Positions 1-64,000 of a DNA stretch of 64,000 bases are shown here, piece by piece. The notes beneath the pieces are model-generated. The model had not been told where the DNA came from. It was given only the letters and a program-made list of their open reading frames with translations, and ran no database searches. Location of the stretch: positions 62,001 to 126,000 of the IMG/VR virus record IMGVR_UViG_3300008266_000027. One strand, given 5' to 3'. The DNA is from a virus. Position numbers and translations under genes: made by a program. The stretch's first letter is position 1. The number at the start of each line of letters is the position of its first letter.

Positions 1-2373
1 CTCACTTAACGGCAACTGATCATTGTCTACGACTATTAGTGATGCTAGACTGCCTATTGCACTATTGCTATTTCTGTTTATAGAGAAATAGGCCGTTTGA
101 TTTGCCTGTAGACTAACTGTGCTTGTTAGCGTCAATTCTGTCTTATAGCCAGTAGATGGCTGAATAACTACAAGCTTAGGTGTATAGCCTGTTTTTGCAA
201 AAACAGCGATATCTTGATAAGATCCATTTGGATTACTAACTATTGCATGAACATTCTGAAGTTCAAAAGTTAGATTTCTATCTTGAATTCTATCTGCCAT
301 CATGGCAGTTAATTTTGAAGCTCTTTCCGTTAGACTATCTGCTGAACTTGAATTATAATTTACAAAACCATCTAGTGTATTGTAGTTTAGTTCTGTAGCA
401 TAGACAGGTTTCATCATCGCTGAATTATCCATGCCTATAAATGACATTATATTTTGAGAATCTACTTTACCTATCTCTTTACTTTCGCCTTGCTCAATTT
501 TAGTAGGACCAAGATCTGCTCTAACATACATCTCAATAGACGTAGCCTTTGGAAAACCAGAGGTGTAATTTTCAGCAACTATTGGACCAGCTATAGGAAA
601 CGTGAACTGAGTGGCAGTTTTAGGAAACACCTTGAACTCGCCATTGAAGTTACCGCTGCCTGCTATGAATACGTTGCCGTCTACATCTAGGCCATGATTA
701 GCAGATTCAAGTGAAAAACCATATGCAGTAGAGTTAGCAGAAGTTGTTGCTGTAGCGTAATAAGCAGGTCTGGATAGCTCGTCTAAAAAAGGTCCACCAG
801 TTTTTGATATGAAAAATATATCGCTGCTTTCAACCTCTACTTGATATTCACCATTAAAATTACTAGTTGCTAGTATTTTTATTCTCTGTTTGTCAGATAA
901 GCCGTGTGCTATCTTTGTACATTTAGCTCGCTCTCCGTCATGATCTGTAATATCTATTAGTAATTGAGTGCAAGACAAATTGGATACATTGAGTACTCTG
1001 TCTGATCTCGATGCTAACCAACAAAGATTTCCGCCTGCCTCATAAAGAACAGGGTCTGTTCTATCAGCAACTTGAACTTCAGAGGCTAAAAATTGACCCT
1101 TAGTATATATGCCCTGAGAAGAGCCGCTTGCTCCAGAGTATGCTGCACTTAGTCTGATAGATTTAGCCTGAGATGGCGTAGTAGTTCCTCCACCTAGACT
1201 TATAGAATCATAAAATTCTTCTACTCTTAGATATAGATTATCTCCGTCGCCAGATCTCTTTATCCAGTCACCCTTAGATAGATTTTCAAAGTAGCCAAGA
1301 TCTCCGTTAACATATGGCAACCCATTAAACCAGTCTAGTGGCACAGTACCGCTGTTTGCCTGCAGATCTCTCTCATGCTGTACAAACATTACCTGATTAT
1401 TTAATAGTGTCTTGCTGCCAGATCGTATGATTATATCTTTAAGATCAGTCATAGATTGAAGAACAATGTCTTCAGTCCAACTAAGTTGACCAGGTGTACT
1501 GTCAGAATTTTCCCAGGTTCCTTTAGATCTTATTGAAGTAGCTAGAGCATCTTTAAATACGTTTATCAAGCTGTATGTGGATGTGTCCTCATACCAATAT
1601 GTACTACCGCTTAATTCTAGTAGTCTTGTCATGACTACGTCCATCCATTCTTTTAGCGTATGGATATTTTTATCGCCACCTCTAAAAGAGTTTGGATCAG
1701 ACTTATTAGATATTGTTGTATTTGGCTCTAGTCTTTTATATGCTGCAAGAGGCTCTTCTCTAAATTCATATCTTGCTAGCGGGTTTGGACCAAGACCACC
1801 GGTACCTAACCTAAACATCATGTCGCGGCAGTCTTCTATAGATTCAATGAAATTTGTACCGACTTTTATTTTACATATAGGAATTACATTGTCGGGAAAT
1901 GATGCGGCAGAAACATTCACATCTGCTGTAAGTACAGATTCAGTGTTTATGTCTTGCGTAAATTCGCCACCAACTCCGCCTTCTTTATCTGGATCCCAGA
2001 AAGCGCGTGTGTCTTTTGCTGATTCAAAAGTTGTCAATACAAGATAAACATAATTTGTAGCATTTTTTCTAAGTTCTGGAACTAGCGGCGCCGCGTTAGG
2101 ATCGCCTTCTTCTAGGCCATAAAAAAATGGACCAGCACTTGATTCTGGATAGTAGACTACTGAGTTAGCTATATTGATAGCCACAGTCTGAGATCCTATA
2201 GAATTACTAGGATCTACAACCTCGAATCCTTTAAGAATATACGGACGATCTGATCCCACGAATGACTTCATTAGGTATTTGAAGTCACCCTGAGTATAAG
2301 AGTCTACGCTTAAAAGATCTTGTAAATCAAGACGTTCTGCCGAACCAATCAGAACTCTTCCCAATACGGCCAT
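1..2373 (-). CDS. Tail fibre or adhesin-type structural protein, 3' end outside window
   Basis: An open frame starts with ATG at 2373 (MAVLGRVLIG) and stays open to base 1, giving at least 791 residues; the C-terminus lies outside the window. I recognise no catalytic motif. The composition is rich in Ser, Thr, Asn and Val with many short beta-prone stretches, as in phage tail-fibre or baseplate-peripheral proteins. It is the last gene visible in the late minus-strand cluster, after the baseplate genes, where tail fibres usually lie. A TATAAT pair in the 51-nt gap upstream (2374-2424) may give it its own promoter. The role is inferred from position and composition only. Confidence 0.6.
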   Translation of the reverse strand, partial: MAVLGRVLIGSAERLDLQDLLSVDSYTQGDFKYLMKSFVGSDRPYILKGFEVVDPSNSIGSQTVAINIANSVVYYPESSAGPFFYGLEEGDPNAAPLVPELRKNATNYVYLVLTTFESAKDTRAFWDPDKEGGVGGEFTQDINTESVLTADVNVSAASFPDNVIPICKIKVGTNFIESIEDCRDMMFRLGTGGLGPNPLARYEFREEPLAAYKRLEPNTTISNKSDPNSFRGGDKNIHTLKEWMDVVMTRLLELSGSTYWYEDTSTYSLINVFKDALATSIRSKGTWENSDSTPGQLSWTEDIVLQSMTDLKDIIIRSGSKTLLNNQVMFVQHERDLQANSGTVPLDWFNGLPYVNGDLGYFENLSKGDWIKRSGDGDNLYLRVEEFYDSISLGGGTTTPSQAKSIRLSAAYSGASGSSQGIYTKGQFLASEVQVADRTDPVLYEAGGNLCWLASRSDRVLNVSNLSCTQLLIDITDHDGERAKCTKIAHGLSDKQRIKILATSNFNGEYQVEVESSDIFFISKTGGPFLDELSRPAYYATATTSANSTAYGFSLESANHGLDVDGNVFIAGSGNFNGEFKVFPKTATQFTFPIAGPIVAENYTSGFPKATSIEMYVRADLGPTKIEQGESKEIGKVDSQNIMSFIGMDNSAMMKPVYATELNYNTLDGFVNYNSSSADSLTERASKLTAMMADRIQDRNLTFELQNVHAIVSNPNGSYQDIAVFAKTGYTPKLVVIQPSTGYKTELTLTSTVSLQANQTAYFSINRNSNSAIGSLASLIVVDNDQLPLSE

Positions 2374-2390
2374 GCTAGTTCCTTGTAACT

Positions 2391-2412
2391 ATTATAAATC
2401 ACTTAAATTATA
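2391..2412 (-). promoter_or_regulatory. Putative late promoter(s) before the fibre gene
   Basis: Two TATAAT boxes lie on the minus strand in the gap before the gene starting at 2373: TATAATTTAAGT (2401-2412) and TATAATAGTTAC around 2391. They resemble the other minus-strand TATAAT elements before late genes. No -35 box is evident. Confidence 0.4.
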
Positions 2413-2424
2413 CCAGGATAACGC

Positions 2425-4554
2425 TTATCCAGGATCTATGCCACTAGAATAAACATCAATCGTTGAATAATATTGCGCCGGATATCTAACTATAAAGTTT
2501 AAGAATATACCGACTGACTTTACTTTTTTCATTAGATCTTTCAATATCTCTGTAGCAACAGATGGATCTGTTATATATGGCGCTCTCTCTGATCCAAGCC
2601 CTTGAAATTGTATACCGCCACGTCTTCTTATCATGGTCACAGATGATCCGTAGTCATGATCTTTTTTAAATATATAGGCTGGGTCAAGCGCTATTATTGA
2701 ACTATTTGGCTTATAAAAGTATCTTACAGGACCTTCTTGCCTCTCTGTGCCAAAATCAAATATAAGTCTACCCTCTGCGTCAGGTATGCTATTTGGCCCT
2801 ATCTCTATGTTCTTTTTAGTAGTGCCTGCTTTTATACTAGTTATAAGCGAGGCGGTAAGTGAAGATAGTACGAAGTCAGCGGACTCATCCCACAGATAAG
2901 GTCCAGGAGTACGCTCTTGCATGATAGATGACCTAAGCATAACTACGCCACCAATTTCTGAGCTTGCCGCGTCCTCCATCCTTACAGTTCCACCGCTAGA
3001 ATTTCTAGCACCGCTCGAACCAGCAAATGAATATGCCTGAAACTGAGTATTACTTAGTATGTTCTTAATTTGCCATGTCCCATTGGTAGAAGGACCGCTT
3101 CCAGCACCCTGAACTGCATTTTCTATTATCACATACTTACCTACTGAATAGTTGTGGGGTGTAGCTGTAGTTACTGTTATTAGATTTGCAGAATTCCTAT
3201 TAGCCGAAGATAAATTAAACTGATTTAGTGAAGAAATTGTTGGCAATTCTGGAGTTATGCCTTGCAGCAGATTTCCAACCCTAGAACTATAGGTGTATAT
3301 TGGCATATCACTTACTAGTCTGCTGTTGAAATTAAATTCGTTTACGTCTCCCGTATCTGGAAAAAGCGTCTGTATTTCATTCTGAGGTATGAAGTAGAAC
3401 TGTGCTCCAGTTTCTGGAAATTTATCTGGATTTACTAGTGTTAGGTTCGCAGAAGAACTACTGAATGAGATAACTTCTGAAACTACTCCGTTTATATGGC
3501 AAGCACCTTTTCTATTTCGTCTAACTACTGGTGGAGATGACGGAACCTCAACTACTATTTCTCCAGGCGAAACTTCCCAGACTATAGCTCGTCTCTCTTT
3601 AAGAAAGACATTGTTTTTTACCGGTGTCATAAATCTCACTATAGAAGACGAAGATGTGGTAAAAGTTTCTGGCGTGGCAAATAGGTTATTAAATTTAATA
3701 TAGTTAGCGACAGCATCTAGCTCTGTTATTAAAAAACTACCAGCGTTGCCAGCTCTGTCTATTATAACTACATCGCCTTCTTCCAGCTGATCTATGCCAG
3801 GATACTCACCATTGCCTGTATATGTCATTGTGACAGAATCGCCTATTTTCGTTATCTGCCATTCCGTAGCAGTGCCAAATCCTGCCTCAGTATTAAAACC
3901 ATCAAATTGAAAAGCTATATTTGCTCTTCCGCCAGTTATAGCGACTGATCCTCTTGCTCCAACAGTGTTAGTGAATATTCTTATGGACACTTTTTTAGTT
4001 ATAGCATTCTCAAAAGCTATAGCATAAGAACCAGAGGCTTGTCTATTTATTACAGAGACTACTTCTATGGCTGATGCGCTGCCTATATTGGTAAATTCAC
4101 TCTCATTGAATACTATTCGTTCTTTAGTGTACGAGTCTATCTCGTACTCTAGCTCCCAGCCATCTTTAAGACTAAAAGGCTCATTCAGTATCGATGATGT
4201 ATAAGATGTTGTTGACTCTTTGTTATAGAAAATATCTACAAGATCATCAAATATAGCCTTTACTTGCTTTGGATTATAAGCCATTACTGGAATAAACCGC
4301 CTAAAGGTAGGATCATCCATGCCAATAAATCTAGGTCTCTGAACCATATTTGCAGCACCAAGTCTATCTAGATATGGCCTGCTTGCTGTTTTTACAAAAA
4401 ACTGATTTCTTACAGCCTCGATAAGCTCCAGAGTCTCCTGATCTGATTCTCCAACGGTACCTATGAGTGCCTTCCAAACAGTGTTTTGCTGCGTGTTAAA
4501 AAGCGCAGGCATTTGATCATGTAAACTATCGATCATGTTCTTGTTTGCGGGCAT
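2425..4554 (-). CDS. Baseplate/tail-fibre attachment protein
   Basis: A 709-aa protein. The N-terminal ~110 residues (LDRLGAANMVQRPRF, then DDPTFRRFI) resemble the N-terminal helical domain of phage tail protein I/gp7-type wedge proteins, where a short LD-LG segment is followed by D-x-x-(F/Y)-R. The remainder is beta-rich with Gly/Ser turns and no recognised enzyme motif. It starts 8 nt after the stop of the giant J-like gene, so it is probably co-transcribed and translated with the baseplate genes. It may link the baseplate wedge to fibres. The family assignment rests on short motifs and position. Confidence 0.55.
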   Translation of the reverse strand: MPANKNMIDSLHDQMPALFNTQQNTVWKALIGTVGESDQETLELIEAVRNQFFVKTASRPYLDRLGAANMVQRPRFIGMDDPTFRRFIPVMAYNPKQVKAIFDDLVDIFYNKESTTSYTSSILNEPFSLKDGWELEYEIDSYTKERIVFNESEFTNIGSASAIEVVSVINRQASGSYAIAFENAITKKVSIRIFTNTVGARGSVAITGGRANIAFQFDGFNTEAGFGTATEWQITKIGDSVTMTYTGNGEYPGIDQLEEGDVVIIDRAGNAGSFLITELDAVANYIKFNNLFATPETFTTSSSSIVRFMTPVKNNVFLKERRAIVWEVSPGEIVVEVPSSPPVVRRNRKGACHINGVVSEVISFSSSSANLTLVNPDKFPETGAQFYFIPQNEIQTLFPDTGDVNEFNFNSRLVSDMPIYTYSSRVGNLLQGITPELPTISSLNQFNLSSANRNSANLITVTTATPHNYSVGKYVIIENAVQGAGSGPSTNGTWQIKNILSNTQFQAYSFAGSSGARNSSGGTVRMEDAASSEIGGVVMLRSSIMQERTPGPYLWDESADFVLSSLTASLITSIKAGTTKKNIEIGPNSIPDAEGRLIFDFGTERQEGPVRYFYKPNSSIIALDPAYIFKKDHDYGSSVTMIRRRGGIQFQGLGSERAPYITDPSVATEILKDLMKKVKSVGIFLNFIVRYPAQYYSTIDVYSSGIDPG

Positions 4555-4562
4555 ATTTAACC

Positions 4563-7500
4563 TTAGGTAATACTAATATCAGAAGGCTGAATAAAAGCTT
4601 TTTCGCCCTCAGATATAGATATTCTTTCGTTGTTTGGTGTAGGCGAAACAAATGTTACCGCTTCAACACCTACTATATTCTTAATTCTTACAATTATGTC
4701 AGAGAGTATCACGTCTTCGCCTACTCCAAGATTAGACACATAGCTTATTATTGCTGAAGCTATCTCGTCGGTTATCTCACTTAAGTTAACACCATCTTGT
4801 GTTGTTATGTCTACAGATATAGATACTTTAACAGGTATAGGCGGAAGAACTTCTATCGCACTTCCAACTGCTTTTCTGCCAGGAAAAGAGGACGAATCAG
4901 GGTCAAATCCATCTACAATTCTTTGAACTTTTCTGAGTAGTCCTGTATAGTATTTATAACCGTCTATACCAACTACTATCGAGTTATCATAGCCAATTTT
5001 ACCTACACTAGATATAAAGCTAGAGTTGTTCTCATTCCATTTATAATCGCGATCTCCTCCAGAAAGATATACTATACGTCTATTTTCGTTTAGCGGATCT
5101 ATGGCTGTATGATAGACTTCTCTTATTGACGTAAACTTATTGTCATCATTTTCAGTTATTAAGAATTTACTATTTGCTAAGCCAGCACTAACATCTATTT
5201 CAGAAAGTCCACTAGAATTATTTACTCTAATATACTGTCTACCAGATAAGCCATCTGTTCCTAGATCCTGGATATCAAAGTTTCCTGAATTAGAAAGACT
5301 AAACCAGCTATCGCTTGTATTTTCACTAATGAATAAGTTGTCACTAACTCTTGCTGAGTCGCCTTCTAGTATTCTAATATCAGATGCATTATTTAAGTAA
5401 ACGCCTTTGCCTATATCTGAGTTTTGATCTAGTGCATGAGAAGGAGAGTTTCCGCTGTCTCCAGTGTAGCTACTACTTAGTGTAACTATTGTAGCATCTT
5501 TAGCAAGCGAAGAATTAAATCCACTTACTTGAACCAGCAGTGTGTCTTCGTCTGTTGTTTTCTTAACCCAGTCACCAATACTCAAATTACTAAAAGTTCC
5601 AGGTATGCCAATTACGATATTAGAATTAGATGTCCATGTTGGCTCTAGGCTATAATTATTAAAGGCAACAAATGTGTCCAGCTTTTCTAGCGCCTGCATA
5701 TTTCTATAGACAATAGAATCGTTGTCTAGCGCCAGTATTCTAAACGCACCGTTATTTGCAGAGCCAAAGCTAGATCCACTTACTAACAGTAAGTCGTCTA
5801 CTGCTGCACCACAACTTAAAAATTTAGGCGAGTCACCATCAACCAAAGAAAGCCTATTCATACCGTTATGCCCAAGTGACTCAATCTTGTAGCGAGTTCT
5901 AGTTTGCCCAGGTTTGAGAATTAGACCTGCAGGAGAAATACTTAGCGCATTTGAATTAGTTGAGGCGTACGTAAATTTATTTGAGTCTACTATGCTTAGA
6001 ACTATTCCAGTATTTGGACTCGCACTGCTTGGAATATCTATGGCTGTAAAAATATCGCCAACGTCTAGACCATGAGGATTTTCTGTAGTTGCAGTTGCTA
6101 TATTCGAAGCTATAGCTATAGACTGAATCTTATTAGGCGCTGAGTGTGCTAGATGCCATTCTAGTGCAGGTGCTGCAGATATTATAATCTCGTTTCCACC
6201 TATCTCTGTAGCAGACATAGCTTTTCCATCTGGATTTTCTACGTCTAGATATTTGGCAGATTGATTTACTGCCACTATAGGAAGTCCACCAATCACATTA
6301 GAGCCAGTATTTTTACAGAAATTACCTGTACTCCAGCCGTCTACTGCTATACCACTTTCAGAAAATAATGTTAATAAGCTGCCCTCGGTTACCTGAGAAA
6401 GTGTAGCTCCAGGAGTTTGACCTATGCTAAAGTCACTAGATATACCATTAATAGAGAGTGCTATGCCTAGTTTGGCTATTATCTGATTAGGTGTATCTGT
6501 ACTTAATACGTCTACTCTAACAATATTATCTGCAGATATAGGCACAGTAGCATCAGCTACGCCATTAGTCGTCACACCAAATATAAATCCAGGTGAAGGC
6601 GATCCATTTGAGCCTGCAGTTATCGGGCCATTTTGCGAGCTAGTTGCTGTTATAGAAGCTAGAGCAAAACCATCATCAGAACCAGCAGTTACTACACTAA
6701 AATTAAAATTCGTAGATGGAGTACCGTCAGCACCTGCAGCTACTAAACCATTGTCTGCATTATTTACAGTTATAGTTGCGCCGCTTATAGTCTCGCCTGT
6801 TCCAGGAGAAATCAGAGAAAAGTTAAAACCAGTAGCATCAGCACCAGCACCGTCTACTCCAGCAGTTATTAAACCAACTTGTGCATTGGTTACAGTTATA
6901 GTAGCAGAATTAACAGTTGTTCCACTGCCAGAGCCAGCAGTATTAAATATGTAAGCTTTAGCATTACCGCCGTCTGCGCCAGTCGTTGCTATAAAATTAC
7001 TAGAAATGGAAACACCGGAGCCAAAACTGGTTCCAACGTTTTCAAAAGGGTTATTTAATGTAGAAAGTAATCCCCAGTTATCAACTCCGCCTTGATCTTT
7101 ATAGAATACATACGCTTCACCAGCGTCAACAGTTGTATCAGTAGAACCATCATCACTATATGCGCCTACTATTATGTAGTTGCCACTGATAGCGGCTGAC
7201 CAGCCAAATAAATCGCCGGCATCTGGGTTAGGCGATGTTAACGTTTTAATCAAGCCCCAATTTTCAGTTCCGCCGTAATTTTTCTTAAAAATATGCAGAT
7301 ATTCATATGGAGTTTCAAGTGCTATGATATAGTCGCCACTAATATTTACTGAATAGCCAAAATTACCATTTGGTGGCCAAGTAGAAAAATTTGGAGCAGT
7401 GATAGTTTTGACTAATCCCCAGTTATCAACTCCGCCCTGGTCTTTCTTATACACAATAATAGTTGAATTAATAATTGAAGATAAGTTAGATGGCTTTAAT

Positions 7501-10500
7501 ACTAAATAATCACCACTTAAATGTAAAGGCGCGCCACTATTGTTGCCAGCAACCTCAAATCCAGGAGTAAAACTCTTGATTAAGCTCCAGCTCTCTAGTC
7601 CCGTATCTTTCTTAAATATATATACTTCGCCAGCATCATTGACTGTATCAGTAAAACCATCGTCACCTGCAGCATGTACCGCGATATAGTTTCCGCTTAT
7701 TGCAACATAGGTACCAAATCGATCGTACAAGTCTTCATCTGGTGAATTAAGTGTAGCAGTAAGTCCCCAGTTATCAATTCCGCCCTGATCTTTTTTGTAG
7801 ACGTAGGCTTCACCAGCAGCACTGATAGCATTAGTAGAACCGCCGTCCTCAAAAGCACCGACGACTAGATAGTCTCCATCTGCATCAATAATAATACTAT
7901 TGAATCCGCTAAAAGGCAGCGTCTTGATTAGTCCCCAGTTATTTAATCCACCTTGATTTTTCTTATGTATGAAAACTGATGATAGCAGGCCATTAGATCC
8001 GACAGCGAACATGTAATCGCCTGATATTTTTGTATATATACAATTGTAACCGCTAGGAGTAGCTGCTGCTTTAATATAAGAGCCAGGGGTTATTACTGGT
8101 GCAGTTGTAGTTGTTACTATTGCGCTAGCAAAAGCTGAATCATTGTCAATAATATTCGCCGTCTTAGTAGCCACTTCTTCAAAATCATCATTGGTGCTTA
8201 TATTAATCTCTCGCGACCTAGTAGTGGTTCCTACCGCAGGTTCAACTGTTCCGCTGTTATTGTTGTCATACCAGAATTTAACAGTATCTCCGTTACCAGC
8301 TTCTAGTACAAAATAAGAACCATTAAGTGAGTTAGAGACGTCTGGTTGACAGCCTATTGTCTGTATAGCGATATTGCCAGGAACCGTCGTGGTTGTCACT
8401 GTTGCACTAGCAAAAGCTGAATCATTATCGATCGCATCAGCTGTTTTAGTAGCTACTGCTAGAACATCGTCATCTGTATCTACATTAATCTCTACTGATC
8501 TATCGGAAGGAACAGCAGGAACACCCGCTACGCCAATAGTATCTATTGACAAAATAAAATTCGTAGGTGTAGTGCCGTCAACTCCAGCATTAACTGGACC
8601 ATCAGCAGAATTAGTCACTGTTATTGTCGCAGGACTTAGACCGTCAGGTGTTCCAGTCAAAACCACACTAAATGTAAAATTAGTAGCAGGAGTACCGTCA
8701 GTGCCAATCGCTACCGGTCCAGAGTCAGCATTTGCTAAATCTATAGACGCTGGAGTTGGAGTTGCAAGATTGATACTATATATATATGCTTCACCAGCGT
8801 CATTTAAAGTTTCAGTAGAGCCGTCATCAGAAGATGCTCCAACCACTATATTGTCGCCGTCTACAGCCACTTGACTTCCAAATCTATCTCCGTTCTCATT
8901 AGGTGAGTTAAGTTGTTTTAAGAAACCCCAGTTATCAGTCCCGCCTTGATTTTTATAGAATAAGTAAGCCTCACCAGCGCTACTAACGCCATCAGCAATA
9001 CCTCTATCGAAAGGTGCACCTACTACTATATAGTTACCGCTAATAGCTACTGACCAGCCAAAATAATCATTTGCATCTTCATTGGAAGAATTAAGCGTCT
9101 TAATTAAACCCCAATTGTCAGTTCCGCCTTGATCTTTATAAAATACATAGGCTTCACCAGCGCTACTTATAGCATCAGTAGATCCGTCATCGCCATATGC
9201 ACCTACTACTATATAGTCACCACTAATAGCTACTGAATAACCAAATTGATCTGCAGTATCTTCATTGTCGGAATTAAGTATCTTAATTAAGCCCCAGTTA
9301 TCAACACCACCCTGATCTTTTTTGAAGACATAAACTTCACCAGCGTCAATAATAGCGTCTATGGATCCGTCATCAACGAATGCCCCTACTGCTATGTAAT
9401 CACCACTAATAGCTACTGACCAACCAAATTGATCTCCAGTATCTTCATTGTCGGAATTAAGTATCTTAATTAAGCCCCAGTTATCAACACCACCCTGATC
9501 TTTTTTGTAGACATAGGCTTCACCAGCACTACCAATAGCATCAGCAGTACCATGATCTGTTCTAGCCCCTACTACTATATAATTACCGTCTATAGCTACT
9601 GAGTTACCAAATGTGTCTCCATCATCTTCATTGTCGGAATTAAGTGTCTTAATTAAGCCCCAGTTATCGGCTCCACCCTGATCTTTTTTATAGACATAGG
9701 CTTCACCAGTACCAATAGTACCAGTAGAACCTTCATCGCCATATGCACCTACTACTATATAGTCACCATCTATAGCGACTGAATAGCCGAATGCGTCATC
9801 TGTGTCCTCATTGGGTGAATTAAGTGTCTTTATTAAACCCCAGTTGTTTGCTCCACCTTGATTTCTTTTAAAAATATAAGCTTCACCAGCAGTAGTGATA
9901 GTGTCAGTAGAGCCGTCATCTTGAGGTGCTCCTACCACTGCGTAGTCTCCGCTGATAGCTACTGAGTTACCAAAAGCATCTGCTAAAGATTGATTAGAGG
10001 AATTAAGTTGCGCAACGAACCCTGTATTAGAAATTTCAGGCGTTATTAGCACACTTGCAAAAGCTATATCAGATGATATTGCTGTAGCTGTATGTGTAGC
10101 TACTGCATCAGAATCATCATTTGTAGATATGGAATTGATCTCTACTGACCTAGTAGTGGTTCCTACTGCAGGCTCAGCTGTTCCGCTGTTATTATTGTCA
10201 TACCAGAATTTAACAGTATCTCCGTTACCAGCTTCTAGTACAAAATAAGAACCATTAAGTGAGTTGGAGATATCTGGTTGCAGCTGAATTCTTTGTATAG
10301 AAGGCACCCCAGATCCTGGCATTATTACGCCTGGTGTTACTATTGCACTAGCAAAAGCTGAATCATTATCGATCGCATTAGCTGTTTTAGCAGCAACCTG
10401 ATTCACATCATCGTTCGTGTCTATATTAATCTCTAGCGATCTAGTAGTAGTACCTACTGCTGGTTCAGCTGCTCCGGCATTATTATTGTCATACCAGAAT

Positions 10501-13500
10501 TTAACTGTATCTCCGTTACCAGCTTCTAGTACAAAATAAGAAGTATCCAGTGAATTAGATACATCTGGCTGACATTCGATAAGCTGTATAGACGGTGATC
10601 CTGGTATGCCTAAACCAGGCTCAGTTGTGCCAGCATCATTGTTATCATACCAGAATTTAACCACGTCGCCGTTTCCAGCATTAAGTGTAAAGTAAGAACC
10701 ATCTAGTGAATTAGCTATGTCTGGCTCACAATCGATATCATGAACAGTAGGAGACCCGGTAATAATTCCTCCAGGTGTCACTGCCGCGCTAGCAAAAGCT
10801 AGATCGCTGTCTATTGCTGCTGCTGTTTTAACGGCTACTTCATTTACGTCGTCATCTGTGTCTATGTTAATCTCTACCGACCTAGTAGTAGTACCTACTG
10901 CTGGCTCTGTTGCTCCGGCGTTATTATTGTCATACCAGAATTTAACAGTATCTCCGTTTGGAGTTTGTAATATAAAGTAAGAAGCATTAAGTGAGTTTGC
11001 TACATCTGGCTGACAACCAACTGTCTGCACAGATGGGGTTCCGCCTATCAGCATAACAGGAGGCGTTAGATTACCGTCTACAGAAAACCATGCGATCCAG
11101 CTAGAATCAGCACTGTTTATAAATCTAAGATAATCTGCATGATCAGGTACTCCAGAAGAAGTTACTCTGAAAACTAGATTGTCATCAGAGTCTCCAGCCT
11201 GAGTTACTTCTTGATGAATTTCGCTATTTGATGTTAATGCACCTATTGCATTTCGCATTTGCGGATTGTAGTCTACGGATCCTTCGTCTGTATCTGACAA
11301 TATGAGATATGAACCTGAATCATCATGAGTCCATCGCCAGACAATTCCAGGAGTAGGATAGCTAATTGGATCTAGCGAGTGAGCATCTACTATATTTATC
11401 TTAGTATACTGATTAAAATTAGTATTCTTAGAATTATACATGTACTCGCAAGTGCTGTCATTCTTCTTAACAACATCTATACTGTCATTTTGACCTAGTC
11501 TGCTTATGCGCTCAACCCCATAGTCATTTTCAAGTTGAACATGGTGTCCTGGCTGAAGTGTATTTGGCGAAGCTGGTATTTTAAACTGCAAGAAATTATC
11601 AGAATCTTCAACTATCTGAGAGCTTCCTATTAATTTAAATTTTGCGTTATTTGCACTACCACCCACTATTTCTATAGCTCCACTAGATCCAAGCTGCTGT
11701 GATTTTATCTGTATTGAACTGCTGTCATTGGCAACAGAAACTCTAGACACTATATTTAGCTGTGAAAGCGCTCTATGTGTCATATGATGTGCTAGATTAT
11801 CTAGAGTTGATGGTATAAGTTTAAATTTTTCACCAGTAGTTCCATCTAGATTTATTGCAGTATCTAGCTCGTATAGTGGCGTTACGCCTACTAGAACTAG
11901 TGGTTTTTTAAGTTGAAAATTAGGATTAGCATTTTGAAAACTTGATATCCAGTTCTTTGAGTCCCAGAAAGATATAAAATCATGATAATTGCTAGAAGGA
12001 TTAGGATTATGATAGTAGGCTACTTCATTGATAGCGACGCCAGTTATATCTCTAGTGGCCTTAATCAATGTGCCAGATGTGTGCTCTACTGCTTCAAGCA
12101 TAGGATTTGTATTTATTTTAGCAACTATGTCTGCAATAGTATTCTGTTTTATAGAGAAAATTTCTAGCTTATTTACTAGATTTATAGTTTCATAGCTGTC
12201 AGCAACTCCAGCTATATCTAGTAAAAATGTAAAACCTGTAGGCACTACTCCGTCTTGGCCTGCAGTAACTGGGCCATTGACTGCATCTACTATAGATATG
12301 GTGGCAGAAGTTCCAGAGGCATTTGTCACAGAAGCAAAGGCTGGGTCTCCTGCCATTATGATGGCAGTTTTTGTGGCGACATCTATATCTGTGTCATCGT
12401 TAAGGATGTCGATCTCCCAGCTTCTAGTTGTAGCTATTGAAGCAGGCTCTAGTGTACCGCTGTTGTTATTGTCATACCAGAATTTAACCGTATCGCCATT
12501 TGCTGCGCTAACTATAAAATAGCTTCCATTTAGACTTCCACTAGAGTCTGCAACGCATACTATCTCTTGAACTGAAGCTGAACCTACTGCTGTTGCTACT
12601 CCGTCTATGCTATAAAAATCTAGTGTTTTAGCGATATCATCCTTTTGAAGAATGCTGAAAGTTCCGCAATTTGCTGTTGAAAATCCGCTTGTTTCACCTA
12701 TAGATATGACATCACCTATATTTATAGAATTAACACTAGCAGTAGTAGGAAATTTTAACCTAAGTATGCTAGAGCCTAAGTCTGTCAGTGTGAACTGGTC
12801 TCCTGGAGAGATGTCTGTATTTATTGCGCTGTTTGAACCAAATACATATCTAAAAGAAGTTACGCCTGGAATTGTAGATTGCACAAGCGTGCTCTCGCTA
12901 TCGGCAGTACTAGGGTAGTCGATTCCAAAAGTATATTGTTCGCCTATTGGACCATAGTCGCTAGCTCTTATTATCATGGCTGCGCCATTATCATAATACC
13001 AGTTTCTAGCTCTAAACCATATATTGTAGTCGTTAAAGTTAGTGCTCCCCTGAGATGGCAAAGTGCCCCAGATATCTGCTTTACCGAAATCAATACCAGA
13101 CTCGTTATCTATGTCATCTGCAGAGAATGCTATGCTAGTAGGTATGAAATTTGAAAGCTGCGAACCGCTATTGATCTGACCAGTTCTTGAGAGTGGCATA
13201 TCTATGGTTTTAGCTATAGGATCATTGTCTAGTATCATTACGATATTATCTTCGGATGAAAGTTCTAGACCTTTAACTGCACTATACTCATCTCCAGCAG
13301 TGTAATCCATTAGAGTTCTAGGCGTAGAGTTTCTTGTGCCTATTTGACTTGAGCTTAATATGGACCTAATATTTCTTGATTGGCCCTTATTTTGACCACT
13401 TGTTATTTCTATGAAATCGTCATAGCTTATATCATTTAAAAAATCCGTAGCAGTGTCAGTTAATGTTTCAGAATAAAAACCAGAGCCGTCAATGCTAGGC

Positions 13501-13592
13501 TGTGAGTTTGCAGTAAGTGAACCTCTTATTTCGCTATAAACGTGTCTATCTAGCCAAACATTATCTGATTCTGGCTCAGATCGTTTAAACAT
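4563..13592 (-). CDS. Giant baseplate J-like C-terminal protein with two seven-bladed FG-GAP propellers
   Basis: A 3009-aa structural protein. The last ~120 residues (VSISVDITTQDGV to NERISISEGE) look like the C-terminal domain of baseplate J/gp47-type wedge proteins; the N-terminal half of that fold is the separate gene immediately upstream. Between the ends are about six copies of a ~90-residue module (PD-(V/I)-(S/A)-NSL-x-x-SYF, then DxVKFWYDNN, then TRS-EIN) and two groups of seven integrin-alpha-type FG-GAP repeats, roughly residues 1190-1610 and 1845-2215. Each repeat carries an FG-x-SVAISGDYIVVGA-like core. Fourteen repeats would make two complete seven-bladed propellers, usually adhesion or carbohydrate/protein-binding folds. 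No strong Shine-Dalgarno precedes the ATG at 13592, so translation may be coupled to the upstream gene. Surface-exposed receptor binding or baseplate decoration is inferred. Confidence 0.75.
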   Translation of the reverse strand: MFKRSEPESDNVWLDRHVYSEIRGSLTANSQPSIDGSGFYSETLTDTATDFLNDISYDDFIEITSGQNKGQSRNIRSILSSSQIGTRNSTPRTLMDYTAGDEYSAVKGLELSSEDNIVMILDNDPIAKTIDMPLSRTGQINSGSQLSNFIPTSIAFSADDIDNESGIDFGKADIWGTLPSQGSTNFNDYNIWFRARNWYYDNGAAMIIRASDYGPIGEQYTFGIDYPSTADSESTLVQSTIPGVTSFRYVFGSNSAINTDISPGDQFTLTDLGSSILRLKFPTTASVNSINIGDVISIGETSGFSTANCGTFSILQKDDIAKTLDFYSIDGVATAVGSASVQEIVCVADSSGSLNGSYFIVSAANGDTVKFWYDNNNSGTLEPASIATTRSWEIDILNDDTDIDVATKTAIIMAGDPAFASVTNASGTSATISIVDAVNGPVTAGQDGVVPTGFTFLLDIAGVADSYETINLVNKLEIFSIKQNTIADIVAKINTNPMLEAVEHTSGTLIKATRDITGVAINEVAYYHNPNPSSNYHDFISFWDSKNWISSFQNANPNFQLKKPLVLVGVTPLYELDTAINLDGTTGEKFKLIPSTLDNLAHHMTHRALSQLNIVSRVSVANDSSSIQIKSQQLGSSGAIEIVGGSANNAKFKLIGSSQIVEDSDNFLQFKIPASPNTLQPGHHVQLENDYGVERISRLGQNDSIDVVKKNDSTCEYMYNSKNTNFNQYTKINIVDAHSLDPISYPTPGIVWRWTHDDSGSYLILSDTDEGSVDYNPQMRNAIGALTSNSEIHQEVTQAGDSDDNLVFRVTSSGVPDHADYLRFINSADSSWIAWFSVDGNLTPPVMLIGGTPSVQTVGCQPDVANSLNASYFILQTPNGDTVKFWYDNNNAGATEPAVGTTTRSVEINIDTDDDVNEVAVKTAAAIDSDLAFASAAVTPGGIITGSPTVHDIDCEPDIANSLDGSYFTLNAGNGDVVKFWYDNNDAGTTEPGLGIPGSPSIQLIECQPDVSNSLDTSYFVLEAGNGDTVKFWYDNNNAGAAEPAVGTTTRSLEINIDTNDDVNQVAAKTANAIDNDSAFASAIVTPGVIMPGSGVPSIQRIQLQPDISNSLNGSYFVLEAGNGDTVKFWYDNNNSGTAEPAVGTTTRSVEINSISTNDDSDAVATHTATAISSDIAFASVLITPEISNTGFVAQLNSSNQSLADAFGNSVAISGDYAVVGAPQDDGSTDTITTAGEAYIFKRNQGGANNWGLIKTLNSPNEDTDDAFGYSVAIDGDYIVVGAYGDEGSTGTIGTGEAYVYKKDQGGADNWGLIKTLNSDNEDDGDTFGNSVAIDGNYIVVGARTDHGTADAIGSAGEAYVYKKDQGGVDNWGLIKILNSDNEDTGDQFGWSVAISGDYIAVGAFVDDGSIDAIIDAGEVYVFKKDQGGVDNWGLIKILNSDNEDTADQFGYSVAISGDYIVVGAYGDDGSTDAISSAGEAYVFYKDQGGTDNWGLIKTLNSSNEDANDYFGWSVAISGNYIVVGAPFDRGIADGVSSAGEAYLFYKNQGGTDNWGFLKQLNSPNENGDRFGSQVAVDGDNIVVGASSDDGSTETLNDAGEAYIYSINLATPTPASIDLANADSGPVAIGTDGTPATNFTFSVVLTGTPDGLSPATITVTNSADGPVNAGVDGTTPTNFILSIDTIGVAGVPAVPSDRSVEINVDTDDDVLAVATKTADAIDNDSAFASATVTTTTVPGNIAIQTIGCQPDVSNSLNGSYFVLEAGNGDTVKFWYDNNNSGTVEPAVGTTTRSREINISTNDDFEEVATKTANIIDNDSAFASAIVTTTTAPVITPGSYIKAAATPSGYNCIYTKISGDYMFAVGSNGLLSSVFIHKKNQGGLNNWGLIKTLPFSGFNSIIIDADGDYLVVGAFEDGGSTNAISAAGEAYVYKKDQGGIDNWGLTATLNSPDEDLYDRFGTYVAISGNYIAVHAAGDDGFTDTVNDAGEVYIFKKDTGLESWSLIKSFTPGFEVAGNNSGAPLHLSGDYLVLKPSNLSSIINSTIIVYKKDQGGVDNWGLVKTITAPNFSTWPPNGNFGYSVNISGDYIIALETPYEYLHIFKKNYGGTENWGLIKTLTSPNPDAGDLFGWSAAISGNYIIVGAYSDDGSTDTTVDAGEAYVFYKDQGGVDNWGLLSTLNNPFENVGTSFGSGVSISSNFIATTGADGGNAKAYIFNTAGSGSGTTVNSATITVTNAQVGLITAGVDGAGADATGFNFSLISPGTGETISGATITVNNADNGLVAAGADGTPSTNFNFSVVTAGSDDGFALASITATSSQNGPITAGSNGSPSPGFIFGVTTNGVADATVPISADNIVRVDVLSTDTPNQIIAKLGIALSINGISSDFSIGQTPGATLSQVTEGSLLTLFSESGIAVDGWSTGNFCKNTGSNVIGGLPIVAVNQSAKYLDVENPDGKAMSATEIGGNEIIISAAPALEWHLAHSAPNKIQSIAIASNIATATTENPHGLDVGDIFTAIDIPSSASPNTGIVLSIVDSNKFTYASTNSNALSISPAGLILKPGQTRTRYKIESLGHNGMNRLSLVDGDSPKFLSCGAAVDDLLLVSGSSFGSANNGAFRILALDNDSIVYRNMQALEKLDTFVAFNNYSLEPTWTSNSNIVIGIPGTFSNLSIGDWVKKTTDEDTLLVQVSGFNSSLAKDATIVTLSSSYTGDSGNSPSHALDQNSDIGKGVYLNNASDIRILEGDSARVSDNLFISENTSDSWFSLSNSGNFDIQDLGTDGLSGRQYIRVNNSSGLSEIDVSAGLANSKFLITENDDNKFTSIREVYHTAIDPLNENRRIVYLSGGDRDYKWNENNSSFISSVGKIGYDNSIVVGIDGYKYYTGLLRKVQRIVDGFDPDSSSFPGRKAVGSAIEVLPPIPVKVSISVDITTQDGVNLSEITDEIASAIISYVSNLGVGEDVILSDIIVRIKNIVGVEAVTFVSPTPNNERISISEGEKAFIQPSDISIT
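6950..8060 (-). repeat. Second FG-GAP repeat block (seven units, diverged)
   Basis: This part of the giant gene encodes seven diverged repeats of the ISGDY-(I/L)-(V/A)-V-type core, spaced about 50-60 residues apart and often followed by GGxxNWGL. Some units have lost the FG or VGA part (for example the one reading LHLSGDYLVL). It is consistent with a second seven-bladed propeller. Confidence 0.65.
8766..10020 (-). repeat. First FG-GAP repeat block (seven near-identical units)
   Basis: Seven tandem units of about 170-180 bp encode FG-(N/Y/W/S)-SVAI-(S/D)-G-(D/N)-Y-(I/A)-VVGA, then a DGS-rich turn, then GEAY-(I/V)-(F/Y)-KKDQGG-x-(D/N)-NWGLIK-(T/I)-LNS. Neighbouring units are also very similar at DNA level, so the array is prone to slipped or unequal recombination and could be collapsed in a short-read assembly. 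Confidence 0.8.
10040..11020 (-). repeat. Tandem ~90-residue module of the giant tail protein
   Basis: Four successive copies of a module with PD-(V/I)-(S/A)-NSL, SYF-x-L, DxVKFWYDNN, and, in all but the shortened third unit, TTTRS-EIN and AFAS landmarks. Two further copies occur around 8100-8360 and 12300-12560. The third unit (about 10600-10745) is shortened. The order suggests expansion by tandem duplication. Confidence 0.65.
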
Positions 13593-13624
13593 TGTTAAGT
13601 AACTTTTGCTTGGAATAACATTCG

Positions 13625-16177
13625 CTATATGCGACTCAAAACTCTAGATGCTGCACCTACAGAAACAGGTATAGCAATGCTTCCACTTGTTTCAGTAGCT
13701 GAAGTAATTTTTATATAGCTTGTTCTAAAAGTTTTTGCTTCTACGCCTTTAATTAAACTGTTAATAGATGCAACTACTTCATTTATGCTAGCAGAGACTG
13801 GAGCTGACAGCGAAGAAGCTCTCCATATCTGCGGATACTTATCGGAATAGAATGCCTGAATATCAAGCGCATCCAATATTGCATAAGATCCGCCAGAAAC
13901 CATGTTTACATTTTTTACATCTAGGTAGCTGTCTACTCCAGCATATAAATGTTCGCCTTTTGCATGTACCTTAAATAGACCGCTAGAAGCGTCATCTACC
14001 CAGCTGCCTGATCCAGGCGGATCAATTAGTGGATTTGCTCTAGTTTCGCCTCTGCTAACTATATAGATATAGTCACCAGCTTGTACATTGCTAAACGAAG
14101 ATATGGCACTAGACATTATTCTCATAATGCTGTTGCCTTGATCTAGTAGAGTTATAGTAGACGCAATTGGTAGACTAAGCGATCTTGGAACAACTCTTGC
14201 AGCATCTGCTACAATGACCATCTCTGCGGGTCTATTACTAGAATCGTTAGATAAATTAAATATTCCGTTAGATGCAGCGCTGGATACTATGAATCCCTTT
14301 GAGTCACTTGATCCGGCTGTGATAGTATCTCCAGCCTCTATATCTACTTTAATTTGTAGATTACCATTCTGCCTATTAAGGATAAAATCAGAATTTTGAC
14401 CACTAGACTCTAGTGTCTGAGAGCTAAACATGTTTTCTAGATATGATCCGCCAACTATCTTAATAGAAGACTCTTCGCCACCTTTATTTGATGTAACAAC
14501 AAGCCTTCCAGCAGCAGTTGCCGTAGCAGTCAATCCTGCAAACTTATAGTTAAATACACGAACCCAGTCTTGAAGAGTTACAGAAAAAAAGCTACTGGCG
14601 CCAAAATCTAATAGTGTAAAACTACGATCTTGAGGCGGAGTATCGTCCACAGAAATTATTAAGTTACCGCCAGTAGATATTCCCCATGTAGAAAATTCTA
14701 CGGTCGCTACAGAAGCAGACAGCTCTTTTTCTCTTAGCAGTTTATTATTTTTATATAGTTTTATATTTGAAAATTCATTTAATGGAAATTTTAGCGATGA
14801 GTTAGCATCGAATCTCCCACCATCTCCTGTGACTTTAATTGTCTCAGCTGTATGATCTGTTGGATACAGTAGAAGTCTAGACGAATTCTCTGTCAATCTA
14901 CACTTAAAGCTGACTGATTTAGTGTTTATTGTTGTAGCTAGATCATAGATACTCACAGAAGAAATATTGCTAAAATCAGAATCATAAAGAACGATAGATT
15001 CCTCTAGTCCATCTACTTCAACTTTAAGAGTCATAGAGTCTGCTAATAGATATGGCGCTTCTGCAAGATTTACTACCTGAGCTCTAGGTAGAGGATAGTT
15101 AGCGAGCTGTAAAAATTCTTCGCTGCCATTAGCTGAGGCCAACAATAGATCTACAGACTGTCCTTTATAGCTTGGTTGAAAACCTTGACCATCATCTATA
15201 TAGATAATGCTTGGGTCTGCTATTGATGCTGGCTCTGTTATATTGGCAGATTCAACCTGCTTGCCATCTGTTTCCTCAGAAACACCGTATATAGCTGATA
15301 ATATAGCTTGACGAGTACCTCTCGATAAAGAGTTCGAATATGCTTTTATTCTATCTCTAAAAGATTCATCTGATTCTGCATCTCTGCCATTAGTAAAAGC
15401 AATAGTATTTGTTACAGCAGCGCCCAAAAATGGCGGCGTCGAAAATCTTGTTATGGTGTTTATCCCAGCATTTCCAGATGTGCCAGCGTTTACTGCAACA
15501 ACGGGAACTGAGTCCACAAATGTTTCACCAGCTGGAATTACCGCATTTCTTAGCGTTACATAGCTGATATCTGGACTAACGTTATTTGCAGGTATTCTTA
15601 CTAGCGTATTAGCTGGTATCTGCCTATCAGCTGTCCCTTGGCCATCTATAACGCTGTCAGTAAGAAGATGATCTTTCTGAAGCGAGGCTCCTAGAGTTAT
15701 AGTATAAAAACTACCATTGTCTGTAATGGATGTATATGGAATTGGACCTTCAAAATTCTGAGTACCTCTACCAATATAGAGATTTCCAGTGAGATTCCAC
15801 TCAGATGCATTTGCCACGTACAGAGTAGTAGCTCCTCTTATAGGGGCAGGCTTTATTGAGTATAATCTGGTGCTTCTCTTTGTGATATTTGTATCGGTAA
15901 TCTTGATTTGACCTGAAGCTCTAGCCGCGACGTTTCTAGTAAGGCCATAATTAGAGCCATAAGAGTCTAGATCGTTGTTTCTAACGGCGTCTATGTTCAT
16001 TAGCTCTAGAACATTCAGTATGGCAACATTGTTTTCAAAGTCATTAGAGGCAGCCGCTTCAAGTAGAGTTAGCAGCGCGGATCCGGTATTGACGTCATTT
16101 ATCGCAGTATCGGCAATGATTTTTCTTACCATTGCTCCCAGAATTTGATTATAGCTTTTAATCTCTACGTTAGCCAT
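13625..16177 (-). CDS. Baseplate J-like wedge protein, N-terminal portion
   Basis: An 850-aa protein of the baseplate J/gp47 family (the T4 gp6 equivalent), which forms the wedge ring around the hub. The N-terminus (VNTGSALLTLLEAAASNDFENN) and the block TNGRDAESDESFRDRIKAY at about residues 264-282 match the family's G-x-D-x-E-S-D-E-x-(L/F)-R-x-R signature. The usual C-terminal J domain is missing here but appears at the end of the next, 3009-aa gene, so the family fold seems split over two genes with large insertions. The start at 16177 follows AGGAAG at good spacing. The stop lies 32 nt before the next start in a different frame; no slippery heptamer is present. Confidence 0.8.
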   Translation of the reverse strand: MANVEIKSYNQILGAMVRKIIADTAINDVNTGSALLTLLEAAASNDFENNVAILNVLELMNIDAVRNNDLDSYGSNYGLTRNVAARASGQIKITDTNITKRSTRLYSIKPAPIRGATTLYVANASEWNLTGNLYIGRGTQNFEGPIPYTSITDNGSFYTITLGASLQKDHLLTDSVIDGQGTADRQIPANTLVRIPANNVSPDISYVTLRNAVIPAGETFVDSVPVVAVNAGTSGNAGINTITRFSTPPFLGAAVTNTIAFTNGRDAESDESFRDRIKAYSNSLSRGTRQAILSAIYGVSEETDGKQVESANITEPASIADPSIIYIDDGQGFQPSYKGQSVDLLLASANGSEEFLQLANYPLPRAQVVNLAEAPYLLADSMTLKVEVDGLEESIVLYDSDFSNISSVSIYDLATTINTKSVSFKCRLTENSSRLLLYPTDHTAETIKVTGDGGRFDANSSLKFPLNEFSNIKLYKNNKLLREKELSASVATVEFSTWGISTGGNLIISVDDTPPQDRSFTLLDFGASSFFSVTLQDWVRVFNYKFAGLTATATAAGRLVVTSNKGGEESSIKIVGGSYLENMFSSQTLESSGQNSDFILNRQNGNLQIKVDIEAGDTITAGSSDSKGFIVSSAASNGIFNLSNDSSNRPAEMVIVADAARVVPRSLSLPIASTITLLDQGNSIMRIMSSAISSFSNVQAGDYIYIVSRGETRANPLIDPPGSGSWVDDASSGLFKVHAKGEHLYAGVDSYLDVKNVNMVSGGSYAILDALDIQAFYSDKYPQIWRASSLSAPVSASINEVVASINSLIKGVEAKTFRTSYIKITSATETSGSIAIPVSVGAASRVLSRI

Positions 16178-16185
16178 GCGTCTTC

Positions 16186-17784
16186 CTATATATTTATGTT
16201 AAAGCTTATGGGTATATTCTGATCTGATCCAGCCAGTTTAACTATCAATTTAACCTTAAATGCTGATACTGGCTTTGAGTCCAGACTATTCACATACTCT
16301 ATATTCAGGGACTCTATGTTAGAAAATCTAGTATCTGCTTTTATGGCAGAATCTATAGAGTCAACTAAAATTCTTCTCACCGCGTCCACATCTATGTTGC
16401 TGTCACCGATTACACTTATAAGGCCATAGTCTTTATGTCTAATAAGTTCACCCTGTTCAACTGACATCTTTAACTTGATAGCCTGTATGGAGTTCTCTAT
16501 TCCATAGACTGGCTGTATGTCGTTATTAGAGTTAAAAACTAAGTCACCTTCAGTATTTATACTTAAGTCTACTTTTTGTCGCTTTTCTATGTTGTCACTT
16601 GTTTTTAAAAACCAAGGCGTTTCACTTCTTAGGTCATCTGGTAGAGGATCAGAGGACGGTATTAGAACAAAAAAGGAACTATTTATCGTATTAGATTTAT
16701 AAACTCTAACGTAAGCTCCTTCTGATACTTTATAGCGGTCTAGATCTTTTTCACCATCTAGTTCTAGTATTATGTCGTCAGATATAGGAATCTGTCGTAT
16801 TGCTGCAACTACTCGCTGCTCTGGAAAATTTTGAGTCGTGGACTGCAGCAGTATAGGCTGACCAACATAAAAAAGATCTAGCGCTGGTTGACCAAGAAGT
16901 AATCCGCTGATATTTATCTTATTGTCTACGCCGTTAGACATTATAAAGAGTTTTTGGCCAACCTCATCAATATAAGGCGGTTTTAAGCCATTAGCTATAG
17001 CTATGTCTATCCATCTATCAGGTGATCCTAGTGTTCTTTGAGCAAGAGACTGCAGATCTTCACCATAATTTAACTTAACTAGTGTGCCAGAAAGGTATGA
17101 GATTATATCAATATCTGGGTTATTTGCATTAGCTTTTGCTAGTGCAAAAGGATCAACCGATGCAGTTTCTAGTGAAAAATAGTTAGCCAATATATAGTTT
17201 ATCATGTCTATTGATTTCATCAACTCATTCATGGCATTCATGTCTTTATTTTTGACATCAACTCTAGCTGGGCGTGAACTTCTTTTATAGACTGTGTTAT
17301 AGCTATCGTCTTGTAATCCAACTTTATCAGCCATGGCGTCTCGCTCTATTTCTAGCTCAGAGCGCATGTTGAGAAAATCTGATCTTATATATTTCTGCAC
17401 TTCTTCTATTTTTGATTTAACTATTGCAGATTCTTCGCCGTTTAGTGCTATTGAATTTATATTCGTAGAGTCGAATATAGAATAAAATATATATATGATA
17501 TTCTTATTATCAAATGGGTTTTTTTTATTTTTAGAATTTCTTTCAGTTCTTATAAAGCGAGTAAATAATTCTATTTCACTTCTGAGGCGCTCTGGATCCT
17601 GATAGCTAGAAACAAAGTCAAGATATGTGGCTCTGAGCGTTTCCCAGTTGTCTCTAAAATAAGGCCATCTCAGTCTTATTAGTTCTGGAATATCTGCCAG
17701 AGTAAGCAGAGAATTCTCTCTGACCTTGACCCAGAGATCTAGCTTGGATAGCGGCTCTATAGCTCCTTCCATGTCTACTAGCAT
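16186..17784 (-). CDS. Baseplate wedge fusion: gp53-like LysM region plus gp25-like domain
   Basis: A 532-aa baseplate protein. The middle (about residues 235-275: LNYGEDLQSLAQRTLGSPDR, then IANGL, PYI) is a LysM-like segment, as found in T4 gp53-type wedge proteins. The C-terminal ~130 residues (SIQAIKLKMSVEQGEL, then YGL, and VRRILVDSIDSAIKADTRF) match the gp25/W lysozyme-like wedge fold. Both parts are separate genes in T4, where gp53 and gp25 meet in the wedge, so a fusion fits their contact. Residues 1-230 are helical and unassigned. Its start overlaps the stop of the upstream gene (TAATG), and it sits 8 nt before the J-like gene, in the expected wedge order. Confidence 0.75.
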   Translation of the reverse strand: MLVDMEGAIEPLSKLDLWVKVRENSLLTLADIPELIRLRWPYFRDNWETLRATYLDFVSSYQDPERLRSEIELFTRFIRTERNSKNKKNPFDNKNIIYIFYSIFDSTNINSIALNGEESAIVKSKIEEVQKYIRSDFLNMRSELEIERDAMADKVGLQDDSYNTVYKRSSRPARVDVKNKDMNAMNELMKSIDMINYILANYFSLETASVDPFALAKANANNPDIDIISYLSGTLVKLNYGEDLQSLAQRTLGSPDRWIDIAIANGLKPPYIDEVGQKLFIMSNGVDNKINISGLLLGQPALDLFYVGQPILLQSTTQNFPEQRVVAAIRQIPISDDIILELDGEKDLDRYKVSEGAYVRVYKSNTINSSFFVLIPSSDPLPDDLRSETPWFLKTSDNIEKRQKVDLSINTEGDLVFNSNNDIQPVYGIENSIQAIKLKMSVEQGELIRHKDYGLISVIGDSNIDVDAVRRILVDSIDSAIKADTRFSNIESLNIEYVNSLDSKPVSAFKVKLIVKLAGSDQNIPISFNINI

Positions 17785-18623
17785 TATAAACCTATAGATT
17801 TAAAGGCTGAAACTATACCGTAAGCAGTATTTTTTGCAGCTCTTACTTTATTAGATATCTTTGAAAATTCTGTTGTGTTCAGCCCATCTAGTCCGAAGCG
17901 ACCTAGGTCTAGCGAAACAGGTTTTATAGCATCATCAATTGATCTAAGGTTATAGGCTCTCATAGATATGCTATAGTTATATAATAGTGGACTTGAGGCG
18001 TCTCTGGTCATCGAGAAACTGGTAATGCTAACGTCGTAGGCATTATTATCTTTGTAGTTAAAGAAGGATAGTGGGTGACCGGTCTTTGGTTTTTTACCCA
18101 GAGCAACGCTGTCCTTGTACTCTAGTAGAAACTTGTAAAAATTATGAAAAGCTACGTAGCCAGATTCGTCATTTTTTATTGCGCTAACAGCAACACTTTC
18201 CGACGCACCTTTTACTTCGCTATATTGCTGCTGTATCTTGTCTATAAGGCTGCGCGTTTTTCTAAAAAAAGATGAAGCTGGATTTGCATTTATATCTATA
18301 GTAAAACCGCTTCGACCCTCAGCTGGTCTAGTTGATCCAGCTTTGGCTTCTTTTTTATGATAGAGCGGAGCCATACCCGTTGTGCCAGATATATTTATGT
18401 CAAAATAGCGCTGCTCCGAATGCTCCTCGATAGTTCCATACATAGTGGGCACTACTGCTGTAGCAAAATGAGTATTTATCTGAATGTTGCGAGGCGATAT
18501 GGGTAGGTTAAAATAGCTAGACTCACTATCTGTTTTTCGCCACCTAAAAGTATAGGGAAACTGCTTGTACCAGTTACTGGATACCGTCGCATATCTTTCA
18601 GATACTGTCTTATTTTCGGCCAT
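17784..18623 (-). CDS. Putative tail-tube/baseplate hub adaptor protein
   Basis: A 279-aa protein with an N-terminal FRWRK, ISPRNI, then VVPTMYGTIEEHSEQRYFDI and GTTGM. This layout (P-x-x-I near the start, then TxxG-x-x-EE and a YF-DI-x-I-x-GTTG strand) is seen in hub or tube-initiator proteins of contractile tails (XkdP/gp48-like roles). I cannot name the family with certainty. It lies between the spike/unknown genes and the wedge fusion, and overlaps the downstream start by TAATG. A TATAAT element lies just upstream at 18634-18645. Confidence 0.5.
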   Translation of the reverse strand: MAENKTVSERYATVSSNWYKQFPYTFRWRKTDSESSYFNLPISPRNIQINTHFATAVVPTMYGTIEEHSEQRYFDINISGTTGMAPLYHKKEAKAGSTRPAEGRSGFTIDINANPASSFFRKTRSLIDKIQQQYSEVKGASESVAVSAIKNDESGYVAFHNFYKFLLEYKDSVALGKKPKTGHPLSFFNYKDNNAYDVSITSFSMTRDASSPLLYNYSISMRAYNLRSIDDAIKPVSLDLGRFGLDGLNTTEFSKISNKVRAAKNTAYGIVSAFKSIGL

Positions 18624-18633
18624 ATAAACTCCG

Positions 18634-18645
18634 AATAATATTATA
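18634..18645 (-). promoter_or_regulatory. Putative late promoter
   Basis: TATAATATTATT on the minus strand in the 34-nt gap between two tail genes, 11 nt before the start of the gene that begins at 18623; an SD-like CGGAG follows. It matches the TATAAT-nnn-(T/A)-rich pattern seen before other late genes. Confidence 0.45.
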
Positions 18646-18657
18646 TACTGAAAATAG

Positions 18658-19608
18658 TTACGCTTTCCTTGTCTTTAAAATATTTAAGGTGTTTATGGAG
18701 CTTAGGCAGTCTTCGATTAGGGCTCTACTTACGCTAATTTGAAATCTAATATCATTCAATCTAGCTAGTGTACCGTTAGATTGAGTTAGACGTAATTTTA
18801 TTATGCTAAAGAACTCTTTTTCTCTTTTTTCTGATCTAGATTCTAAGTATTTGATTCTATTAGAAATCTTGCTATTTACATCAGTTATGATATACTGAAT
18901 ACAGTCTTTTATTTTTTGTGATCTAAGTTTTTCTAGACTATTATCATCTAGACTCTGTGGTATTGAAGCCAGTATTGCCTCTATCTTAGAGTCTAAATCT
19001 TGCCAGAATATTTTTTCAGTCTCTATCTCGGCGTTGTATAGGTCAGTAACCAGGTCTCTGGATATCTTGCTTTTCCAGGCTGCTAGCTGCGGCTTACATT
19101 GCCATAGCTTAAATTTAGTCACGTCATTCATTGACGGCGTGCTGTCCTGGCTTGATGCAACTCCATGTAGTAAGGTTAGAGCAACTATTGCCTGCTGACG
19201 TAATTCTGGCTCTGTTGCTCCAGCATAGGCCCTATCTCTTGACCATATGCCAGAACCAGCTGAAGTGCTTATAAAGTGCGGAGATATACCGCTGCCTATG
19301 CTTTGTCTTGTTCGACTTATTGGAAAATAAGGATTACAATCGTCGTCGCTTATTCCTGCTACTAGAGGCCATCTTTCTATCTCTGCAGACTCATAGACCC
19401 TTGGCCATTTGCCACTAAAATGACGAAGCTCTCTATATAAAGAATTTAAGTCAATTCTTATATCAGCCTCTTCCTCTTTACATACAGAATCTAGTCTAAA
19501 TAACTCTTTTTCTAGTTCAACAAGATCTTTAAGAATTTCCCTATCGTTGCCTAGCTCTTCTAGTCTTCTAGATATGTCTGCATCTATAATATTTACTATT
19601 GACTTCAT
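18658..19608 (-). CDS. Helical protein of unknown function in the baseplate cluster
   Basis: A 316-aa protein that I do not recognise. Residues 1-75 and about 185-316 are strongly helical and charged (coiled-coil-like, e.g. KYLESRSEKREKEFFSIIK); a middle part is rich in Ser, Gly and Pro. It overlaps the end of the upstream spike gene by 4 nt (ATGA), so it is translated with the central spike and hub genes. It may be a baseplate assembly factor or a structural component of the hub; the sequence does not decide. Confidence 0.6.
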   Translation of the reverse strand: MKSIVNIIDADISRRLEELGNDREILKDLVELEKELFRLDSVCKEEEADIRIDLNSLYRELRHFSGKWPRVYESAEIERWPLVAGISDDDCNPYFPISRTRQSIGSGISPHFISTSAGSGIWSRDRAYAGATEPELRQQAIVALTLLHGVASSQDSTPSMNDVTKFKLWQCKPQLAAWKSKISRDLVTDLYNAEIETEKIFWQDLDSKIEAILASIPQSLDDNSLEKLRSQKIKDCIQYIITDVNSKISNRIKYLESRSEKREKEFFSIIKLRLTQSNGTLARLNDIRFQISVSRALIEDCLSSINTLNILKTRKA

Positions 19609-20717
19609 GATGCTTTTGTTTTTTTAGTAAGTTTTACTATAGCTTGGCTAATAACCGGACTACCCAGATTTCCAGTGCCCTGTATTCTAGTTATTTCATA
19701 TATAAGAGGGTACTTTCCTCCTGCTAAAAGTGTCTCGCCTGAGGTAGTAAGTTTGCCCTGTATTTCTGTGTCACCTTTCTGCGATATGTTTCCTTTTATA
19801 GCCATGTCGCCTTCTTGAGACCAGTTGCCCTTAGTCTTTATGTCTTTTGCCTCTGCATCTATTAGTTCAGATGATTTTACCAAGGTCTTCTTGGTCTCAA
19901 GACTCCACTCTTCGCTAGATTTAAAAGCAGTTTTCTTTGTATTTACATTAAACTCTTCTTCAGAGTTAAAAGTAGTTAGTTTATTATCTATAGTGTAGGA
20001 TTCCTCTTCCTTGTCGATAGTAAGGAGTGTTTTACCTGAGCCTATAAATATCTTATTTTGCTCTTTATCTAGCATTAGATATTGCGGTCCAGTAGTTGAG
20101 TTATCCGTTAAAAAATATGAACCGTTTTTGTCGAATTGATAAAAGCTAGAGCCAATTTCATAGTTGTATTCTGGTTCTGGATAGAGCGAATTCTCGCTTG
20201 GCGGAGAATTAAGCGCACTTATGTTAGTTGGAATACCTTTAAAAGTTACACGATATTCGCCACTGCTGTTTATTACTTCCTGTATTCCATTAAATTCTTT
20301 TATATACGATATGCTGCCGTCTGCAGGTAGAATTTCTTTTCTGCCTAGGTGTGACAATGCACCAATTATTACGCCTTCTAAGATCTGACCATTTATGCAG
20401 GCCACTAGAACTGTATCACCTGCTACGCACTTTAGATTTCCATAGCTTACATTGGAGCTACCAGGATCAAAGCCTCTTAGATTAAACTCTTCATAGTTAT
20501 ATAGTCCACCAAACTTGACTAAAATTGTACATGTTATAGGTACGAGTCTACCTCTATCTATTGTCTCAACTATATATTTGGTTTGATTTTTTTCACTTGA
20601 GTAAACCAACTCCCTAACTGTTCCAACTTTAATAGAATAATCCCTATTGCTTGCGCCGCTAAAAAGATTATGCTCGTCCTCTATATATTCTTTAGGAAGA
20701 TCGTTTGATATTCTCAT
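19605..20717 (-). CDS. Baseplate central spike protein (gpV/gp5-like)
   Basis: A 370-aa protein. Residues ~25-130 (KVGTVRELVY, then ILVKFGG, then AGDTVLVACINGQILEGVIIGAL) have the pattern of the OB-fold at the base of phage spike proteins, where a short channel-like strand set ends in G-x-V-(I/L)-G. The C-terminal third is a run of short polar repeats (KTAFKSSEEWSLETKKTLVK, then GNWSQEGDMAIKGNISQKGD), typical of the triple-stranded beta-helix needle. No lysozyme domain is inserted, unlike T4 gp5. It overlaps the hub gene stop by 4 nt. It likely forms the membrane-piercing tip. Confidence 0.75.
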   Translation of the reverse strand: MRISNDLPKEYIEDEHNLFSGASNRDYSIKVGTVRELVYSSEKNQTKYIVETIDRGRLVPITCTILVKFGGLYNYEEFNLRGFDPGSSNVSYGNLKCVAGDTVLVACINGQILEGVIIGALSHLGRKEILPADGSISYIKEFNGIQEVINSSGEYRVTFKGIPTNISALNSPPSENSLYPEPEYNYEIGSSFYQFDKNGSYFLTDNSTTGPQYLMLDKEQNKIFIGSGKTLLTIDKEEESYTIDNKLTTFNSEEEFNVNTKKTAFKSSEEWSLETKKTLVKSSELIDAEAKDIKTKGNWSQEGDMAIKGNISQKGDTEIQGKLTTSGETLLAGGKYPLIYEITRIQGTGNLGSPVISQAIVKLTKKTKAS

Positions 20718-22672
20718 TTATTGCCACCTAATTTTTGTGCATCTGGATCAGCAAAAGATGAAGAGGTCGATGCTCTGTAGTTCTTTTCTTCAGTAGGCGT
20801 TAGAAGCGAGGCATCCTGATCTAGTGCGCCACCACTATCGGTCTGTATTCTATTTAAGTTTTCATCTACAAATATACCTCTAGAAAATACTATGTTTGTA
20901 GTAAAAGATCGATGATCTTCTTCATATGAAATATTGTGAGATATCGATTCAACATGTGCAATAAAGAAAATTGTTTCTTTTTTATTTTTCTGAATATCGT
21001 TGAAGTTGTTATTTATGTCTAAAACTCTAGAGTCTATCTTGATATTGTCACCAACCTGAATATATCGATCCTGTCCTACTAGATGCAGTGATCCGTTTAG
21101 CATAGTGTGAGTATGGAAATACCATTCTTTCATTAAATATTTTAGGCCATGCATCTTACTAATGTCAGCATCACGGGCTATAACTGCGTTAGGGAGAACG
21201 TATGTTGTCTCTCGCCTGCTCCTAAGGCCATCTCTCGCTATAGATCTGGGATCATAGAAATTGCTACCAAGAGCAAGATAGTTTGCCATAGCCTGAGTGT
21301 CAGTGCCGCTAAACGCATACGAGGCATCTATAGATACCTCTACGAAATTGATCTTATCTCTCCAGTTGGTTCCGCAGCTACTAAACAATACATCGTTGTA
21401 GTCTATTTCTATACATCTTATATTCTTAAATTCAGAAACATATTGATCTACAAGACTACTAACTGAGTCACTAGACTTGCCATCACCAACATAATAGCTA
21501 TCATTATATAAACGAGATTTATCTACTACGAATGGTTTGCACCTATTGTATAACGCTAGGGACGGCGTGCTTTCATTTTCAAATCTAACTTCTGCTATAA
21601 GTTCACTAGTGAGTCTATTCATGTTACGAGTTATGACGTCCCACATAGTATGCTCGCCATAAACGCTATCATGAGTTAGAAAAACAAAAGAATCGTCTTT
21701 ACCACTATATTTATCATAATCGACGAGTATTCCGCACCCACTTTTTGTATCTATAAATCCAGTTCCTGTATTTTCTTTCAAATTCATGTATTTTTTTAAC
21801 TTGTCTGGCAACCTAAATTCGTTCTGGGCTCTCCCTAGAAGTTTTCCCTGAGTAACTTGATTAATCTTATCGCCAAAAAGTGCCTTGGCATTATTTTGAT
21901 TGACGCCCCAGAGTTTTATTAAAAAATCAATAGTATCAGAAACATTAAAATAATTTTTATTTTTCGCAGCTTTATCAGCTACTTCAGATTTGGCAGGAGT
22001 GTTATCTATGGCAGATTTATTTTTTGCTGCCTCTTTTACCTCTGAACTAGTCTTAGTCATATCAGCAAGAGCACCACTAGTCTGCTTATCTTTACTTATT
22101 GGCGTGCTCTTTGAACTCTTACCAACGCTTCCTTCTACATTAGATCTTTGTATAAAGTCTGTGTATAGAAAACTTAGTGCCATACCCACGGCAGTTTCCT
22201 CTGGATTTCTACCAAGAGGATCCACATATAGCATGCTGTTAAATATAGTACCCCAGTCAGTTCCAGTCACAACATAATATTTTAAGGTAGAGCCATCTTG
22301 TGGATTAACCGATGATACACTTCTAACGGAGTCTATTCTTCCTAGCATCTTAAATGATTTTTCATTTACCGTATCTGTGTGGTTGTATTTAGCTCCAACG
22401 CCTATTTGAGAATTTGACATTAAAATTACACACCAACTGCCTGGTGTTATAGCACTTACCCAATTTTTAGAAGCAGCTAGTCTTATTTCAAAAGTGCCAG
22501 CGGGAGCTCCCTTGCTCTTATTTGTTGCCATAGACAAAAGAGATGCAGAGTTTAATATAACTTGATCAGGCTCAAACTCATCTTTATTTATGTATTTATT
22601 GCCAAATCTTTCTCTATAGTTGTATACTATAAATAACCCATTTGGGGTTTTTACTTTTACTTTATTTGTCAT
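20714..22672 (-). CDS. Baseplate hub protein (gp27/gpD-like)
   Basis: A 652-aa protein placed directly before the spike gene, as in most contractile-tail operons. The N-terminal region (GTFEIRLAASKNW, PGSWCVILMS, LGRIDSVR, then YYVVTGTDWG) and the C-terminal region (VGDNIKIDSRVL, FIAHVESISHNISYEEDHR) correspond to the two tube-like domains of gp27/XkdQ-type hubs. The middle holds a charged, Lys/Ser/Ala-rich insert (about residues 185-235) probably disordered. It overlaps the spike gene by 4 nt and the small membrane gene upstream by 11 nt. Confidence 0.7.
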   Translation of the reverse strand: MTNKVKVKTPNGLFIVYNYRERFGNKYINKDEFEPDQVILNSASLLSMATNKSKGAPAGTFEIRLAASKNWVSAITPGSWCVILMSNSQIGVGAKYNHTDTVNEKSFKMLGRIDSVRSVSSVNPQDGSTLKYYVVTGTDWGTIFNSMLYVDPLGRNPEETAVGMALSFLYTDFIQRSNVEGSVGKSSKSTPISKDKQTSGALADMTKTSSEVKEAAKNKSAIDNTPAKSEVADKAAKNKNYFNVSDTIDFLIKLWGVNQNNAKALFGDKINQVTQGKLLGRAQNEFRLPDKLKKYMNLKENTGTGFIDTKSGCGILVDYDKYSGKDDSFVFLTHDSVYGEHTMWDVITRNMNRLTSELIAEVRFENESTPSLALYNRCKPFVVDKSRLYNDSYYVGDGKSSDSVSSLVDQYVSEFKNIRCIEIDYNDVLFSSCGTNWRDKINFVEVSIDASYAFSGTDTQAMANYLALGSNFYDPRSIARDGLRSRRETTYVLPNAVIARDADISKMHGLKYLMKEWYFHTHTMLNGSLHLVGQDRYIQVGDNIKIDSRVLDINNNFNDIQKNKKETIFFIAHVESISHNISYEEDHRSFTTNIVFSRGIFVDENLNRIQTDSGGALDQDASLLTPTEEKNYRASTSSSFADPDAQKLGGNK

Positions 22673-22835
22673 GATATAGATCTTTTATTATCCAATACTC
22701 TTGTGAATTTCTTATATATCGTATGTCGTCTTCCACTGTATTTGGCTTTATTAAATTTAGTTGAAATTTAATGTCTAAAAATTGTATAATTTTAGATAGA
22801 ATAAATATTGAAAAAAATAGTATGACAAATATCAT
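22662..22835 (-). CDS. Small membrane-anchored protein between tape measure and hub
   Basis: A 57-aa frame, MIFVILFFSIFILSK at its N-terminus followed by a polar tail ending in DLYHDK. Its ATG overlaps the tape-measure stop (ATGA) and its end overlaps the hub start, so it fills the only gap in this tight operon. One N-terminal transmembrane helix is evident. I do not recognise it. Confidence 0.6.
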   Translation of the reverse strand: MIFVILFFSIFILSKIIQFLDIKFQLNLIKPNTVEDDIRYIRNSQEYWIIKDLYHDK

Positions 22836-25800
22836 TCTGATTTTCCAGTCGTGTTGTTTGTGGGCTTCTTTTCTTGTTTTACCCCAGCGTTATTCTGCTG
22901 TAATTGCTTAGTAGAATTTACAGTTGTCACATTTGTTTGAGCCGATTGTCCAGGTGACTTCTTTCCAGTAATTTTTTCATGAAAATAATCGGCAGCACCT
23001 CTTATTACTGTTGCAAAGCTTTCAGCACCATCAACAATAGTTTTAGCAGCACCATCTTTCATGTCTTCAGTTGATTTTGGTTTAGGTTTTGATACATCTG
23101 TACTAGCTATAGCTCCAGCAAATTTTGCCATAAGCTCTTCTAAACCTTTAGTCGGACTTTTCTCGTACTGTCCAAAGAGTTTTTCAAATGCTTTCTGCGC
23201 ATATAGTCGTTCTTGCTCTTGCTTAGATGCTTGTGCCTTATCGACAGAAGCTTGCGGAGTATCTGGTAGAGTATTTGTTTGATCACTTAAATTAGCATTT
23301 GCAGGAGTAAGTCTAGACATAAGTTCACTAAATCTTTGTTTACCCATTATTTGTCTAAGCTTTTGCTCGTTTTTCTTCATGTACTCAACCGTCTTATCCG
23401 GATTATTACCTTCTTGTAACATATCATTTAATTGAAGAAGCTCAGGTCCACTAGTTGGCATTGAAAGAAGATCAGTAGTGAATGATTTTCTGAGCTTACT
23501 GTAATATGCTTTAGAGATGTTTTCAGCATTAACGCCACCGCTCTCAAGTGCCTCTAACTTTGATTTTTCGTCCTCAGTGAGTCCTCCTTTTGCTTTTTTT
23601 TCTAATAGATCTTTTGCACGCTTAACTTCATCCAAACTCATTTCAGCAACTCTAAATGCCTCTAAAGGATTAAGGCCTTTATTCATTAACTCATTAGCCT
23701 CTACAGCAGTGGCAAAACTTCGACTAGTGGAAGAAGATCTATCTGTTGTTTTTTGAATTGACTCTACTGCTGCTGCTCTGGCAGCTGAGTCAGTGAAGCC
23801 AGATTTTTTAAATTGAGATACCAGTGACATAATAGACTGTCCAAGTTGCATATTTCCGCCACCGTATTTTTGCATTGTCACATTAAGGTCAGTAATTGTG
23901 TGACCCAGCTCTTTAATAAAATCGTTGTCAAATCCTTCTTGTATACCTATAGCAATAGATTGATTTAAGTCTTTTTGAGTGCCACCAGCACGATTATTTT
24001 GAGCCGCTAGCTGTATATAATCGGCCTCAGTCATTACTCCTTTTTGCTCAAGAAGACCGGCTGTCTGAAATACACTTCCAAACTCGCCTTTCTTAAACCT
24101 ACCCTTTACCATGGTAGGCATATTTCTAATTACATCATCGTAGCTTACTCCGTAATTACTTAAGCGATCAAGTTCACCGCCGCCATACTCACCTGTAATT
24201 GCTATTTTTTTTGCGTAGTCAAGCGCTGCATTGTTGCCAATACTGGCTCTAGCTAAGCCTATCCCTCTGTCCATGTACTTATTACCTAGATAAGTTTCAT
24301 ACGCATTGGCTGCTATTTTTTCTTGTTTTATAGTTTCGGCTGTAGCTGCAACTTTTTCTGCACTAACTGTACCTTCTGCCACGGCCTTTGCATCTCCAAA
24401 AATATTAAGAAGACCAAAAAGACCCGCAGCCCTGGTGTTTCTCCTGGCTTGATTAAGTATTTGCGCGCCACCAACTAATTGACTATTTTTTTGCAATTCA
24501 ATCGCTTCATTTTCTGCTTGTTTTGCATATATACTTTGAGACAAATCTGATATGCTCAGATTGTCCACTCCCCTAATATTGCCCATAACAATTTGATTTG
24601 CTTGCTGTTGTAGTACAGTATTGGCTCTTGTTTTTCTTAGCTCACCTTCTACGAATAGATCCTCGTAAATCTTAGCCGCTCCACCGCCAAACATCGCAGC
24701 CGCTCCAAGATAACCACCGCCAACGCCTTCTTGGCGCTCTTGCCTTTCTTTTTGCTGCTCTTTTTGCCTGTTAATTTCGCCTAACTTCAAATTATCTTGC
24801 TGAACTTTATTTAGCTTTTCTACAGTTTTAGTTAAAGCATCCAGTTCTTTACCGGCCTTAAGTATCGCGTCTATATCTCCACTTTGATCGGCTGACTGCT
24901 TTGTCTCAAATGCTGTGGCCTGCATTTTCCTTAATTCATCTATGCCTTTGCCCTCAGTAAGAGCAGCAACATCTTTACTCAAACCTAAGCCAAGAGCCTT
25001 ACTAGACCACGTGCCTTGCTGAATATTTTTTATAGTTGCAACATTAGCAGCTCTGTCGGCCCTGTAATCTCTTGAACTCTTTTTACCAGCTCTAACCTCT
25101 TCTTTAAGCTCATCAAATCCTACGTCTTCAGCAAAATCTTCTAAAAAACCTTCAATTCGTCTCTGTACTTTCTCATCACCATACTCGCTCACACGCTTTA
25201 CTTCGCCAGCTTTTTTATATGCCGCTGACTTTTTTGAAGAAAGTGCTATTTCTCTGTCAATTTCTTCTAGTCGCTTGGTGTCTGCTGCTACTTGTTCAGG
25301 AGATCTATCTTTTGATTCATTTATCGTGCGCATTAATTCAGTGCGCTCACGACTCTTCTCATGCGCAGCTTTTTTAAATATCTGCTGTTGCTGCTCTAGA
25401 CTTATTGCAGAAGAGTATCGAACATCGCTATCCCCTATATAGTCTCTATAAGATATCGCCATTCCAGCTGAATGAGATGAAGTAGCTATACTTCTAGAAA
25501 TATTTCTTTCTGTAGAAATTACTGCAGAGTGTTTATGTAGTTGTGTAGCAGCCTGAGAATAGAATCGTTGAATTGACGATATTGCGTCGTTCTCAATGTC
25601 AGTAATCGCACCAGATGCATCTTCGGGGGACATGTTAGATGTTTGAATTTTTTTTATCGCTATTTCATTCTGTCTTTTGATTATGGCAACGTTCTGCTCT
25701 AGTTGTTGCAATAGCGATTGTGCAACTGTCTTTAAATTGCCAGAAAGAGCGTCTACATTTGCAAATACGGAATTTTGTCTGGCATACTCCGCTGCTTCAT

Positions 25801-25843
25801 CGGCTACACTCTTATTATCTCGCTTTGTGTTCGGTTGCTGCAT
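22832..25843 (-). CDS. Tape measure protein
   Basis: A 1003-aa, strongly helical protein, rich in Ala, Gln, Lys and Glu with few aromatic residues. It lies directly after the tail-assembly chaperone genes and before the hub, the fixed position of tape measure proteins. Gly/Ala-rich segments (GGGYLGAAAMFGGGAAKI, about residue 375) may be the membrane-active part. No lytic domain is visible. At the usual ~0.15 nm per residue the tail would be around 150 nm (inference). The start at 25843 follows AAAGG. Confidence 0.8.
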   Translation of the reverse strand: MQQPNTKRDNKSVADEAAEYARQNSVFANVDALSGNLKTVAQSLLQQLEQNVAIIKRQNEIAIKKIQTSNMSPEDASGAITDIENDAISSIQRFYSQAATQLHKHSAVISTERNISRSIATSSHSAGMAISYRDYIGDSDVRYSSAISLEQQQQIFKKAAHEKSRERTELMRTINESKDRSPEQVAADTKRLEEIDREIALSSKKSAAYKKAGEVKRVSEYGDEKVQRRIEGFLEDFAEDVGFDELKEEVRAGKKSSRDYRADRAANVATIKNIQQGTWSSKALGLGLSKDVAALTEGKGIDELRKMQATAFETKQSADQSGDIDAILKAGKELDALTKTVEKLNKVQQDNLKLGEINRQKEQQKERQERQEGVGGGYLGAAAMFGGGAAKIYEDLFVEGELRKTRANTVLQQQANQIVMGNIRGVDNLSISDLSQSIYAKQAENEAIELQKNSQLVGGAQILNQARRNTRAAGLFGLLNIFGDAKAVAEGTVSAEKVAATAETIKQEKIAANAYETYLGNKYMDRGIGLARASIGNNAALDYAKKIAITGEYGGGELDRLSNYGVSYDDVIRNMPTMVKGRFKKGEFGSVFQTAGLLEQKGVMTEADYIQLAAQNNRAGGTQKDLNQSIAIGIQEGFDNDFIKELGHTITDLNVTMQKYGGGNMQLGQSIMSLVSQFKKSGFTDSAARAAAVESIQKTTDRSSSTSRSFATAVEANELMNKGLNPLEAFRVAEMSLDEVKRAKDLLEKKAKGGLTEDEKSKLEALESGGVNAENISKAYYSKLRKSFTTDLLSMPTSGPELLQLNDMLQEGNNPDKTVEYMKKNEQKLRQIMGKQRFSELMSRLTPANANLSDQTNTLPDTPQASVDKAQASKQEQERLYAQKAFEKLFGQYEKSPTKGLEELMAKFAGAIASTDVSKPKPKSTEDMKDGAAKTIVDGAESFATVIRGAADYFHEKITGKKSPGQSAQTNVTTVNSTKQLQQNNAGVKQEKKPTNNTTGKSE

Positions 25844-25852
25844 ACTTAACCT

Positions 25853-26670
25853 TTAAAAATCGATGTTGACGTCGTCTCCAAAATTATCGCCATACTGCTT
25901 CTTTAACTCCTGCACCATCCATTCTTCTTGATCGTCAGTGCGCTGCTGCGAATTATTGCTGTTTGCAGTAGACTCCATCTCGGCGCGCTCCTGTTCATCA
26001 GCCCAATCAAGTGCTTTCTGGCGCTTATCATCTTCTATTTTATCAGTTTCTTCCTCAAGTCGTCTTTCGCGCTGCTTTTCTCTCTCATGTTTATCAAAAA
26101 ATTCATATAGTAACTCGTAAACATTGTAAGAGTTAAGCAGCGGATCTTTTAGTGGCCTATTATAAGTTTTGCTCCACCAACTTCGTAGAAATAACTCGGT
26201 GGAGTCTAGAGAGTCTGCTTTAAGCAAACTATTTGAAATTGCTATGTTATGTATAGCCTCGTATACTGGGAGACCCTCTAGATCTCCCGCCGTCAGTTTC
26301 CCGCTAGAGGTTCCCCAACAGACTTCTTTTTGACTTCAGAGGTCCATTCTTCGCTTTTTTCCATACATTTTGAGAATACTTCATACAAAATATCTTCATC
26401 TAGAAAATCAAGATTATCTATAGATTGCTTGAACCATTCTGGTCCCTGAACTACTCTTATTCTAAGATTTGCCACAACACCAGAAATTGCAGATAGACTA
26501 ACAGACGGATTTACCGTATCTGCTGATAATCTAGATCGCTCTATCTCTAGGCGTCTTTTATCTGAAATGTTCAATACGCACTTTACAGTAAAAGTGCCCT
26601 CGTATTTTTTCCCAGTTGTCTCGCCTATTAAACTTACGTCAAAAGATTTTTCATTCTTTGGAAGTTCCAT
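25853..26670 (-). CDS. Tail-assembly chaperone, -1 frameshift fusion (gpGT-like)
   Basis: The downstream frame (25853-26227) has no ATG, only a TTG, but it stays open upstream into the end of the 125-aa frame. A -1 slip at G-GGA-AAC (26302-26296), one codon before the first frame's TGA, joins the two: 125 residues followed by 147 from the -1 frame (LTAGDLEGLPVYEAI, then the acidic/charged tail ending in NIDF), 272 aa in total. This is the classic arrangement of tail-assembly chaperones before a tape measure gene (lambda G/GT). The fused C-terminal part would bind the tape measure. The exact product needs protein evidence, but frame, site, spacing and hairpin all agree. Confidence 0.8.
26268..26302 (-). 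promoter_or_regulatory. Programmed -1 ribosomal frameshift signal
   Basis: Minus-strand slippery heptamer GGGAAAC (26302-26296), read as G-GGA-AAC in the zero frame and followed at once by the stop TGA. After a 7-nt spacer comes a hairpin: GGGAGA (26288-26283), a 9-nt loop, TCTCCC (26273-26268). Heptamer type, spacer and stem position match known -1 frameshift sites. Confidence 0.85.
26293..26670 (-). CDS. Tail-assembly chaperone, zero-frame product (gpG-like)
   Basis: A 125-aa protein (MELPKNEKSFDVSLIGE...) of the size and position of tail-assembly chaperones: after the tail-tube genes and before the tape measure. It is made when the ribosome does not slip at 26302-26296. Residues 1-35 suggest a small beta domain (FDVSLIGETTGKKYEGTFTVK), residues 36-125 are mainly helical. 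The start follows AGGAGAGG. Confidence 0.75.
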   Translation of the reverse strand: MELPKNEKSFDVSLIGETTGKKYEGTFTVKCVLNISDKRRLEIERSRLSADTVNPSVSLSAISGVVANLRIRVVQGPEWFKQSIDNLDFLDEDILYEVFSKCMEKSEEWTSEVKKKSVGEPLAGN

Positions 26671-26692
26671 GACCTCTCCTTAGTGCTTATTT

Positions 26693-26704
26693 TTATTTAT
26701 TATA
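26693..26704 (-). promoter_or_regulatory. Putative late promoter before chaperone genes
   Basis: Minus-strand TATAATAAATAA, 22 nt before the chaperone start, in a 61-nt intergenic gap. It matches the shared TATAAT-nnn-TAA element; no -35 box is seen. Confidence 0.5.
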
Positions 26705-26731
26705 CGCAAATATGCGCAAAATCAGCAGATG

Positions 26732-27256
26732 CTATCCTGGCTTAGCTGGATTGACCACTTCATCTATAAAACCAATTGCCATAAAGTCTAATGTCATTTC
26801 TGCCATTCCTTCTGACCTTACTGACTCTGATCTTCTAGTTATAAGTGCTTTATTTGTCTGAAAAATTAAATTATCTGTCTGTGAATCGCGAACTTCTATA
26901 TCTATATATTTTTGATGTGCAAAATTTAACATGTTAGCCTGCATAAGCTTATAGCCCGGACCATTGCCTGGTATTCTAAGGCCAGATATAGTGCCGTTTA
27001 CTTTTACACGATTTGGAGCAAGTTCATGCGGCATATAGGAGTCTATAGTTGTTATCTCTTCAGCTTCGGTGTGTATAGTCCAAGATATCCCGGTGGCAAA
27101 AGCTAGTATATTACCGTTAACTCTAAGTATACATCTAGCACCGCTAAAATATTTAGCAACGGGTTTTGCCGCCACTATAGAACCAACGCCACTAATTGCG
27201 TTACTAGCTACACTCTCTAATAAATTAAAATTATCTAGCTTATTTTGTCCACTCAT
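26732..27256 (-). CDS. Tail-tube protein paralog (fourth in order)
   Basis: A 174-aa protein of the same family as its three upstream neighbours: it shares the pattern F-x-GA-(R/N)-(C/A)-x-(L/I)-x-V-(N/G)-x-x-x-LAFATG-(I/V)-S-(W/Y) near residue 40, and I-(T/R)-R-R-S-E in the C-terminal half. It is the most diverged of the four, with 38 extra N-terminal residues. Being next to the chaperones, it is a candidate for the main tube subunit or the tube terminator. Its start overlaps the upstream gene's stop region. Confidence 0.65.
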   Translation of the reverse strand: MSGQNKLDNFNLLESVASNAISGVGSIVAAKPVAKYFSGARCILRVNGNILAFATGISWTIHTEAEEITTIDSYMPHELAPNRVKVNGTISGLRIPGNGPGYKLMQANMLNFAHQKYIDIEVRDSQTDNLIFQTNKALITRRSESVRSEGMAEMTLDFMAIGFIDEVVNPAKPG

Positions 27257-27258
27257 AG

Positions 27259-27816
27259 TTAGTCAAATTGTTGCCCTCTGCCTGAAAAATCAGCCAGAAA
27301 GCTATCCTCATCTGCATAAAGTGCTGTAAAAGAAAATACTTGCTGTGCAAGCGTATCTACTGATACACTAAAGCTAGCACGCGTAATTCTGGCATTTCTT
27401 ATTTTAGCAGCTGGAACGTTGTCCTGCCATATTTCTATATCAAAGCCAGAAGCCTGATCTAGTCTGCCTGGATTAAGCGATTCGTTAGTTCTAGAATCAG
27501 TGGCATATTTAAGAGGATCATTTGCCGGACTGTTGAAGCTCTTCCAGTTTCCTATTCCGTTGCCAGTCTCTTTGTCTGCAGTGTTTACTATGTTAGCATC
27601 AGAGATACCAGAGACATATCTTATTATAGTAAACTCACCATTAACTTTATAGCTTAAAGGCTCTACGGAAGAGGCCTCATACATACCCAACAGCACTGGC
27701 GCAGAGTGATTTATATCAATCGAATACGATATATTGGTTGCGTAGGCAAGAGTCTTATTATTGACCTTTATTTTTGCTCGTGCACCTGTAAAAAAAAATG
27801 GTCTAATTTTGCTCAT
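27259..27816 (-). CDS. Tail-tube protein paralog (third in order)
   Basis: A 185-aa member of the tandem tube family: FFFTGARAKIKVNNKTLAYA, then NISYSIDI, then EPLSYKVNGEFTIIRYV near residue 55, and a C-terminal ARITRASFSV strand. The shared N-terminal strand plus the PxSYxVxGxxxxIRY block links it clearly to the two paralogs upstream. Translation is tightly coupled to both neighbours. Confidence 0.7.
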   Translation of the reverse strand: MSKIRPFFFTGARAKIKVNNKTLAYATNISYSIDINHSAPVLLGMYEASSVEPLSYKVNGEFTIIRYVSGISDANIVNTADKETGNGIGNWKSFNSPANDPLKYATDSRTNESLNPGRLDQASGFDIEIWQDNVPAAKIRNARITRASFSVSVDTLAQQVFSFTALYADEDSFLADFSGRGQQFD

Positions 27817-27818
27817 GA

Positions 27819-28418
27819 TTAACTCAGATCTCTTTTTGTCGTTGAGTGAGAGGATGACCTATCTCCGTCGCTATCCATAAGTATACCGTTAAAAGAAAAC
27901 TGATCAGTCATAAGTGCGCGCTTATTTAACGACCCAGATTTTCCAGTTATACGACAATCTCTTATTCTAAGAACAGGTATATTTTCATTTGTTTCAAATT
28001 TAGATTTAACATATATCTCTAAGTCAAATGTAAGCGAGCTAAGTATAAGTCCTGGATCCAGTTGATCGCCTATGCGTCCAGAATTGGCGTCGTTCCATTC
28101 ATTTACTGAGTTGCCACCTTTGCTTGCGCCTACAATAGCTTGACCAGCAGATGAAATCTCGGCCTGTCCATCTACAAATCTTACTAGCGAAACTTGATCA
28201 GAGCCTGCTTCTTTAGTGTAGCGTATTACAGAAAAAGTACCTGAAACAGCATAGGATGTAGGTTCATAGCTTGCTACTTCTAGCATGCCCATGGCCCTTA
28301 CGCCTACATGACTTATGGTTAACTGATAAGAAACATCTGTAGCAAACGCCATAGTTAGACTACCTAACTTTATCTTAGCGTTTGCCCCAGTTATGAACGA
28401 AGGCGTTATTCCCGCCAT
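27819..28418 (-). CDS. Tail-tube protein paralog (second in order)
   Basis: A 199-aa protein with PSFITGANAKIKLGSLTMAF, ATDVSYQLTI, EPTSYAVSGTFSVIRYTK and, near the C-terminus, RIRDCRITGKSGSLNKRAL-type residues. It is very close to the paralog upstream, differing mainly in the centre and at the C-terminus. Together the four copies suggest duplications within a tube or tube-associated family. Confidence 0.7.
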   Translation of the reverse strand: MAGITPSFITGANAKIKLGSLTMAFATDVSYQLTISHVGVRAMGMLEVASYEPTSYAVSGTFSVIRYTKEAGSDQVSLVRFVDGQAEISSAGQAIVGASKGGNSVNEWNDANSGRIGDQLDPGLILSSLTFDLEIYVKSKFETNENIPVLRIRDCRITGKSGSLNKRALMTDQFSFNGILMDSDGDRSSSHSTTKRDLS

Positions 28419-28439
28419 TCTTGCCTCATTTTACGGAAA

Positions 28440-29006
28440 TTATCCGTTGAGATCAATGTCTCCAGAAGTTCCTGCCGCGGTATCATCATCGTGATTCATG
28501 AGTACAGCAGTGAAGCTAAACTGATCTACTATAAGACCACGTTTAGTTACTGAACCTGATTTTCTAGTAAAACGACAATCGCGTATTTTCACGATAGATT
28601 CTACCGGTCCACCAACAGGATTATCTGAGGCTAGTTTAGAAAATATTTCTAGATCAAAAGTTTTAGAAGATATTATTTTAGCCGGATCAAATTGATCGCC
28701 AACTACAGAATTTGTAGTAGTATCTTGCCATTCATTGATAGAGTTACCATTATTAGATGAACCTGGTATGCTAGTTCTTCCAGTCATCTGAGTAGCTGCT
28801 TTAGTATATCTGATTACACTAAGAGTGCCGCTAACATAATAAGATATAGGCTCATTTGTAACTACTTCAAATCGACCGATTGTCTCTACGCCAATAGTAG
28901 CTACATCAACTGAGTAGCTGACATCTTGAGCATAAGCCATAGTCATACTGCCTAACTTAATTTTGGCGTTTGCGCCGGTAATAAAAGAAGGAACTTGTCC
29001 TGCCAT
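28440..29006 (-). CDS. Tail-tube protein paralog (first in order)
   Basis: A 188-aa protein beginning MAGQVPSFITGANAKIKLGS. I choose the ATG at 29006 over the upstream one at 29033 because AGGGAG sits at the right distance before 29006 and the N-terminus then aligns with the next paralog. It shares DVSYSVDV, EPISYYVSGTLSVIRYTK and KIRDCRFTRKSGSVTKRGL landmarks. A promoter-like TATAAT and a terminator for the preceding gene lie directly upstream, so this gene likely heads a highly expressed unit. Confidence 0.75.
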   Translation of the reverse strand: MAGQVPSFITGANAKIKLGSMTMAYAQDVSYSVDVATIGVETIGRFEVVTNEPISYYVSGTLSVIRYTKAATQMTGRTSIPGSSNNGNSINEWQDTTTNSVVGDQFDPAKIISSKTFDLEIFSKLASDNPVGGPVESIVKIRDCRFTRKSGSVTKRGLIVDQFSFTAVLMNHDDDTAAGTSGDIDLNG

Positions 29007-29064
29007 AAAAAACTCCCTGTGGTTCGGTTCCACGTACCTTGAATTTGTGCTTACTTATGTAAAC

Positions 29065-29076
29065 TTATAGATTATA
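29065..29076 (-). promoter_or_regulatory. Putative late promoter for tail-tube genes
   Basis: Minus-strand TATAATCTATAA about 60 nt before the first tube gene and just after a terminator, exactly where a new transcript must start. It fits TATAAT-nnn-TAA. Confidence 0.55.
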
Positions 29077-29093
29077 TCAGCTATATACTTAAG

Positions 29094-29121
29094 CAAAAAC
29101 AAAGGCCCTCTTTCGAGGGCC
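29094..29121 (-). terminator. Rho-independent terminator
   Basis: Minus-strand hairpin GGCCCTC-GAAA-GAGGGCC followed by TTTGTTTTTG, located 34 nt after the stop of the gene at 29155. A 7-bp GC-rich stem with a GAAA tetraloop and T-tract is a standard intrinsic terminator. Confidence 0.85.
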
Positions 29122-29154
29122 CAGTAGCATATCTATAGACATAGAATTTGCGGA

Positions 29155-29871
29155 TTACGGTTTTTTACTTTTTGCTTTTTCAGCCTTTTCTTCTGCTCGT
29201 ATCATCATATCTTCTGGATTTCCAGTTTTTGCACGAATTGAATCCATGCGGATTCTTCCTTTGCCACTAGCCCCTCTGTGTTGAGGCTCTGACAAAATGG
29301 AACCGTCGTCCGTATTTGATTTTTCAGAATCTTTTTTAGACTTTGTAAGAGCCCATTGGCCATTTGGAAAAGAAATTAGGACCTCTTCGCTCTTCTTAAG
29401 CTTCATTTCTTTTTTAGCAGAATCTTCGTCTTTATCTTCGCCATGTTTCTTTTCGTTGTGACGATCAAGCGCTTCAGCTATAAGCTTCTTATCTTCTTTC
29501 TCGTCCGGATGCTTATCTTCTTTCTTCTTGACATTTACACCACCGCCAGAGATACCAGCAGTGATAGAAGAACCAAGATTAGACCCCAAAGGTGCACCCT
29601 GTGATCCAAATTTAGCTAACTGCTCTTTAGACTTCTTCTTTTTTTGACGAAGAGCCGCAAGATCTTCAGCTTCAATTTCTCCATCGCCATCGACATCTAG
29701 TTTATGTCGCTTGCCTTTATGTGAAGATTTACTGTCTTCAGATTTTGCAGTGTTTACCATAGAAGAGCCAACACTCATAGTATCTGAACCATCGCTTAGC
29801 ATCGCTGCTTGCTTTTCCAGCGCTTCCCTGGCTTCCAAAAGTTTTTTCTCAAGTTCTAGTAATTTTTTCAT
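29155..29871 (-). CDS. Charged, low-complexity protein with EF-hand-like loop and internal NGQW motif
   Basis: A 238-aa protein with an N-terminal coiled coil (LELEKKLLEAREALEKQ), one calcium-loop-like segment DVDGDGEIEAEDLAAL (about residues 59-74, D-x-D-x-D-G-x-I-x-x-x-D pattern as in EF-hand/dockerin loops), and long Lys/Glu/Ser-rich tracts that look disordered. At about residues 165-180 it carries FPNGQWALTKSKK, the same NGQWxLxK peptide found near the N-terminus of three other proteins here. It lies between sheath and tube genes with its own TATAAT element and terminator. The role is unknown; head or tail decoration is possible. Confidence 0.6.
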   Translation of the reverse strand: MKKLLELEKKLLEAREALEKQAAMLSDGSDTMSVGSSMVNTAKSEDSKSSHKGKRHKLDVDGDGEIEAEDLAALRQKKKKSKEQLAKFGSQGAPLGSNLGSSITAGISGGGVNVKKKEDKHPDEKEDKKLIAEALDRHNEKKHGEDKDEDSAKKEMKLKKSEEVLISFPNGQWALTKSKKDSEKSNTDDGSILSEPQHRGASGKGRIRMDSIRAKTGNPEDMMIRAEEKAEKAKSKKP

Positions 29872-29882
29872 ATATTTCTCGT

Positions 29883-29894
29883 TTTAAGATTATA
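29883..29894 (-). promoter_or_regulatory. Putative late promoter
   Basis: Minus-strand TATAATCTTAAA in the 28-nt gap after the sheath gene, 11 nt before the ATG at 29871. With the terminator downstream it would make the 238-aa gene its own transcription unit. Confidence 0.45.
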
Positions 29895-29899
29895 ACTAA

Positions 29900-32080
29900 T
29901 TAAGCTTCAGCTCTTGTGATAGTTATATCATTAAGTACGAAATCAATGCCTTCAACTAAAACAGCTACTAAACTTATGTTGATCGTATTGCCAGTTATCT
30001 TAACAGATAGATCTTTATAGCCATTTGGTGCGGCAGTAGTAGATACTGTTATTCCTTGTGCAAGATATGTGCTTAATAGCGATGAGGCAATAGATCTAAC
30101 TTCAGATACAGATATGGTATTCTTTTTACCAACAAATACGTTTTCAAGTTGATTTCTAAAATCAAAACTTAACACGTCTGCAGCATACATAACATTTGCT
30201 CTGTTGTATACCCAGTTTCCGTCTTTTTGATAAGTGGTATTATCAAGAAGACATCTGATACCACCAGACTGAGGCTGCTCAAAGAAAGTTATTCCGCCTT
30301 GTATAGCTTCGTTGTATTTAACATTAGGATTAAAGTCTTGTACGATATCTTCTTCAGGGGTAGACATCGACTGAGAGGTGTGTCTAATTCCGCTAACATT
30401 AAAGAATTTAAACGTTAGAGGAGTTCCTATTGGCGAACCGCAACGAGCTCCAGCAAGCATACATGATTGTGCCCAAGGCTGAAACCACTTTATGTTACCC
30501 TGAGAATCAGTATTCTTAGTGTCCTGAATACATAGCTGTATACGCGGATCAGCAAGTAGACCAGATCTCTCTCTACATGCATCAAAGCTATTTTTATAAG
30601 AAAGATAAGCCTGTCTCTCACTTCTATTTTTTGTAGTACTCATTAAGTTACAGTGAGTCTTAACTGCCTGATGTATACCAAGTATTGTGTAGCTAGACGA
30701 GGAATCTGTTGTGTTATCTGCAATATCACTAGAAGGAGTATCTGAGGCTAGGATTGCATCTCTAGAAAATAGAGGAACCACAGCGCTAACTCTGATCTCT
30801 TCGAATGCCGCTAAAGCTGCAGTTATAGAAGACGTAGTTGTTGCTCCAAGAGCTCCACCAGAAAGTCCAGCTTCACTCATCGCATCAACTAGACCAACAG
30901 CAGATTGATCATCGATATCTGCAATAGATGAATCTTTAAAAAAGCTTGCCACTTCAGACGCATCTTTTTTGATACGAGCAGGCTTGATAGTTAATGAATT
31001 TGAACATTTCGCACCAATAGTAACTTCATCAAGTACGCTAGGTGATAATGAGTTATATAGCGTGCTAGTAAGAGAAGCTTTCCAGCCTGGATTAAGATTT
31101 ATCGCGTTAACTAGTTGAAGTAGGGTTGGATAAGACTCTTTGCTTATTGAGATCGCTGAGCCAGCATCTAGAATAATTGAACTAGACGTTACTTCTACTG
31201 TAGCAGTTGCACTAGCTCCGCTAAAACCAACCTGCATAACAACGTTACCGCCAATAAGTTCTTGCTCTTCTAGTAAGTCTCTTGTTTGCTTAAGAGTAAG
31301 TGTCATTTTTGATTCTTGAGATGATACTTCAAGACCCTCGGCAATATTCATTGCAGCAAGAGGTGCACCAGTGCCATCTTTAAGTTCTAGTGCTTTACCA
31401 GAACCATTTCGGCTCGCTAATGGATCTGCATCAATTTCTATAGATAGAGAAGATGCGCCATCAACGCCGCTAACAGTAAATGATACGTCAGCAACAGACC
31501 ACGTAGCAGCGTCAGCAGCTAGCGCAGCGTTGTCGGCATAACCGCCTGCAACACTTACAGAACTCTTAACACCGTTAACATAGATATCGAATGATCCAGC
31601 AGCAATAAGTGACTCGTCAAAATCCGCAGATGATTCAGACATTGGCGCAACTTCAGCCGTTTCTTCTGCAGAGAAAGTAATAGTATTTCCACCTATTCCG
31701 TGCTCAAGAGAGCGAACAGTGCCGAATGAGTTTGGCAATGACATAGTGGCTCTAGTGGACGAATTAGTTTTATAAATATAAACAGCCTGTGCACCATTAG
31801 GCACAGCACCATCAGAAGCTGGAGAAAATAGAAAGTTCATCGCATCTACGATCGGACCAGATCCGTATTTTTGTCTTACTTCAGAAATCTGATTAGGTAA
31901 GAAAAAATTTCTAGACATATCGGCTTCTTCACTACCAGGTTTACCTCTAGTAGATTCACCAAATATTGCCACTAGACCTACGATACCAAGCGGAAAATTA
32001 CCACCTAAATCTATTGTCAACTTAGAATAAGCACCAGGCCTATAAATAGTTGCGCCATTGAAGGATACATTAATCGCCAT
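29900..32080 (-). CDS. Tail sheath protein
   Basis: A 726-aa protein. The N-terminus (NGATIYRPGAYSKLTIDLGG) is the characteristic P-G-(V/A)-Y strand of contractile sheaths, followed by GIVGLVAIFGESTRGKPG. The C-terminal part (FFEQPQSGGIRCLLDNTTYQ, then VYNRANVMYAADVLSFDFR, then VEGIDFVLNDITI) matches the conserved sheath core with the final strand used for subunit linking. Residues ~120-430 form an extra domain exposed on the sheath surface. It defines this phage as a myovirus. A TATAAT element lies 28 nt before its start and the SD is AGGAG. Confidence 0.9.
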   Translation of the reverse strand: MAINVSFNGATIYRPGAYSKLTIDLGGNFPLGIVGLVAIFGESTRGKPGSEEADMSRNFFLPNQISEVRQKYGSGPIVDAMNFLFSPASDGAVPNGAQAVYIYKTNSSTRATMSLPNSFGTVRSLEHGIGGNTITFSAEETAEVAPMSESSADFDESLIAAGSFDIYVNGVKSSVSVAGGYADNAALAADAATWSVADVSFTVSGVDGASSLSIEIDADPLASRNGSGKALELKDGTGAPLAAMNIAEGLEVSSQESKMTLTLKQTRDLLEEQELIGGNVVMQVGFSGASATATVEVTSSSIILDAGSAISISKESYPTLLQLVNAINLNPGWKASLTSTLYNSLSPSVLDEVTIGAKCSNSLTIKPARIKKDASEVASFFKDSSIADIDDQSAVGLVDAMSEAGLSGGALGATTTSSITAALAAFEEIRVSAVVPLFSRDAILASDTPSSDIADNTTDSSSSYTILGIHQAVKTHCNLMSTTKNRSERQAYLSYKNSFDACRERSGLLADPRIQLCIQDTKNTDSQGNIKWFQPWAQSCMLAGARCGSPIGTPLTFKFFNVSGIRHTSQSMSTPEEDIVQDFNPNVKYNEAIQGGITFFEQPQSGGIRCLLDNTTYQKDGNWVYNRANVMYAADVLSFDFRNQLENVFVGKKNTISVSEVRSIASSLLSTYLAQGITVSTTAAPNGYKDLSVKITGNTINISLVAVLVEGIDFVLNDITITRAEA

Positions 32081-32107
32081 ACTTTCTCCTATTGCGTCAT
32101 TATTGCT

Positions 32108-32119
32108 TTAATCATTATA
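32108..32119 (-). promoter_or_regulatory. Putative late promoter for sheath
   Basis: Minus-strand TATAATGATTAA in the 53-nt gap upstream of the sheath gene, a gene that needs high expression. It matches the shared TATAAT-nnn-TAA element. Confidence 0.55.
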
Positions 32120-32133
32120 ACATGCATATTTAG

Positions 32134-32379
32134 TTAAATACTAACACCATATAATTTAAGGGCCCTATCAAACTGTTCCATGGTGGCTTCTGATTCTAGC
32201 CCCCTGGCCTTAAAGTCAGCAGCCAATATTTCTTTTTTATGTATAGGTGGTATAAGATCTTTTCTTTGTGAAAACCAGACATCAAACTTCACTCTCTTCT
32301 GAGCTAGTCCTTTCGCTGAAGAGGCGGCATGACGCTCTAGTTCCATTTTTTTTATCTCAGCTTTCAAATTATCATTCAT
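32134..32379 (-). CDS. Small charged protein in the neck/tail cluster
   Basis: An 81-aa helical, charged protein (MNDNLKAEIKKMELERHA...). It overlaps the upstream gene by 4 nt (ATGA), with a CGGAG SD. I do not recognise it; a tail assembly or neck cofactor is possible from position. Confidence 0.6.
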   Translation of the reverse strand: MNDNLKAEIKKMELERHAASSAKGLAQKRVKFDVWFSQRKDLIPPIHKKEILAADFKARGLESEATMEQFDRALKLYGVSI

Positions 32380-33065
32380 ACATCGCTCCGATACTGACTT
32401 ATGTTTGTAACTACTTCTTCTATATCGCCATCTGACATATTAATGTCGCTGTTCGTAGTAGCACCTATATCTAGCTCTAGTACTGGCTCTACATATTGAT
32501 CGCCCTCAAGATAGTTCTGGACTGTGCATCTAAATCTTATCCATCTAGACCAGACGTTATCAGCCATATACTTGCTCTCTTTATTGTACTCAGAGGCTCT
32601 AAATGTATATAATTGCAGACCAAGATTATACCCAGCCATCTTTTCTTTATAGAGAATATAGTTTAGTATATAGTAAAGCCAAAGAACATGATCCTTAGAC
32701 TTATCGGCATGTATCCCTATATCTAATGAAACGCTAGAGACACCAGTCAACATCTCAGAGTTCTCGCCAGAACCAAAATAATCTGAAACGGCAGCCCTGC
32801 TCTCATCCTCACTCTCATCTGCAAGATGTATCGTAAAAGAAGGCACTTTAGTAGGGTCAAAGGACCATGCCTGTAGTACAGGTATTTTTGTAGTAGTAAA
32901 CCAATTATATATCTTGTCTATGTGTGCTTGACCATAGGACGCCTGCATTTCATTTCTAAGAAACTGTGCAAATATGCAATCAAATGCAGCTCTGTTATTT
33001 TTTAGGTTAGCTATTCCTAGCTGTACAAGTCTTTGGAGAGCAACTTCTGACATAACAAAAGCCAT
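32376..33065 (-). CDS. Putative tail terminator/neck protein
   Basis: A 229-aa protein (SEVALQRLVQLGIANLKNNR..., then PVLQAW, FTIHLADESEDES, and RIRFRCTVQ-type C-terminal strands). The layout, an N-terminal helix followed by a beta domain with an LDIGIHADK strand and a 'F-R-(C/A)-x-V-Q' strand, fits tail terminator proteins that cap tube and sheath. It sits directly before the sheath block and after the HK97 gp10-like gene, the usual terminator position. The start follows GGAGG. Assignment is from context and fold pattern. Confidence 0.5.
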   Translation of the reverse strand: MAFVMSEVALQRLVQLGIANLKNNRAAFDCIFAQFLRNEMQASYGQAHIDKIYNWFTTTKIPVLQAWSFDPTKVPSFTIHLADESEDESRAAVSDYFGSGENSEMLTGVSSVSLDIGIHADKSKDHVLWLYYILNYILYKEKMAGYNLGLQLYTFRASEYNKESKYMADNVWSRWIRFRCTVQNYLEGDQYVEPVLELDIGATTNSDINMSDGDIEEVVTNISQYRSDV

Positions 33066-33068
33066 AGA

Positions 33069-33791
33069 TCATCCTCCGTATTGTGCCATAATGTAGCGTA
33101 TGGCATCGTCTATTCTGTCCTGGAGCTGATTATTTATCTGCTCTAGCTTTTCAGTCATATCGGCCTTTTTAGCAGGCCTTACCCATTTTGAATTAGGATC
33201 TTGCTTATCGCTTGCGGTTCTAAATTGAGTTGCAACAGACTTTGAATTATCATATGTGTATTCATGCTGCGGCACAGGTAGCGCCTCTATTGTGTCTATA
33301 GACTCTGTAGGATCACTGGATCCGCCTCTTTGCTTTTCAAGTCTTGCCTGCTTGTCTGCCTTTAATTGCAGTCTTTGCTTATTGATTTGTTTTATTGCGT
33401 TTTCTATAGTTTTTGGCATTGAGCTTTCGCTAGATCTTTCGCGCATAGGTATTTTTTTATATCTAGAGCCATCATGGGCCATTTTTGCATTAGATAGTAG
33501 TTTTGGCAACATAGGGAACGGCGGTTCCGAAAAGTCAGTTTTTCCAGATAGTGTAGTTATCTTAAACAGATTTCCATCGCGTATCGCCATAAGCTCTTGT
33601 ACAAATTTATGAGAGTTATGGTCTCCTCCGTCTATAACAGCCTCTTCTAGAGCATCAGCTACCATATCTATTACAGCTTCTCTTACATTATCAGATGCAC
33701 TATCGCAAATGCTTTCAGCCTCATCTAGAGAAAAGCCTTTTGCCATCAGTCTGTGTTTTAAATTTTCTAACTCATGACCTACATCTAGCAT
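33069..33791 (-). CDS. HK97 gp10/gpZ-like tail completion protein
   Basis: A 240-aa protein. The C-terminal segment FRTASDKQDPNSKWVRPAKK, followed by a helix ending in IRYIMAQYGG, resembles the F-R-T-x-S-D-K-x-x-x-S-x-W-x-x-P signature of HK97 gp10/gpZ-type tail completion proteins, which bridge tail and connector. Residues 120-160 form a long charged helix. Its start overlaps the stop of the Nudix gene upstream. Confidence 0.65.
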   Translation of the reverse strand: MLDVGHELENLKHRLMAKGFSLDEAESICDSASDNVREAVIDMVADALEEAVIDGGDHNSHKFVQELMAIRDGNLFKITTLSGKTDFSEPPFPMLPKLLSNAKMAHDGSRYKKIPMRERSSESSMPKTIENAIKQINKQRLQLKADKQARLEKQRGGSSDPTESIDTIEALPVPQHEYTYDNSKSVATQFRTASDKQDPNSKWVRPAKKADMTEKLEQINNQLQDRIDDAIRYIMAQYGG

Positions 33792-35302
33792 TAGCGTGCC
33801 TTTTTAATTATTCTGGCTTTCATGTCACATAGGAAGTTAGATTTTTCTAGATCTGTCCATTCTTTGTCAAATGTTATAGATATTTGACCTTTATTATCTA
33901 TTTCTATTTTTGGTCTAGGTAAGTACATGTATTCATTTTCGTAGACCTTTTTTGGATCTATCTTTTTAGATTGTACGACATCTACTTTAGAGGGTTTTTT
34001 AGAAAGTTCATCTACTTTCTCTTGCAGTTCTAACAACCTAGACTCTAGATCTTCTATTTCTTTGCCAGCATCTTGGTTTAGTTTGTTGTGCTTATCTACG
34101 ACAGTTAGTAGCGAATTCTCTAGCTTATCAAATAGCGCCATTATCTTAGACTCTACTTGCTGAAGGTCTACCGCAACGCCATTGCGTATCTCTTTTCGCA
34201 TATTTTCTACTTCAGTGTAGATATTGGCAAGATTGTGTTTTCGATAATTATCTGCAAGTTGCTCTAGTCCGCCATATATAGCGTCATCTGAAAGTTTTTC
34301 ATCGTCTAGTATGTCGAATACTTTTTCATCTTCATCTGAGTACCACTCGAATACAGACATGACATCTGCACAGAGCTGAGGCAGTGACTTATTAGTAAAT
34401 TGATGTATTACTTTATGGCCATCACTTATACGACCAGAATACACATCATTCATGTGTTTTCTTAGGCTTATAGTATAGGAATCTATCTTGACATCTCTAA
34501 AATCCTCATCACTCATATCTTTAACGGCAGTGCTAAGCATTCTGAAGCAGCCATTACCTATGAGCTTCAGTGCTTCGCCATGACTTATGTCAAATGTAGC
34601 AGTTCGCTGATTATCACCACGAAGTATATTTTTATTTAGTTTCTCTAATATAACTAGATCTTGTAGTTTGCTGGATTTTTTTAAGGCAGAGTGCGCATAC
34701 ATTTCTAGCCCTACTCTGCAGCAATCCCGCAGTTCCCAGTCTAATAGACTATGAAGAGGTGCAAACTGCAGATCTTTAAGTTCATGTGTATCTTTTGGTT
34801 TTCCGTCAAAAGAATCTACTAGAAATACTTTAGAGTCATTACCGTTTATCTTAGCATGACCAATTTCATTTAGATCTCCAGCGTCTAGTCCTGTCTCTTC
34901 TTTAAGTTCTCTTTTTGCTGCTTGGACAAAATCTTCACCGGGATCAACGTGCCCTCCTGGCGTTTGCCATTTACCATCGTTTCCAATGCCAACAAGAATA
35001 TGCCCACTATCGTCAGTAACAACAAGACCTACCCCCTGTCCTCTATAATATTGCTCAAATGATTTTTTAAGTTTCTTTTTAGATTTGCGCTCTGTTTTTT
35101 CGCCCTTGCCATGTTTTTCATGGTGCTCGCTAGTCCAATCGCCGCCTCTATTTTTGTTTTTACTTTCTGGCGCATCTGAATTTGAAGAGTATTTTGCGGC
35201 TACACTTTTAGGTGGACATCCACGAGCCTGAGTGCACTTGCCTTTCCCATGAAGGATCTGCATCATAAATCTATATTGTTTTTTACTGGCTGCTTGAGGC
35301 AT
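33791..35302 (-). CDS. Nudix-domain protein in the neck cluster
   Basis: A 503-aa protein. Residues ~5-40 (ASKKQYRFMMQIL, then CPPKSVAAKYS) resemble a short basic motif found at the N-terminus of phage head-associated proteins. Residues ~80-190 are a Nudix hydrolase domain with a complete box: G117, E123, R131-E132, E135-E136, G138 (G-x5-E-x7-RE-L-x-EE-x-GL). The C-terminal half is helical with a coiled coil (EIEDLESRLLELQEKVDELS). Nudix enzymes hydrolyse nucleoside diphosphates linked to another group (e.g. ADP-ribose, NAD, RNA caps). I choose the ATG at 35302 over 35365 because TTGGAG precedes it at 5 nt and the longer start overlaps the upstream gene. A Nudix domain in a neck-region gene is unusual. 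Confidence 0.75.
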   Translation of the reverse strand: MPQAASKKQYRFMMQILHGKGKCTQARGCPPKSVAAKYSSNSDAPESKNKNRGGDWTSEHHEKHGKGEKTERKSKKKLKKSFEQYYRGQGVGLVVTDDSGHILVGIGNDGKWQTPGGHVDPGEDFVQAAKRELKEETGLDAGDLNEIGHAKINGNDSKVFLVDSFDGKPKDTHELKDLQFAPLHSLLDWELRDCCRVGLEMYAHSALKKSSKLQDLVILEKLNKNILRGDNQRTATFDISHGEALKLIGNGCFRMLSTAVKDMSDEDFRDVKIDSYTISLRKHMNDVYSGRISDGHKVIHQFTNKSLPQLCADVMSVFEWYSDEDEKVFDILDDEKLSDDAIYGGLEQLADNYRKHNLANIYTEVENMRKEIRNGVAVDLQQVESKIMALFDKLENSLLTVVDKHNKLNQDAGKEIEDLESRLLELQEKVDELSKKPSKVDVVQSKKIDPKKVYENEYMYLPRPKIEIDNKGQISITFDKEWTDLEKSNFLCDMKARIIKKAR

Positions 35303-35348
35303 AGTACTCCAAATATCTCTTGCCCTTACATTATATCTTAAATGCTGG

Positions 35349-36143
35349 CTAGAGCTCCTTACCATCCGGCTTAAATAAAAAATCTCGCTTAACCATAATA
35401 TGCTGAGGCAATCGTTTAGCTACTTTTTGACCATTGACCATCTGCTGCGTGGCGCGTATCTCATGCATGTTCTGCATTACATTATACACAGGATTCGCGG
35501 AATATGTTATAGATAGCACTTCACCTATATCTTCTATGCTATCATAGCTAGGAGCTTTTCCTGCGACCCAGACTATATTGCCATTAACTATAGTAAAATC
35601 AACATCTTGCACATACTTCTTAAGTGCGCCATTAACTACGGACGATATATCGAAAACTCTTATTATTGGATACTTGACGCTGGTTGCTCCACTTGTTCCG
35701 TCATATTGTCTCAGGTCAGTTAGACGTATCTGAAAATCAGGGCACAATAACTTATCAAATATATTGAAGTCAGCCTGATTGCCATCTGGATACTCGGTAG
35801 GGAACGTTATCACCGCTGTCCCTATTTCCCAGACTCCTTGGACTTCAAATAGTTTTTCTAGTGAATTATTAGTAAAAACACCAAATATCTCTTTTTCTTG
35901 TATATATATTATCTGACTATTGTCGCAAAATGCACAATCTGGATCGTGGTTGTTATCGTCTAGACTTTTCATGTTAGGGCATGGCGCTGCCATGCGATGC
36001 ACAAAGCGTATGCCTCTGTTTTGAACTATCTGATCCCAGGATTCGCCTCTGATGCTTATATCAGTTATAAGATCAGGCATCATAGATGGATATGACTTGG
36101 CTGTTTTAGGATACTGCTGATTTGGTTTATCTAGTGGCGACAT
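35349..36143 (-). CDS. Putative head-tail connector protein with a cysteine cluster
   Basis: A 264-aa protein. Cys55, Cys70 and Cys73 (APCPNMKS, then DPDCAFCDNS) could bind a metal, perhaps with a nearby His. The C-terminal half is beta-rich (DVDFTIVNGNIVWVAGKAPS). It lies upstream of the tail-completion and terminator candidates, so a head completion or connector role is likely by position, though I cannot name the family. SD AAGAGG precedes the start. Confidence 0.5.
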   Translation of the reverse strand: MSPLDKPNQQYPKTAKSYPSMMPDLITDISIRGESWDQIVQNRGIRFVHRMAAPCPNMKSLDDNNHDPDCAFCDNSQIIYIQEKEIFGVFTNNSLEKLFEVQGVWEIGTAVITFPTEYPDGNQADFNIFDKLLCPDFQIRLTDLRQYDGTSGATSVKYPIIRVFDISSVVNGALKKYVQDVDFTIVNGNIVWVAGKAPSYDSIEDIGEVLSITYSANPVYNVMQNMHEIRATQQMVNGQKVAKRLPQHIMVKRDFLFKPDGKEL

Positions 36144-36158
36144 TAGATGCCTCTTATC

Positions 36159-36293
36159 TTATTTAGTTTTTACTTTATATAGATGATCGATATGTGGATG
36201 AACTTCAAGCTCATGAATCTCACCCGCTTGAAAAGGCTGTTCAGTCTTCGCTAAGCTCCACTGACCATTATATAAGTAGGTAACTTTTTCCAT
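36159..36293 (-). CDS. Tiny NGQW-tagged protein
   Basis: A 44-aa frame: MEKVTYLYNGQWSLAK followed by EQPFQAGEIHELEVHPHIDH and a basic end. Its first 16 residues closely match the start of the ART-like protein at 37696 (MEKISYLHNGQWVLEK). It sits in an otherwise empty 170-nt gap between the sigma factor and the connector gene, with proper spacing. Almost nothing but the tag is present, so it is a useful pointer to the tag's function. Confidence 0.65.
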   Translation of the reverse strand: MEKVTYLYNGQWSLAKTEQPFQAGEIHELEVHPHIDHLYKVKTK

Positions 36294-36314
36294 AGCTTAT
36301 ATTTTATCAGACTG

Positions 36315-37004
36315 CTAGTCTGAGATACCAAACTTTATACGCATTATCTTCTCTTCTCGCGGTGAAAGAGTTTTCAGTATTATCTTTAGGTTACGTGCTA
36401 TATCTTCTGTATCTAGCTTGTCGGCACTGAATTCTATGCTAGACTTATGCAGTCTATCTAGTAGACTTCTGTCTTCTTCTGAATTAGGACTACTGTCTAG
36501 TGATAGTGGTATCTTAGCTATCTCTAGCAGATCTTTTAACTTATCTTCTTTCATGTTCATAAGTTTACTAAGTTCTTCTAGATTAGGTTCTTTGCCATAT
36601 AGACGAACATGCTGACTCATGATCTGAAATATTTTATTTACACTCTCTACTAAATGCACTGGCAGTCGAACAGTTCTTCCAGTGTCTGCTATGGCTCTAG
36701 TAATAGACTGACGTATCCACCATGTTGCATAAGTGCTAAATCTATAGCCACGCTTATACTCAAATTTCTCTACGGCCTTCATGAGGCCAAGATTTCCCTC
36801 TTGTATAAGATCTAGCAGATCCATGCCGCTATAGGTATATTTCTTAGCTATAGAGACTACTAGTCGCAGATTTGACTCTACTAATCGCTGCTTGGCTGCC
36901 TCATCGCCTTCAAAAGCGAGCTTAGCAAAGTAGAGTTCCTCTTTAAGAGTCAGCATCGGTATAGCACCCATCTGCTCTAAATAAATCTTTAGTCTATTGC
37001 TCAT
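36315..37004 (-). CDS. RpoD-like sigma factor lacking region 4.2
   Basis: A 229-aa sigma-70 family protein. Region 1.2 (DxxxxYLxQMG-like start [13 protein letters not shown]), region 2 ([54 protein letters not shown]), region 3 ([16 protein letters not shown]) and region 4.1 ([20 protein letters not shown]) are intact. The protein then stops (TAG), just where the -35-binding helix-turn-helix of region 4.2 should begin. Such a factor can melt and read -10 elements but not a -35. T4 gp55 likewise lacks region 4 and directs late transcription from TATAAATA promoters. It lies in the late neck cluster. A TATAATCATTTC lies immediately before its ATG. Confidence 0.85.
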
Positions 37005-37016
37005 GAAATGATTATA
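37005..37016 (-). promoter_or_regulatory. Possible TATAAT element directly before the sigma gene
   Basis: Minus-strand TATAATCATTTC ends 0 nt from the sigma ATG. If it is a -10 box, transcription would start within the gene, giving a leaderless or non-productive transcript; it may be fortuitous. Confidence 0.2.
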
Positions 37017-37063
37017 CCGATTAGCCTACATGCTGCTTGTATGCCTTTACTTTTTAGACTATT

Positions 37064-37696
37064 TTATTTGTGGATTTTAAACTTTCCTGGTGCAACCAGA
37101 ATCTCATCCTCTCCGTATGCAGACTGCTGCTGTTCTTTGGCGCTAGATCCCCAGTCTTCGTCTGGCTCGTTTGGCCCAAGAGCAGCCCCATCAGGCTCAT
37201 GCAGTCCACCTCTGTGTCCATACATCTTAGGCATACTATGTATGTCATCTTCAGGAACCCACGCGCTCGAGAAGTCGCCTGGCTTAGCATCTGCTCCGAA
37301 ACTAGCATTGTGTGAAAAACCTGCAGCAATACCTGGAGTCCATGACCAACTTGTCATTTCATCGTTATGATAGTGATCGCCCTTATTGCGCCTAGCATAA
37401 TTTTCAGCACTATTGTCGCCTCTATGTAGCAAAAACTCTAGTTTGTTAGTTATTGGATTTTTTCTATATTGAGCTAGTCTCATTAATTTATTAAGAGCTC
37501 TAGCTCTCATGTTGCCGCTCATGCGAGGAATATCCTGCTTATCTACACTACTAGTAACATCACCAGTCACCCATCCTTGCACACTATATCTATCTTTGTT
37601 AGATATATCCTTATCTGGGTTAAACGGAATTTTCTTCTGTCTAGATCCTTTCTCGAGTACCCATTGTCCGTTATGTAGATATGATATTTTTTCCAT
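37064..37696 (-). CDS. ADP-ribosyltransferase-like protein with N-terminal NGQW tag
   Basis: A 210-aa protein. After the tag MEKISYLHNGQWVLEKGSRQ come features of the R-S-E class of ADP-ribosyltransferases: LLHRGD with Arg92, TSWSWTPGIAAGF at 115-127 (S-T-S-like strand), and GEDEILVAPGKF with Glu196 and Glu198 (E-x-E before the last strand). These enzymes move ADP-ribose from NAD to a protein target; T4 Alt, a virion-packaged ART, modifies host RNA polymerase on entry. Here it is encoded beside the sigma factor and a Nudix gene in the virion gene cluster, so packaging and injection is a reasonable inference. Identification rests on spaced motifs; overall similarity was not searched. Confidence 0.6.
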   Translation of the reverse strand: MEKISYLHNGQWVLEKGSRQKKIPFNPDKDISNKDRYSVQGWVTGDVTSSVDKQDIPRMSGNMRARALNKLMRLAQYRKNPITNKLEFLLHRGDNSAENYARRNKGDHYHNDEMTSWSWTPGIAAGFSHNASFGADAKPGDFSSAWVPEDDIHSMPKMYGHRGGLHEPDGAALGPNEPDEDWGSSAKEQQQSAYGEDEILVAPGKFKIHK

Positions 37697-37709
37697 AAAT
37701 ATCTAAGTG

Positions 37710-38015
37710 TTAGTGATCATGCGGATATTTGTCTGATCCAGACTCATCATGTAAAGATAACCAGCTATTAACATGATCGTCGAATTTTTCTTGATGTTTT
37801 GGATTGCTTAGCTGAACATGTGCAGCAGGGTGATCTATTGAAGCATATGCATGTCCGGCATCTTTATGATACTTAATATGTTTTGGTTTAACTTGATTAT
37901 TGAAATTAGCTATTGCTCTTTGGAAATGAGCTTCGCTTTTTTGCAATATCTCTTCTATCTGCTCATCGGCCTTCTTTTGAAGTATCCACTTGTCCCAGTC
38001 TGGAAATTCTTTCAC
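37710..38015 (-). CDS. Small His-rich protein at the head of the late cluster
   Basis: A 101-aa protein starting with GTG at 38015, preceded by AGGAG. Its N-terminus FPDWDKWILQKK loosely resembles the NGQWxLxK tag (W-x-L-x-K). The centre is helical and the C-terminal half has many His and Asp residues (YHKDAGHAYASIDHPAAH). Not recognised. It is the first minus-strand gene after the divergent boundary. Confidence 0.55.
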   Translation of the reverse strand: MKEFPDWDKWILQKKADEQIEEILQKSEAHFQRAIANFNNQVKPKHIKYHKDAGHAYASIDHPAAHVQLSNPKHQEKFDDHVNSWLSLHDESGSDKYPHDH

Positions 38016-38182
38016 GTGATGCTCCTGTTCATTTAAGTAGCTCAGTTTTTCTATAGTCTATATTCTACCATCTCATCGAGTCAATCTAGTATAATATTCT
38101 CACGCATTTACCTGATCCGCGAAGCGGTTAGGGGGCCCCTGCCAGTTAGGTTACAACTACTTAACTCACCTAAGAGACCACT
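38016..38182. promoter_or_regulatory. Divergent intergenic region with promoter-like motifs on both strands
   Basis: This 167-nt gap separates the minus-strand late cluster from the plus-strand accessory region. On the minus strand it holds TTGACTCGATGAG (around 38073-38084), close to the early motif core GACTCGAT. On the plus strand it holds TATAATATTCTC at about 38090-38101. A small hairpin CCGC-GAA-GCGG lies near 38116-38127. Confidence 0.4.
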
Positions 38183-38308
38183 ATGACTCAGTATCTATTT
38201 ACCGAAGATCAGATTCATCGCATGCTCATACTCTATGCGCTCTTGAATCTAAACATAGACTGGCGTGCGATCAAATACGGAGAGCTGCTATGCCACAACG
38301 ACTACTAA
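38183..38308 (+). CDS. Micro-protein, KLGII-type family member
   Basis: 41 aa, MTQYLFTEDQIHRMLILYAL followed by LNLNIDWRAIKYGELL. It overlaps the next gene. It fits the tiny-protein family of this region (hydrophobic helix, then L-x-(I/L)). Function unknown. Confidence 0.5.
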   Translation: MTQYLFTEDQIHRMLILYALLNLNIDWRAIKYGELLCHNDY

Positions 38309-38433
38309 GACTAAACGGCGTAATAAACTCACAGCTAGACATACGCGATATCATAGAGACCTATGCGCTGCTCAAAATAATCAGAAAACTAGAGATCTAT
38401 GGCGATCACGAGGCCTGGTATGACCACATATGA
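38290..38433 (+). CDS. Micro-protein, KLGII-type family member
   Basis: 47 aa with the core LLKIIRKLEIYGDHEAWYD near the C-terminus. Overlaps genes on both sides (19 and 14 nt). Same family pattern (R/K)-L-E-I. Function unknown. Confidence 0.5.
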   Translation: MPQRLLRLNGVINSQLDIRDIIETYALLKIIRKLEIYGDHEAWYDHI

Positions 38434-38533
38434 ACTACTGCGTGTCGTACTCGCGGCCGCGCAGCTAGTTGCCACACTGGCAGCACCCTGGGTCGTCATC
38501 TATCTTGATCGGAGACGCAATGGCGGACAATGA
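38420..38533 (+). CDS. Tiny membrane protein
   Basis: 37 aa with one hydrophobic segment (LLRVVLAAAQLVATLAAPWV) and a basic C-terminus (DRRRNGGQ), so probably a single membrane helix with the C-terminus inside. Overlaps both neighbours. More GC-rich than most of the window. Confidence 0.45.
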   Translation: MTTYELLRVVLAAAQLVATLAAPWVVIYLDRRRNGGQ

Positions 38534-38693
38534 GCAAGTGCGCATATATTCGGCCGATGAGCTGCGAGCAATCTGCCCGATGCTTCGCATCCTGCATCAG
38601 CTCGGATTAATCGGCCTGGTGAGTGTGCGCATGGCTGGCTATATCGATTGGGGCAGCGAAGGCTATATAATAACTAGTTATGACAGACTTTGA
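38520..38693 (+). CDS. Micro-protein, KLGII-type family member
   Basis: 57 aa from the ATG at 38520 (MADNEQVRIYSADEL), preferred over an upstream non-ATG start because CGGAG precedes it. Core: MLRILHQLGLIGLVSVRMAG. Overlaps both neighbours. Function unknown. Confidence 0.5.
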   Translation: MADNEQVRIYSADELRAICPMLRILHQLGLIGLVSVRMAGYIDWGSEGYIITSYDRL

Positions 38694-38856
38694 AGCACGC
38701 AAGACTATCTGGGCCACTATCGGCAGACTCTTCGTCTGTGACGAGGTGACGATCTGGATTTTCTCAGCAGACGATATGATAGAGGCGAACCGGCTGCCTG
38801 ATGGCAGCGGAAGCAGACTCTATTATTGCGGCGTAGCGCATGGTATAGAACCATGA
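38680..38856 (+). CDS. Micro-protein of the accessory cluster
   Basis: 58 aa, MTDFEARKTIWATIGRLFVC then DEVTIWIFSADDMIEA. The GRLFVCDE segment is a loose match to the family core. ATGA overlap with the next gene. Function unknown. Confidence 0.45.
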   Translation: MTDFEARKTIWATIGRLFVCDEVTIWIFSADDMIEANRLPDGSGSRLYYCGVAHGIEP

Positions 38857-39017
38857 GCTGGCGTGAGCTCATGGCGGGCGAAGATATGCGAGTGGTGCGA
38901 GATATGTTTCTCACGGTGCAGCGGCTGGATTTGCTCGATAGAGCCACGTCGTTTCAGGAGTTTGTGGACTGGATGGGAGCGCTGAGCTGGTATGCATCAA
39001 CCTATAAGCCTAGATAA
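38853..39017 (+). CDS. Micro-protein, KLGII-type family member
   Basis: 54 aa from the ATGA-overlap start (MSWRELMAGEDMRVVRDMF) with core LTVQRLDLLDR followed by SFQEFVDW. Function unknown. Confidence 0.5.
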   Translation: MSWRELMAGEDMRVVRDMFLTVQRLDLLDRATSFQEFVDWMGALSWYASTYKPR

Positions 39018-39255
39018 TTTTGACGCGATGATGCGGCTGCTAGATGTGTTTAATGCTCTGGGTATTCTGGAGGGAATGGACTATCTGGTGGTCTGGGAGA
39101 AGAGGCCGAAGCTGACGCTGAATAGGCTGGGTAATTTTGAGTTTGTGAATCCTCAGGAAGTCTATGGCGCGAGTTTGAGTTTCTGGGACGACGCAGGTCG
39201 TGTGGTGGCCACGAGAAGATTTACGCTAGTGGAGCGGTTTGATGATGAGTATTGA
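38992..39255 (+). CDS. KLGII-type protein with C-terminal beta extension
   Basis: 87 aa. The N-terminal half has the family core (LLDVFNALGILEGMDYLVVW); the rest (LTLNRLGNFEFVNPQEVYGA and ATRRFTLVERFDDEY) looks like a small beta sheet. It may be the fullest version of the fold that the tiny family members share. Overlaps the previous gene by 26 nt. Confidence 0.55.
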   Translation: MHQPISLDNFDAMMRLLDVFNALGILEGMDYLVVWEKRPKLTLNRLGNFEFVNPQEVYGASLSFWDDAGRVVATRRFTLVERFDDEY

Positions 39256-39322
39256 TGAAGAGTTCTATGTAGAGTTGAGCATGTGGTTTACGCTGTTGAG
39301 GCTGGGGTTGGCTGAGTTATGA
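39242..39322 (+). CDS. Very short micro-protein, KLGII-type
   Basis: 26 aa, ending in WFTLLRLGLAEL. It overlaps the genes on both sides (the next start is ATGA at 39319), which supports translation in spite of its size. Confidence 0.35.
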   Translation: MMSIDEEFYVELSMWFTLLRLGLAEL

Positions 39323-39447
39323 GTAGAGTTGATCTAGAGCATCTGTTGTATATTCTAGAGTTCATAGATAAGCTGGATGTTATAAAGCACGAGATGAGTC
39401 AGTGTTCGAGTTGGCGAGGCGGCGGTTATTTCTGGCCACGCTGTTAA
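39319..39447 (+). CDS. Micro-protein, KLGII-type family member
   Basis: 42 aa, MSRVDLEHLLYILEFIDKLD then VIKHEMSQC and a Gly/Trp/Cys end. Last gene of the first micro-protein run. Confidence 0.5.
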   Translation: MSRVDLEHLLYILEFIDKLDVIKHEMSQCSSWRGGGYFWPRC

Positions 39448-39674
39448 AAAATAATAAAAAAATATTATAAAAAAATTAGGGTACCGGTACCTCTGTGTTT
39501 GATCTATTAGGGATCAGAGGCCAGTGGGCCCTATTTTTATGAAAAAGTGCTCTGCCAGAGTTCGCAGGGTACCAGAACCTGACCGGCTCGAAGTAAGGTT
39601 AGATGGTTTAGAGGTTACCCGGTCCTAACCGGTTAAATTTTTTTAAACCTGTTAAAACTGTTTTATAATTTTAA

Positions 39675-39690
39675 ACCGGCTCGATATAGT
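39675..39690 (+). promoter_or_regulatory. Early promoter-like motif
   Basis: ACCGGCTCGATATAGT, a variant of the AACAGAYTCGATATA motif, preceded by the A/T-rich TTTTATAATTTTAA. Confidence 0.4.
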
Positions 39691-39736
39691 CTACGAGGCC
39701 GGTGGCGGGCAGCGCCTGCGCAAGGGTTGCCGGTCT

Positions 39737-39755
39737 AGACTGACTCGATCTAATA
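39737..39755 (+). promoter_or_regulatory. Early promoter-like motif
   Basis: AGACTGACTCGATCTAATA, 40 nt before the start of the first LRHL-family gene; identical from GACTCGAT onward to the copy at 40768. Confidence 0.5.
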
Positions 39756-39818
39756 ACAACAAAGCAAGCATAAAGCTTGCCAACTAGGGGGTTATATGAA
39801 TCAGCGTAAAGCAACTGT
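39742..39818 (+). repeat. 77-bp direct repeat, copy 1 (promoter, leader and gene start)
   Basis: The stretch from GACTCGATC through the leader hairpin, SD and first codons of the LRHL-family gene recurs exactly at 40772-40848. It marks a recent duplication or gene conversion of the promoter-leader unit. Confidence 0.85.
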
Positions 39819-40287
39819 GTCTGCGATCCTGTTCGTTCTCTCTGACAAAGGCATCAGCTACGAGTTCAACGGTCCTGTGAATGCGAGTGATCTCATGACC
39901 GAGAATGATAGGTCTAAGACAGTAGACATGATCTGCAAGGGTTTTCTAGAAGGCGAGGTCGAGATGAGCGATGAAGGCAAGGCCAAGTATTTCACTCAGC
40001 CAGCAGAGCTAAGAAAGTATGTGGTTGGCCTTGTTAACAACTGGCTACGTAAGGCGCCAGAACTAAACGGTGGCCAGAAGTATCAGGTGAAAAACCCTGG
40101 TTCTAGAGCAGGATCTGGAAACGAGACGATTAAAGCTCTTAAGCAACTGCTGACGATAACCGATGACCAGGACGCGAGACGAGCGATTGAAGCCGAGATC
40201 GCTAGCCAACTCGAGACCATCAAACCCAAAGTCGAGATAAACTTCGACGCCATCCCAGCTCACCTACGCCATCTGCTAGACAGATAG
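39796..40287 (+). CDS. LRHL-family phage protein, paralog 1
   Basis: A 163-aa protein of unknown function, one of four paralogs in the window. Landmarks: MNQRKATV start, a first domain with DM(I/M)CKGFLEGE, then RKYVVGLVNNWLRK, NGGQKYQVKNPGSR, a helix rich in LLTIT-(D/S)-D, and the conserved end IPAHLRHL. I recall similar proteins from marine myoviruses but cannot assign a role. The basic NPGSRxGSGNE link between two helical parts could contact nucleic acid. It has its own promoter motif, structured leader and terminator, so it is probably strongly and early expressed. Confidence 0.7.
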   Translation: MNQRKATVSAILFVLSDKGISYEFNGPVNASDLMTENDRSKTVDMICKGFLEGEVEMSDEGKAKYFTQPAELRKYVVGLVNNWLRKAPELNGGQKYQVKNPGSRAGSGNETIKALKQLLTITDDQDARRAIEAEIASQLETIKPKVEINFDAIPAHLRHLLDR

Positions 40288-40294
40288 GTCAATC

Positions 40295-40322
40295 GGGGGA
40301 CGAAAGTCCCCCTCTTTTTTTT
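40295..40322 (+). terminator. Rho-independent terminator
   Basis: GGGGGAC-GAAA-GTCCCCC followed by TCTTTTTTTT, 8 nt after the gene. Its T-tract runs directly into the TTGACACTGCTACGCC element. Confidence 0.9.
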
Positions 40323-40336
40323 GACACTGCTACGCC
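40321..40336 (+). repeat. TTGACACTGCTACGCC element, copy 1
   Basis: A 16-bp sequence found exactly five times (and once with one mismatch), each time at a terminator end or gene end and upstream of an early promoter motif. Role unknown; TTGACA resembles a -35 box, but no -10 lies at 16-18 nt. Confidence 0.6.
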
Positions 40337-40351
40337 AGCAAGCCAGCTCAG

Positions 40352-40374
40352 ACAGACTCGATATACTAATATGA
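40352..40374 (+). promoter_or_regulatory. Early promoter-like motif
   Basis: ACAGACTCGATATACTAATA, 20-40 nt before the SD (AAGGGGGG) of the gene at 40395; downstream of a terminator, so a new transcript must begin here. Confidence 0.6.
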
Positions 40375-40394
40375 GATTAATAAAGGGGGGTTTT

Positions 40395-40574
40395 ATGGAA
40401 GAGAGTTATAATGATAGTGTTCTTGATCAGATGATAGTCAGTCATGAGTGGAATCAGAATGGCAGAGTGTTTAAGAATCAGTCAGAGTTAGAGGATTATA
40501 AGAAGAGGGCGATAGAGTTCTTTGGAGATCGAGAAGAGGTGGTGAAGTATCTGGAGTACTGGAGGAAAGGGTAG
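40395..40574 (+). CDS. Small acidic protein of unknown function
   Basis: 59 aa from the ATG at 40395 (MEESYNDSVLDQMIVSHEW), chosen over 40371 because a strong AAGGGGGG SD precedes it. Helical, charged, ending in VVKYLEYWRKG. Single-gene unit between two promoter motifs. Confidence 0.6.
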   Translation: MEESYNDSVLDQMIVSHEWNQNGRVFKNQSELEDYKKRAIEFFGDREEVVKYLEYWRKG

Positions 40575-40600
40575 GCTCTGCCTGTCCTCTCCTCTATATA

Positions 40601-40616
40601 TTGACACTGCTACGCC
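40601..40616 (+). repeat. TTGACACTGCTACGCC element, copy 2
   Basis: Exact copy of the 16-bp element, here after a gene without a clear T-tract terminator and 24 nt before the next motif. Confidence 0.6.
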
Positions 40617-40639
40617 AGCAGGCTAGCAAGCCAGCTCAG

Positions 40640-40660
40640 ACAGACTCGATATATAAACAA
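40640..40660 (+). promoter_or_regulatory. Early promoter-like motif
   Basis: ACAGACTCGATATATAAACA. No gene starts within 160 nt downstream; the transcript would first cover a structured, non-coding stretch (40661-40767). Confidence 0.6.
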
Positions 40661-40767
40661 CAACCAGATGGTTGTAAAAGTCCTGTATGGACATTGGCTT
40701 GGGCTAGCTTATTAGCATCCGGTGGGCAGTTGGCAGTTCAGACACCTAAAATGATGAACTGCACTTT
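40661..40767 (+). ncRNA. Candidate small structured RNA
   Basis: Between two promoter motifs lies about 105 nt with no convincing gene but three hairpins: CAACCA-GA-TGGTTG (40661-40674), GTCC-TGTAT-GGAC (40680-40692) and GCAGTTC...GAACTGC (40733-40762). The first starts right after the motif at 40640. No T-tract follows, so the RNA may also be a long leader of the next gene. Confidence 0.35.
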
Positions 40768-40785
40768 AACAGACTCGATCTAATA
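40768..40785 (+). promoter_or_regulatory. Early promoter-like motif
   Basis: AACAGACTCGATCTAATA before the second LRHL-family gene; part of the 77-bp repeat. Confidence 0.5.
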
Positions 40786-40848
40786 ACAACAAAGCAAGCA
40801 TAAAGCTTGCCAACTAGGGGGTTATATGAATCAGCGTAAAGCAACTGT
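40772..40848 (+). repeat. 77-bp direct repeat, copy 2
   Basis: Exact copy of 39742-39818, including the leader hairpin GCAAGC-ataaa-GCTTGC (40794-40810) and the first codons of the gene. Confidence 0.85.
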
Positions 40849-41317
40849 AGCAGCTATTGTTAGTGTACTAGCAGATCGCGGAGTGGCCTATGAGTTTGAT
40901 GGTCCGGTCTCTGCAGCAGATATGATGACCAGTGCAGATAAAGAGAAGACAGTCGACATCATCTGCAAGGGTTTTATGAGTGGCGAGGTAGAGATGAGTG
41001 ACGAGGGTAAGACCAAGTATTTCTCTCAGCCAGCAGAGCTAAGAAAGTATGTGGTTGGCCTTGTTAACAACTGGCTGCGTAAGGCCACCGAGCTGAATGG
41101 TGGCCAGAAGTATCAGGTGAAAAACCCTGGCAGTCGCAAAGGCTCTAGCAACGAGACAGTCAGAGCCCTTCGCCAGCTCTTGGCTATCACTAGCGATTCA
41201 GAAGCGAAGCAGGCTATCGAAGCCGAGATCGCTAGTCAGCTAGAAAGCCTTAAGCCAAAGGTCGAGATAAATAGTGATGCGATCCCAGCTCACCTAAGAC
41301 ATCTGATTAAGTTCTAG
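40826..41317 (+). CDS. LRHL-family phage protein, paralog 2
   Basis: A 163-aa paralog of the protein at 39796, nearly identical at both ends (MNQRKATV, KYFSQPAELRKYVVGLVNNW, IPAHLRHL) and diverged in residues 10-45. Same promoter leader (77-bp repeat) and its own terminator. Function unknown. Confidence 0.7.
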   Translation: MNQRKATVAAIVSVLADRGVAYEFDGPVSAADMMTSADKEKTVDIICKGFMSGEVEMSDEGKTKYFSQPAELRKYVVGLVNNWLRKATELNGGQKYQVKNPGSRKGSSNETVRALRQLLAITSDSEAKQAIEAEIASQLESLKPKVEINSDAIPAHLRHLIKF

Positions 41318-41323
41318 CTAGTA

Positions 41324-41349
41324 GGCGGGACGAAAGTCCCGCCTTTTTT
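41324..41349 (+). terminator. Rho-independent terminator
   Basis: GGCGGGAC-GAAA-GTCCCGCC followed by TTTTTT; it merges with the next TTGACAC element. Confidence 0.9.
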
Positions 41350-41363
41350 GACACTGCTACGCC
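41348..41363 (+). repeat. TTGACACTGCTACGCC element, copy 3
   Basis: Exact copy of the 16-bp element overlapping the terminator T-tract, 15 nt before the next promoter motif. Confidence 0.6.
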
Positions 41364-41378
41364 AGCGAGCCAGCTCAG

Positions 41379-41401
41379 ACAGACTCGATATATAAACATG
41401 A
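41379..41401 (+). promoter_or_regulatory. Early promoter-like motif
   Basis: ACAGACTCGATATATAAACA followed by TGA; one of the closest copies to the consensus. It precedes the gene at 41442. Confidence 0.6.
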
Positions 41402-41441
41402 ATGAGATGAATAGGTCATCTCAGCAGCTAGGAGGTCAGCT

Positions 41442-41744
41442 TTGATAACAACCAATGACATGTTGGCAGTTCTTGAGAGTTTTGAGAGTGCGCCCAGTGC
41501 ACACATCCTGGTGAAGAGTTTTGTGACTGCAGTATCAGAAGAAGAGATTGATGAGATCTATTCAGCCAGCGAAGGCTTTAATGACCAGCAGACAGAGTCG
41601 ATACTTAGTGAGATGGATAAGAGTCAGATGACTGAGCTGGTTGAGCATTTTAGACAGATAGCTGAAGAGCTGAGAGAGGCTATGGAGCCTGAGGACTTCG
41701 AAGAGAGCTATGGCGAGGCAACCAGATTGCTGGAGAACTTCTAG
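41442..41744 (+). CDS. Acidic helical protein of unknown function
   Basis: 100 aa starting with TTG at 41442, supported by GGAGG at 6 nt; an ATG at 41460 is the alternative. Strongly acidic and helical (EEEIDEIYSASEGF, MTELVEHFRQIAEELREAME). DNA-mimic or host-protein-binding roles are typical for such proteins but not shown here. It is a single-gene unit with promoter and terminator. Confidence 0.6.
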   Translation: MITTNDMLAVLESFESAPSAHILVKSFVTAVSEEEIDEIYSASEGFNDQQTESILSEMDKSQMTELVEHFRQIAEELREAMEPEDFEESYGEATRLLENF

Positions 41745-41747
41745 ACC

Positions 41748-41771
41748 GGAGGGCGAAAGCCCTCCTTTTTT
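41748..41771 (+). terminator. Rho-independent terminator
   Basis: GGAGGGC-GAAA-GCCCTCC followed by TTTTTT. Confidence 0.9.
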
Positions 41772-41785
41772 GACACTGCTACGCC
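41770..41785 (+). repeat. TTGACACTGCTACGCC element, copy 4
   Basis: Exact copy of the 16-bp element at the terminator end; here 40 nt before the next promoter motif with a GC-rich stretch between. Confidence 0.6.
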
Positions 41786-41825
41786 AGCAGGCCTAGGCTG
41801 ACAGACAGAGCGCGCACACTCCTCG

Positions 41826-41848
41826 ACAGACTCGATATACAAACATGA
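41826..41848 (+). promoter_or_regulatory. Early promoter-like motif
   Basis: ACAGACTCGATATACAAACA followed by TGA, before the SD AAAGGGGGG of the gene at 41868. Confidence 0.6.
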
Positions 41849-41867
41849 GATAAAAAGGGGGGAATTT

Positions 41868-42026
41868 ATGGAAAGACTGCAGCTGATTCAGGCTATCGAG
41901 CTACTAGAGTATAAGGCAAAGGTCTATGCAGAGTTCTGGGGACCCGGCAGTGCAGAAGTAGTCATGATCGGCTACGAGATTAGCGAGCTTAAGTTTAAGC
42001 TGCTTGACCTTATGATCGAGAATTGA
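41868..42026 (+). CDS. Small helical protein, WGPG pair member 1
   Basis: 52 aa: MERLQLIQAIELLEYKAKVY, then FWGPGSAEV, then a second helix. It is a paralog of the protein at 44348 (LWGPGCVEV in the same place): two helices joined by a W-G-P-G turn. Strong SD. Function unknown. Confidence 0.6.
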   Translation: MERLQLIQAIELLEYKAKVYAEFWGPGSAEVVMIGYEISELKFKLLDLMIEN

Positions 42027-42206
42027 CCGTTCGCGCAAGCGATAATTTGGCGGCTGATGAGGTCAACCGCACGCTGAAGCTCCGAGGGAGCTGCTCTTTA
42101 AACGCCAGGCTTCAGCGACCCAAAGCTCCCTCACCTTATAAAAAACCGACTCGATTTATTCATATGCCGAAGCACTAGCGCCTCGGCTGTAACTAAGGGG
42201 TTAAAA
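42027..42206 (+). promoter_or_regulatory. Structured leader with competing hairpins
   Basis: No gene. The 8-bp pair CGCTGAAG (42072-42079) / CTTCAGCG (42110-42117) interleaves with GAGGGAGCT (42084-42092) / AGCTCCCTC (42124-42132), while AGCTCC-GAG-GGAGCT (42078-42092) is a third, local choice. These pairings are partly exclusive or pseudoknot-like. A promoter motif follows at 42144. Confidence 0.4.
42144..42166 (+). promoter_or_regulatory. Early promoter-like motif
   Basis: AACCGACTCGATTTATTCAT, a variant with C for A at position 4 and T for A after CGAT, before the third LRHL-family gene. Confidence 0.5.
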
Positions 42207-42692
42207 ATGGTAAATCAAAAGAGAGCAGTCACAAACGCGGTCCTTAAAGTCAAGCCAGACTATGTCCTGAACGGCGACGTGACTCTAGCCAGCGTGCTCA
42301 CAGACAGCGACAAGGCAGAGCTGAAGCAGATACTCATCAGCGGCTTCCTAGAAGGCGAGATAGAGATGAGCGACGAAGGCAAGACCAAGTATTTCTCTCA
42401 GCCAGCAGAGTTGGCTAAGTATGTCACCGGCCTAATCAACAACTGGGTTAGGAAGAACTCAGAGTTCAATGGCGGCGGCAGCTTCAGCTACACAGCCAAG
42501 AATCCTGGATCCCGCCGTGGTTCCAGCAATGAGACAGTCAGAGCCCTTCGCCAGCTACTGGCAATAACAACAGACCAAGAGGCTAGACAGGCTATCGAAA
42601 CAGAGATCACTAGTCAGCTAGAAAGCCTTAAGCCAAAGGTCGAGATCAAGATCGAGGCTATCCCAGCCCACCTAAGACATCTGTTAGGCTAG
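42207..42692 (+). CDS. LRHL-family phage protein, paralog 3
   Basis: A 161-aa paralog of 39796 and 40826. It keeps GFLEGEIEMSDEGKTKYFSQ, KYVTGLINNWVRK, KNPGSRRGSSNET and IPAHLRHL; the first 25 residues differ, and its leader is unlike those of the other two, so only the coding part is shared. Own terminator. Function unknown. Confidence 0.7.
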   Translation: MVNQKRAVTNAVLKVKPDYVLNGDVTLASVLTDSDKAELKQILISGFLEGEIEMSDEGKTKYFSQPAELAKYVTGLINNWVRKNSEFNGGGSFSYTAKNPGSRRGSSNETVRALRQLLAITTDQEARQAIETEITSQLESLKPKVEIKIEAIPAHLRHLLG

Positions 42693-42702
42693 TCATCTAG
42701 CA

Positions 42703-42733
42703 GGCAGGAGCATAACACTCCTGCCTTTTTTTT
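42703..42733 (+). terminator. Rho-independent terminator
   Basis: GGCAGGAG-cataaca-CTCCTGCC followed by TTTTTTTT. Confidence 0.9.
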
Positions 42734-42747
42734 GACACTGCTACGCC
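42732..42747 (+). repeat. TTGACACTGCTACGCC element, copy 5
   Basis: Exact copy of the 16-bp element; here the next promoter motif is 150 nt away, separated by a GC-rich stretch. Confidence 0.6.
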
Positions 42748-42896
42748 GCGGGAGCTCAGTTGGCCTGCCACTAGCCTGACATCCGGCAGGCGCGCGTGAC
42801 CGACGTGAGCCAGAGCATGGGACGAGGCTGTTCGCGGCTAGACCCCCACCCTCTTCGCCTACACACGCCAGTAATATTAATCACTTGTATAACTCC
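42745..42896 (+). other. GC-rich non-coding stretch
   Basis: About 120 nt visibly richer in G+C than the surroundings, with short inverted repeats (GCCTGCC...GGCAGGC near 42769-42797). No gene with a start and SD is seen. It may be an RNA or a remnant of acquired DNA. Confidence 0.4.
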
Positions 42897-42913
42897 AACA
42901 GATTCGATATGAC
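42897..42913 (+). promoter_or_regulatory. Early promoter-like motif
   Basis: AACAGATTCGATATGAC, before the Ser-rich gene at 42932. First copy with the ATTCGAT form that prevails in the second half of the region. Confidence 0.55.
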
Positions 42914-42931
42914 ACCCGGAGAGGTGCATTC

Positions 42932-43159
42932 ATGGTGGTTTATGAAGCAGATTTAGAGCGCTCGCTAGTAGGTCTAGGCGGTCTAGCCTCTGAGAGCTCT
43001 AGTAGCAATTCTAAAGTTGACGAAGTCGAAGCCTCGTCCCAGGCAGGTGAGGCTTCTAGCTCTCCAAGTAGGGCTGATACCTATGTAGAAGCAGACAAGC
43101 TCCTAGGTCTTCTGATTAGCTTTATGATGGGCAGAATACTGTCTAGACTAGGTATATAG
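42932..43159 (+). CDS. Ser-rich protein with C-terminal KLGII-like helix
   Basis: 75 aa. Residues 18-50 are rich in Ser, Glu and Ala (probably disordered); the C-terminus DKLLGLLISFMMGRILSRLG ends in a hydrophobic helix similar to the micro-protein core. SD GGAGAGG. Function unknown. Confidence 0.55.
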   Translation: MVVYEADLERSLVGLGGLASESSSSNSKVDEVEASSQAGEASSSPSRADTYVEADKLLGLLISFMMGRILSRLGI

Positions 43160-43173
43160 TGAGGTAGTAAGTT

Positions 43174-43305
43174 ATGTGTCTAGACTTTAGACTAACGATG
43201 CTAGTGCTTGATATGCTGCTGCGAATAGGCGTTGCAACAGGATCAGGGCGAGTTCAATCTCTATATAGCAAAAGGAGTAACCTCTTATGGAAGCAATCGA
43301 AATAA
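43174..43305 (+). CDS. Micro-protein, KLGII-type family member
   Basis: 43 aa with core MLVLDMLLRIGVATG and a basic C-terminus. SD GAGGTAG. Overlaps the next gene. Confidence 0.5.
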   Translation: MCLDFRLTMLVLDMLLRIGVATGSGRVQSLYSKRSNLLWKQSK

Positions 43306-43493
43306 TCAAAACCATCGCACTCCTATGTCAAATAACGGTAGCAACCTCCGGGGTAGCCAGAGACGCAAGGTTAAGCTCAGAAGAAGCTCAAAAAGACTGT
43401 CACAAATATTATGCCAAATGTATCCATAGCCCCAGAGCAAGAATGTCATACGATATGGCAGATGACCTCAGAAAGTGCATGGAAAAACGGTAA
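43287..43493 (+). CDS. Small Cys-containing protein, paralog of the one at 61210
   Basis: 68 aa: a hydrophobic start (IEIIKTIALLCQITVAT), then DCHKYYAKC and a final DLRKCMEKR. The protein at 61210 shares IxxIxLLC, C-x-x-(H/Y)-Y-(A/V)-KC and RCIKERK. The spacing of four Cys residues suggests disulfides or a metal site; the N-terminus may be a signal or membrane segment. SD AAAGGAG. Confidence 0.6.
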   Translation: MEAIEIIKTIALLCQITVATSGVARDARLSSEEAQKDCHKYYAKCIHSPRARMSYDMADDLRKCMEKR

Positions 43494-43515
43494 ATCGCAC
43501 GAACTGGAGTAGATT

Positions 43516-43614
43516 ATGGTGGCAATAACTAGTAGAAAAACTACACGTCTAAGATACTGGATGAGCTGGGTTATGCTAGATATAGTAGCTAGGCTAGGTA
43601 TAGGAGATGAGTAG
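43516..43614 (+). CDS. Micro-protein, KLGII-type family member
   Basis: 32 aa: MVAITSRKTTRLRYWMSWVM then LDIVARLGIGDE. SD TGGAG. Function unknown. Confidence 0.45.
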   Translation: MVAITSRKTTRLRYWMSWVMLDIVARLGIGDE

Positions 43615-43615
43615 T

Positions 43616-43783
43616 ATGACAGAGCTATGTGACTTTCAAGGAAAGGCTCTGCTGCGCTATCGGAGAAAGGTTATGGAGCGCTGCTTTTTAGTGGCGCTGT
43701 TTAAACTAGAACTGATAACTAGCAGTCAACTAGTAAGCATGGGCAATATAAGCTGGCTACGGGTAGGTAGACCCTATGGATAA
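43616..43783 (+). CDS. Micro-protein, KLGII-type, tandem copy A
   Basis: 55 aa: FQGKALLRYRRKVMERCF, then VALFKLELITSSQL. It is a clear tandem duplicate of the next gene (FQGRTMCRYERK..., VALFRLEIITGSDL). ATG overlap with the next gene. Confidence 0.6.
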   Translation: MTELCDFQGKALLRYRRKVMERCFLVALFKLELITSSQLVSMGNISWLRVGRPYG

Positions 43784-43958
43784 GTTAACTGGATTTCAGG
43801 GGAGGACTATGTGTCGCTATGAGAGAAAGATTGCGATGCGCTATTTTATAGTGGCGCTATTTAGACTAGAGATAATAACGGGCAGCGATCTAGAGGCTAT
43901 AGCGAGCCGGAACTGCGAGCTCATAAATCACGAGATTATGTGGAGTTTTTTAAACTAG
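43776..43958 (+). CDS. Micro-protein, KLGII-type, tandem copy B
   Basis: 60 aa: MDKLTGFQGRTMCRYERKIA, then YFIVALFRLEIITGSDLEAI. Tandem duplicate of the previous gene; the core is conserved while the C-terminus differs. SD lies inside the previous gene. Confidence 0.6.
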   Translation: MDKLTGFQGRTMCRYERKIAMRYFIVALFRLEIITGSDLEAIASRNCELINHEIMWSFLN

Positions 43959-43968
43959 GGAGGTCTAG

Positions 43969-44142
43969 ATGTTCTATGAGAAAAGAATTCAGCGAAAGGT
44001 CTCTAGAGAGCGAGATCAGCTAAACAAGATGACTAGGTGTATAAGCATCATGCTGGCTATGAGCAAGTTAGGCATTCTAAATAAGAGAGACTACAGCTCT
44101 TTTAGAGAACGAGTGCTCAGGCTATTCAACAGTGATTTCTAG
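43969..44142 (+). CDS. Micro-protein, KLGII-type family member
   Basis: 57 aa: MFYEKRIQRKVSRERDQLNK, then SIMLAMSKLGILNKRDYSSF. Its arrangement (basic helix, hydrophobic helix, KLGIL, acidic/aromatic) is the same as in the two genes before it. SD GGGAGG. Confidence 0.6.
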   Translation: MFYEKRIQRKVSRERDQLNKMTRCISIMLAMSKLGILNKRDYSSFRERVLRLFNSDF

Positions 44143-44157
44143 CAGGCTGAACTAGAC

Positions 44158-44289
44158 ATGGACAGCGAAGGCGATCTACTACTGCTTAAAACTATATGGG
44201 GAATGGCATTTGTTCTTGTAGTTTTTGAATTTAGAGGCTACAGGAAAGCAATCTGGATAAATACTCTGCATAAAATTAGTATAGTTTGA
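44158..44289 (+). CDS. Tiny membrane protein
   Basis: 43 aa with one hydrophobic segment (LLLLKTIWGMAFVLVVFEF) and a basic tail. The SD is weak, so it is less certain than its neighbours. Confidence 0.4.
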   Translation: MDSEGDLLLLKTIWGMAFVLVVFEFRGYRKAIWINTLHKISIV

Positions 44290-44307
44290 GAGGTCTAGGT
44301 CTGCTAC

Positions 44308-44331
44308 AACAGATTCGATATAAACACATGA
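44308..44331 (+). promoter_or_regulatory. Early promoter-like motif
   Basis: AACAGATTCGATATAAACAC followed by ATGA: the closest copy to the overall consensus. Precedes the SD AAAGGGGG of the gene at 44348. Confidence 0.65.
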
Positions 44332-44347
44332 GATAAAAGGGGGATTT

Positions 44348-44512
44348 ATGGAAAAGCAACGGCTTATTGAGAAGATTGAAGAGCTTGAGAAGCGACTAGA
44401 TGTTCACTGGGAGTTGTGGGGTCCAGGCTGTGTTGAGGTGGCAGAACTAAAGGCAGAGATCTATGAGGCCAACATGCAGCTAATCGACTGTATAGCAGAG
44501 GAGGTGGCATGA
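44348..44512 (+). CDS. Small helical protein, WGPG pair member 2
   Basis: 54 aa: LIEKIEELEKRLDVHWELWG, PGCVEV, then a second helix. Paralog of 41868; both follow the same promoter motif and leader sequence (ATGAGATAAAAGGGGG). ATGA overlap with the next gene. Confidence 0.6.
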   Translation: MEKQRLIEKIEELEKRLDVHWELWGPGCVEVAELKAEIYEANMQLIDCIAEEVA

Positions 44513-44751
44513 GACTGGTTTTGCACACTATGAAGTATCCGCTATATACGGTGTTCTTCTCGCTAGCAGACGACGAAACTATAGCAGAGAGTCCTGACTT
44601 CTATGAGCTAGAGGATGCGCTGGAATTCTTTAACTCTGTAGCGAGTGATTTCAAGCAGATTAACAGATACGACTCCTATGAGTCAAAAACCAAGGTTATC
44701 TTACAAACAACTGCAAGTGCAGAAAGGAGCGGCTATGGGCTATTTGTATGA
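44509..44751 (+). CDS. Small protein of unknown function
   Basis: 80 aa: MRLVLHTMKYPLYTVFFSLA, an acidic middle (ESPDFYELEDALEFF), and a beta-like end. Possibly a small alpha/beta fold. Overlaps both neighbours. Not recognised. Confidence 0.5.
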   Translation: MRLVLHTMKYPLYTVFFSLADDETIAESPDFYELEDALEFFNSVASDFKQINRYDSYESKTKVILQTTASAERSGYGLFV

Positions 44752-44935
44752 GAATGACGGCTTGCCTTATAAGCTTACAGTAAACCTAGAAAACGAGTTT
44801 GGCTTTAGCGAGTTCGATGAGCTGCCAGACGACGGCGAGTTCGAGAACATCGATCAAGAGGTTCTTGCACTAGACTTCGAGAACCTAGATGTAGGCGATG
44901 AGCTAGAAGACTACAGTGATGACTTTGAAGAATAG
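44735..44935 (+). CDS. Highly acidic small protein
   Basis: 66 aa from the ATG at 44735 (SD AAAGGAG), preferred over an upstream start that would overlap the previous gene. About one third Asp/Glu (FDELPDDGEFENIDQEVLAL, ending DYSDDFEE). Such extreme charge is typical of DNA-mimic inhibitors, but no target can be inferred. Confidence 0.6.
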   Translation: MGYLYENDGLPYKLTVNLENEFGFSEFDELPDDGEFENIDQEVLALDFENLDVGDELEDYSDDFEE

Positions 44936-44947
44936 CTAGCACTAGCG

Positions 44948-44981
44948 CCAGCAGCCAGTTAAACTGCGCTGCTGGTTTTTT
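44948..44981 (+). terminator. Rho-independent terminator
   Basis: CCAGCAGC, an inner CAGTT/AACTG pair, GCTGCTGG, then TTTTTT. Confidence 0.9.
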
Positions 44982-45006
44982 ACATTTCTATACCAGAGCT
45001 GGCTTC

Positions 45007-45030
45007 GGCAGGCCCGATATAAACGCGTGG
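45007..45030 (+). promoter_or_regulatory. Variant early promoter-like motif
   Basis: GGCAGGCCCGATATAAACGC, degenerate in the first half but with CGATATAAAC intact; after a terminator and before the gene at 45064. Confidence 0.4.
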
Positions 45031-45063
45031 TTGATAATTCAGTCAGCCTAACTAGGGAGCAGC

Positions 45064-45348
45064 ATGTCTAAGTTGCTAAGTGTATCAGTCAGATATGAAG
45101 GCGATATCAATAGCTTTGTCAGCCTGCGCTATGCCGATGGCAGCGAGCAGCATTTCAGCTCTATAGAAGGTCCCTGGGAAGATGACGCCAGCGGCAGCAG
45201 AGTTTTCGAAACTGACCCAGTAATGGATAACTTTCTTCGCTCTATCTGGGAAAAGCACGCAGCAGACTCAGACACAATTTCAGAGCTAGAGCTTGACAGT
45301 GAGCTCAACTTGATATCTAGAGTAGACGAACCAGCTTTTGAGCAATAG
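45064..45348 (+). CDS. Acidic small protein of unknown function
   Basis: 94 aa with a beta-rich start (LSVSVRYEGDINSFVSLRYA) and an acidic helical second half (ISELELDSELN). SD GGGAGCAGC. A hairpin CGAGGC-GAAA-GCCTCG without T-tract follows at 45356-45371. Not recognised. Confidence 0.55.
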   Translation: MSKLLSVSVRYEGDINSFVSLRYADGSEQHFSSIEGPWEDDASGSRVFETDPVMDNFLRSIWEKHAADSDTISELELDSELNLISRVDEPAFEQ

Positions 45349-45413
45349 ATCTAGGCGAGGCGAAAGCCTCGTACTCTAGCAGGCAGTATATTTATACCAT
45401 CAAAGGATCTAGT

Positions 45414-45635
45414 ATGAACGAGACTACACGGCAAAAACTAATAGATATGCTATCTGACTATACAGAGAGTTCATTTGATCTTAGTGATCATATTAACTAT
45501 GGCAGTAGTTTTAAAGGACTCTACAATATGACTGACCAAGAGCTAGTAGAAGAGTATGAGATGTATGCAGATGATGATGACGAGTTGCTAGCTGAATCCC
45601 GAGCAGCTCTAGCTATAGACAAGATGCTGGAATAG
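45414..45635 (+). CDS. Acidic small protein of unknown function
   Basis: 73 aa, acidic and helical: MNETTRQKLIDMLSDYTESS, then LVEEYEMYADDDDELLAESR. SD AAAGGA. Not recognised. Confidence 0.55.
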   Translation: MNETTRQKLIDMLSDYTESSFDLSDHINYGSSFKGLYNMTDQELVEEYEMYADDDDELLAESRAALAIDKMLE

Positions 45636-45639
45636 CTCT

Positions 45640-45750
45640 ATGACTGACCGTATGGCTACATACATGCTCTGGCATTTTTTATGGCGGATAGAGATAATAG
45701 GCGACGAAGTTAACTGGAAACTAGGCAGCAGAGGAAGATACTGCGACTAG
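45640..45750 (+). CDS. Micro-protein, KLGII-type family member
   Basis: 36 aa with core YMLWHFLWRIEIIGDEVNW. Four nt after the previous stop. Function unknown. Confidence 0.45.
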   Translation: MTDRMATYMLWHFLWRIEIIGDEVNWKLGSRGRYCD

Positions 45751-45768
45751 AAAAGAAGCGCTGGCTAA

Positions 45769-45894
45769 ATGAATAAGCGTATAGAAGAAGGAGTTATCTA
45801 TGCAGTATGGCGCCTAGGCCTACTAGACTACTATGAGGCTAGAATTATGTTTAGTATTATAGCGGTAAGACGAATGTATGAAGACTGGGAATGA
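45769..45894 (+). CDS. Micro-protein, KLGII-type family member
   Basis: 41 aa: EEGVIYAVWRLGLLDYYEAR, then SIIAVRRMYEDWE. The next gene starts inside it. Confidence 0.5.
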   Translation: MNKRIEEGVIYAVWRLGLLDYYEARIMFSIIAVRRMYEDWE

Positions 45895-46027
45895 GGGCGC
45901 CGCGTATCTAGAAGAGCGCATGATATTCCTGCTGCGCAAGCTAGGCGTTATAGATCACAGCGATGCCTTAATTCTGCTTAGTCTGCTGCTGCGGCACTTC
46001 TATGATGATTACACTGAGGAGGACTAG
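45878..46027 (+). CDS. Micro-protein, KLGII-type family member
   Basis: 49 aa: MKTGNEGAAYLEERMIFLLR, KLGVIDHSDA, then LLSLLLRHF and an acidic end. Overlaps the previous gene by 17 nt. One of the clearest copies of the family core. Confidence 0.5.
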   Translation: MKTGNEGAAYLEERMIFLLRKLGVIDHSDALILLSLLLRHFYDDYTEED

Positions 46028-46039
46028 CTGAGGAATAGA

Positions 46040-46153
46040 ATGTATAATGGCAATGAATTTAAACGTTTAGCAAAAGTTCTGCTCAAGCTTGAAGTCATCA
46101 ATGAATCTGCTTATTGGAGTATACTAATGAGCGGTGTAATAGTCTGGGAGTAA
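46040..46153 (+). CDS. Micro-protein, KLGII-type family member
   Basis: 37 aa: MYNGNEFKRLAKVLLKLEVI, then NESAYWSILM. SD GAGGAA. Function unknown. Confidence 0.5.
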   Translation: MYNGNEFKRLAKVLLKLEVINESAYWSILMSGVIVWE

Positions 46154-46156
46154 GCC

Positions 46157-46372
46157 ATGAGAATAATTATGTTAGTGTTAGCCATAAGCTGTACTAGTAT
46201 ATCTAAGCGAGAAGTCTATTATCTAGTGACTACTGATCATACCGTCTACAGATGCAGCGAATATCATCATGGAGCCTATGGAGCATCAGCTCTAGACTGC
46301 CTAGACTTGTCTACAAGCGAGCACATAGATCTGATAGCAAATCCCTATAACATAAAGGAAGTGGAGAAATGA
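46157..46372 (+). CDS. Small exported Cys protein (candidate)
   Basis: 71 aa with a hydrophobic N-terminus ending in Cys (MRIIMLVLAISC), perhaps a lipoprotein or signal sequence, then YRCSEY and LDCLD, two further Cys residues that could pair. Similar small secreted proteins occur in other phages. SD GGGAG. ATGA overlap with the MazG-like gene. Confidence 0.5.
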   Translation: MRIIMLVLAISCTSISKREVYYLVTTDHTVYRCSEYHHGAYGASALDCLDLSTSEHIDLIANPYNIKEVEK

Positions 46373-46683
46373 AGAAGCTAATTAGAGACAGAATTCCAGA
46401 GCTAGCAGCAGCCAGCGGACGACAACTAAATATTAGAGTGGCGGATGAGACAGAATTCAAAGCTCTATTACGCGAGAAGCTCATAGAAGAAGCACTAGAA
46501 GTAAAAGGTGCAACCGATACTGAGCTAGTAGAAGAGCTAGCGGATGTTTTAGAGGTTCTTGCTGCACTCTGTAAAGCTCATGGCCTAGAAGAAAGTGTGT
46601 TTGAAGTAGGTAAGAAGAAAGCCGAAGAGCGAGGTGTGTTTGATAAGCGAATTGTACTAGAGCCGGAGGCTAAGGATGTTTGA
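46369..46683 (+). CDS. MazG-like NTP pyrophosphohydrolase
   Basis: 104 aa. KLIRDRIPE at the N-terminus, then EEALEV and ELVEELADVLEVLAAL: the E-x-x-E...E-x-x-D pattern that binds Mg in all-alpha NTP pyrophosphatases (MazG/PRA-PH superfamily). These enzymes remove the pyrophosphate of unusual or excess NTPs; phage MazG proteins may alter the nucleotide or stringent-response state of the host. Full length for a single-domain member. Overlaps both neighbours by a few bases. Confidence 0.8.
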   Translation: MKKLIRDRIPELAAASGRQLNIRVADETEFKALLREKLIEEALEVKGATDTELVEELADVLEVLAALCKAHGLEESVFEVGKKKAEERGVFDKRIVLEPEAKDV

Positions 46684-46852
46684 CGGCAAAAGTGAGAAAG
46701 CCAGATTAACTAGAGAAAAGCATGGCATGACCGAGTATCTGAAGCTAAAGCTAGAGCAAGAAGACTGGCATGGCGTAGCAGATGCAGCCATGGATATTCG
46801 TGAGCTGGTAGCCAAGCTAGATCTCTTAGAGGAGTTGGATGAGCAAGCCTAG
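46676..46852 (+). CDS. Small helical protein of unknown function
   Basis: 58 aa: YLKLKLEQEDWHGVADAAMD, then IRELVAKLDLLEEL. Overlaps the MazG-like gene's end. The DWHGVADAAMDIREL block is one I associate with small proteins of other phages; function unknown. Confidence 0.6.
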   Translation: MFDGKSEKARLTREKHGMTEYLKLKLEQEDWHGVADAAMDIRELVAKLDLLEELDEQA

Positions 46853-46946
46853 TGTATACTATCGTGGCGGTATTCCATATAGCTATGATATGCATATAAA
46901 GAAACGCATGTTTTATACGCTGTGGGGGCTTGGTTTATGCAGGTGA
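46839..46946 (+). CDS. Micro-protein, possible KLGII-type member
   Basis: 35 aa: MSKPSVYYRGGIPYSYDMHI, then RMFYTLWGLGLCR. Overlaps both neighbours. Confidence 0.4.
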   Translation: MSKPSVYYRGGIPYSYDMHIKKRMFYTLWGLGLCR

Positions 46947-47110
46947 AGTATACTAGAATTGTGTTAGGTTTTTCTAGCATGCTAGATAAGCTAGAAATAA
47001 ACAGACCTGACACTCTTGCTCTAGTTACTATGAGTTTTTTCTGGACGTATATGCTACATGATACATCTGCTAGATTTGGAGTCAGCGATGCTCTTGAACT
47101 TGAAGACTAA
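46937..47110 (+). CDS. Micro-protein, KLGII-type family member
   Basis: 57 aa from the ATG at 46937 (GGGGG upstream), preferred to a GTG at 46922. Core GFSSMLDKLEINRPDTLALV. Function unknown. Confidence 0.5.
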   Translation: MQVKYTRIVLGFSSMLDKLEINRPDTLALVTMSFFWTYMLHDTSARFGVSDALELED

Positions 47111-47390
47111 GGCTTTCATATATAGGTTCTCTGCTATATTTGGACTGCGAATATATCTAGCTCAACGCGAAGAAGAAGACTATGTTAGACTACATAGAAT
47201 GTATAGACTTATAAGAGATATCATCGAGGATGAAGATACACGAGACGATAAGGCAGAGTTTGGTATACTGCGAGGCATCTGGCATGCAAGCAATGGTTTT
47301 ACTGCTATATATACTCGCAACATGAGCTTTAAAGATAGCATAGTGGCAAAGGTAAAGCATGCATTTGACTTCGACTATAATAGCTGGTAA
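47088..47390 (+). CDS. Helical basic protein of the accessory cluster
   Basis: 100 aa from the ATG at 47088 (SD GGAG at 7 nt), preferred to 47058. FIYRFSAIFGLRIYLAQREE resembles the micro-protein core; the remainder (RLIRDIIEDEDTRDDKAEFG) is charged. Overlaps the previous gene by 23 nt. Not recognised. Confidence 0.5.
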   Translation: MLLNLKTKAFIYRFSAIFGLRIYLAQREEEDYVRLHRMYRLIRDIIEDEDTRDDKAEFGILRGIWHASNGFTAIYTRNMSFKDSIVAKVKHAFDFDYNSW

Positions 47391-47520
47391 TAGCGAGCGC
47401 TCTTATAAAAAAGATCTGACGTGCATAAGAGAGCTGCATGACGTTCTCATAAGACTACAGATTCCTAGACCTCGTATAGCTTCATTATTTTATTATTGGA
47501 GACCAATTGAAGAGCATTAA
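47359..47520 (+). CDS. Micro-protein, KLGII-type family member
   Basis: 53 aa with core LHDVLIRLQIPRPRIASLFY. AAAGG lies before its ATG, inside the end of the previous gene, and its own end overlaps the next TTG start. Confidence 0.45.
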   Translation: MHLTSTIIAGNSERSYKKDLTCIRELHDVLIRLQIPRPRIASLFYYWRPIEEH

Positions 47521-47635
47521 TACTGAGTTTTTTATACTTATAGATTTTGTGCTTGCGGTTGATAGGCTAGGATTTGAGTGGGACGAGCACTATAAATTAT
47601 ATAGCTATTGGCTAGCAAACATGAGGATGACATGA
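47507..47635 (+). CDS. Micro-protein, KLGII-type family member
   Basis: 42 aa starting with TTG at 47507, supported by GGAGA. EFFILIDFVLAVDRLGFEWD, then EHYKLYSYWLANMRMT. Overlaps the metallophosphoesterase start. Confidence 0.45.
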   Translation: MKSINTEFFILIDFVLAVDRLGFEWDEHYKLYSYWLANMRMT

Positions 47636-48261
47636 AGATAGCATGCATAAGTGATACTCACCAGCATCATAAGAAGCTAGTTATGCCAGCTTGCGACATG
47701 ATTATTCATGCAGGCGACTTCACCTATCATGGGACTCACGAAGAAGTCAAAAAGTTCTTGAACTGGTATGGTGAGCAGCGAGCTAAATATAAACTATTAA
47801 TTTGCGGCAATCATGAGGTAGAGATTAGCAAACAGCCATTTCAGCTCTTGCAACAGATGTGCGAGAACGAAGGTGTTCAAATCCTACATAACACTCATAC
47901 TGTAATAGAAGGACTAACTATATTTGGCAGTCCTTATTCTAAGCGATTTGGCAACTGGGCTTATATGAAAGATGAAGCTGAGCTAGCCGATATCTACAAC
48001 AGTATCCTGCCAGATACTAATATACTTATAACACATGGTCCAGCCTATGGTCAACTCGACCTCTGTCCTGGTGGCAACGTTGGATCAAAGTCACTAGCAG
48101 CAGCTATAGATAACTTGCCAAACCTAAAATTACACGTGACTGGACATATACATGAGAGTCGCGGTACTCTGCTTAGAAACGGAGTATTGACGGTTAATGC
48201 TGCGATCTGCGGTATTCCGTATACCGATATAGTTTCAAATCCTATAACAGTGGAGTTGTAG
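47632..48261 (+). CDS. Calcineurin-like metallophosphoesterase
   Basis: 209 aa from the ATG at 47632 (GAGGA before it), preferred to 47608. All five family motifs are present: SDTHQHH, GDFTYHG, GNHE, THGPAYG and GHIHE, giving the Asp, His and Asn ligands of a two-metal site. Members cleave phosphoesters of nucleotides, nucleic acids or proteins; the substrate here cannot be read from the sequence. The size fits a single catalytic domain without extras. It overlaps the upstream micro-gene by 4 nt and the downstream GTG start by one base. Confidence 0.85.
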   Translation: MKIACISDTHQHHKKLVMPACDMIIHAGDFTYHGTHEEVKKFLNWYGEQRAKYKLLICGNHEVEISKQPFQLLQQMCENEGVQILHNTHTVIEGLTIFGSPYSKRFGNWAYMKDEAELADIYNSILPDTNILITHGPAYGQLDLCPGGNVGSKSLAAAIDNLPNLKLHVTGHIHESRGTLLRNGVLTVNAAICGIPYTDIVSNPITVEL

Positions 48262-48398
48262 TGAGTAGTTCAGAGCGTGCTATTATAGGTCTAGAGACGA
48301 CGCTAGATAAATTAGAGCTTATGGAAAGCTACCATGAACTATTTTTTATCTTTAATAAGTTAGCGAATTTCTGGCAATCACGAGGCTATGACGTATGA
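48261..48398 (+). CDS. Micro-protein, KLGII-type family member
   Basis: 45 aa starting with GTG that shares its G with the preceding TAG stop. Core ETTLDKLELMESYHELFFIF. Function unknown. Confidence 0.45.
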   Translation: MSSSERAIIGLETTLDKLELMESYHELFFIFNKLANFWQSRGYDV

Positions 48399-48410
48399 AA
48401 AAGAGATTCA

Positions 48411-48656
48411 ATGATAAAAATTGATTACTCTCACATGACTAGATGCATGAAATGCGACACCGAGATGAGTCTAGAGCATGATTTCAGAGACGCAATCTCT
48501 AACTATGCTTTCGTTTTCTGTCACTATTGTCTCAATGTTGGTCCATCTTCGCAGCATAGAAAAGCAGAAGAAGCCATAGTTGAAGCAACACACTTATGGA
48601 ACATATATAACATGTGTCTCTGGGCATCAGAGTACACTAATCAAGGAGAAAGATGA
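48411..48656 (+). CDS. Lar-like zinc protein (restriction alleviation family candidate)
   Basis: 81 aa with C-x-x-C (RCMKCDTEM) and C-x-x-C (FCHYCLNVGPSS) followed by AEEAIVEATHLWN. The two CxxC pairs plus the G-P and A-x-x-x-WN end match small Lar-type proteins, some of which relieve host type I restriction. It overlaps the next gene by 4 nt. The role is inferred by family. Confidence 0.65.
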   Translation: MIKIDYSHMTRCMKCDTEMSLEHDFRDAISNYAFVFCHYCLNVGPSSQHRKAEEAIVEATHLWNIYNMCLWASEYTNQGER

Positions 48657-48820
48657 ACTATTACGTTTACTATTCAGACGACACAGTTGGACATTCAATC
48701 AGAGAGTTTCAGGGCGAAGATGAAGCCCGGGAGTTTGCATTTGAGCTAGTTTCTAGTGATCCAGCGATCTCACTTAAGATTATTAAAGGTTTCGAGATAA
48801 CTGACGACGAATACGTATGA
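48653..48820 (+). CDS. Small acidic protein of unknown function
   Basis: 55 aa: MNYYVYYSDDTVGHSIREFQ, then EDEAREFAFELVSSD and a beta end. A beta-alpha-beta pattern is likely. ATGA-type overlaps on both sides. Not recognised. Confidence 0.55.
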   Translation: MNYYVYYSDDTVGHSIREFQGEDEAREFAFELVSSDPAISLKIIKGFEITDDEYV

Positions 48821-49020
48821 GAAGATTGCTTATAGCCAAATATTCAGCCTGCTATCTGATATCGCTGATATTTAGTGCTATATGCTTTAACCTTAGTTTT
48901 ATGTTTATAGCGCTCGGCGAGGTTATGCCTTGCTTGGGCGCTAGCTTTATGACCTATGTTTTTTATACAGCAGCGGAAGCCTGCTCTATAATGCTGGAGT
49001 TCTTGATTGCCGGAGAATGA
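48817..49020 (+). CDS. Small membrane protein
   Basis: 67 aa with a basic start and two hydrophobic segments (ACYLISLIFSAICFNLSFMF and a second around residues 42-62). Probably two transmembrane helices. ATGA overlap with the previous gene. Function unknown. Confidence 0.55.
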   Translation: MRRLLIAKYSACYLISLIFSAICFNLSFMFIALGEVMPCLGASFMTYVFYTAAEACSIMLEFLIAGE

Positions 49021-49030
49021 GATTAAACAG

Positions 49031-49219
49031 ATGATATTACTACTCTGGCTCACACTAGCACTTGTTGCAGCGATAGCTTGCATAATTACTTTTATTACTA
49101 TAACTAATTGGTTATCTAATAATAAAAAAGTAAAATCTAGACTAGTTAAACTAAAGCTAATAGTTGTATTGATGAAACTTAAACTGCTAAAACCTGGAGA
49201 TCTATTTTGGGACGTCTGA
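49031..49219 (+). CDS. Small membrane protein with KLGII-like tail
   Basis: 62 aa from the ATG at 49031 (MILLLWLTLALVAAIACIIT), one transmembrane helix, then a basic stretch and LIVVLMKLKLLKPGD, which resembles the micro-protein core. CGGAGA lies upstream. A TTG at 49007 is an alternative start. Confidence 0.5.
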   Translation: MILLLWLTLALVAAIACIITFITITNWLSNNKKVKSRLVKLKLIVVLMKLKLLKPGDLFWDV

Positions 49220-49398
49220 TCGAGTACACAATAAGATATTTCTGTATCAATGCTGATTGCATAGCTGATGTAGAATCACTAGACGTCTTTGATTCTGCTT
49301 ATGTTTCGGCTTATAATATGACTAAAATGACTCGCAAATTACTAGAAACAAATAACTGGGATCCAGACGACACTGATGTATACGACAACTACAATTGA
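49207..49398 (+). CDS. Small protein of unknown function
   Basis: 63 aa if it starts at TTG 49207 (GGAG upstream): GRLIEYTIRYFCINADCIAD, then an acidic Asp/Tyr-rich end. Overlaps the previous gene. Not recognised. Confidence 0.45.
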   Translation: MGRLIEYTIRYFCINADCIADVESLDVFDSAYVSAYNMTKMTRKLLETNNWDPDDTDVYDNYN

Positions 49399-49402
49399 CA
49401 TT

Positions 49403-49424
49403 AACAGATTCGAAATTAAAACGG
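49403..49424 (+). promoter_or_regulatory. Early promoter-like motif
   Basis: AACAGATTCGAAATTAAAAC directly before the SD ACGGAGG of the lipoprotein gene. Confidence 0.55.
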
Positions 49425-49431
49425 AGGTTAT

Positions 49432-49563
49432 ATGAAAACATATATTGTACTTTTTTTATTACTTTTTTTCTATTCATGCAGCTCATGTGAACATCTTAGG
49501 TCAGATCAGCAGCAAGTAGAAGAGCAGAGGCTTCTAGTAGAACCTCCAGGAAGTTTTAGATGA
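49432..49563 (+). CDS. Small lipoprotein (candidate)
   Basis: 43 aa: MKTYIVLFLLLFFYSCSSCE, a short basic start, hydrophobic core and a Cys-Ser-Ser-Cys lipobox-like end, then a polar tail. It looks like a type II signal peptide with lipidation at Cys16 or Cys19. Phage lipoproteins of this size include Rz1-type spanins and superinfection-exclusion proteins; no partner inner-membrane spanin gene is evident nearby. Strong SD GGAGG, right after a promoter motif. Confidence 0.65.
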   Translation: MKTYIVLFLLLFFYSCSSCEHLRSDQQQVEEQRLLVEPPGSFR

Positions 49564-49588
49564 TAGTCTACGTGTGGGTGGTGTTGAT

Positions 49589-49885
49589 ATGTCTTGTCTA
49601 CCTAAAGATAAACAAAAACTTAAAGTAGATTTTGTGTTCAACATCTACAGGACAATATTTGGAGTAGATTTTATGGATACTCTGCAGTCAGAGAATATAG
49701 TTAGTTTCGGATCTAAGGCATTTTTAATAGCAGTAAATGGTTTACCACAAAAGCGAGCACCTATAGATCCAGCTTCTTTTAACTTTAGAAAATATAGCTT
49801 TAATGAGCTAGAGGGCGGAGATTTCTTCAACTTATCAGAAGAAGAATACGTTTACCTATTAGCTAATTCAGTTGCTGTTAGATAA
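49589..49885 (+). CDS. Protein of unknown function
   Basis: 98 aa from the ATG at 49589 (GGGTGG upstream); GTG at 49574 is the alternative. MSCLPKDKQKLKVDFVFNIY then NFRKYSFNELEGGDFF. Not recognised. Confidence 0.5.
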   Translation: MSCLPKDKQKLKVDFVFNIYRTIFGVDFMDTLQSENIVSFGSKAFLIAVNGLPQKRAPIDPASFNFRKYSFNELEGGDFFNLSEEEYVYLLANSVAVR

Positions 49886-49891
49886 CATAGT

Positions 49892-49968
49892 GGGATTATA
49901 GCTCAATTGGTTAGAGCTCCCGGCTCATAACCGGGTGGTTCCAGGTTCAAGTCCTGGTGGTCCCACCA
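49892..49968 (+). tRNA. tRNA with anticodon CAU (Ile2 or elongator Met)
   Basis: A complete 77-nt tRNA: acceptor GGGATTA/TGGTCCC with discriminator A and encoded CCA (49966-49968), anticodon stem CCCGG/CCGGG with loop CTCATAA (anticodon 49926-49928), T-arm CCAGG-TTCAAGT-CCTGG. G1-C72 pairing and the anticodon stem exclude an initiator tRNA. CGGCTCATAACCG around the anticodon is typical of tRNA-Ile2, whose C34 becomes lysidine and reads AUA. AUA codons are frequent in the phage genes, which favours Ile2. Confidence 0.95.
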
Positions 49969-49985
49969 ATTTTTAGGAGGTTCAT

Positions 49986-50249
49986 ATGCCAGAAAAACCA
50001 AGTAGATCTCCTGACTTTGTGCTAGCATCATGGCATTTTTACTTCAAAGAGATGCTGCAGTGGAATTCAACTGGCGATCAGACTTTCTATATAGAGCAAA
50101 GACGAGAGAGTATAGTCTTCTACGACGAACTCTGGGATAACTGGAAGCGCTACGACCACGACCAAGTTGGTGAATTGGGCGATGCAGAAAAAGTATATGA
50201 AGCTTATATAAATTGGCAACTTGAAAATATACTATTGGATCGAGCATGA
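49986..50249 (+). CDS. PDFV-W family protein 1
   Basis: 87 aa: PDFVLASWHFYFKEMLQWNS, then an acidic aromatic region and INWQLENILL. It is a paralog of the next protein (PDFVHEKWEFFFEEGVQWNS, then YLNWLAEKEI). SD AGGAGG, 18 nt after the tRNA. ATGA overlap with the next gene. Function unknown. Confidence 0.6.
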   Translation: MPEKPSRSPDFVLASWHFYFKEMLQWNSTGDQTFYIEQRRESIVFYDELWDNWKRYDHDQVGELGDAEKVYEAYINWQLENILLDRA

Positions 50250-50494
50250 AAAAGCCAGAAAGAGATCCAGACTTTGTACATGAAAAGTGGGAATTCTTCT
50301 TTGAAGAAGGAGTCCAGTGGAACTCTGGAGAGAAATTTCTTTATGATATAAAAGTAACTAAAAATATTGAAGTTATGTTCTTTGATCCAGCTGATGACTC
50401 GTGGAACTGCTACTATAGTGGTGGGGACGAGGAGAGTTTAGTAACTAATGGTTATCTTAACTGGCTAGCAGAAAAGGAGATACTATGTTCTTAG
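50246..50494 (+). CDS. PDFV-W family protein 2
   Basis: 82 aa, tandem paralog of the previous gene with the same length and landmarks (PDFV, WNS, YLNWL). The protein at 52769 may be a distant third member (ends HRYYTQWLDRQIDKLL). Function unknown. Confidence 0.6.
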   Translation: MKKPERDPDFVHEKWEFFFEEGVQWNSGEKFLYDIKVTKNIEVMFFDPADDSWNCYYSGGDEESLVTNGYLNWLAEKEILCS

Positions 50495-50634
50495 ATGTCA
50501 CAATCACTGCAGTTCTTGCCTTAATTTTTATGTTTGTATTGACTGTAACTTCATCTATGGTCGTCAGATACGTGACTACAGCCAATAATTATAAGCTGCC
50601 AACCAACCAGAACAGATTCGATAACAAGCTATGA
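50485..50634 (+). CDS. Small membrane protein
   Basis: 49 aa with one hydrophobic segment (ITAVLALIFMFVLTVTSSMV) and a polar C-terminus. The promoter motif at 50611 lies inside its last codons. Confidence 0.5.
   Translation: MFLDVTITAVLALIFMFVLTVTSSMVVRYVTTANNYKLPTNQNRFDNKL
50611..50634 (+). promoter_or_regulatory. Early promoter-like motif
   Basis: AACAGATTCGATAACAAGCT followed by ATGA; lies inside the end of the previous gene and would serve the genes at 50631 and 50716. Confidence 0.5.
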
Positions 50635-50777
50635 ATCTAACTAGATATAGATTAGACAATGGTCAGACTCGCATGATGTTGATCATAGTTTTTCATAAAT
50701 TAGGAGTGTCTGCTTATGAGCGCCCGAGCATATACATTTCAGAAGCGAAGAAATGGTATAGTAACGACTTATACTGA
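50631..50777 (+). CDS. Micro-protein, KLGII-type (overlapping)
   Basis: 48 aa with core MMLIIVFHKLGVSAYE. It overlaps the next gene by 62 nt in another frame, and its leader from the motif at 50611 would be nearly absent. Less certain. Confidence 0.35.
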   Translation: MNLTRYRLDNGQTRMMLIIVFHKLGVSAYERPSIYISEAKKWYSNDLY

Positions 50778-51066
50778 TCATTGGTGCTTTTATCAAGTTG
50801 TATTACATAATACAACTGTTTTTACACAGCACAGCGACAAGTCTATTACTCTTAATTCTGGCGGTTGGCGAACAGCAACGACTAAGACGGCTATAAACAG
50901 AGCATTTGACCTACTTAATATACCTGCTAGACTATGGCAGAAAAACTTCGAGTGGTTTGTTAGCTATGACGGAGCGACGTTTCCATTTGAAGACGGCATG
51001 CGGCTTGGCGGACGCCTATACTCTTTTGTTAATAAACTAGGTGTGTTAGATGACGACTCTATTTAA
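50716..51066 (+). CDS. Conserved phage protein with C-terminal KLGVL
   Basis: 116 aa: YTFQKRRNGIVTTYTDHWCF, then SITLNSGGWRTATTKTAINR. Related small proteins occur in other phages; function unknown. It ends in FVNKLGVLDDDSI, the micro-protein core at the end of a longer protein. Confidence 0.6.
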   Translation: MSARAYTFQKRRNGIVTTYTDHWCFYQVVLHNTTVFTQHSDKSITLNSGGWRTATTKTAINRAFDLLNIPARLWQKNFEWFVSYDGATFPFEDGMRLGGRLYSFVNKLGVLDDDSI

Positions 51067-51154
51067 CGATGAGTTGGTTGATCTAGCACTAGTTCTGCTA
51101 AAGCTAGACATTATAACTTTCGAAGAATACTGGCATAACTTTAACATATATTAA
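51050..51154 (+). CDS. Micro-protein, KLGII-type family member
   Basis: 34 aa: MTTLFNDELVDLALVLLKLD, IITFEEYW. The core KLDIITFEE is identical in the protein at 53953, though the genes are 2.9 kb apart. Confidence 0.55.
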   Translation: MTTLFNDELVDLALVLLKLDIITFEEYWHNFNIY

Positions 51155-51163
51155 GAGGCAATA

Positions 51164-51319
51164 ATGAACAGTAATCAGATCTTCTATTTTGTCCTACTTA
51201 TATTAAATGCTATAACTGCAACAACAACAGATATCATTTTATTACGCTTTATAACTCTAATTTTTGTTGGTTTTTGCGCTGCAATGATTTCTTTAGAAAG
51301 AAAGTCAGATGATAGCTAG
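51164..51319 (+). CDS. Small membrane protein
   Basis: 51 aa, two hydrophobic segments (FYFVLLILNAITATT and FITLIFVGFCAAMI). Function unknown. Confidence 0.5.
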   Translation: MNSNQIFYFVLLILNAITATTTDIILLRFITLIFVGFCAAMISLERKSDDS

Positions 51320-51323
51320 CCTT

Positions 51324-51346
51324 AACAGAATCGATATAATCATATG
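51324..51346 (+). promoter_or_regulatory. Early promoter-like motif
   Basis: AACAGAATCGATATAATCAT followed by ATGA, before the SD AAAAGGGG of the gene at 51361. Confidence 0.6.
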
Positions 51347-51360
51347 AAAAAGGGGAAAAT

Positions 51361-51444
51361 ATGGATGACAATCGACTTGGTGTGTACATTTGGACTATAT
51401 TAAATGGCTGTGTAGTTCTTTATTTTATTAGAATTTTTAGCTAA
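51361..51444 (+). CDS. Tiny membrane peptide
   Basis: 27 aa: MDDNRLGVYIWTILNGCVVL then YFIRIFS, one transmembrane helix. It has its own promoter motif and strong SD, which argues that it is real. Confidence 0.45.
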   Translation: MDDNRLGVYIWTILNGCVVLYFIRIFS

Positions 51445-51453
51445 GGAGGCATT

Positions 51454-51612
51454 ATGTTAGTTTTTTCAGATGGAATGACTTTTGATACTTCTGGTGATCT
51501 AAGGATTATTTGGGAAAAAGATGGCTTATATGTGTGTGGCAAGGGCATTCTAGTTCCTGTTGGTACCTACGACGAAGCACTACTAGTAATTGAAAGACTG
51601 GAATTTGCATAG
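51454..51612 (+). CDS. Small protein of unknown function
   Basis: 52 aa: MLVFSDGMTFDTSGDLRIIW, then LVPVGTYDEALLVIERLEF. SD AAGGAGG. Probably a small beta-alpha fold. Not recognised. Confidence 0.6.
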   Translation: MLVFSDGMTFDTSGDLRIIWEKDGLYVCGKGILVPVGTYDEALLVIERLEFA

Positions 51613-51626
51613 ATAAAAGGACTAAA

Positions 51627-52109
51627 ATGGATGATTTAAAGCTGATAAACGCTAGACTTCAAGAGCTGAATAAAGAGTTCAGAGAGCTTTCTGCTCTGAA
51701 GAAAGAACTTCAAGATAAAAGTAAGGCCCAGACAGTAAAAGAGAAGTACGGCGATTTTAAGTTTATGATTAAGTCGCCAACATTAATTGAAGAAATAGAC
51801 TTTGAAAAGCTTATGAAAGAGGCTGACTTACAGGTAGGTAGAAATGAGTTTGGACTTCCTGTCATTGCTTATGATTTTGGTAACGGCTTATCTTATCTAT
51901 CAATTGTAAGAGATGAAAAAGAAGCAAAAGTGAGATTAGCAGTAGATGAGCTGCTTAAGATAGCTGACGCAGCAAAAGAAGATTTTAAGCTGAACAACAA
52001 CAAGATAACTGAGGCAACTGAGTTGTTTGTTAAGTTTGAGGAGGCGCTTGAATTCAACAGCAACGAAATTACGCGAGTTGTTACAGATTCAGAAAACCTA
52101 TCTGAGTAA
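51627..52109 (+). CDS. Coiled-coil protein of unknown function
   Basis: 160 aa: an N-terminal coiled coil (LKLINARLQELNKEFRELSA), a beta-rich middle (LPVIAYDFGNGLSYLSIVRD), and a helical end. Not recognised. Confidence 0.6.
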   Translation: MDDLKLINARLQELNKEFRELSALKKELQDKSKAQTVKEKYGDFKFMIKSPTLIEEIDFEKLMKEADLQVGRNEFGLPVIAYDFGNGLSYLSIVRDEKEAKVRLAVDELLKIADAAKEDFKLNNNKITEATELFVKFEEALEFNSNEITRVVTDSENLSE

Positions 52110-52152
52110 TATCTGTCAGCAGCTGCGCAAACCTGAATATCAAAACGATGCT

Positions 52153-52278
52153 ATGAATAGCTTAAAGAAGTCAGTAGAGACTGAGCTGGAGTCTCTTTCC
52201 TTTCAGCTTACATGGGCAGAGTCTGATATGCGCGGTGAACTTATAATGATTTTGACCAAATTGAAAATATGGACCTAA
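52153..52278 (+). CDS. Small helical protein
   Basis: 41 aa from the ATG at 52153; the SD is poor and the frame is open upstream. MNSLKKSVETELESLSFQLT then GELIMILTKLKIW, loosely like the micro-protein core. Confidence 0.4.
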   Translation: MNSLKKSVETELESLSFQLTWAESDMRGELIMILTKLKIWT

Positions 52279-52297
52279 ACCGATTCGATATTTTGAC
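52278..52297 (+). promoter_or_regulatory. Early promoter-like motif
   Basis: AACCGATTCGATATTTTGAC before the SD AAGGGGG of the gene at 52317. Confidence 0.55.
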
Positions 52298-52316
52298 AAC
52301 ATCATAAGGGGGTTTT

Positions 52317-52547
52317 ATGATTAAGTGGTATGCAACAGAAGAACAAAAAAGAATTGCGGCTCTTAAACTCGAATCAACTGATTCTTTTCTAGCGCGTGGT
52401 GGAAAAATTGAAGTTATTGGCTCAATGACTGAAGCAAAATCAAAGAAAATCGATGCACAAAAATTGCTCGATAAAGTAGTAGGCACTAAGCATGAAAAAG
52501 AAGTAATGGCCTTGTTAAGATCACAGGGCATACAGGTGGAGGAGTAA
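52317..52547 (+). CDS. Small protein of unknown function
   Basis: 76 aa: MIKWYATEEQKRIAALKLES, then SFLARGGKIEVIG and a helical half ending LLRSQGIQVEE. Its stop overlaps the start of the next gene (TAATG). Not recognised. Confidence 0.6.
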   Translation: MIKWYATEEQKRIAALKLESTDSFLARGGKIEVIGSMTEAKSKKIDAQKLLDKVVGTKHEKEVMALLRSQGIQVEE

Positions 52548-52759
52548 TGGAAAATATAGATAGCTTAATTAAAGAAAAGAAAGTCCGTCAGCTAAGAATT
52601 GAACTGGACTACACAAAGGAGAGCATACTTAGCCTTCTAGCTTCGCTGCAAAATCAAAATATAGTAGGCTCTCCAGCGCTAATCAGTTCACTAACTGATT
52701 CACTTGTTAAGGTTAGCTCTGTAAAGTCAGAATTGGATGATAAAATACTTCACTTTTAA
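52547..52759 (+). CDS. Small helical protein
   Basis: 70 aa, two charged helices (KVRQLRIELDYTKESILSLL, LISSLTDSLVKVSSVKSELD). SD GGAGG. Translation is coupled to the previous gene. Not recognised. Confidence 0.6.
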   Translation: MENIDSLIKEKKVRQLRIELDYTKESILSLLASLQNQNIVGSPALISSLTDSLVKVSSVKSELDDKILHF

Positions 52760-52768
52760 AGGAGTCGT

Positions 52769-53080
52769 ATGAGCATTAACGAAGACGCAATTATTTGCAC
52801 TTATAATGGCTATCATTTAATAGAGGAGAAAGAGTACGAAGAGGACAACATAAAGAACTTTCATTTAGTATACGATGGCGACAAGTACGTCGGTATGATG
52901 CCATACTCTCCATATAACAGACCGAGTGGTGCAGTGTTTAAGATGTGGATTGACTGCGGCAGGCCTTCATATGAAGATATGCATGGTCAAAACGATAAGG
53001 CTATTCATAGATACTACACTCAATGGCTAGATAGACAAATAGATAAACTATTAGTAGAAGAGATGACAAATGCGCTTTGA
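52769..53080 (+). CDS. Protein of unknown function, distant PDFV-W-like end
   Basis: 103 aa: IICTYNGYHLIEEKEYEED, FHLVYDGDKYVGMMPYSPYN, and a C-terminal HRYYTQWLDRQIDKLLVEEM. SD AAAGGAG. The end resembles the YxNWLxxxI end of the proteins at 49986 and 50246. Overlaps the next gene. Confidence 0.55.
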   Translation: MSINEDAIICTYNGYHLIEEKEYEEDNIKNFHLVYDGDKYVGMMPYSPYNRPSGAVFKMWIDCGRPSYEDMHGQNDKAIHRYYTQWLDRQIDKLLVEEMTNAL

Positions 53081-53258
53081 AGAACATCCGACCTGGCGAA
53101 TGCTAGAAGAAGGCAAGCAGTACTTCAAGTTTCTTGAAGAAACTACTATTTCTGCAGACCTTGCTTCTACTGCTCGCCAGGCAATGACGTCGCTATACAG
53201 TCTTCAGCTTGAGGTTGAAAATCAACTTACTAATCAGGAGGACGAGGGTGAACAGTGA
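53070..53258 (+). CDS. Small acidic helical protein
   Basis: 62 aa: MRFEEHPTWRMLEEGKQYFK, then LEVENQLTNQEDEGEQ. Overlaps both neighbours. Not recognised. Confidence 0.55.
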   Translation: MRFEEHPTWRMLEEGKQYFKFLEETTISADLASTARQAMTSLYSLQLEVENQLTNQEDEGEQ

Positions 53259-53646
53259 TGCGATTAGATTATTTAAACTAATACAAGAGCGCAACGCCCT
53301 AGCGTTTGACAGAAGTCGCAAGCGATCTAAGGCTGGTAGACTAAGAGATAAGTTTAAAAAAACAGATTCTTTATCAAAAGAGCTTATTAAAGAATTTAAC
53401 TTAGCATTTACAGGCTATAAAAATGCCTGCAAAAAACTTGCAACATTTACTAAAAAGCACAGAAAATTCAGAAATTATGCTAAAAGTAAGTATCTAACAA
53501 GGCAAAAAACTGATGCGTCAAACCACATAGTGGGAATCTCGCTTATGCTAGATGGTCAACGAAATTTTTTTAGTATTAAAGCCATTGAGACGTGTTTGCA
53601 AGAAGTAGAGATTGAGCAGATCTTACTAGGGTTACCTCAGATATGA
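53248..53646 (+). CDS. Basic helical protein of unknown function
   Basis: 132 aa starting with GTG at 53248, supported by AGGAGG. Very basic in residues 20-100 (RSRKRSKAGRLRDKFKK, KNACKKLATFTKKHRKFRNY), so it may bind nucleic acid. Overlaps both neighbours. Not recognised. Confidence 0.55.
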   Translation: MNSDAIRLFKLIQERNALAFDRSRKRSKAGRLRDKFKKTDSLSKELIKEFNLAFTGYKNACKKLATFTKKHRKFRNYAKSKYLTRQKTDASNHIVGISLMLDGQRNFFSIKAIETCLQEVEIEQILLGLPQI

Positions 53647-53981
53647 GAATATTAGCAATAGACGACACACGTGAACTCACTGAGGCTCATGTGCTGGTAA
53701 GAAATTTTAATGAAGGCATAAGGCAGCTAGAGCGAAATGGTCCATGGGATCTGCTACTACTTGATCATGATCTGGCTTCTTTTGATTCAGATGGCAGAGA
53801 AAAAACAGGCTATGATATCATGTGCTTTTTAGAAGAAAATCTGCACCTTGCTCCTAAAAAGATCGAGTGTGTTAGCGCTAATCCAGTAGGCAGATCAAGA
53901 ATTACAGCTATGATAGTGAGGTTAAATGAAAAAATTAAACAGGCATCAGGCGATGGCGACAATATACAGGATATTCTATAA
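53643..53981 (+). CDS. Receiver-like domain protein (cyclic-phosphate processing cREC family)
   Basis: 112 aa: LAIDDTREL near the start, then GPWDLLLLDHDLAS, KTGYDIMCFLEE and VSANPVGRSRI. This is the pattern of the small receiver-like domain (LDDxR, x-LDHDL, GYD) linked to processing of cyclic-phosphate RNA ends rather than two-component signalling. It stands alone, with no ligase or kinase fused or adjacent. ATGA overlap with the previous gene. Confidence 0.65.
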   Translation: MRILAIDDTRELTEAHVLVRNFNEGIRQLERNGPWDLLLLDHDLASFDSDGREKTGYDIMCFLEENLHLAPKKIECVSANPVGRSRITAMIVRLNEKIKQASGDGDNIQDIL

Positions 53982-54072
53982 ATTAGATATTATAACTTTT
54001 GAAGAACTAGACACGAGTGTAGATGGACTTCAAGTACTCATGCTGCATGACTGGTTCAAAGGAGATAGCTAG
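53953..54072 (+). CDS. Micro-protein, KLGII-type family member
   Basis: 39 aa: MATIYRIFYKLDIITFEELD, sharing KLDIITFEE with 51050. It starts inside the receiver-like gene and its stop overlaps the GTG start of the next gene. Confidence 0.5.
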   Translation: MATIYRIFYKLDIITFEELDTSVDGLQVLMLHDWFKGDS

Positions 54073-54323
54073 TGTTTTCACTTATTTTTCTAGCTGCTAC
54101 AATTATTTATTTTTTTAAGTTTCATCATAAAGTATTGGATAGGCTTGGACTATCTGAACGAGATGATAATCTTATGGCCATTGGACTATTTTCAGGTGTA
54201 GTGCTTAGAAACGCCGCTATATTTCTTGAAGCCTTATTTGTCAGTGGCACAATATTTATGGGTGAACTATTAATTGCTCTTATCTTTATTTTTCTAATAA
54301 AGTCTAGATACGATAAGTTATAA
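54072..54323 (+). CDS. Membrane protein with KLGII-like loop
   Basis: 83 aa starting with GTG at 54072 (GGAGA upstream). Transmembrane helices at the N-terminus (FSLIFLAATIIYFF) and C-terminus (LLIALIFIFLI) with a third likely in between; the loop holds KVLDRLGLSERDD, a match to the micro-protein core. Confidence 0.55.
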   Translation: MFSLIFLAATIIYFFKFHHKVLDRLGLSERDDNLMAIGLFSGVVLRNAAIFLEALFVSGTIFMGELLIALIFIFLIKSRYDKL

Positions 54324-54326
54324 TAT

Positions 54327-54350
54327 AACAGGCTCGATTTCATATCATGA
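54327..54350 (+). promoter_or_regulatory. Early promoter-like motif
   Basis: AACAGGCTCGATTTCATATC followed by ATGA, before the SD AAAGGGG of the gene at 54369. Confidence 0.55.
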
Positions 54351-54368
54351 AAAACAAAAGGGGTTTGT

Positions 54369-54599
54369 ATGTTTAGAACAGAAGTCGGTGAGTATAAAGG
54401 CCATAAGACTATCTCCATATTTAATGATGATAAGTTTGTTGTTAGTTTTGGGATTAGCAAGGCGAAAGCAATACTAGAGGTTTTAGACGACGTAAAAGAG
54501 TTTGTCGAAAAAAATCAAACTAATAGTTCTTCAAAGATTAATTTTGATTCTCTTACTGAAGAGCAGAAAAAAGCCATTATGCAGTTCATAAAGGGTTAA
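54369..54599 (+). CDS. Small conserved-type phage protein
   Basis: 76 aa: YKGHKTISIFNDDKFVVSFG, then SKAKAILEVLDDVKEFVEK and a C-terminal helix. The YKGH...FGxxKAKAIL layout is common in small phage proteins of unknown role. Strong SD. Confidence 0.6.
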   Translation: MFRTEVGEYKGHKTISIFNDDKFVVSFGISKAKAILEVLDDVKEFVEKNQTNSSSKINFDSLTEEQKKAIMQFIKG

Positions 54600-54600
54600 T

Positions 54601-54711
54601 GTGAAGAAGAATGCTTTACTAAAAGTTTTAGCGGCACTCGTTGTACCAGGCGCAGTGCCGCTTGTAATTGCTTATTATGCTTATAAATTGATTAAGTATA
54701 AGAATAAATGA
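54601..54711 (+). CDS. Tiny membrane protein
   Basis: 36 aa starting with GTG at 54601: basic start, one hydrophobic segment (VLAALVVPGAVPLVIAYYAY), basic end. Follows the previous gene after one base. Confidence 0.45.
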   Translation: MKKNALLKVLAALVVPGAVPLVIAYYAYKLIKYKNK

Positions 54712-54751
54712 AAGGACCGAATGTCTCGGTCTTAGCAACATAAGGATTTTT

Positions 54752-55264
54752 ATGGCCCAAAATCAGCGGGAAGCAACGTTTCAGGCAATCACTAGTGTGT
54801 TGGAAAACAGCGGTGTGAGCTTTAATCCTGGTGAAGACGTCAAAAGTGTTATCACCTCAGATCACAAGAAAAAAGTAAGAGAAATTCTAATAACTGGTCT
54901 CAAAGATGGATCAATAACTTCTTCTACAGAATTTGCAGGAAAGATGACTAGCGACGTAGATTATAGTAAGTATTGCAGCGGATTAATCTCTAACTGGATT
55001 AAGAAGGATCCGCGCTTGAATGGCAATGTAAAGCATCAGAGCTCTAGTGGTTCAGGTAAATCTGTTTCTCGTGTAGGTAACGGCGATTCACAGGTAAAAG
55101 AGCTTCGTAAATTACTTAAAGCAACTGCAGGTACAGACTCCGAGCAAGAAGTTCAAGAAGCCCTTAATTCCAGACTAGAAGAGTTAAAGGTTGAAAAAAC
55201 TTCAAAAGCAAAGAGCTCAATAGTCGCGGAATCTGTGCCTGAAAATCTTAGGCACTTAGTTTAA
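54752..55264 (+). CDS. LRHL-family phage protein, paralog 4 (diverged)
   Basis: 170 aa: QREATFQAITSVLENSGVSF, YSKYCSGLISNWIKKDPRLN, a KELRKLLKAT helix and VPENLRHLV at the end. It lies 12 kb from the other three copies, is more AT-rich, has no promoter motif or terminator of its own and lacks the NPGSR link, so it is an older branch. A hairpin (GACCGA/TCGGTC, around 54715-54733) precedes it. Confidence 0.65.
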   Translation: MAQNQREATFQAITSVLENSGVSFNPGEDVKSVITSDHKKKVREILITGLKDGSITSSTEFAGKMTSDVDYSKYCSGLISNWIKKDPRLNGNVKHQSSSGSGKSVSRVGNGDSQVKELRKLLKATAGTDSEQEVQEALNSRLEELKVEKTSKAKSSIVAESVPENLRHLV

Positions 55265-55265
55265 T

Positions 55266-55334
55266 ATGGATCCCATAGTAAAAAATATAATAATACTATT
55301 GTTTTGTGTAACGCTTTTATCAGAGTTTAAATGA
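55266..55334 (+). CDS. Very short hydrophobic peptide
   Basis: 22 aa (MDPIVKNIIILLFCVTLLSE). It overlaps the next start by ATGA. Weak evidence. Confidence 0.25.
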   Translation: MDPIVKNIIILLFCVTLLSEFK

Positions 55335-55510
55335 CCAGATGTGAAAAGCATCCTAAATTTAACGGTAAAAAAATGCCCAAGCATCAATGCTTGGGCTGTC
55401 TAAATCTATACATTAAAATGCACAAATCGCCTAGAGCACCACATAAGCCCTCTAAAACTTTTAAGAGTGCTAAAACCTATACAAGAAAAACAAAATATAA
55501 AAAGGACTAG
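55331..55510 (+). CDS. Small zinc-finger-like basic protein
   Basis: 59 aa: CEKHPKFNGKKMPKHQCLGC, then a basic tail rich in Lys, Ser and Thr. The C-x-x-HP...P-x-x-x-C-x-x-C pattern recurs in small phage proteins and suggests one zinc site plus a nucleic-acid-binding tail. Confidence 0.6.
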   Translation: MTRCEKHPKFNGKKMPKHQCLGCLNLYIKMHKSPRAPHKPSKTFKSAKTYTRKTKYKKD

Positions 55511-55514
55511 CGTT

Positions 55515-55997
55515 ATGGATCAAAGAGAGTACCTAGCTCTACGAGATAAGGGTAGAAAGCACATGATAACTACATTAAAATGTTTTGAGTTTTGGGGACA
55601 AAGAGTAGGCCGCATAAACGGCGACATTAAGAATAAGTGGAGCGAAGCAAGATGGTATGCAGACCTAGGCTCAAGTTCTTTATTTGAGTTATTGAATGTT
55701 GATGTAGTATATAAGTCTGATCCAGATAAAGGTTTTAGATATAGAGTGCTGGATACTGCCAATCGAATCTCAATAAATCTATTCTTATTTAGATATATGG
55801 TTATTCTATATAAGTTGTTTTTTTATAATGTAGCATACACTGCGGCCATGCTTAAGAATCCAGAGCATGCTAGAGACATAGTGTTGTCCGCTGACCATAG
55901 AAATAAAATTATACTAGCAAAACCTTTTATTTTTACAGTTAAAATTTATTACGGAGTTAGGCGGTGGATTGCCGGTAAAATTCAGCGGGGGCGCTGA
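55515..55997 (+). CDS. Protein of unknown function
   Basis: 160 aa from the ATG at 55515 (AAAGGA), preferred to 55467. An N-terminal helical part (MDQREYLALRDKGRKHMITT), a hydrophobic middle (LFLFRYMVILYKLFFYNVAY) that could contact membrane, and a basic C-terminus. Its stop codon lies inside the sixth copy of the TGACACTGCTACGCC element. Not recognised. Confidence 0.5.
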   Translation: MDQREYLALRDKGRKHMITTLKCFEFWGQRVGRINGDIKNKWSEARWYADLGSSSLFELLNVDVVYKSDPDKGFRYRVLDTANRISINLFLFRYMVILYKLFFYNVAYTAAMLKNPEHARDIVLSADHRNKIILAKPFIFTVKIYYGVRRWIAGKIQRGR

Positions 55998-56009
55998 CAC
56001 TGCTACGCC
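55994..56009 (+). repeat. TGACACTGCTACGCC element, copy 6 (one mismatch)
   Basis: CTGACACTGCTACGCC, here without a terminator and with its TGA serving as the stop of the previous gene; 19 nt before the next motif. Confidence 0.55.
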
Positions 56010-56028
56010 GAATACCGCTATAGGCTAC

Positions 56029-56047
56029 AACAGAATCGATATATTTC
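56029..56047 (+). promoter_or_regulatory. Early promoter-like motif
   Basis: AACAGAATCGATATATTTC before the SD AAAGGA of the gene at 56061. Confidence 0.55.
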
Positions 56048-56060
56048 TAAAAGGATAACT

Positions 56061-56546
56061 ATGAGTAAATTTGTTGGAATCAAAAAAGGTGACATTGTTC
56101 GTGTAAAGTTCATTGAGATGCGCGATCTTGTTGGCGTCAAAGGTACGAATAAAAGAAGACAAAGCTATCAGCTTGTAGGTGAATGGGAACTCGGAGCTAA
56201 CATACTTGCCTTTACCTATGGCGGAGACTTTCTAGTTAAGAAAGACTTTCCTGACAACGCTAGTCCTCAAGAAACGCTTGAGCTACTTAACCATCTTGAT
56301 GGTGGCGAATTTGACATACCTCAAGATATAGTAGCAGCTATTGATGTTATAGATGCTGCTTATAAGTTTGTAAGCGAAGACCATAAGATCTGCATGATCA
56401 TGTCCGACAGTGAATTGCTTATAAATGGAGAAAAACTTACCAATACAGGCGATGAAAAGCATCTAGATTTATTTGTCGAATTCGTAGAACGATATTTAAC
56501 TAGTAAAGCGATAAATGATTCGCTTAAAAAGGAGAAGGATGTTTAA
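56061..56546 (+). CDS. Protein of unknown function
   Basis: 161 aa: a beta-rich start (GIKKGDIVRVKFIEMRDLVG), YQLVGEWELGANILAF, then helical (QETLELLNHLDGGEFD) and a beta end. Not recognised; own promoter motif. Confidence 0.55.
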   Translation: MSKFVGIKKGDIVRVKFIEMRDLVGVKGTNKRRQSYQLVGEWELGANILAFTYGGDFLVKKDFPDNASPQETLELLNHLDGGEFDIPQDIVAAIDVIDAAYKFVSEDHKICMIMSDSELLINGEKLTNTGDEKHLDLFVEFVERYLTSKAINDSLKKEKDV

Positions 56547-56709
56547 GGTACTATTTATATTCTTTATTCTTACAACCGGAAGCGTCGCTGGTGCAGCTAT
56601 TATGGCAGCTATGATTTCTATCTCCGTATATTCCAATATTGACAGCACCCTTGATAAGCTCAGGAGTAACAGGTTCGTTGAACGGTTCATTAAGCCTATC
56701 TGGGCATAG
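56539..56709 (+). CDS. Small membrane protein
   Basis: 56 aa from the ATG at 56539 (AAAAGGAGAAGG before it). One long hydrophobic segment (VLFIFFILTTGSVAGAAIMA) and a basic C-terminus. It is antisense to the 3' part of the minus-strand frame 56551-56889. Confidence 0.5.
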   Translation: MFKVLFIFFILTTGSVAGAAIMAAMISISVYSNIDSTLDKLRSNRFVERFIKPIWA

Positions 56710-56889
56710 CTTGCTATATATTCTAGCTGTAGAAACAGAGCGCAGCTCCATGTAGCCGCAGCTCCTGCACTTCATCCAGTCCCGCGAATACTCGCTCATC
56801 CAGTGAGATGAGAAAGTATAACCTTTACATAAAGGGCAAAGATTCATGAATGATTGCATATCATGGTCACTATAAGTCATGTAAAACAT
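56551..56889 (-). CDS. Zinc-ribbon-like protein on the opposite strand (candidate)
   Basis: 112 aa with NLCPLCKGYTF and MKCRSCGYMELR, two CxxC pairs 22 residues apart, as in zinc ribbons. The C-terminal third overlaps the plus-strand membrane gene and has an unusual Cys/His-rich end, so the real protein may be shorter in evolution than the frame. TATAAT boxes occur in the gap upstream. Alternative start: ATG at 56847. Confidence 0.45.
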   Translation of the reverse strand: MFYMTYSDHDMQSFMNLCPLCKGYTFSSHWMSEYSRDWMKCRSCGYMELRSVSTARIYSKLCPDRLNEPFNEPVTPELIKGAVNIGIYGDRNHSCHNSCTSDASGCKNKEYK

Positions 56890-56965
56890 TATACTTTGTA
56901 ATAGGGCTTACTTGACTAAATATATGATATAATTAAGTTATTATAACTTCTTAAAAGTGGGGGTT
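56890..56965. promoter_or_regulatory. Divergent AT-rich control region
   Basis: Contains the perfect inverted repeat AAGTTA-TTA-TAACTT (56935-56949) and TATAAT boxes on both strands. It sits between the minus-strand zinc-ribbon frame and the plus-strand gene at 56966, and could hold an operator for both. Confidence 0.4.
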
Positions 56966-57355
56966 ATGGGACGTGGCAAGAAAGATTCACCAGAAGACTG
57001 GAAAAGATACAAGAAGCTGGAGCAAGAGAACGAAAAATTAAAAAGAGAAGTTACAAAACTTAGAAAATTAGTAAATTCAAATTGCATAGACCAGCTTGAA
57101 GAAAGAGAAGAGAAGGTAAAGGAAAGTCGCAGTAGAGGTATTGAGATTGAGCCTATAGAGCCTATATGTGAAAATTGTGGCAAAACAGAGTTTAAAAAGA
57201 TTCAATTTAAAAGACTAGACGGTGAGTTTGAAATAAAAGTTTGTGCTGTCTGCTCTTACAGAGGTAATCTAAAAAAACTTAAGGTAAAAGATGAGCAAAG
57301 AAGTCTTAAAGATATCAAGCAACGGCCAATGGACTCTGGAGAAGAGCCTCAATAA
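56966..57355 (+). CDS. Coiled-coil plus zinc-knuckle protein
   Basis: 129 aa from the ATG at 56966 (GGGGG upstream). Residues ~8-55 are a coiled coil (YKKLEQENEKLKREVTKLRK), residues ~70-100 hold CENCGKTEF and CAVCSYRG, a zinc ribbon. Dimeric nucleic-acid or polymerase-binding factors often look like this. The last 22 codons overlap the lysozyme-like gene. Confidence 0.6.
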   Translation: MGRGKKDSPEDWKRYKKLEQENEKLKREVTKLRKLVNSNCIDQLEEREEKVKESRSRGIEIEPIEPICENCGKTEFKKIQFKRLDGEFEIKVCAVCSYRGNLKKLKVKDEQRSLKDIKQRPMDSGEEPQ

Positions 57356-57914
57356 GGCTTCACTGTTTACTGCAGCTGCACTAGCGGGCATGCTGTCGCA
57401 GGATCCAGGTCAACTAAACACACAGAAAATTCCCTACGCTCCGCAAGATAGCAGTTCAAACGAGCAGGTGAGCCTTCATCCAGATCTTCATCACATTGCT
57501 TTCATAGAAAGTTCTAGTGGTAAAAACAAGAAACATAAGACGGTAAACTACGGATTGAATAGAGGTGATTCAGCTGCTGGCCTAACAGGTCTAATGCCTC
57601 ATACTATTAAAGAGATAGTCGGAAAAAACCCCGACATCAAAGCTAAGTATGGGTCACTCTTAGATAAAGATCATAATGAGATAACCTCATATGTAAACTC
57701 GAATGAAAACGCAGACAAAGAGCTTGCCAACAAACACTGGAGCAGGCTGTCTAGAGTCTTTCCAAGAGATGAACTAAGACGCGTCTATGCCTGGAAGAAC
57801 GGCGTGACGGGCGCAATTAAAGCATCGGATGACCAGGTAAAAAGCCATCCGTATGTTAGAAAATATCTCAACTTAAAATATCAAGAAAGAAGTCCCGCAA
57901 ATACTATAAAATAG
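57291..57914 (+). CDS. Lysozyme/transglycosylase-like protein with NGQW tag
   Basis: 207 aa. The start MSKEVLKISSNGQWTLEK carries the NGQWxLxK peptide. Residues ~65-115 (HIAFIESSSGKN, YGLNRGD, AGLTGLMPHT) resemble the lytic transglycosylase fold: Glu in I-E-S-S followed by a G-L-x-G-L-M-P block. It would cut peptidoglycan, either as endolysin or as a virion-associated enzyme. The shared tag with the ART-like virion-cluster protein favours the latter. It ends at a convergent terminator with nrdA. No holin is recognised nearby. Confidence 0.6.
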   Translation: MSKEVLKISSNGQWTLEKSLNKASLFTAAALAGMLSQDPGQLNTQKIPYAPQDSSSNEQVSLHPDLHHIAFIESSSGKNKKHKTVNYGLNRGDSAAGLTGLMPHTIKEIVGKNPDIKAKYGSLLDKDHNEITSYVNSNENADKELANKHWSRLSRVFPRDELRRVYAWKNGVTGAIKASDDQVKSHPYVRKYLNLKYQERSPANTIK

Positions 57915-57936
57915 TGCGAGAGATTAACTCTCGCAC
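57914..57936. terminator. Bidirectional terminator between convergent genes
   Basis: GTGCGAGAG-attaa-CTCTCGCAC, a perfect 9-bp stem. On the minus strand TATTTTAT follows, so it ends the nrd transcript; the nrdA stop codon TAA lies in the loop. On the plus strand the T-tract is weak. Confidence 0.75.
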
Positions 57937-59633
57937 GATTTACACTCATCGCCTCTACTAGCCATGTCCCCTTTTATAACCGAGCTAGATCTGCAATAAT
58001 ACAGAGTCTTTACACCGGCTTTCCAGGCATCTATATGTACTTCGTGGAACCATTTAGGATCCGCGTCTGCTGGAAAGAATAGGTTTAAAGACTGGGCTTG
58101 ATCTATGAATTTTTGTCTTTGACCTGCTTGTCTAATGATAGATTTCTGATTTATCTCGTATGCAGTCTTAAATACTTCTTTCTCTGATTCAGATAGAAAT
58201 TTTAACTGCTGAACCGAACCGTTGTCTACAAGTATTGATCTCCAGGTCTCGTCTGTGTTCTTGCCATATTTGTCTAGTATGACAGCAAGTTCTTTATTCT
58301 TTCTGATGAATACGCCTTTAGCCGTTTTGTCTGTATAGGCATTTGCTATGATCGGCTCAATACCAGGACTCACATCGCCGGATATGATAGAGTTTGACCT
58401 AGTAGGAGCAACTGCAATAAGATGTGAGTTGTACATTCCAGTTCCTCTGCACCACTCAGGCTCGCCATGTATTTTTGCCATCTTGCGCGATTCATCAACA
58501 GCAGACTCATGTATGTTCTTAAAAACCTCTGCGTTTAGCATCATAGAGTCAAATGAATCAAATGGCAGATTCTTCTGCTGAAGCAGAGTATGCCAACCTA
58601 AAACACCTATGCCAATGGCTCTACCCTTGACGGCTGATCTCACCGAGCGCACGAAGCCTGGCAGATGTCTAGCTCTGTTGATGAACTCATTTAGTACACC
58701 ATTTAAAAACTGGACCGTCAGGTTGACGAGATCAGTATTCTTCCACTCATCCCATTTGACTAGATTTATAGACGATAGGCAGCATATAAAACTGTGATCA
58801 TCGTCTGTAAACAGAGTAATCTCACTGCAAATATTGGTCATTGATACTTTTAGATTATTATTCTTATAGGCTTGAGGAGCAGAGTTGTTGACTGTATCCT
58901 CAAACATGATGTAGGGTTCGCCTGTTTCAAGTCTAGTTTTAAGCAGCTCGATCCAGCGTTGTCTTGCTTCTGAATTTCCGTTCTCTACCTTATTCATAAA
59001 ATCATCTGAGACAACTGCACACTGATGCAGATTAAGACACTGCCTGTTTACATCACCTTGAGGTCGTCTAATCGACAGGAACTCTTCAAAATCTTTATGT
59101 GTAACTCTTAGGTTAAGAGAGGCTGCTCCGCGACGAACATTACCTTGTGAAGTAGCGATAATAGCTGTATCATAGCATTTTGCCCATGGCACTATACCCT
59201 CAGACTTTCCATTTGATCCGCCTCTAATTAACTCTCCGCGAGCTCTTATTCTATCTAGCGATATTCCTACTCCGCCACCATGCTTTGTAAGCATAGCCAT
59301 CTCATGTAGTGATTTATAGATGCCATCTACAGAATCTGGTGTATCAATACCGAAGCAAGATATAGGAAGTCCTCTGTTAGTGCCGAGATTACTGAGCACC
59401 GGCGAAGCAGGGCAAAGCCAGTTCTTGTTGTACATTACGTCAAAAAACCTAGCCTCAAGCTGCTTGTTGTTTATGGCTTCTGCTGCAGCTCTAGCTACTC
59501 TTCTATACATAGAGCGCGGAGTTTCGCCCTCTAGTAGATAGCCTTTTGAGATAGTAGCGTAGCCTTCTTCGGTCATCCAGTCTGGCGCTTCACCTTTTGA
59601 TTTCAACTCTTCTAGCTTAGTCGTTTTCTGCAT
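57924..59633 (-). CDS. nrdA: Ribonucleotide reductase class I, large subunit
   Basis: 569 aa. It reduces NDPs to dNDPs for phage DNA synthesis. Landmarks: SCFGID with a catalytic-pair Cys, GGGVGISLD, NICSE (the N-x-C-x-E active-site loop), CCLSSINL, LYYCRSSS (Tyr-Tyr radical path) and a C-terminal CKSC pair that recycles the active-site disulfide. The ~90-residue ATP-cone of cellular NrdA is absent, so inhibition by dATP is probably lost, as in several phage enzymes. I choose the ATG at 59633 (GGAGG before it), not 59657. It overlaps the end of nrdB by 17 nt. It lies opposite to the neighbouring plus-strand genes. Confidence 0.92.
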   Translation of the reverse strand: MQKTTKLEELKSKGEAPDWMTEEGYATISKGYLLEGETPRSMYRRVARAAAEAINNKQLEARFFDVMYNKNWLCPASPVLSNLGTNRGLPISCFGIDTPDSVDGIYKSLHEMAMLTKHGGGVGISLDRIRARGELIRGGSNGKSEGIVPWAKCYDTAIIATSQGNVRRGAASLNLRVTHKDFEEFLSIRRPQGDVNRQCLNLHQCAVVSDDFMNKVENGNSEARQRWIELLKTRLETGEPYIMFEDTVNNSAPQAYKNNNLKVSMTNICSEITLFTDDDHSFICCLSSINLVKWDEWKNTDLVNLTVQFLNGVLNEFINRARHLPGFVRSVRSAVKGRAIGIGVLGWHTLLQQKNLPFDSFDSMMLNAEVFKNIHESAVDESRKMAKIHGEPEWCRGTGMYNSHLIAVAPTRSNSIISGDVSPGIEPIIANAYTDKTAKGVFIRKNKELAVILDKYGKNTDETWRSILVDNGSVQQLKFLSESEKEVFKTAYEINQKSIIRQAGQRQKFIDQAQSLNLFFPADADPKWFHEVHIDAWKAGVKTLYYCRSSSVIKGDMASRGDECKSCES

Positions 59634-60645
59634 CGCTACCTCCAAATACATAGTCAATATTCCAATTAGAACTTACACCCTTAGAGTAAGTAGTAACTCT
59701 CTGTGCAAAGAAATCCTGAAACTCTACTCCAGCGCTGAGAGCGTCGAACCACTCCATGCGCTTTATTGCGTCCTTGTCTATATTCTTCCAGTTACTAGAG
59801 TAACCTAGATCCTGAAGCTTAGTGTTAGTTCTATATCTGATGTATTGCTTTAGGTCGTCTTTATCTAGACCCTCAACACCTAGGTTGAACATCTTATCTA
59901 CTGATACGTCGCCAGTAGGACTTTTGAAGCACATATCAATGAAGTCGTCTTCTAGCTTAACAGTAAGTCTTGCAGCCTCATAGATATCTTCTTCTACGGC
60001 CTCTTTGACGCCTGGATTTTCTTTGCAGTATTCTCTGAATAACCAGCAACCAGCTTCACTATGAAGCGACTCGTCTCTAATAGACCAAGTTACTATTTGA
60101 CCAACGCCTTTTAATTTATTAAAGCGAGAAAAGTTTAGTAGGATGGCAAAACTAGAGAACAAGTGTACGCCTTCTGTGAAGGCAGAAAATACAGCGAGTG
60201 ATCTTGCTATCTCTTCTTTGCTTGTCTTTATTGCTTTAATATCTTTTAATCTATTTAATTTTGCAACCGTTGCGTCATCTTTAAGAAATGCTGCATAGTC
60301 GTCGAGACCAAGAGAATCATTGAGATAAGAATAACCCCAGATATGTATCGCCTCCATGCCTGCAAAAGTATTTGCCATCATGCAAACTTCTGGTTTAACA
60401 AACCATTTAGCAACTTTTCTAGACCAATAGTCTTCTACATGAATTTCTGCTTGAGTAAAGCCTTTAAGGACGTTGCCAACAACCGATCTCTCTACTTCAT
60501 TAAGAGAAGTTTTCCAATCGTTTATGTCCCCTGCCATACTTACTTCTGTTGGAAGCCAGTGAGCCTGCTGTTGTTTTTCAAAATACTCGAAGGCTTTTGG
60601 ATACTCGAAAGGTTTATATACTTCTCGTTTCTGAGTAAGAGACAT
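59617..60645 (-). CDS. nrdB: Ribonucleotide reductase class I, small subunit
   Basis: 342 aa. It holds the di-iron/tyrosyl radical. FAGMEAIHIWGYSYLND gives Glu-x-x-His and the radical Tyr four residues after the His; AFTEGVHLFSSFA and ESLHSEAG supply the other Glu and His ligands. Its C-terminal tail (WNIDYVFGGSDAEND) is the part that docks in NrdA. nrdB precedes nrdA with a 17-nt overlap. SD AAAAGGAG. The upstream gap has TATAAT boxes. Confidence 0.92.
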   Translation of the reverse strand: MSLTQKREVYKPFEYPKAFEYFEKQQQAHWLPTEVSMAGDINDWKTSLNEVERSVVGNVLKGFTQAEIHVEDYWSRKVAKWFVKPEVCMMANTFAGMEAIHIWGYSYLNDSLGLDDYAAFLKDDATVAKLNRLKDIKAIKTSKEEIARSLAVFSAFTEGVHLFSSFAILLNFSRFNKLKGVGQIVTWSIRDESLHSEAGCWLFREYCKENPGVKEAVEEDIYEAARLTVKLEDDFIDMCFKSPTGDVSVDKMFNLGVEGLDKDDLKQYIRYRTNTKLQDLGYSSNWKNIDKDAIKRMEWFDALSAGVEFQDFFAQRVTTYSKGVSSNWNIDYVFGGSDAEND

Positions 60646-60798
60646 CGCTACTCCTTTTATGAGCTTTTCTATTTTTGCTTGTTTAGCGTAGAATAACTAG
60701 TGCATTAGATACGTGGGTGATAGTTAATTCTTGAATATGATAAGTTATTGAATTTATTATATCTATTTTTCATCTATTTCCCTTATCCGCATTGTGTT

Positions 60799-60810
60799 AT
60801 GAAAATTATA
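60799..60810 (-). promoter_or_regulatory. Putative promoter for nrdBA
   Basis: Minus-strand TATAATTTTCAT, preceded by GCATGG, far enough upstream (about 155 nt) to leave a long leader. The other box TATAATAAATTC is closer. Confidence 0.35.
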
Positions 60811-60833
60811 CCATGCACTAGCCATTAAACATC

Positions 60834-60856
60834 AACAGATTCGATTTTTTTTTAAC
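60834..60856 (+). promoter_or_regulatory. Early promoter-like motif for the clp operon
   Basis: AACAGATTCGATTTTTTTTT, then AACGGAGG; the gene at 60868 follows, so the motif probably drives the zinc protein, the 56-aa protein, clpS and clpA as one operon. Confidence 0.55.
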
Positions 60857-60867
60857 GGAGGATTTAC

Positions 60868-61185
60868 ATGAGTAAAATTATAGTTTGCACTTGTTGCCAA
60901 TGTGAATTTGAGCTAACACCTAAAAAACCTGGAAAAATAGGCGTATGCGAAGATTGCGCTAACGAAACTGTTACTAGGTATACTGGTAATATGATCTTTG
61001 ATCACAAAACAGGAGCAGATATTCAGATCAACTCTGACCCTGAGCTTACTAAGTATATTATTGAATCAACTAAATTGCGCAGCAAGACTTCTAATCTAGG
61101 AAATAATCTGAAGGCTAACTCCGGTAAGTCGCGCTCATCTGGGCTTGTTTACGCTGCAGGCGGTAGAAATCGTCGTCGTGAATAG
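60868..61185 (+). CDS. Zinc-binding protein of unknown function
   Basis: 105 aa: VCTCCQCEFELTPKKPGKIG then VCEDCANE: two CxxC pairs around a P-x-x-P-G-x-x-G turn, a small zinc ribbon seen in several large phages. The basic Ser/Arg-rich tail (GKSRSSGLVYAAGGRNRRRE) may bind nucleic acid. First gene of the clp operon. Confidence 0.65.
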   Translation: MSKIIVCTCCQCEFELTPKKPGKIGVCEDCANETVTRYTGNMIFDHKTGADIQINSDPELTKYIIESTKLRSKTSNLGNNLKANSGKSRSSGLVYAAGGRNRRRE

Positions 61186-61209
61186 TATAATTAAACAAAG
61201 GAGGTAAGC

Positions 61210-61380
61210 ATGGATTTAATAAGGACGATCGTGCTTCTGTGCAGTGTTACGTCTGGCAGAGATTCCGCTGACTATGTTGAAAAACTCCAGTTAAAATGCC
61301 AGCAGCATTATGTTAAGTGTTTAGAGAATACAAGTACATACAGAGATCTTTCTAGATGTATAAAAGAAAGAAAATTATGA
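61210..61380 (+). CDS. Small Cys-containing protein, paralog of 43287
   Basis: 56 aa: MDLIRTIVLLCSVTSGRDSA, KCQQHYVKC, then RCIKERK. Shares Cys spacing and ends with the 68-aa protein at 43287. SD GGAGG. Function unknown. Confidence 0.6.
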   Translation: MDLIRTIVLLCSVTSGRDSADYVEKLQLKCQQHYVKCLENTSTYRDLSRCIKERKL

Positions 61381-61387
61381 GGTTAAT

Positions 61388-61726
61388 ATGTCAAGCACTA
61401 AAGAACTAACGGATGTTGCAGTCGCAGAAAAAGAGAGTATACGAGAGCCGTCAAAGTATGACGTTATAGTTCACAATAACCAGCACACCTCATATGACGA
61501 GGTCATAATCATACTATCTAATGCCTTTGAGATGAATTATCAGCAGGCACTAGATTTAGCAAATGTTGTTCACACAGAAGGCAAAGGCAGATGCGGAACT
61601 TATAGTAAAGAGGTCGCAGAAATGAAGCTAGTGCTTATAAACACTATAAAAGAATCACTGTCTCAAATAGTACCACAGAGAGCTAAAGAAATAAAGATGC
61701 TATTATTTACAATAGAGAAGAACTAG
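61388..61726 (+). CDS. clpS: ClpS-like N-degron adaptor
   Basis: 112 aa. Residues ~22-110 match ClpS: PSKYDVIVHNNQHTSYDEV, a helix with ILSNAF, VVHTEGKGRCGTYSKEVAEM, and TIEK at the end. ClpS delivers proteins with bulky N-terminal residues to ClpA. Compared from memory with E. coli ClpS (NDDYTPME), the pocket has N-N-Q-H-T-S-Y: Asn34, Thr38, and further on Val65-His66, are kept, but Asp35, Asp36 and the gatekeeper Met40 are replaced by Asn, Gln and Tyr, so the N-degron preference may differ. A ~22-residue N-terminal extension, needed for delivery, is present. The next gene, 7 nt away, is ClpA. Confidence 0.85.
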   Translation: MSSTKELTDVAVAEKESIREPSKYDVIVHNNQHTSYDEVIIILSNAFEMNYQQALDLANVVHTEGKGRCGTYSKEVAEMKLVLINTIKESLSQIVPQRAKEIKMLLFTIEKN

Positions 61727-61733
61727 GAGCAAT

Positions 61734-64000
61734 ATGACTAACAAGATTACAGAAGAAGTCATTAATGGTGTTATAGCTGAGTCTAATATAAACACAATAT
61801 CTGTATGTAAGTTCTTTCGCTATTGTCTAAAAGAAGATTTTAAAGAAAATATATCTTTTTTAAAAGCAAAAGGCGCAGACATAGAGTTCTTAAAAGATTC
61901 TCTAGACAATCATATAGAGGTAGAAGACGCACAACTTGAGATATTTAGTCAAGTTAAAACACTTATGAACAGATCATCTCAACTGGAACCAGCAATGACT
62001 CCAGAGTTGAGCAAAGTATTTGATCTTATGAAAAAAGCTGCAAGCAAAGATCAGCGACCAATGTATTTTGAAGATATGATAAATGCCATACATGTGCTAG
62101 GAAAGTCTGATCCTGACATGTACATAATCTACTTCTTAAAAAAATCTGGCTACAAGCATGATCCAGAATCTTCGCCTGGCGCACGCGGTAAATATAAGTT
62201 TATAGGAGAACTATGCGATGACTTAAATGCCAGAGCAAGCAAGAAACTCATAGATCCACTAATTGGTAGACGAAAAGAAGTAGAGCGGATGGTAGAAATT
62301 CTAGCTCATTATAAGAAGAAAAACCCTATGCTTGTTGGTTTACCAGGTGTTGGTAAAACAGCAGTAGTCGAGGGTCTAGCCTCTATGATTGAGCAGAATT
62401 TAGTACCAGAGTCACTTAAAAAATCAAGAATATACTCATTGAATGTAGGCAACATATTGGCTGGTTCAAAGTTTCGTGGTGAATTTGAAGACAAGGTCAA
62501 GGGTGTACTGCAAGATCTTAAGACTATGAAAGAAAAAGAAGGCATTAACGCCATACTATTCATAGACGAAGTGCATCAGGTGATGGGCGCAGGCGCAGGT
62601 GGAAGCAAGGAAGGTGTGGATCTAGCTAACATGATTAAGCCTGGTCTTGCCAATGGCGATCTTAGCTGTATCGGTGCAACAACAGATGATGAATACAACC
62701 AGAAGATTCTTAAAGATAAAGCACTTATGCGCAGATTTCAGGTAGTAAAAATTGAAGAGCCTTCAGCAGAAGAGACTCTTCGCATACTAGAACAGGGAAT
62801 AAAGCCCGTACTAGAGTCTTATCACGGAGTTAAATACTCTAGAGAAGTTCTAGAGCGAATAGTCGATCTATCAAAACAGTATGTAACCAGTCAGTTTTTT
62901 CCGGACAAGGCCATATCTATAGCCGACTCAGTCGGTGCTAGAATTAAAACTACACTTAAGGCGGAAAGAGTTGATGCTACAGTAGACGACGTAGAGGAGA
63001 TAGTTTCTTCCATTACTGGAACGCCGGTGTCTGCTTTCAAAAAAACTCGTAGTAAAGAAACTTATGTCGATATAGCTAAAAATATAAAATCTACTATTTT
63101 TGGTCAGGATTCGGCGATTGATCGAGTAACTGAGCAGGTCGAATTAGCCAAAGCTGGATTGCGAGACGAGGGTCAGCCGATAGGTTCTTTTTTATTGCTA
63201 GGCCCAACAGGAACAGGGAAGACCGAGTTGGCAAAGCAGATAGCTGCACAAACTGACTCGCATTTCTTTCAGCTCAATATGTCAGAATTCTCTGAAGAGC
63301 ACGCCGTTGCAAAGTTGTTCGGAGCTCCTCCAGGCTATGAGGGACACGATCAAGGTGGTGTACTCACCAATGAGATAATGAAGTATCCGCACACTATCTT
63401 GCTTCTTGATGAGATTGAAAAGGCAAATAAGAAAGTCTATGACGCATTATTAGGCATCATTGACGGTGCGCAGATGACAGATGGCAGAGATAATAAGGTA
63501 GATTTTGGCAATGTGCTTATACTAATGACATCGAATGCTGGAGCTTCACAGGCCGCTAGAACTAAAAAACCGGTTGGAATAACTAGCGATGATGACGATG
63601 CAAAGAATGCAAAAGCAAAGAGTATGGATGGCGTATTAAAGGATACATTTAGCCCGGAATTTAGAAACAAACTTACAGGCGTTGTATTGTTTGATTCATT
63701 GCAAAAAGATGTTATCATTAAAATAGTAGAAAAATTTATAAAAGTTGCACAAGTAAAGCTAATGGCAAAAGGCATAAAATTAACTGCAAGTAAAAAGGCA
63801 AAAGAATTCATGGCAGACAAAGGCTATGATCCAGAGATGGGTGCTAGGCCTATTAAAAAGCTAATAGATGATCTTATAGTCAAACCTCTTGTTAAACCAC
63901 TTCTTAAAAAAGAAGTTGAAGCTGGTGATACAGTAAAAGTTATATTAGTAGATAACGAGATTAAACTTGAATTCATAAAACCAAAGCAGCAAGAGGAGGT
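61734..64000 (+). CDS. clpA: ClpA-like AAA+ unfoldase, 3' end outside window
   Basis: At least 755 residues, open to the window end. A divergent N-domain (about 1-140; the half TPELSKVFDLMKKAASKDQR aligns with ClpA) is followed by IDPLIGR, Walker A GLPGVGKT (about residue 202), Walker B ILFIDEVH, D2 Walker A GPTGTGKT (about 489), LLLDEIEKA and YDPEMGARPI. It lacks the long ClpB middle coiled coil, so it is ClpA-type. At the place of the ClpP-docking IGL loop it has PVGIT, close to the (L/I/V)-G-(F/L) consensus, so docking on a host ClpP is plausible. No clpP is in the window. SD AGGAG, 7 nt after clpS. Confidence 0.9.
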   Translation, partial: MTNKITEEVINGVIAESNINTISVCKFFRYCLKEDFKENISFLKAKGADIEFLKDSLDNHIEVEDAQLEIFSQVKTLMNRSSQLEPAMTPELSKVFDLMKKAASKDQRPMYFEDMINAIHVLGKSDPDMYIIYFLKKSGYKHDPESSPGARGKYKFIGELCDDLNARASKKLIDPLIGRRKEVERMVEILAHYKKKNPMLVGLPGVGKTAVVEGLASMIEQNLVPESLKKSRIYSLNVGNILAGSKFRGEFEDKVKGVLQDLKTMKEKEGINAILFIDEVHQVMGAGAGGSKEGVDLANMIKPGLANGDLSCIGATTDDEYNQKILKDKALMRRFQVVKIEEPSAEETLRILEQGIKPVLESYHGVKYSREVLERIVDLSKQYVTSQFFPDKAISIADSVGARIKTTLKAERVDATVDDVEEIVSSITGTPVSAFKKTRSKETYVDIAKNIKSTIFGQDSAIDRVTEQVELAKAGLRDEGQPIGSFLLLGPTGTGKTELAKQIAAQTDSHFFQLNMSEFSEEHAVAKLFGAPPGYEGHDQGGVLTNEIMKYPHTILLLDEIEKANKKVYDALLGIIDGAQMTDGRDNKVDFGNVLILMTSNAGASQAARTKKPVGITSDDDDAKNAKAKSMDGVLKDTFSPEFRNKLTGVVLFDSLQKDVIIKIVEKFIKVAQVKLMAKGIKLTASKKAKEFMADKGYDPEMGARPIKKLIDDLIVKPLVKPLLKKEVEAGDTVKVILVDNEIKLEFIKPKQQEE

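Follow-up and report, generated by a model that had tools for sequence, protein, structure and literature searches.

The ClpAPS system of E. coli is the reference against which the locus described here can be read, since the two share the clpS-clpA gene order, the domain plan, the Walker and pore motifs, the docking loop, the folds of ClpS and of the ClpA N-domain, and the ClpS residues E79 and K84. Among phages, the presence of ClpA, ClpS and a ClpP in a single genome has already been published for the Agrobacterium phage Atu_ph07 (PMC6102473), and the jumbo phages Atu_ph07, Serratia phage BF and Klebsiella phage RaK2 resemble our phage in that each genome contains a ClpA-type protein and a ClpS together with one or more ClpP-family matches. 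However, different from our phage, the Clp genes of these jumbo phages are far apart, the clpA of BF ending at 149060 and its clpS starting at 230851. ClpA is also a gene family common to moraphages (VOG02072, occurrence 24, in the available excerpt of that source), which is comparable with the ClpA studied here by name only. As far as the accessible parts of the papers go, phage Clp proteins have been regarded as helpers of the host ClpAP or of virion assembly: for jumbo phages, a phage ClpS working on host ClpAP has been suggested (PMC7824862), guesses in print also include roles as chaperones or in assembly (PMC7824862, PMC6102473), and a phage ClpP was taken as a prohead protease in a paper on freshwater phages (PMC5964084). 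In the portions of text available, "Clp" and "protease" are absent from the main text of a huge-phage survey (PMC7162821) and "Clp" from a jumbo-phage review (PMC13282480), and in the open-licence PMC literature, represented mostly by listings and the openings of abstracts, we came across no description of phage clpS and clpA as direct neighbours.

The window analyzed here is a stretch of 64,000 nucleotides, taken from a metagenomic record of a bacterial virus, 165,836 bp long, in which genes for the capsid, portal, terminase and tail fibre are also present; the end of the window cuts clpA 34 bases before the close of the gene. The two genes are separated by 7 bp, and the putative Shine-Dalgarno site of clpA overlaps the TAG stop codon of clpS (61724-61726), the remaining features being collected in Table 1. 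A previous sequence-only reading had proposed an adjacent pair encoding a ClpS-like adaptor and a two-domain ClpA-type unfoldase, and both the Pfam searches and the open reading frames confirmed it; the pair forms one operon-like unit. On the same strand as clpA, 2.1 kb downstream, we found a gene for a ClpP (clpP1), and the + strand neighbours of clpS, clpA and clpP1 are nrdAB, thyX and DNA ligase. A second ClpP gene (clpP2) lies at 134.8-135.5 kb of the record. The comparison of the first 20 kb of the record with its last 7.8 kb gave 32 common 20-mers and did not show a clean terminal repeat.

Table 1. Positions, in the window, of the clpS-clpA pair and of the elements recognized in its products
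Feature	Position	Strand	Description and basis
clpS	61388..61726	+	112-aa ClpS-like adaptor; Pfam ClpS 60.7 bits; fold match E. coli ClpS 2w9r_A
ClpS N-terminal extension, residues 1-20	61388..61447	+	Largely predicted disordered; pLDDT <50 for residues 1-16
ClpS pocket segment N30-N31-Q32-H33-T34-S35-Y36	61475..61495	+	Alignment; E. coli N34-D35-D36-Y37-T38-P39-M40
ClpS second pocket segment A58-N59-V60-V61-H62	61559..61573	+	Alignment; E. coli M62 to H66
AGGAG, Shine-Dalgarno-like site of clpA	61725..61729	+	Sequence reading; overlaps clpS stop
clpA	61734..64000, ORF runs on to 64034 (L002:1735-4035)	+	Two-ring AAA+ unfoldase, 766 aa
ClpA N-domain, residues 1-140	61734..62153	+	Diverged Clp_N fold; AlphaFold model, pLDDT 84
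D1 Walker A GLPGVGKT, residues 202-209	62337..62360	+	Motif search
D1 Walker B ILFIDE, residues 274-279	62553..62570	+	Motif search
D2 Walker A GPTGTGKT, residues 490-497	63201..63224	+	Motif search
D2 Walker B ILLLDE, residues 555-560	63396..63413	+	Motif search
VGI of predicted ClpP-docking loop, residues 614-616	63573..63581	+	Aligned with IGL of ClpA 1ksf

The arrangement is not confined to a single contig, a possibility ruled out by relatives that have the same pair. With ClpA identities of 55-100%, these relatives repeat both the gene set and its order, clpS being directly upstream of clpA in all eight with upstream sequence (L015, cut 84 bases before clpA, was excluded from this count) and clpP1 downstream of clpA in 9/9, while a second ClpP occurs in 6/9 relative records. 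For clpS, clpA and clpP1, pN was 0.06-0.37 versus a pS of 0.64-0.80 (values quoted in this form because dS is not computable for most pairs), and the three genes are under purifying selection. Since the gene order recurs in relatives and nonsynonymous change is far below synonymous change, these open reading frames are not due to chance.

The pair had also been described as rare, which was only partly sustained. ClpA-like genes are common in phages, with 238 loci confirmed in a two-pattern scan of viral contigs, and the Atu_ph07 set was already in the literature; direct adjacency of clpS and clpA, on the other hand, was found in only 10 of the 75 viral clpA loci for which 500 bp or more of upstream sequence was available, among 80 of the 238 loci whose neighbourhoods were counted, and 8 of these 10 pairs belong to the group of the phage studied here (hereafter, the focal group). 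The best PHROGs family of our ClpA is PHROG 4871 (E 2.8e-204); different from the focal loci, most non-focal viral ClpA loci have no ClpS directly upstream (69/71; 5/80 of all loci have less than 500 bp upstream).

In bacteria the order is the same, with no more than 300 bp between clpS and clpA in 31/34 loci, as would be expected if the phage genes were recently captured from bacteria, or were binned bacterial DNA, with no role in the phage. We consider this explanation highly improbable, given the phage genes on the record, the retention of the block by relatives down to 55% identity, and a genome-contig scan with two narrow patterns that gave no match above 42% identity. Moreover, in a tree of the D1 domain only (8 focal, 29 of 71 non-focal viral and 32 of 34 bacterial rows), the focal ClpAs form one clade (100/100) within a group made up of phage ClpAs only (100/94), and the 32 bacterial ClpAs fall outside it; the stem leading to the focal clade is long (1.09), and the position of L075, a long row, is unsure. 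The nearest match labelled as a phage, Acinetobacter phage MD-2021a, was discarded as a phage pair on the basis of one of its two contigs: on H61, clpS-clpA sits among argC, aroF and bioH, which identifies this contig as bacterial DNA.

For ClpS, the Pfam gathering cut-off for PF02617 (23 bits) is widely exceeded, whereas every NCBIfam ClpS cut-off is missed, the best equivalog scoring 58.4 bits versus 143; by the NCBIfam equivalog rule, it is a diverged relative and not an ortholog. Its model has the fold of N-degron-bound E. coli ClpS (2w9r_A: E 9.8e-8, rmsd 1.5, 96 columns), with about 10 more residues ahead of the last strand compared to the E. coli protein. The residues at the E. coli positions E79, which we take to be a ClpA-docking residue, and K84 are retained in 7/7 focal ClpS and vary among the 34 bacterial ClpS. 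K84 is described as a ClpA-docking residue in the accessible part of PMC12493166, and the N-terminal extension of E. coli ClpS goes into the ClpA channel according to the excerpt of PMC9663308.

Different from E. coli ClpS, the region corresponding to the N-degron pocket features D35N, M40Y/F and M62A (E. coli numbering), each in 7/7 focal ClpS of an alignment from which three duplicates (L107, L118 and L120) were dropped. As a whole, the canonical pocket residues are kept in 4/7 (N34), 0/7 (D35, M40 and M62) and 3/7 (H66) of these proteins, the ClpS of the window being among those retaining H66. D35N occurs in 0/27 other viral ClpS and in 0/34 bacterial ClpS (13 found in 59 genomes of one phylum, 20 in 60 genomes of a second phylum, and one on an Acinetobacter contig), so that among the rows compared it is specific to the focal group. 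Positions 40 and 62 were also seen to covary, in a computation without kinship correction. Given these differences from the E. coli residues, N-degron specificity cannot be taken for granted, and with D35, M40 and M62 replaced, N-degron binding by the phage ClpS is itself not certain.

We considered and rejected a simple rule by which the pocket would be altered wherever a phage has a clpA of its own and unaltered elsewhere: L036 and L075 have an adjacent clpS-clpA pair, yet N34, D35 and H66 are retained, and the ClpS of Atu_ph07 is altered at two positions (N34D and H66E). In the comparison with jumbo phages, carried out without the RaK2 ClpS, both BF and Atu_ph07 keep D35, different from the focal proteins. 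The available text on Leptospira interrogans ClpS1 reports Tyr, Ala and Asp in place of M40, M62 and H66, respectively (PMC12493166), the same combination observed in three focal ClpS (L014, L016 and L018); however, ClpS1 is not beside clpA and has lost K84, whereas the phage ClpS is beside clpA and keeps it. According to the excerpt of PMC8346999, the N-domain of human UBR1 likewise has an Asp where E. coli ClpS has H66.

In the ClpA of the phage, the best sequence match in the PDB is ClpA 1ksf (E 2.3e-150) and the top NCBIfam model is ClpA TIGR02639, with 664 bits versus an equivalog cut-off of 993. Both Walker sets pointed out by the sequence-only reading are in place, and Walker A and B occur in each of the two AAA+ modules in 8/8 focal ClpAs, the pore loops of our protein being KFR and GYEG; in the L016 ClpA, the aromatic residue of the D2 pore loop is lost. 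The C-terminal part of D2 is not missing, as ClpB_D2-small (PF10431, 75.2 bits) covers residues 656-736, within the window. A ClpB-type middle domain is absent, since AAA_lid_9 ends at residue 437, AAA_2 starts at 481 and there is no large insertion compared to 1ksf. The VGI tripeptide does occupy the place of IGL, as had been noticed, and [VL]G[IL] is found in 8/8 focal ClpAs, the window's included.

The N-domain of ClpA, which had been guessed by eye, was recovered at the level of the fold but not at that of the sequence: Pfam gave no Clp_N match, and when PDB sequences were searched with a profile of this region no Clp N-domain came up, the matches obtained (designed repeat proteins, haemagglutinin and the like) being taken as chance. 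For the AlphaFold model, on the contrary, the only Foldseek match below E 0.001 was ClpB 1khy_C, and VIA-align placed ClpA 1k6k first (Z 14.9, 134 residues, rmsd 2.7), in a tie with ClpB 1khy_C (Z 14.3), with a resemblance to ClpA, ClpB and ClpC N-domains. Thus, as judged from the predicted model, residues 1-140 have the ClpA/ClpB N-domain fold, beyond what sequence comparison can recognize, different from E. coli ClpA.

The sequence-only reading had the pair delivering proteins to the host ClpP, and in that form the proposal was not upheld. Since the record has two ClpPs of its own, ClpA does not have to work with the host ClpP, and with clpP1 co-oriented downstream and a second ClpP available, the simplest assumption is that its partner is a phage ClpP. 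Both exceed the Pfam CLP_protease cut-off of 20.2 bits (ClpP1 112.7, ClpP2 105.2); the catalytic Ser, His and Asp are present in ClpP1 of 7/7, and for ClpP2, inspected by eye, Ser and His are found in 5/5 and Asp in 4/5 (Asn in L141). Redirection of the host enzyme, in which phage ClpS-ClpA would dock on host ClpP and bring it chosen proteins while the phage ClpPs serve otherwise, is suggested by the closeness of the conserved docking tripeptide to IGL and by the proposal made for jumbo phages (PMC7824862, in the part available). We regard it as doubtful, considering that the genome has two ClpPs whose active sites look plausible, the gene of one being linked to clpA in 9/9 relatives, and that the diverged ClpA N-domain and ClpS pocket would rather fit a self-contained system.

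The assignment of the two ClpPs depends on the collection searched. In PHROGs, which contains phage proteins only, the top family of both is phrog_94, head maturation protease (ClpP1 98.5 and ClpP2 149.3 bits), with phrog_1827, "ATP-dependent protease", at 51.5 and 54.6 bits, respectively. In NCBIfam, the best model is ClpP for ClpP1 (111.6 bits versus a cut-off of 228) and the ClpP-related head maturation protease NF045542 for ClpP2 (99.2 bits, the cut-off being 120), with ClpP1 at 66.3 bits on NF045542 and ClpP2 at 87.3 versus 249 on ClpP. Different from E. coli ClpAPS, ClpP1 lacks the N-terminal stretch, the axial loop not being found in an alignment that begins at model position 21 of 182 (open frame, 233 aa), and ends with a basic tail, and the second ClpP is of another type, aligning from model position 15 and thus keeping the axial loop partly at most.

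These head protease matches, together with the assignment of a phage ClpP as prohead protease and the guesses cited above, would agree with a ClpA acting mainly as a chaperone or disaggregase for phage folding or virion assembly, tuned by ClpS, with the ClpPs as separate processing proteases, perhaps of the head; furthermore, 67/71 non-focal viral ClpA loci have neither ClpS nor ClpP in the retrieved flanks. This reading appears improbable to us in view of the conserved ClpA docking loop and of the higher NCBIfam scores of ClpP1 with bacterial ClpP models than with the head protease, all below cut-off. In addition, some 100 kb separate the block from the head module, which lies on the - strand with head genes at about 8-19 kb of the record, does not include clpP2, and has its own protease candidate, although a weak one (phrog_1028, E 9.6e-6, with no Pfam support).

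On balance, we lean toward the interpretation that the genes of this phage specify a private, ATP-dependent ClpSAP-type protease with altered N-terminal specificity, and the virus may destroy chosen proteins by itself. ClpS would bind the substrate through its N-terminal residue, still reading N-termini with a changed specificity, and would dock onto the N-domain of the phage ClpA, its N-terminal extension threading into the channel; ClpA would then unfold the substrate and pass it via the VGI loops to a ClpP ring, most likely of the phage ClpP1 and not of the host ClpP, with ClpS, ClpA and ClpP1 assembling together. The targets could be host or early phage proteins during takeover. Some aspects of the sequences would count against a private protease, namely the PHROGs placement of both ClpPs, the scores of ClpA, ClpS and both ClpPs below the NCBIfam cut-offs, the missing N-terminal stretch of ClpP1, the replaced D35, M40 and M62 of the ClpS pocket, the pore loop of L016, and the absence of the Aat and Bpt families in a family search of the record, so that degrons would need host enzymes or cleavage as their source.

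It is possible to hypothesize, more tentatively, an orthogonal N-degron pathway, in which the reshaped ClpS pocket would read N-termini unlike the host's and deliver only to the phage ClpA and ClpP. Such a pocket could, speculatively, combine an aromatic gatekeeper and a small residue 62 with D35N and a variable H66, the ClpA N-domain having diverged along with it.

What is new here is the compact, conserved clpS-clpA-clpP1 block and the remodelled N-degron pocket of its ClpS. The conservation of adaptor, unfoldase and peptidase in one block suggests that some phages carry the entire machine. The changes in the pocket lead to a concrete prediction, open to testing, on which degrons are recognized, and tools for orthogonal degradation might be derived from them. 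Should host proteins be the targets, regulated proteolysis would be an added route of host takeover, and, if the orthogonal pathway proves true, the virus would possess an ATP-dependent protease that is self-contained and follows a degron code of its own.

The adjacent ClpS and ClpA genes claimed in the sequence-only reading were confirmed: the two open reading frames lie 7 bp apart on the same strand, the AGGAG upstream of clpA overlaps the stop codon of clpS, and Pfam matched ClpS in the first product and the D1, lid, D2 and D2-small parts in the second. Against PDB sequences, the best match of the latter was ClpA 1ksf (E 2.3e-150, query residues 143 to 746), and the top NCBIfam model was ClpA, with a score below its cut-off. 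No Pfam match to Clp_N was obtained in ClpA. A model of its residues 1 to 153, built from a seven-sequence alignment (pLDDT 84, pTM 0.80), matched in Foldseek mostly the N-domains of ClpB, ClpA, ClpC and Hsp104, the single match under E 0.001 being ClpB 1khy_C; in VIA-align, ClpA 1k6k came first (Z 14.9), tied with ClpB 1khy_C (14.3), and the matches included ClpA N-domains solved with ClpS (1r6o, 1lzw, 1mg9). The ClpS model (pLDDT 85) resembles E. coli ClpS, with N-degron complexes among its matches.

Features of the IMG/VR virus record (165,836 bp, of which the window covers 62,001-126,000; window numbering unless stated; L002 and L003 are stretches of the same record with their own numbering)
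Feature	Position	Strand	Remarks
Head module	~8-19 kb of record		major capsid protein, portal, terminase
3009-aa ORF	4563-13592	-	repetitive by eye
NGQW-x-L-x-K motif	29364	-	
NGQW-x-L-x-K motif	36269	-	
NGQW-x-L-x-K motif	37672	-	
NGQW-x-L-x-K motif	57321	+	
NGQW-x-L-x-K motif	L003:615	+	
56-aa ORF	61210-61380		ends just ahead of clpS
clpS	61388-61726	+	112 aa
clpA	61734-64034	+	766 aa
clpP1	128,168-128,839 of record (L002:6169-6840)	+	outside window, ~2.1 kb past clpA
Trypsin-like protease	L002:7844-8662		Pfam Trypsin_2
clpP2	134,832-135,485 of record	-	outside window, ~8.8 kb past clpA

Close relatives of this ClpA occur in nine IMG/VR loci (L011 to L018 and L028), which together with the present record form the focal group. 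In all eight with upstream sequence, clpS is directly 5' of clpA at a spacing of -4 to 8 bp (L015, cut off upstream of clpA, is outside this count), and clpP1 lies 3' of clpA in 9/9. Over clpS and clpA, the sequences of L011 and L012 do not differ from the window, which leaves seven loci as independent evidence. Purifying selection on clpS, clpA and clpP1 is indicated by pN of 0.06 to 0.37 against pS of 0.64 to 0.80 in the pairs computed; the ClpA N-domain evolves faster than D1-D2 in 6/6 pairs (for instance, window versus L017, dN 0.716 and 0.348, respectively). Furthermore, thyX, a sigma-like ORF, a trypsin-like protease and a DNA ligase recur in all eight loci compared. The 56-aa ORF was seen in just two of these eight relatives, near-identical in L012 and also in L013. 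The trypsin-like protease has, by eye, a lipoprotein-like N terminus, and its gene is 3' of clpP1 in 8/8 relatives compared.

The motif NGQW-x-L-x-K is present in five proteins encoded by the record, and in four it sits no more than about 15 residues from the likely start; one recurs in the relative L013, and searching 1.66 million bases from other loci with a looser pattern gave one match. The motif may serve these proteins as a common signal for targeting, packaging or cleavage.

The sequence-only reading also had the pair redirecting host proteolysis, and here it was half right: host ClpP is not necessarily the peptidase involved, as the phage has two ClpPs of its own, both with the Ser-His-Asp triad. 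A second ClpP is present in 6/9 relative records, on the opposite strand about 6 to 8 kb away; the remaining three contigs are short (7.4 to 26 kb), with one ClpP each. Either protein, above all ClpP2, may act in a head or other processing role. In PHROGs, a library of phage proteins only, the top family for both was the head maturation protease phrog_94 (ClpP1, 98.5 bits; ClpP2, 149.3 bits), and in NCBIfam ClpP2 was nearest a ClpP-related head maturation model (99.2 bits, below cut-off), ClpP1 being nearest bacterial ClpP models (111.6 bits, below cut-offs). The head module, whose major capsid protein is nearest SPO1-type phages (28 to 30% identity among the matches listed), has a weak head-protease candidate of its own (phrog_1028, 26 bits), to which Pfam gives no support. 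Both clpP genes, however, are far from the head module. ClpP1 lacks the N-terminal stretch and has a conserved C-terminal extension with a Lys/Arg-rich end (10 to 15 K/R in the last 22 residues, 7/7). It also keeps aromatics at two places in 7/7 sequences (Y of YIDSYGG and F or Y of R[FY]C), which we take to be Y62 and F112 of the E. coli ClpP docking cleft and which are absent from the five ClpP2 compared; thus, judged from these residues, ClpP1 would be the likelier partner of ClpA. We incline slightly towards a private ClpSAP machine, composed of phage ClpS, ClpA and ClpP, our confidence being lowered because PHROGs places both ClpPs nearest a head maturation protease.

The focal ClpS proteins show a remodelled pocket (E. 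coli numbering): D35N, M40 to Y or F and M62 to A, each in 7/7, with T38 and V43 kept in 7/7, N34 in 4/7 and H66 in 3/7, the window's own ClpS keeping both of the latter. D35N was found in 0/27 other viral and 0/34 bacterial ClpS compared; in the bacterial set N34, D35, M62 and H66 are all present in 34/34 and M40 in 30/34. Across the viral table, F/Y at 40 pairs with A62 in 11/11, and A62 occurs in 0/23 others (Fisher's test on just the 27 non-focal rows, p 5.7e-5 without correction for kinship). E79, presumably a chaperone-binding residue, is kept in 7/7 focal ClpS, as is K84, for which that function is described (PMC12493166). The same paper describes Leptospira ClpS1 with Tyr 40, Ala 62 and Asp 66, for which its authors suggest a different specificity; the focal ClpS of L014, L016 and L018 have the same three residues. 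Since in E. coli the contacts are described as coming from N34, from H66 and from amide-bond oxygens of D35, T38 and M40, and the UBR1 N-domain as having Asp in place of H66 (PMC8346999), the focal pocket could probably still function, and the comparison supports recognition that would be altered rather than lost.

As for origin, a tree of the ClpA D1 domain (69 rows) placed the focal ClpAs in one clade (100/100) within a group consisting solely of phage sequences (100/94). Adjacent clpS-clpA genes are also present on two further viral contigs, L036 (62 kb) and L075 (290 kb), whose ClpS keep N34, D35 and H66; their ClpAs are placed on the bacterial side of the tree and not in this group. Support there is weaker (92/80), the L075 branch is long, and these pairs are perhaps separate acquisitions. 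The exact position of the focal clade is uncertain, as its stem is likewise long. The same gene order occurs in bacteria, with no more than 300 bp between clpS and clpA in 31/34 loci (33 from two phyla and one Acinetobacter contig).

The kind of system is already known. Genes for ClpX, ClpA, ClpB, one ClpP and ClpS are reported in Atu_ph07 (PMC6102473); for jumbo phages, ClpS has been proposed to supply host ClpAP with targets, and ClpA to aid virion assembly (PMC7824862); ClpA is listed among families common to moraphages (occurrence 24; PMC12619734); and a freshwater phage ClpP was interpreted as a prohead protease (PMC5964084). We found matches to ClpS, ClpP and ClpA-type D2 in Serratia phage BF and RaK2. 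By tblastn, 161 of 50,697 phage records had a ClpA-like match, some being bacterial DNA, and 12 had ClpS, two of them named Acinetobacter phage MD-2021a; one record of that name, CAKLQH020000043.1, was bacterial chromosome where opened (argC, clpS, clpA, aroF, bioH) and was set aside. Searches of open-licence PMC turned up no publication describing clpS and clpA side by side in a phage. The new elements are a conserved, compact gene block, ClpPs of an unusual sort and, most of all, a ClpS pocket that has been remodelled; together they make the system worth experiment.
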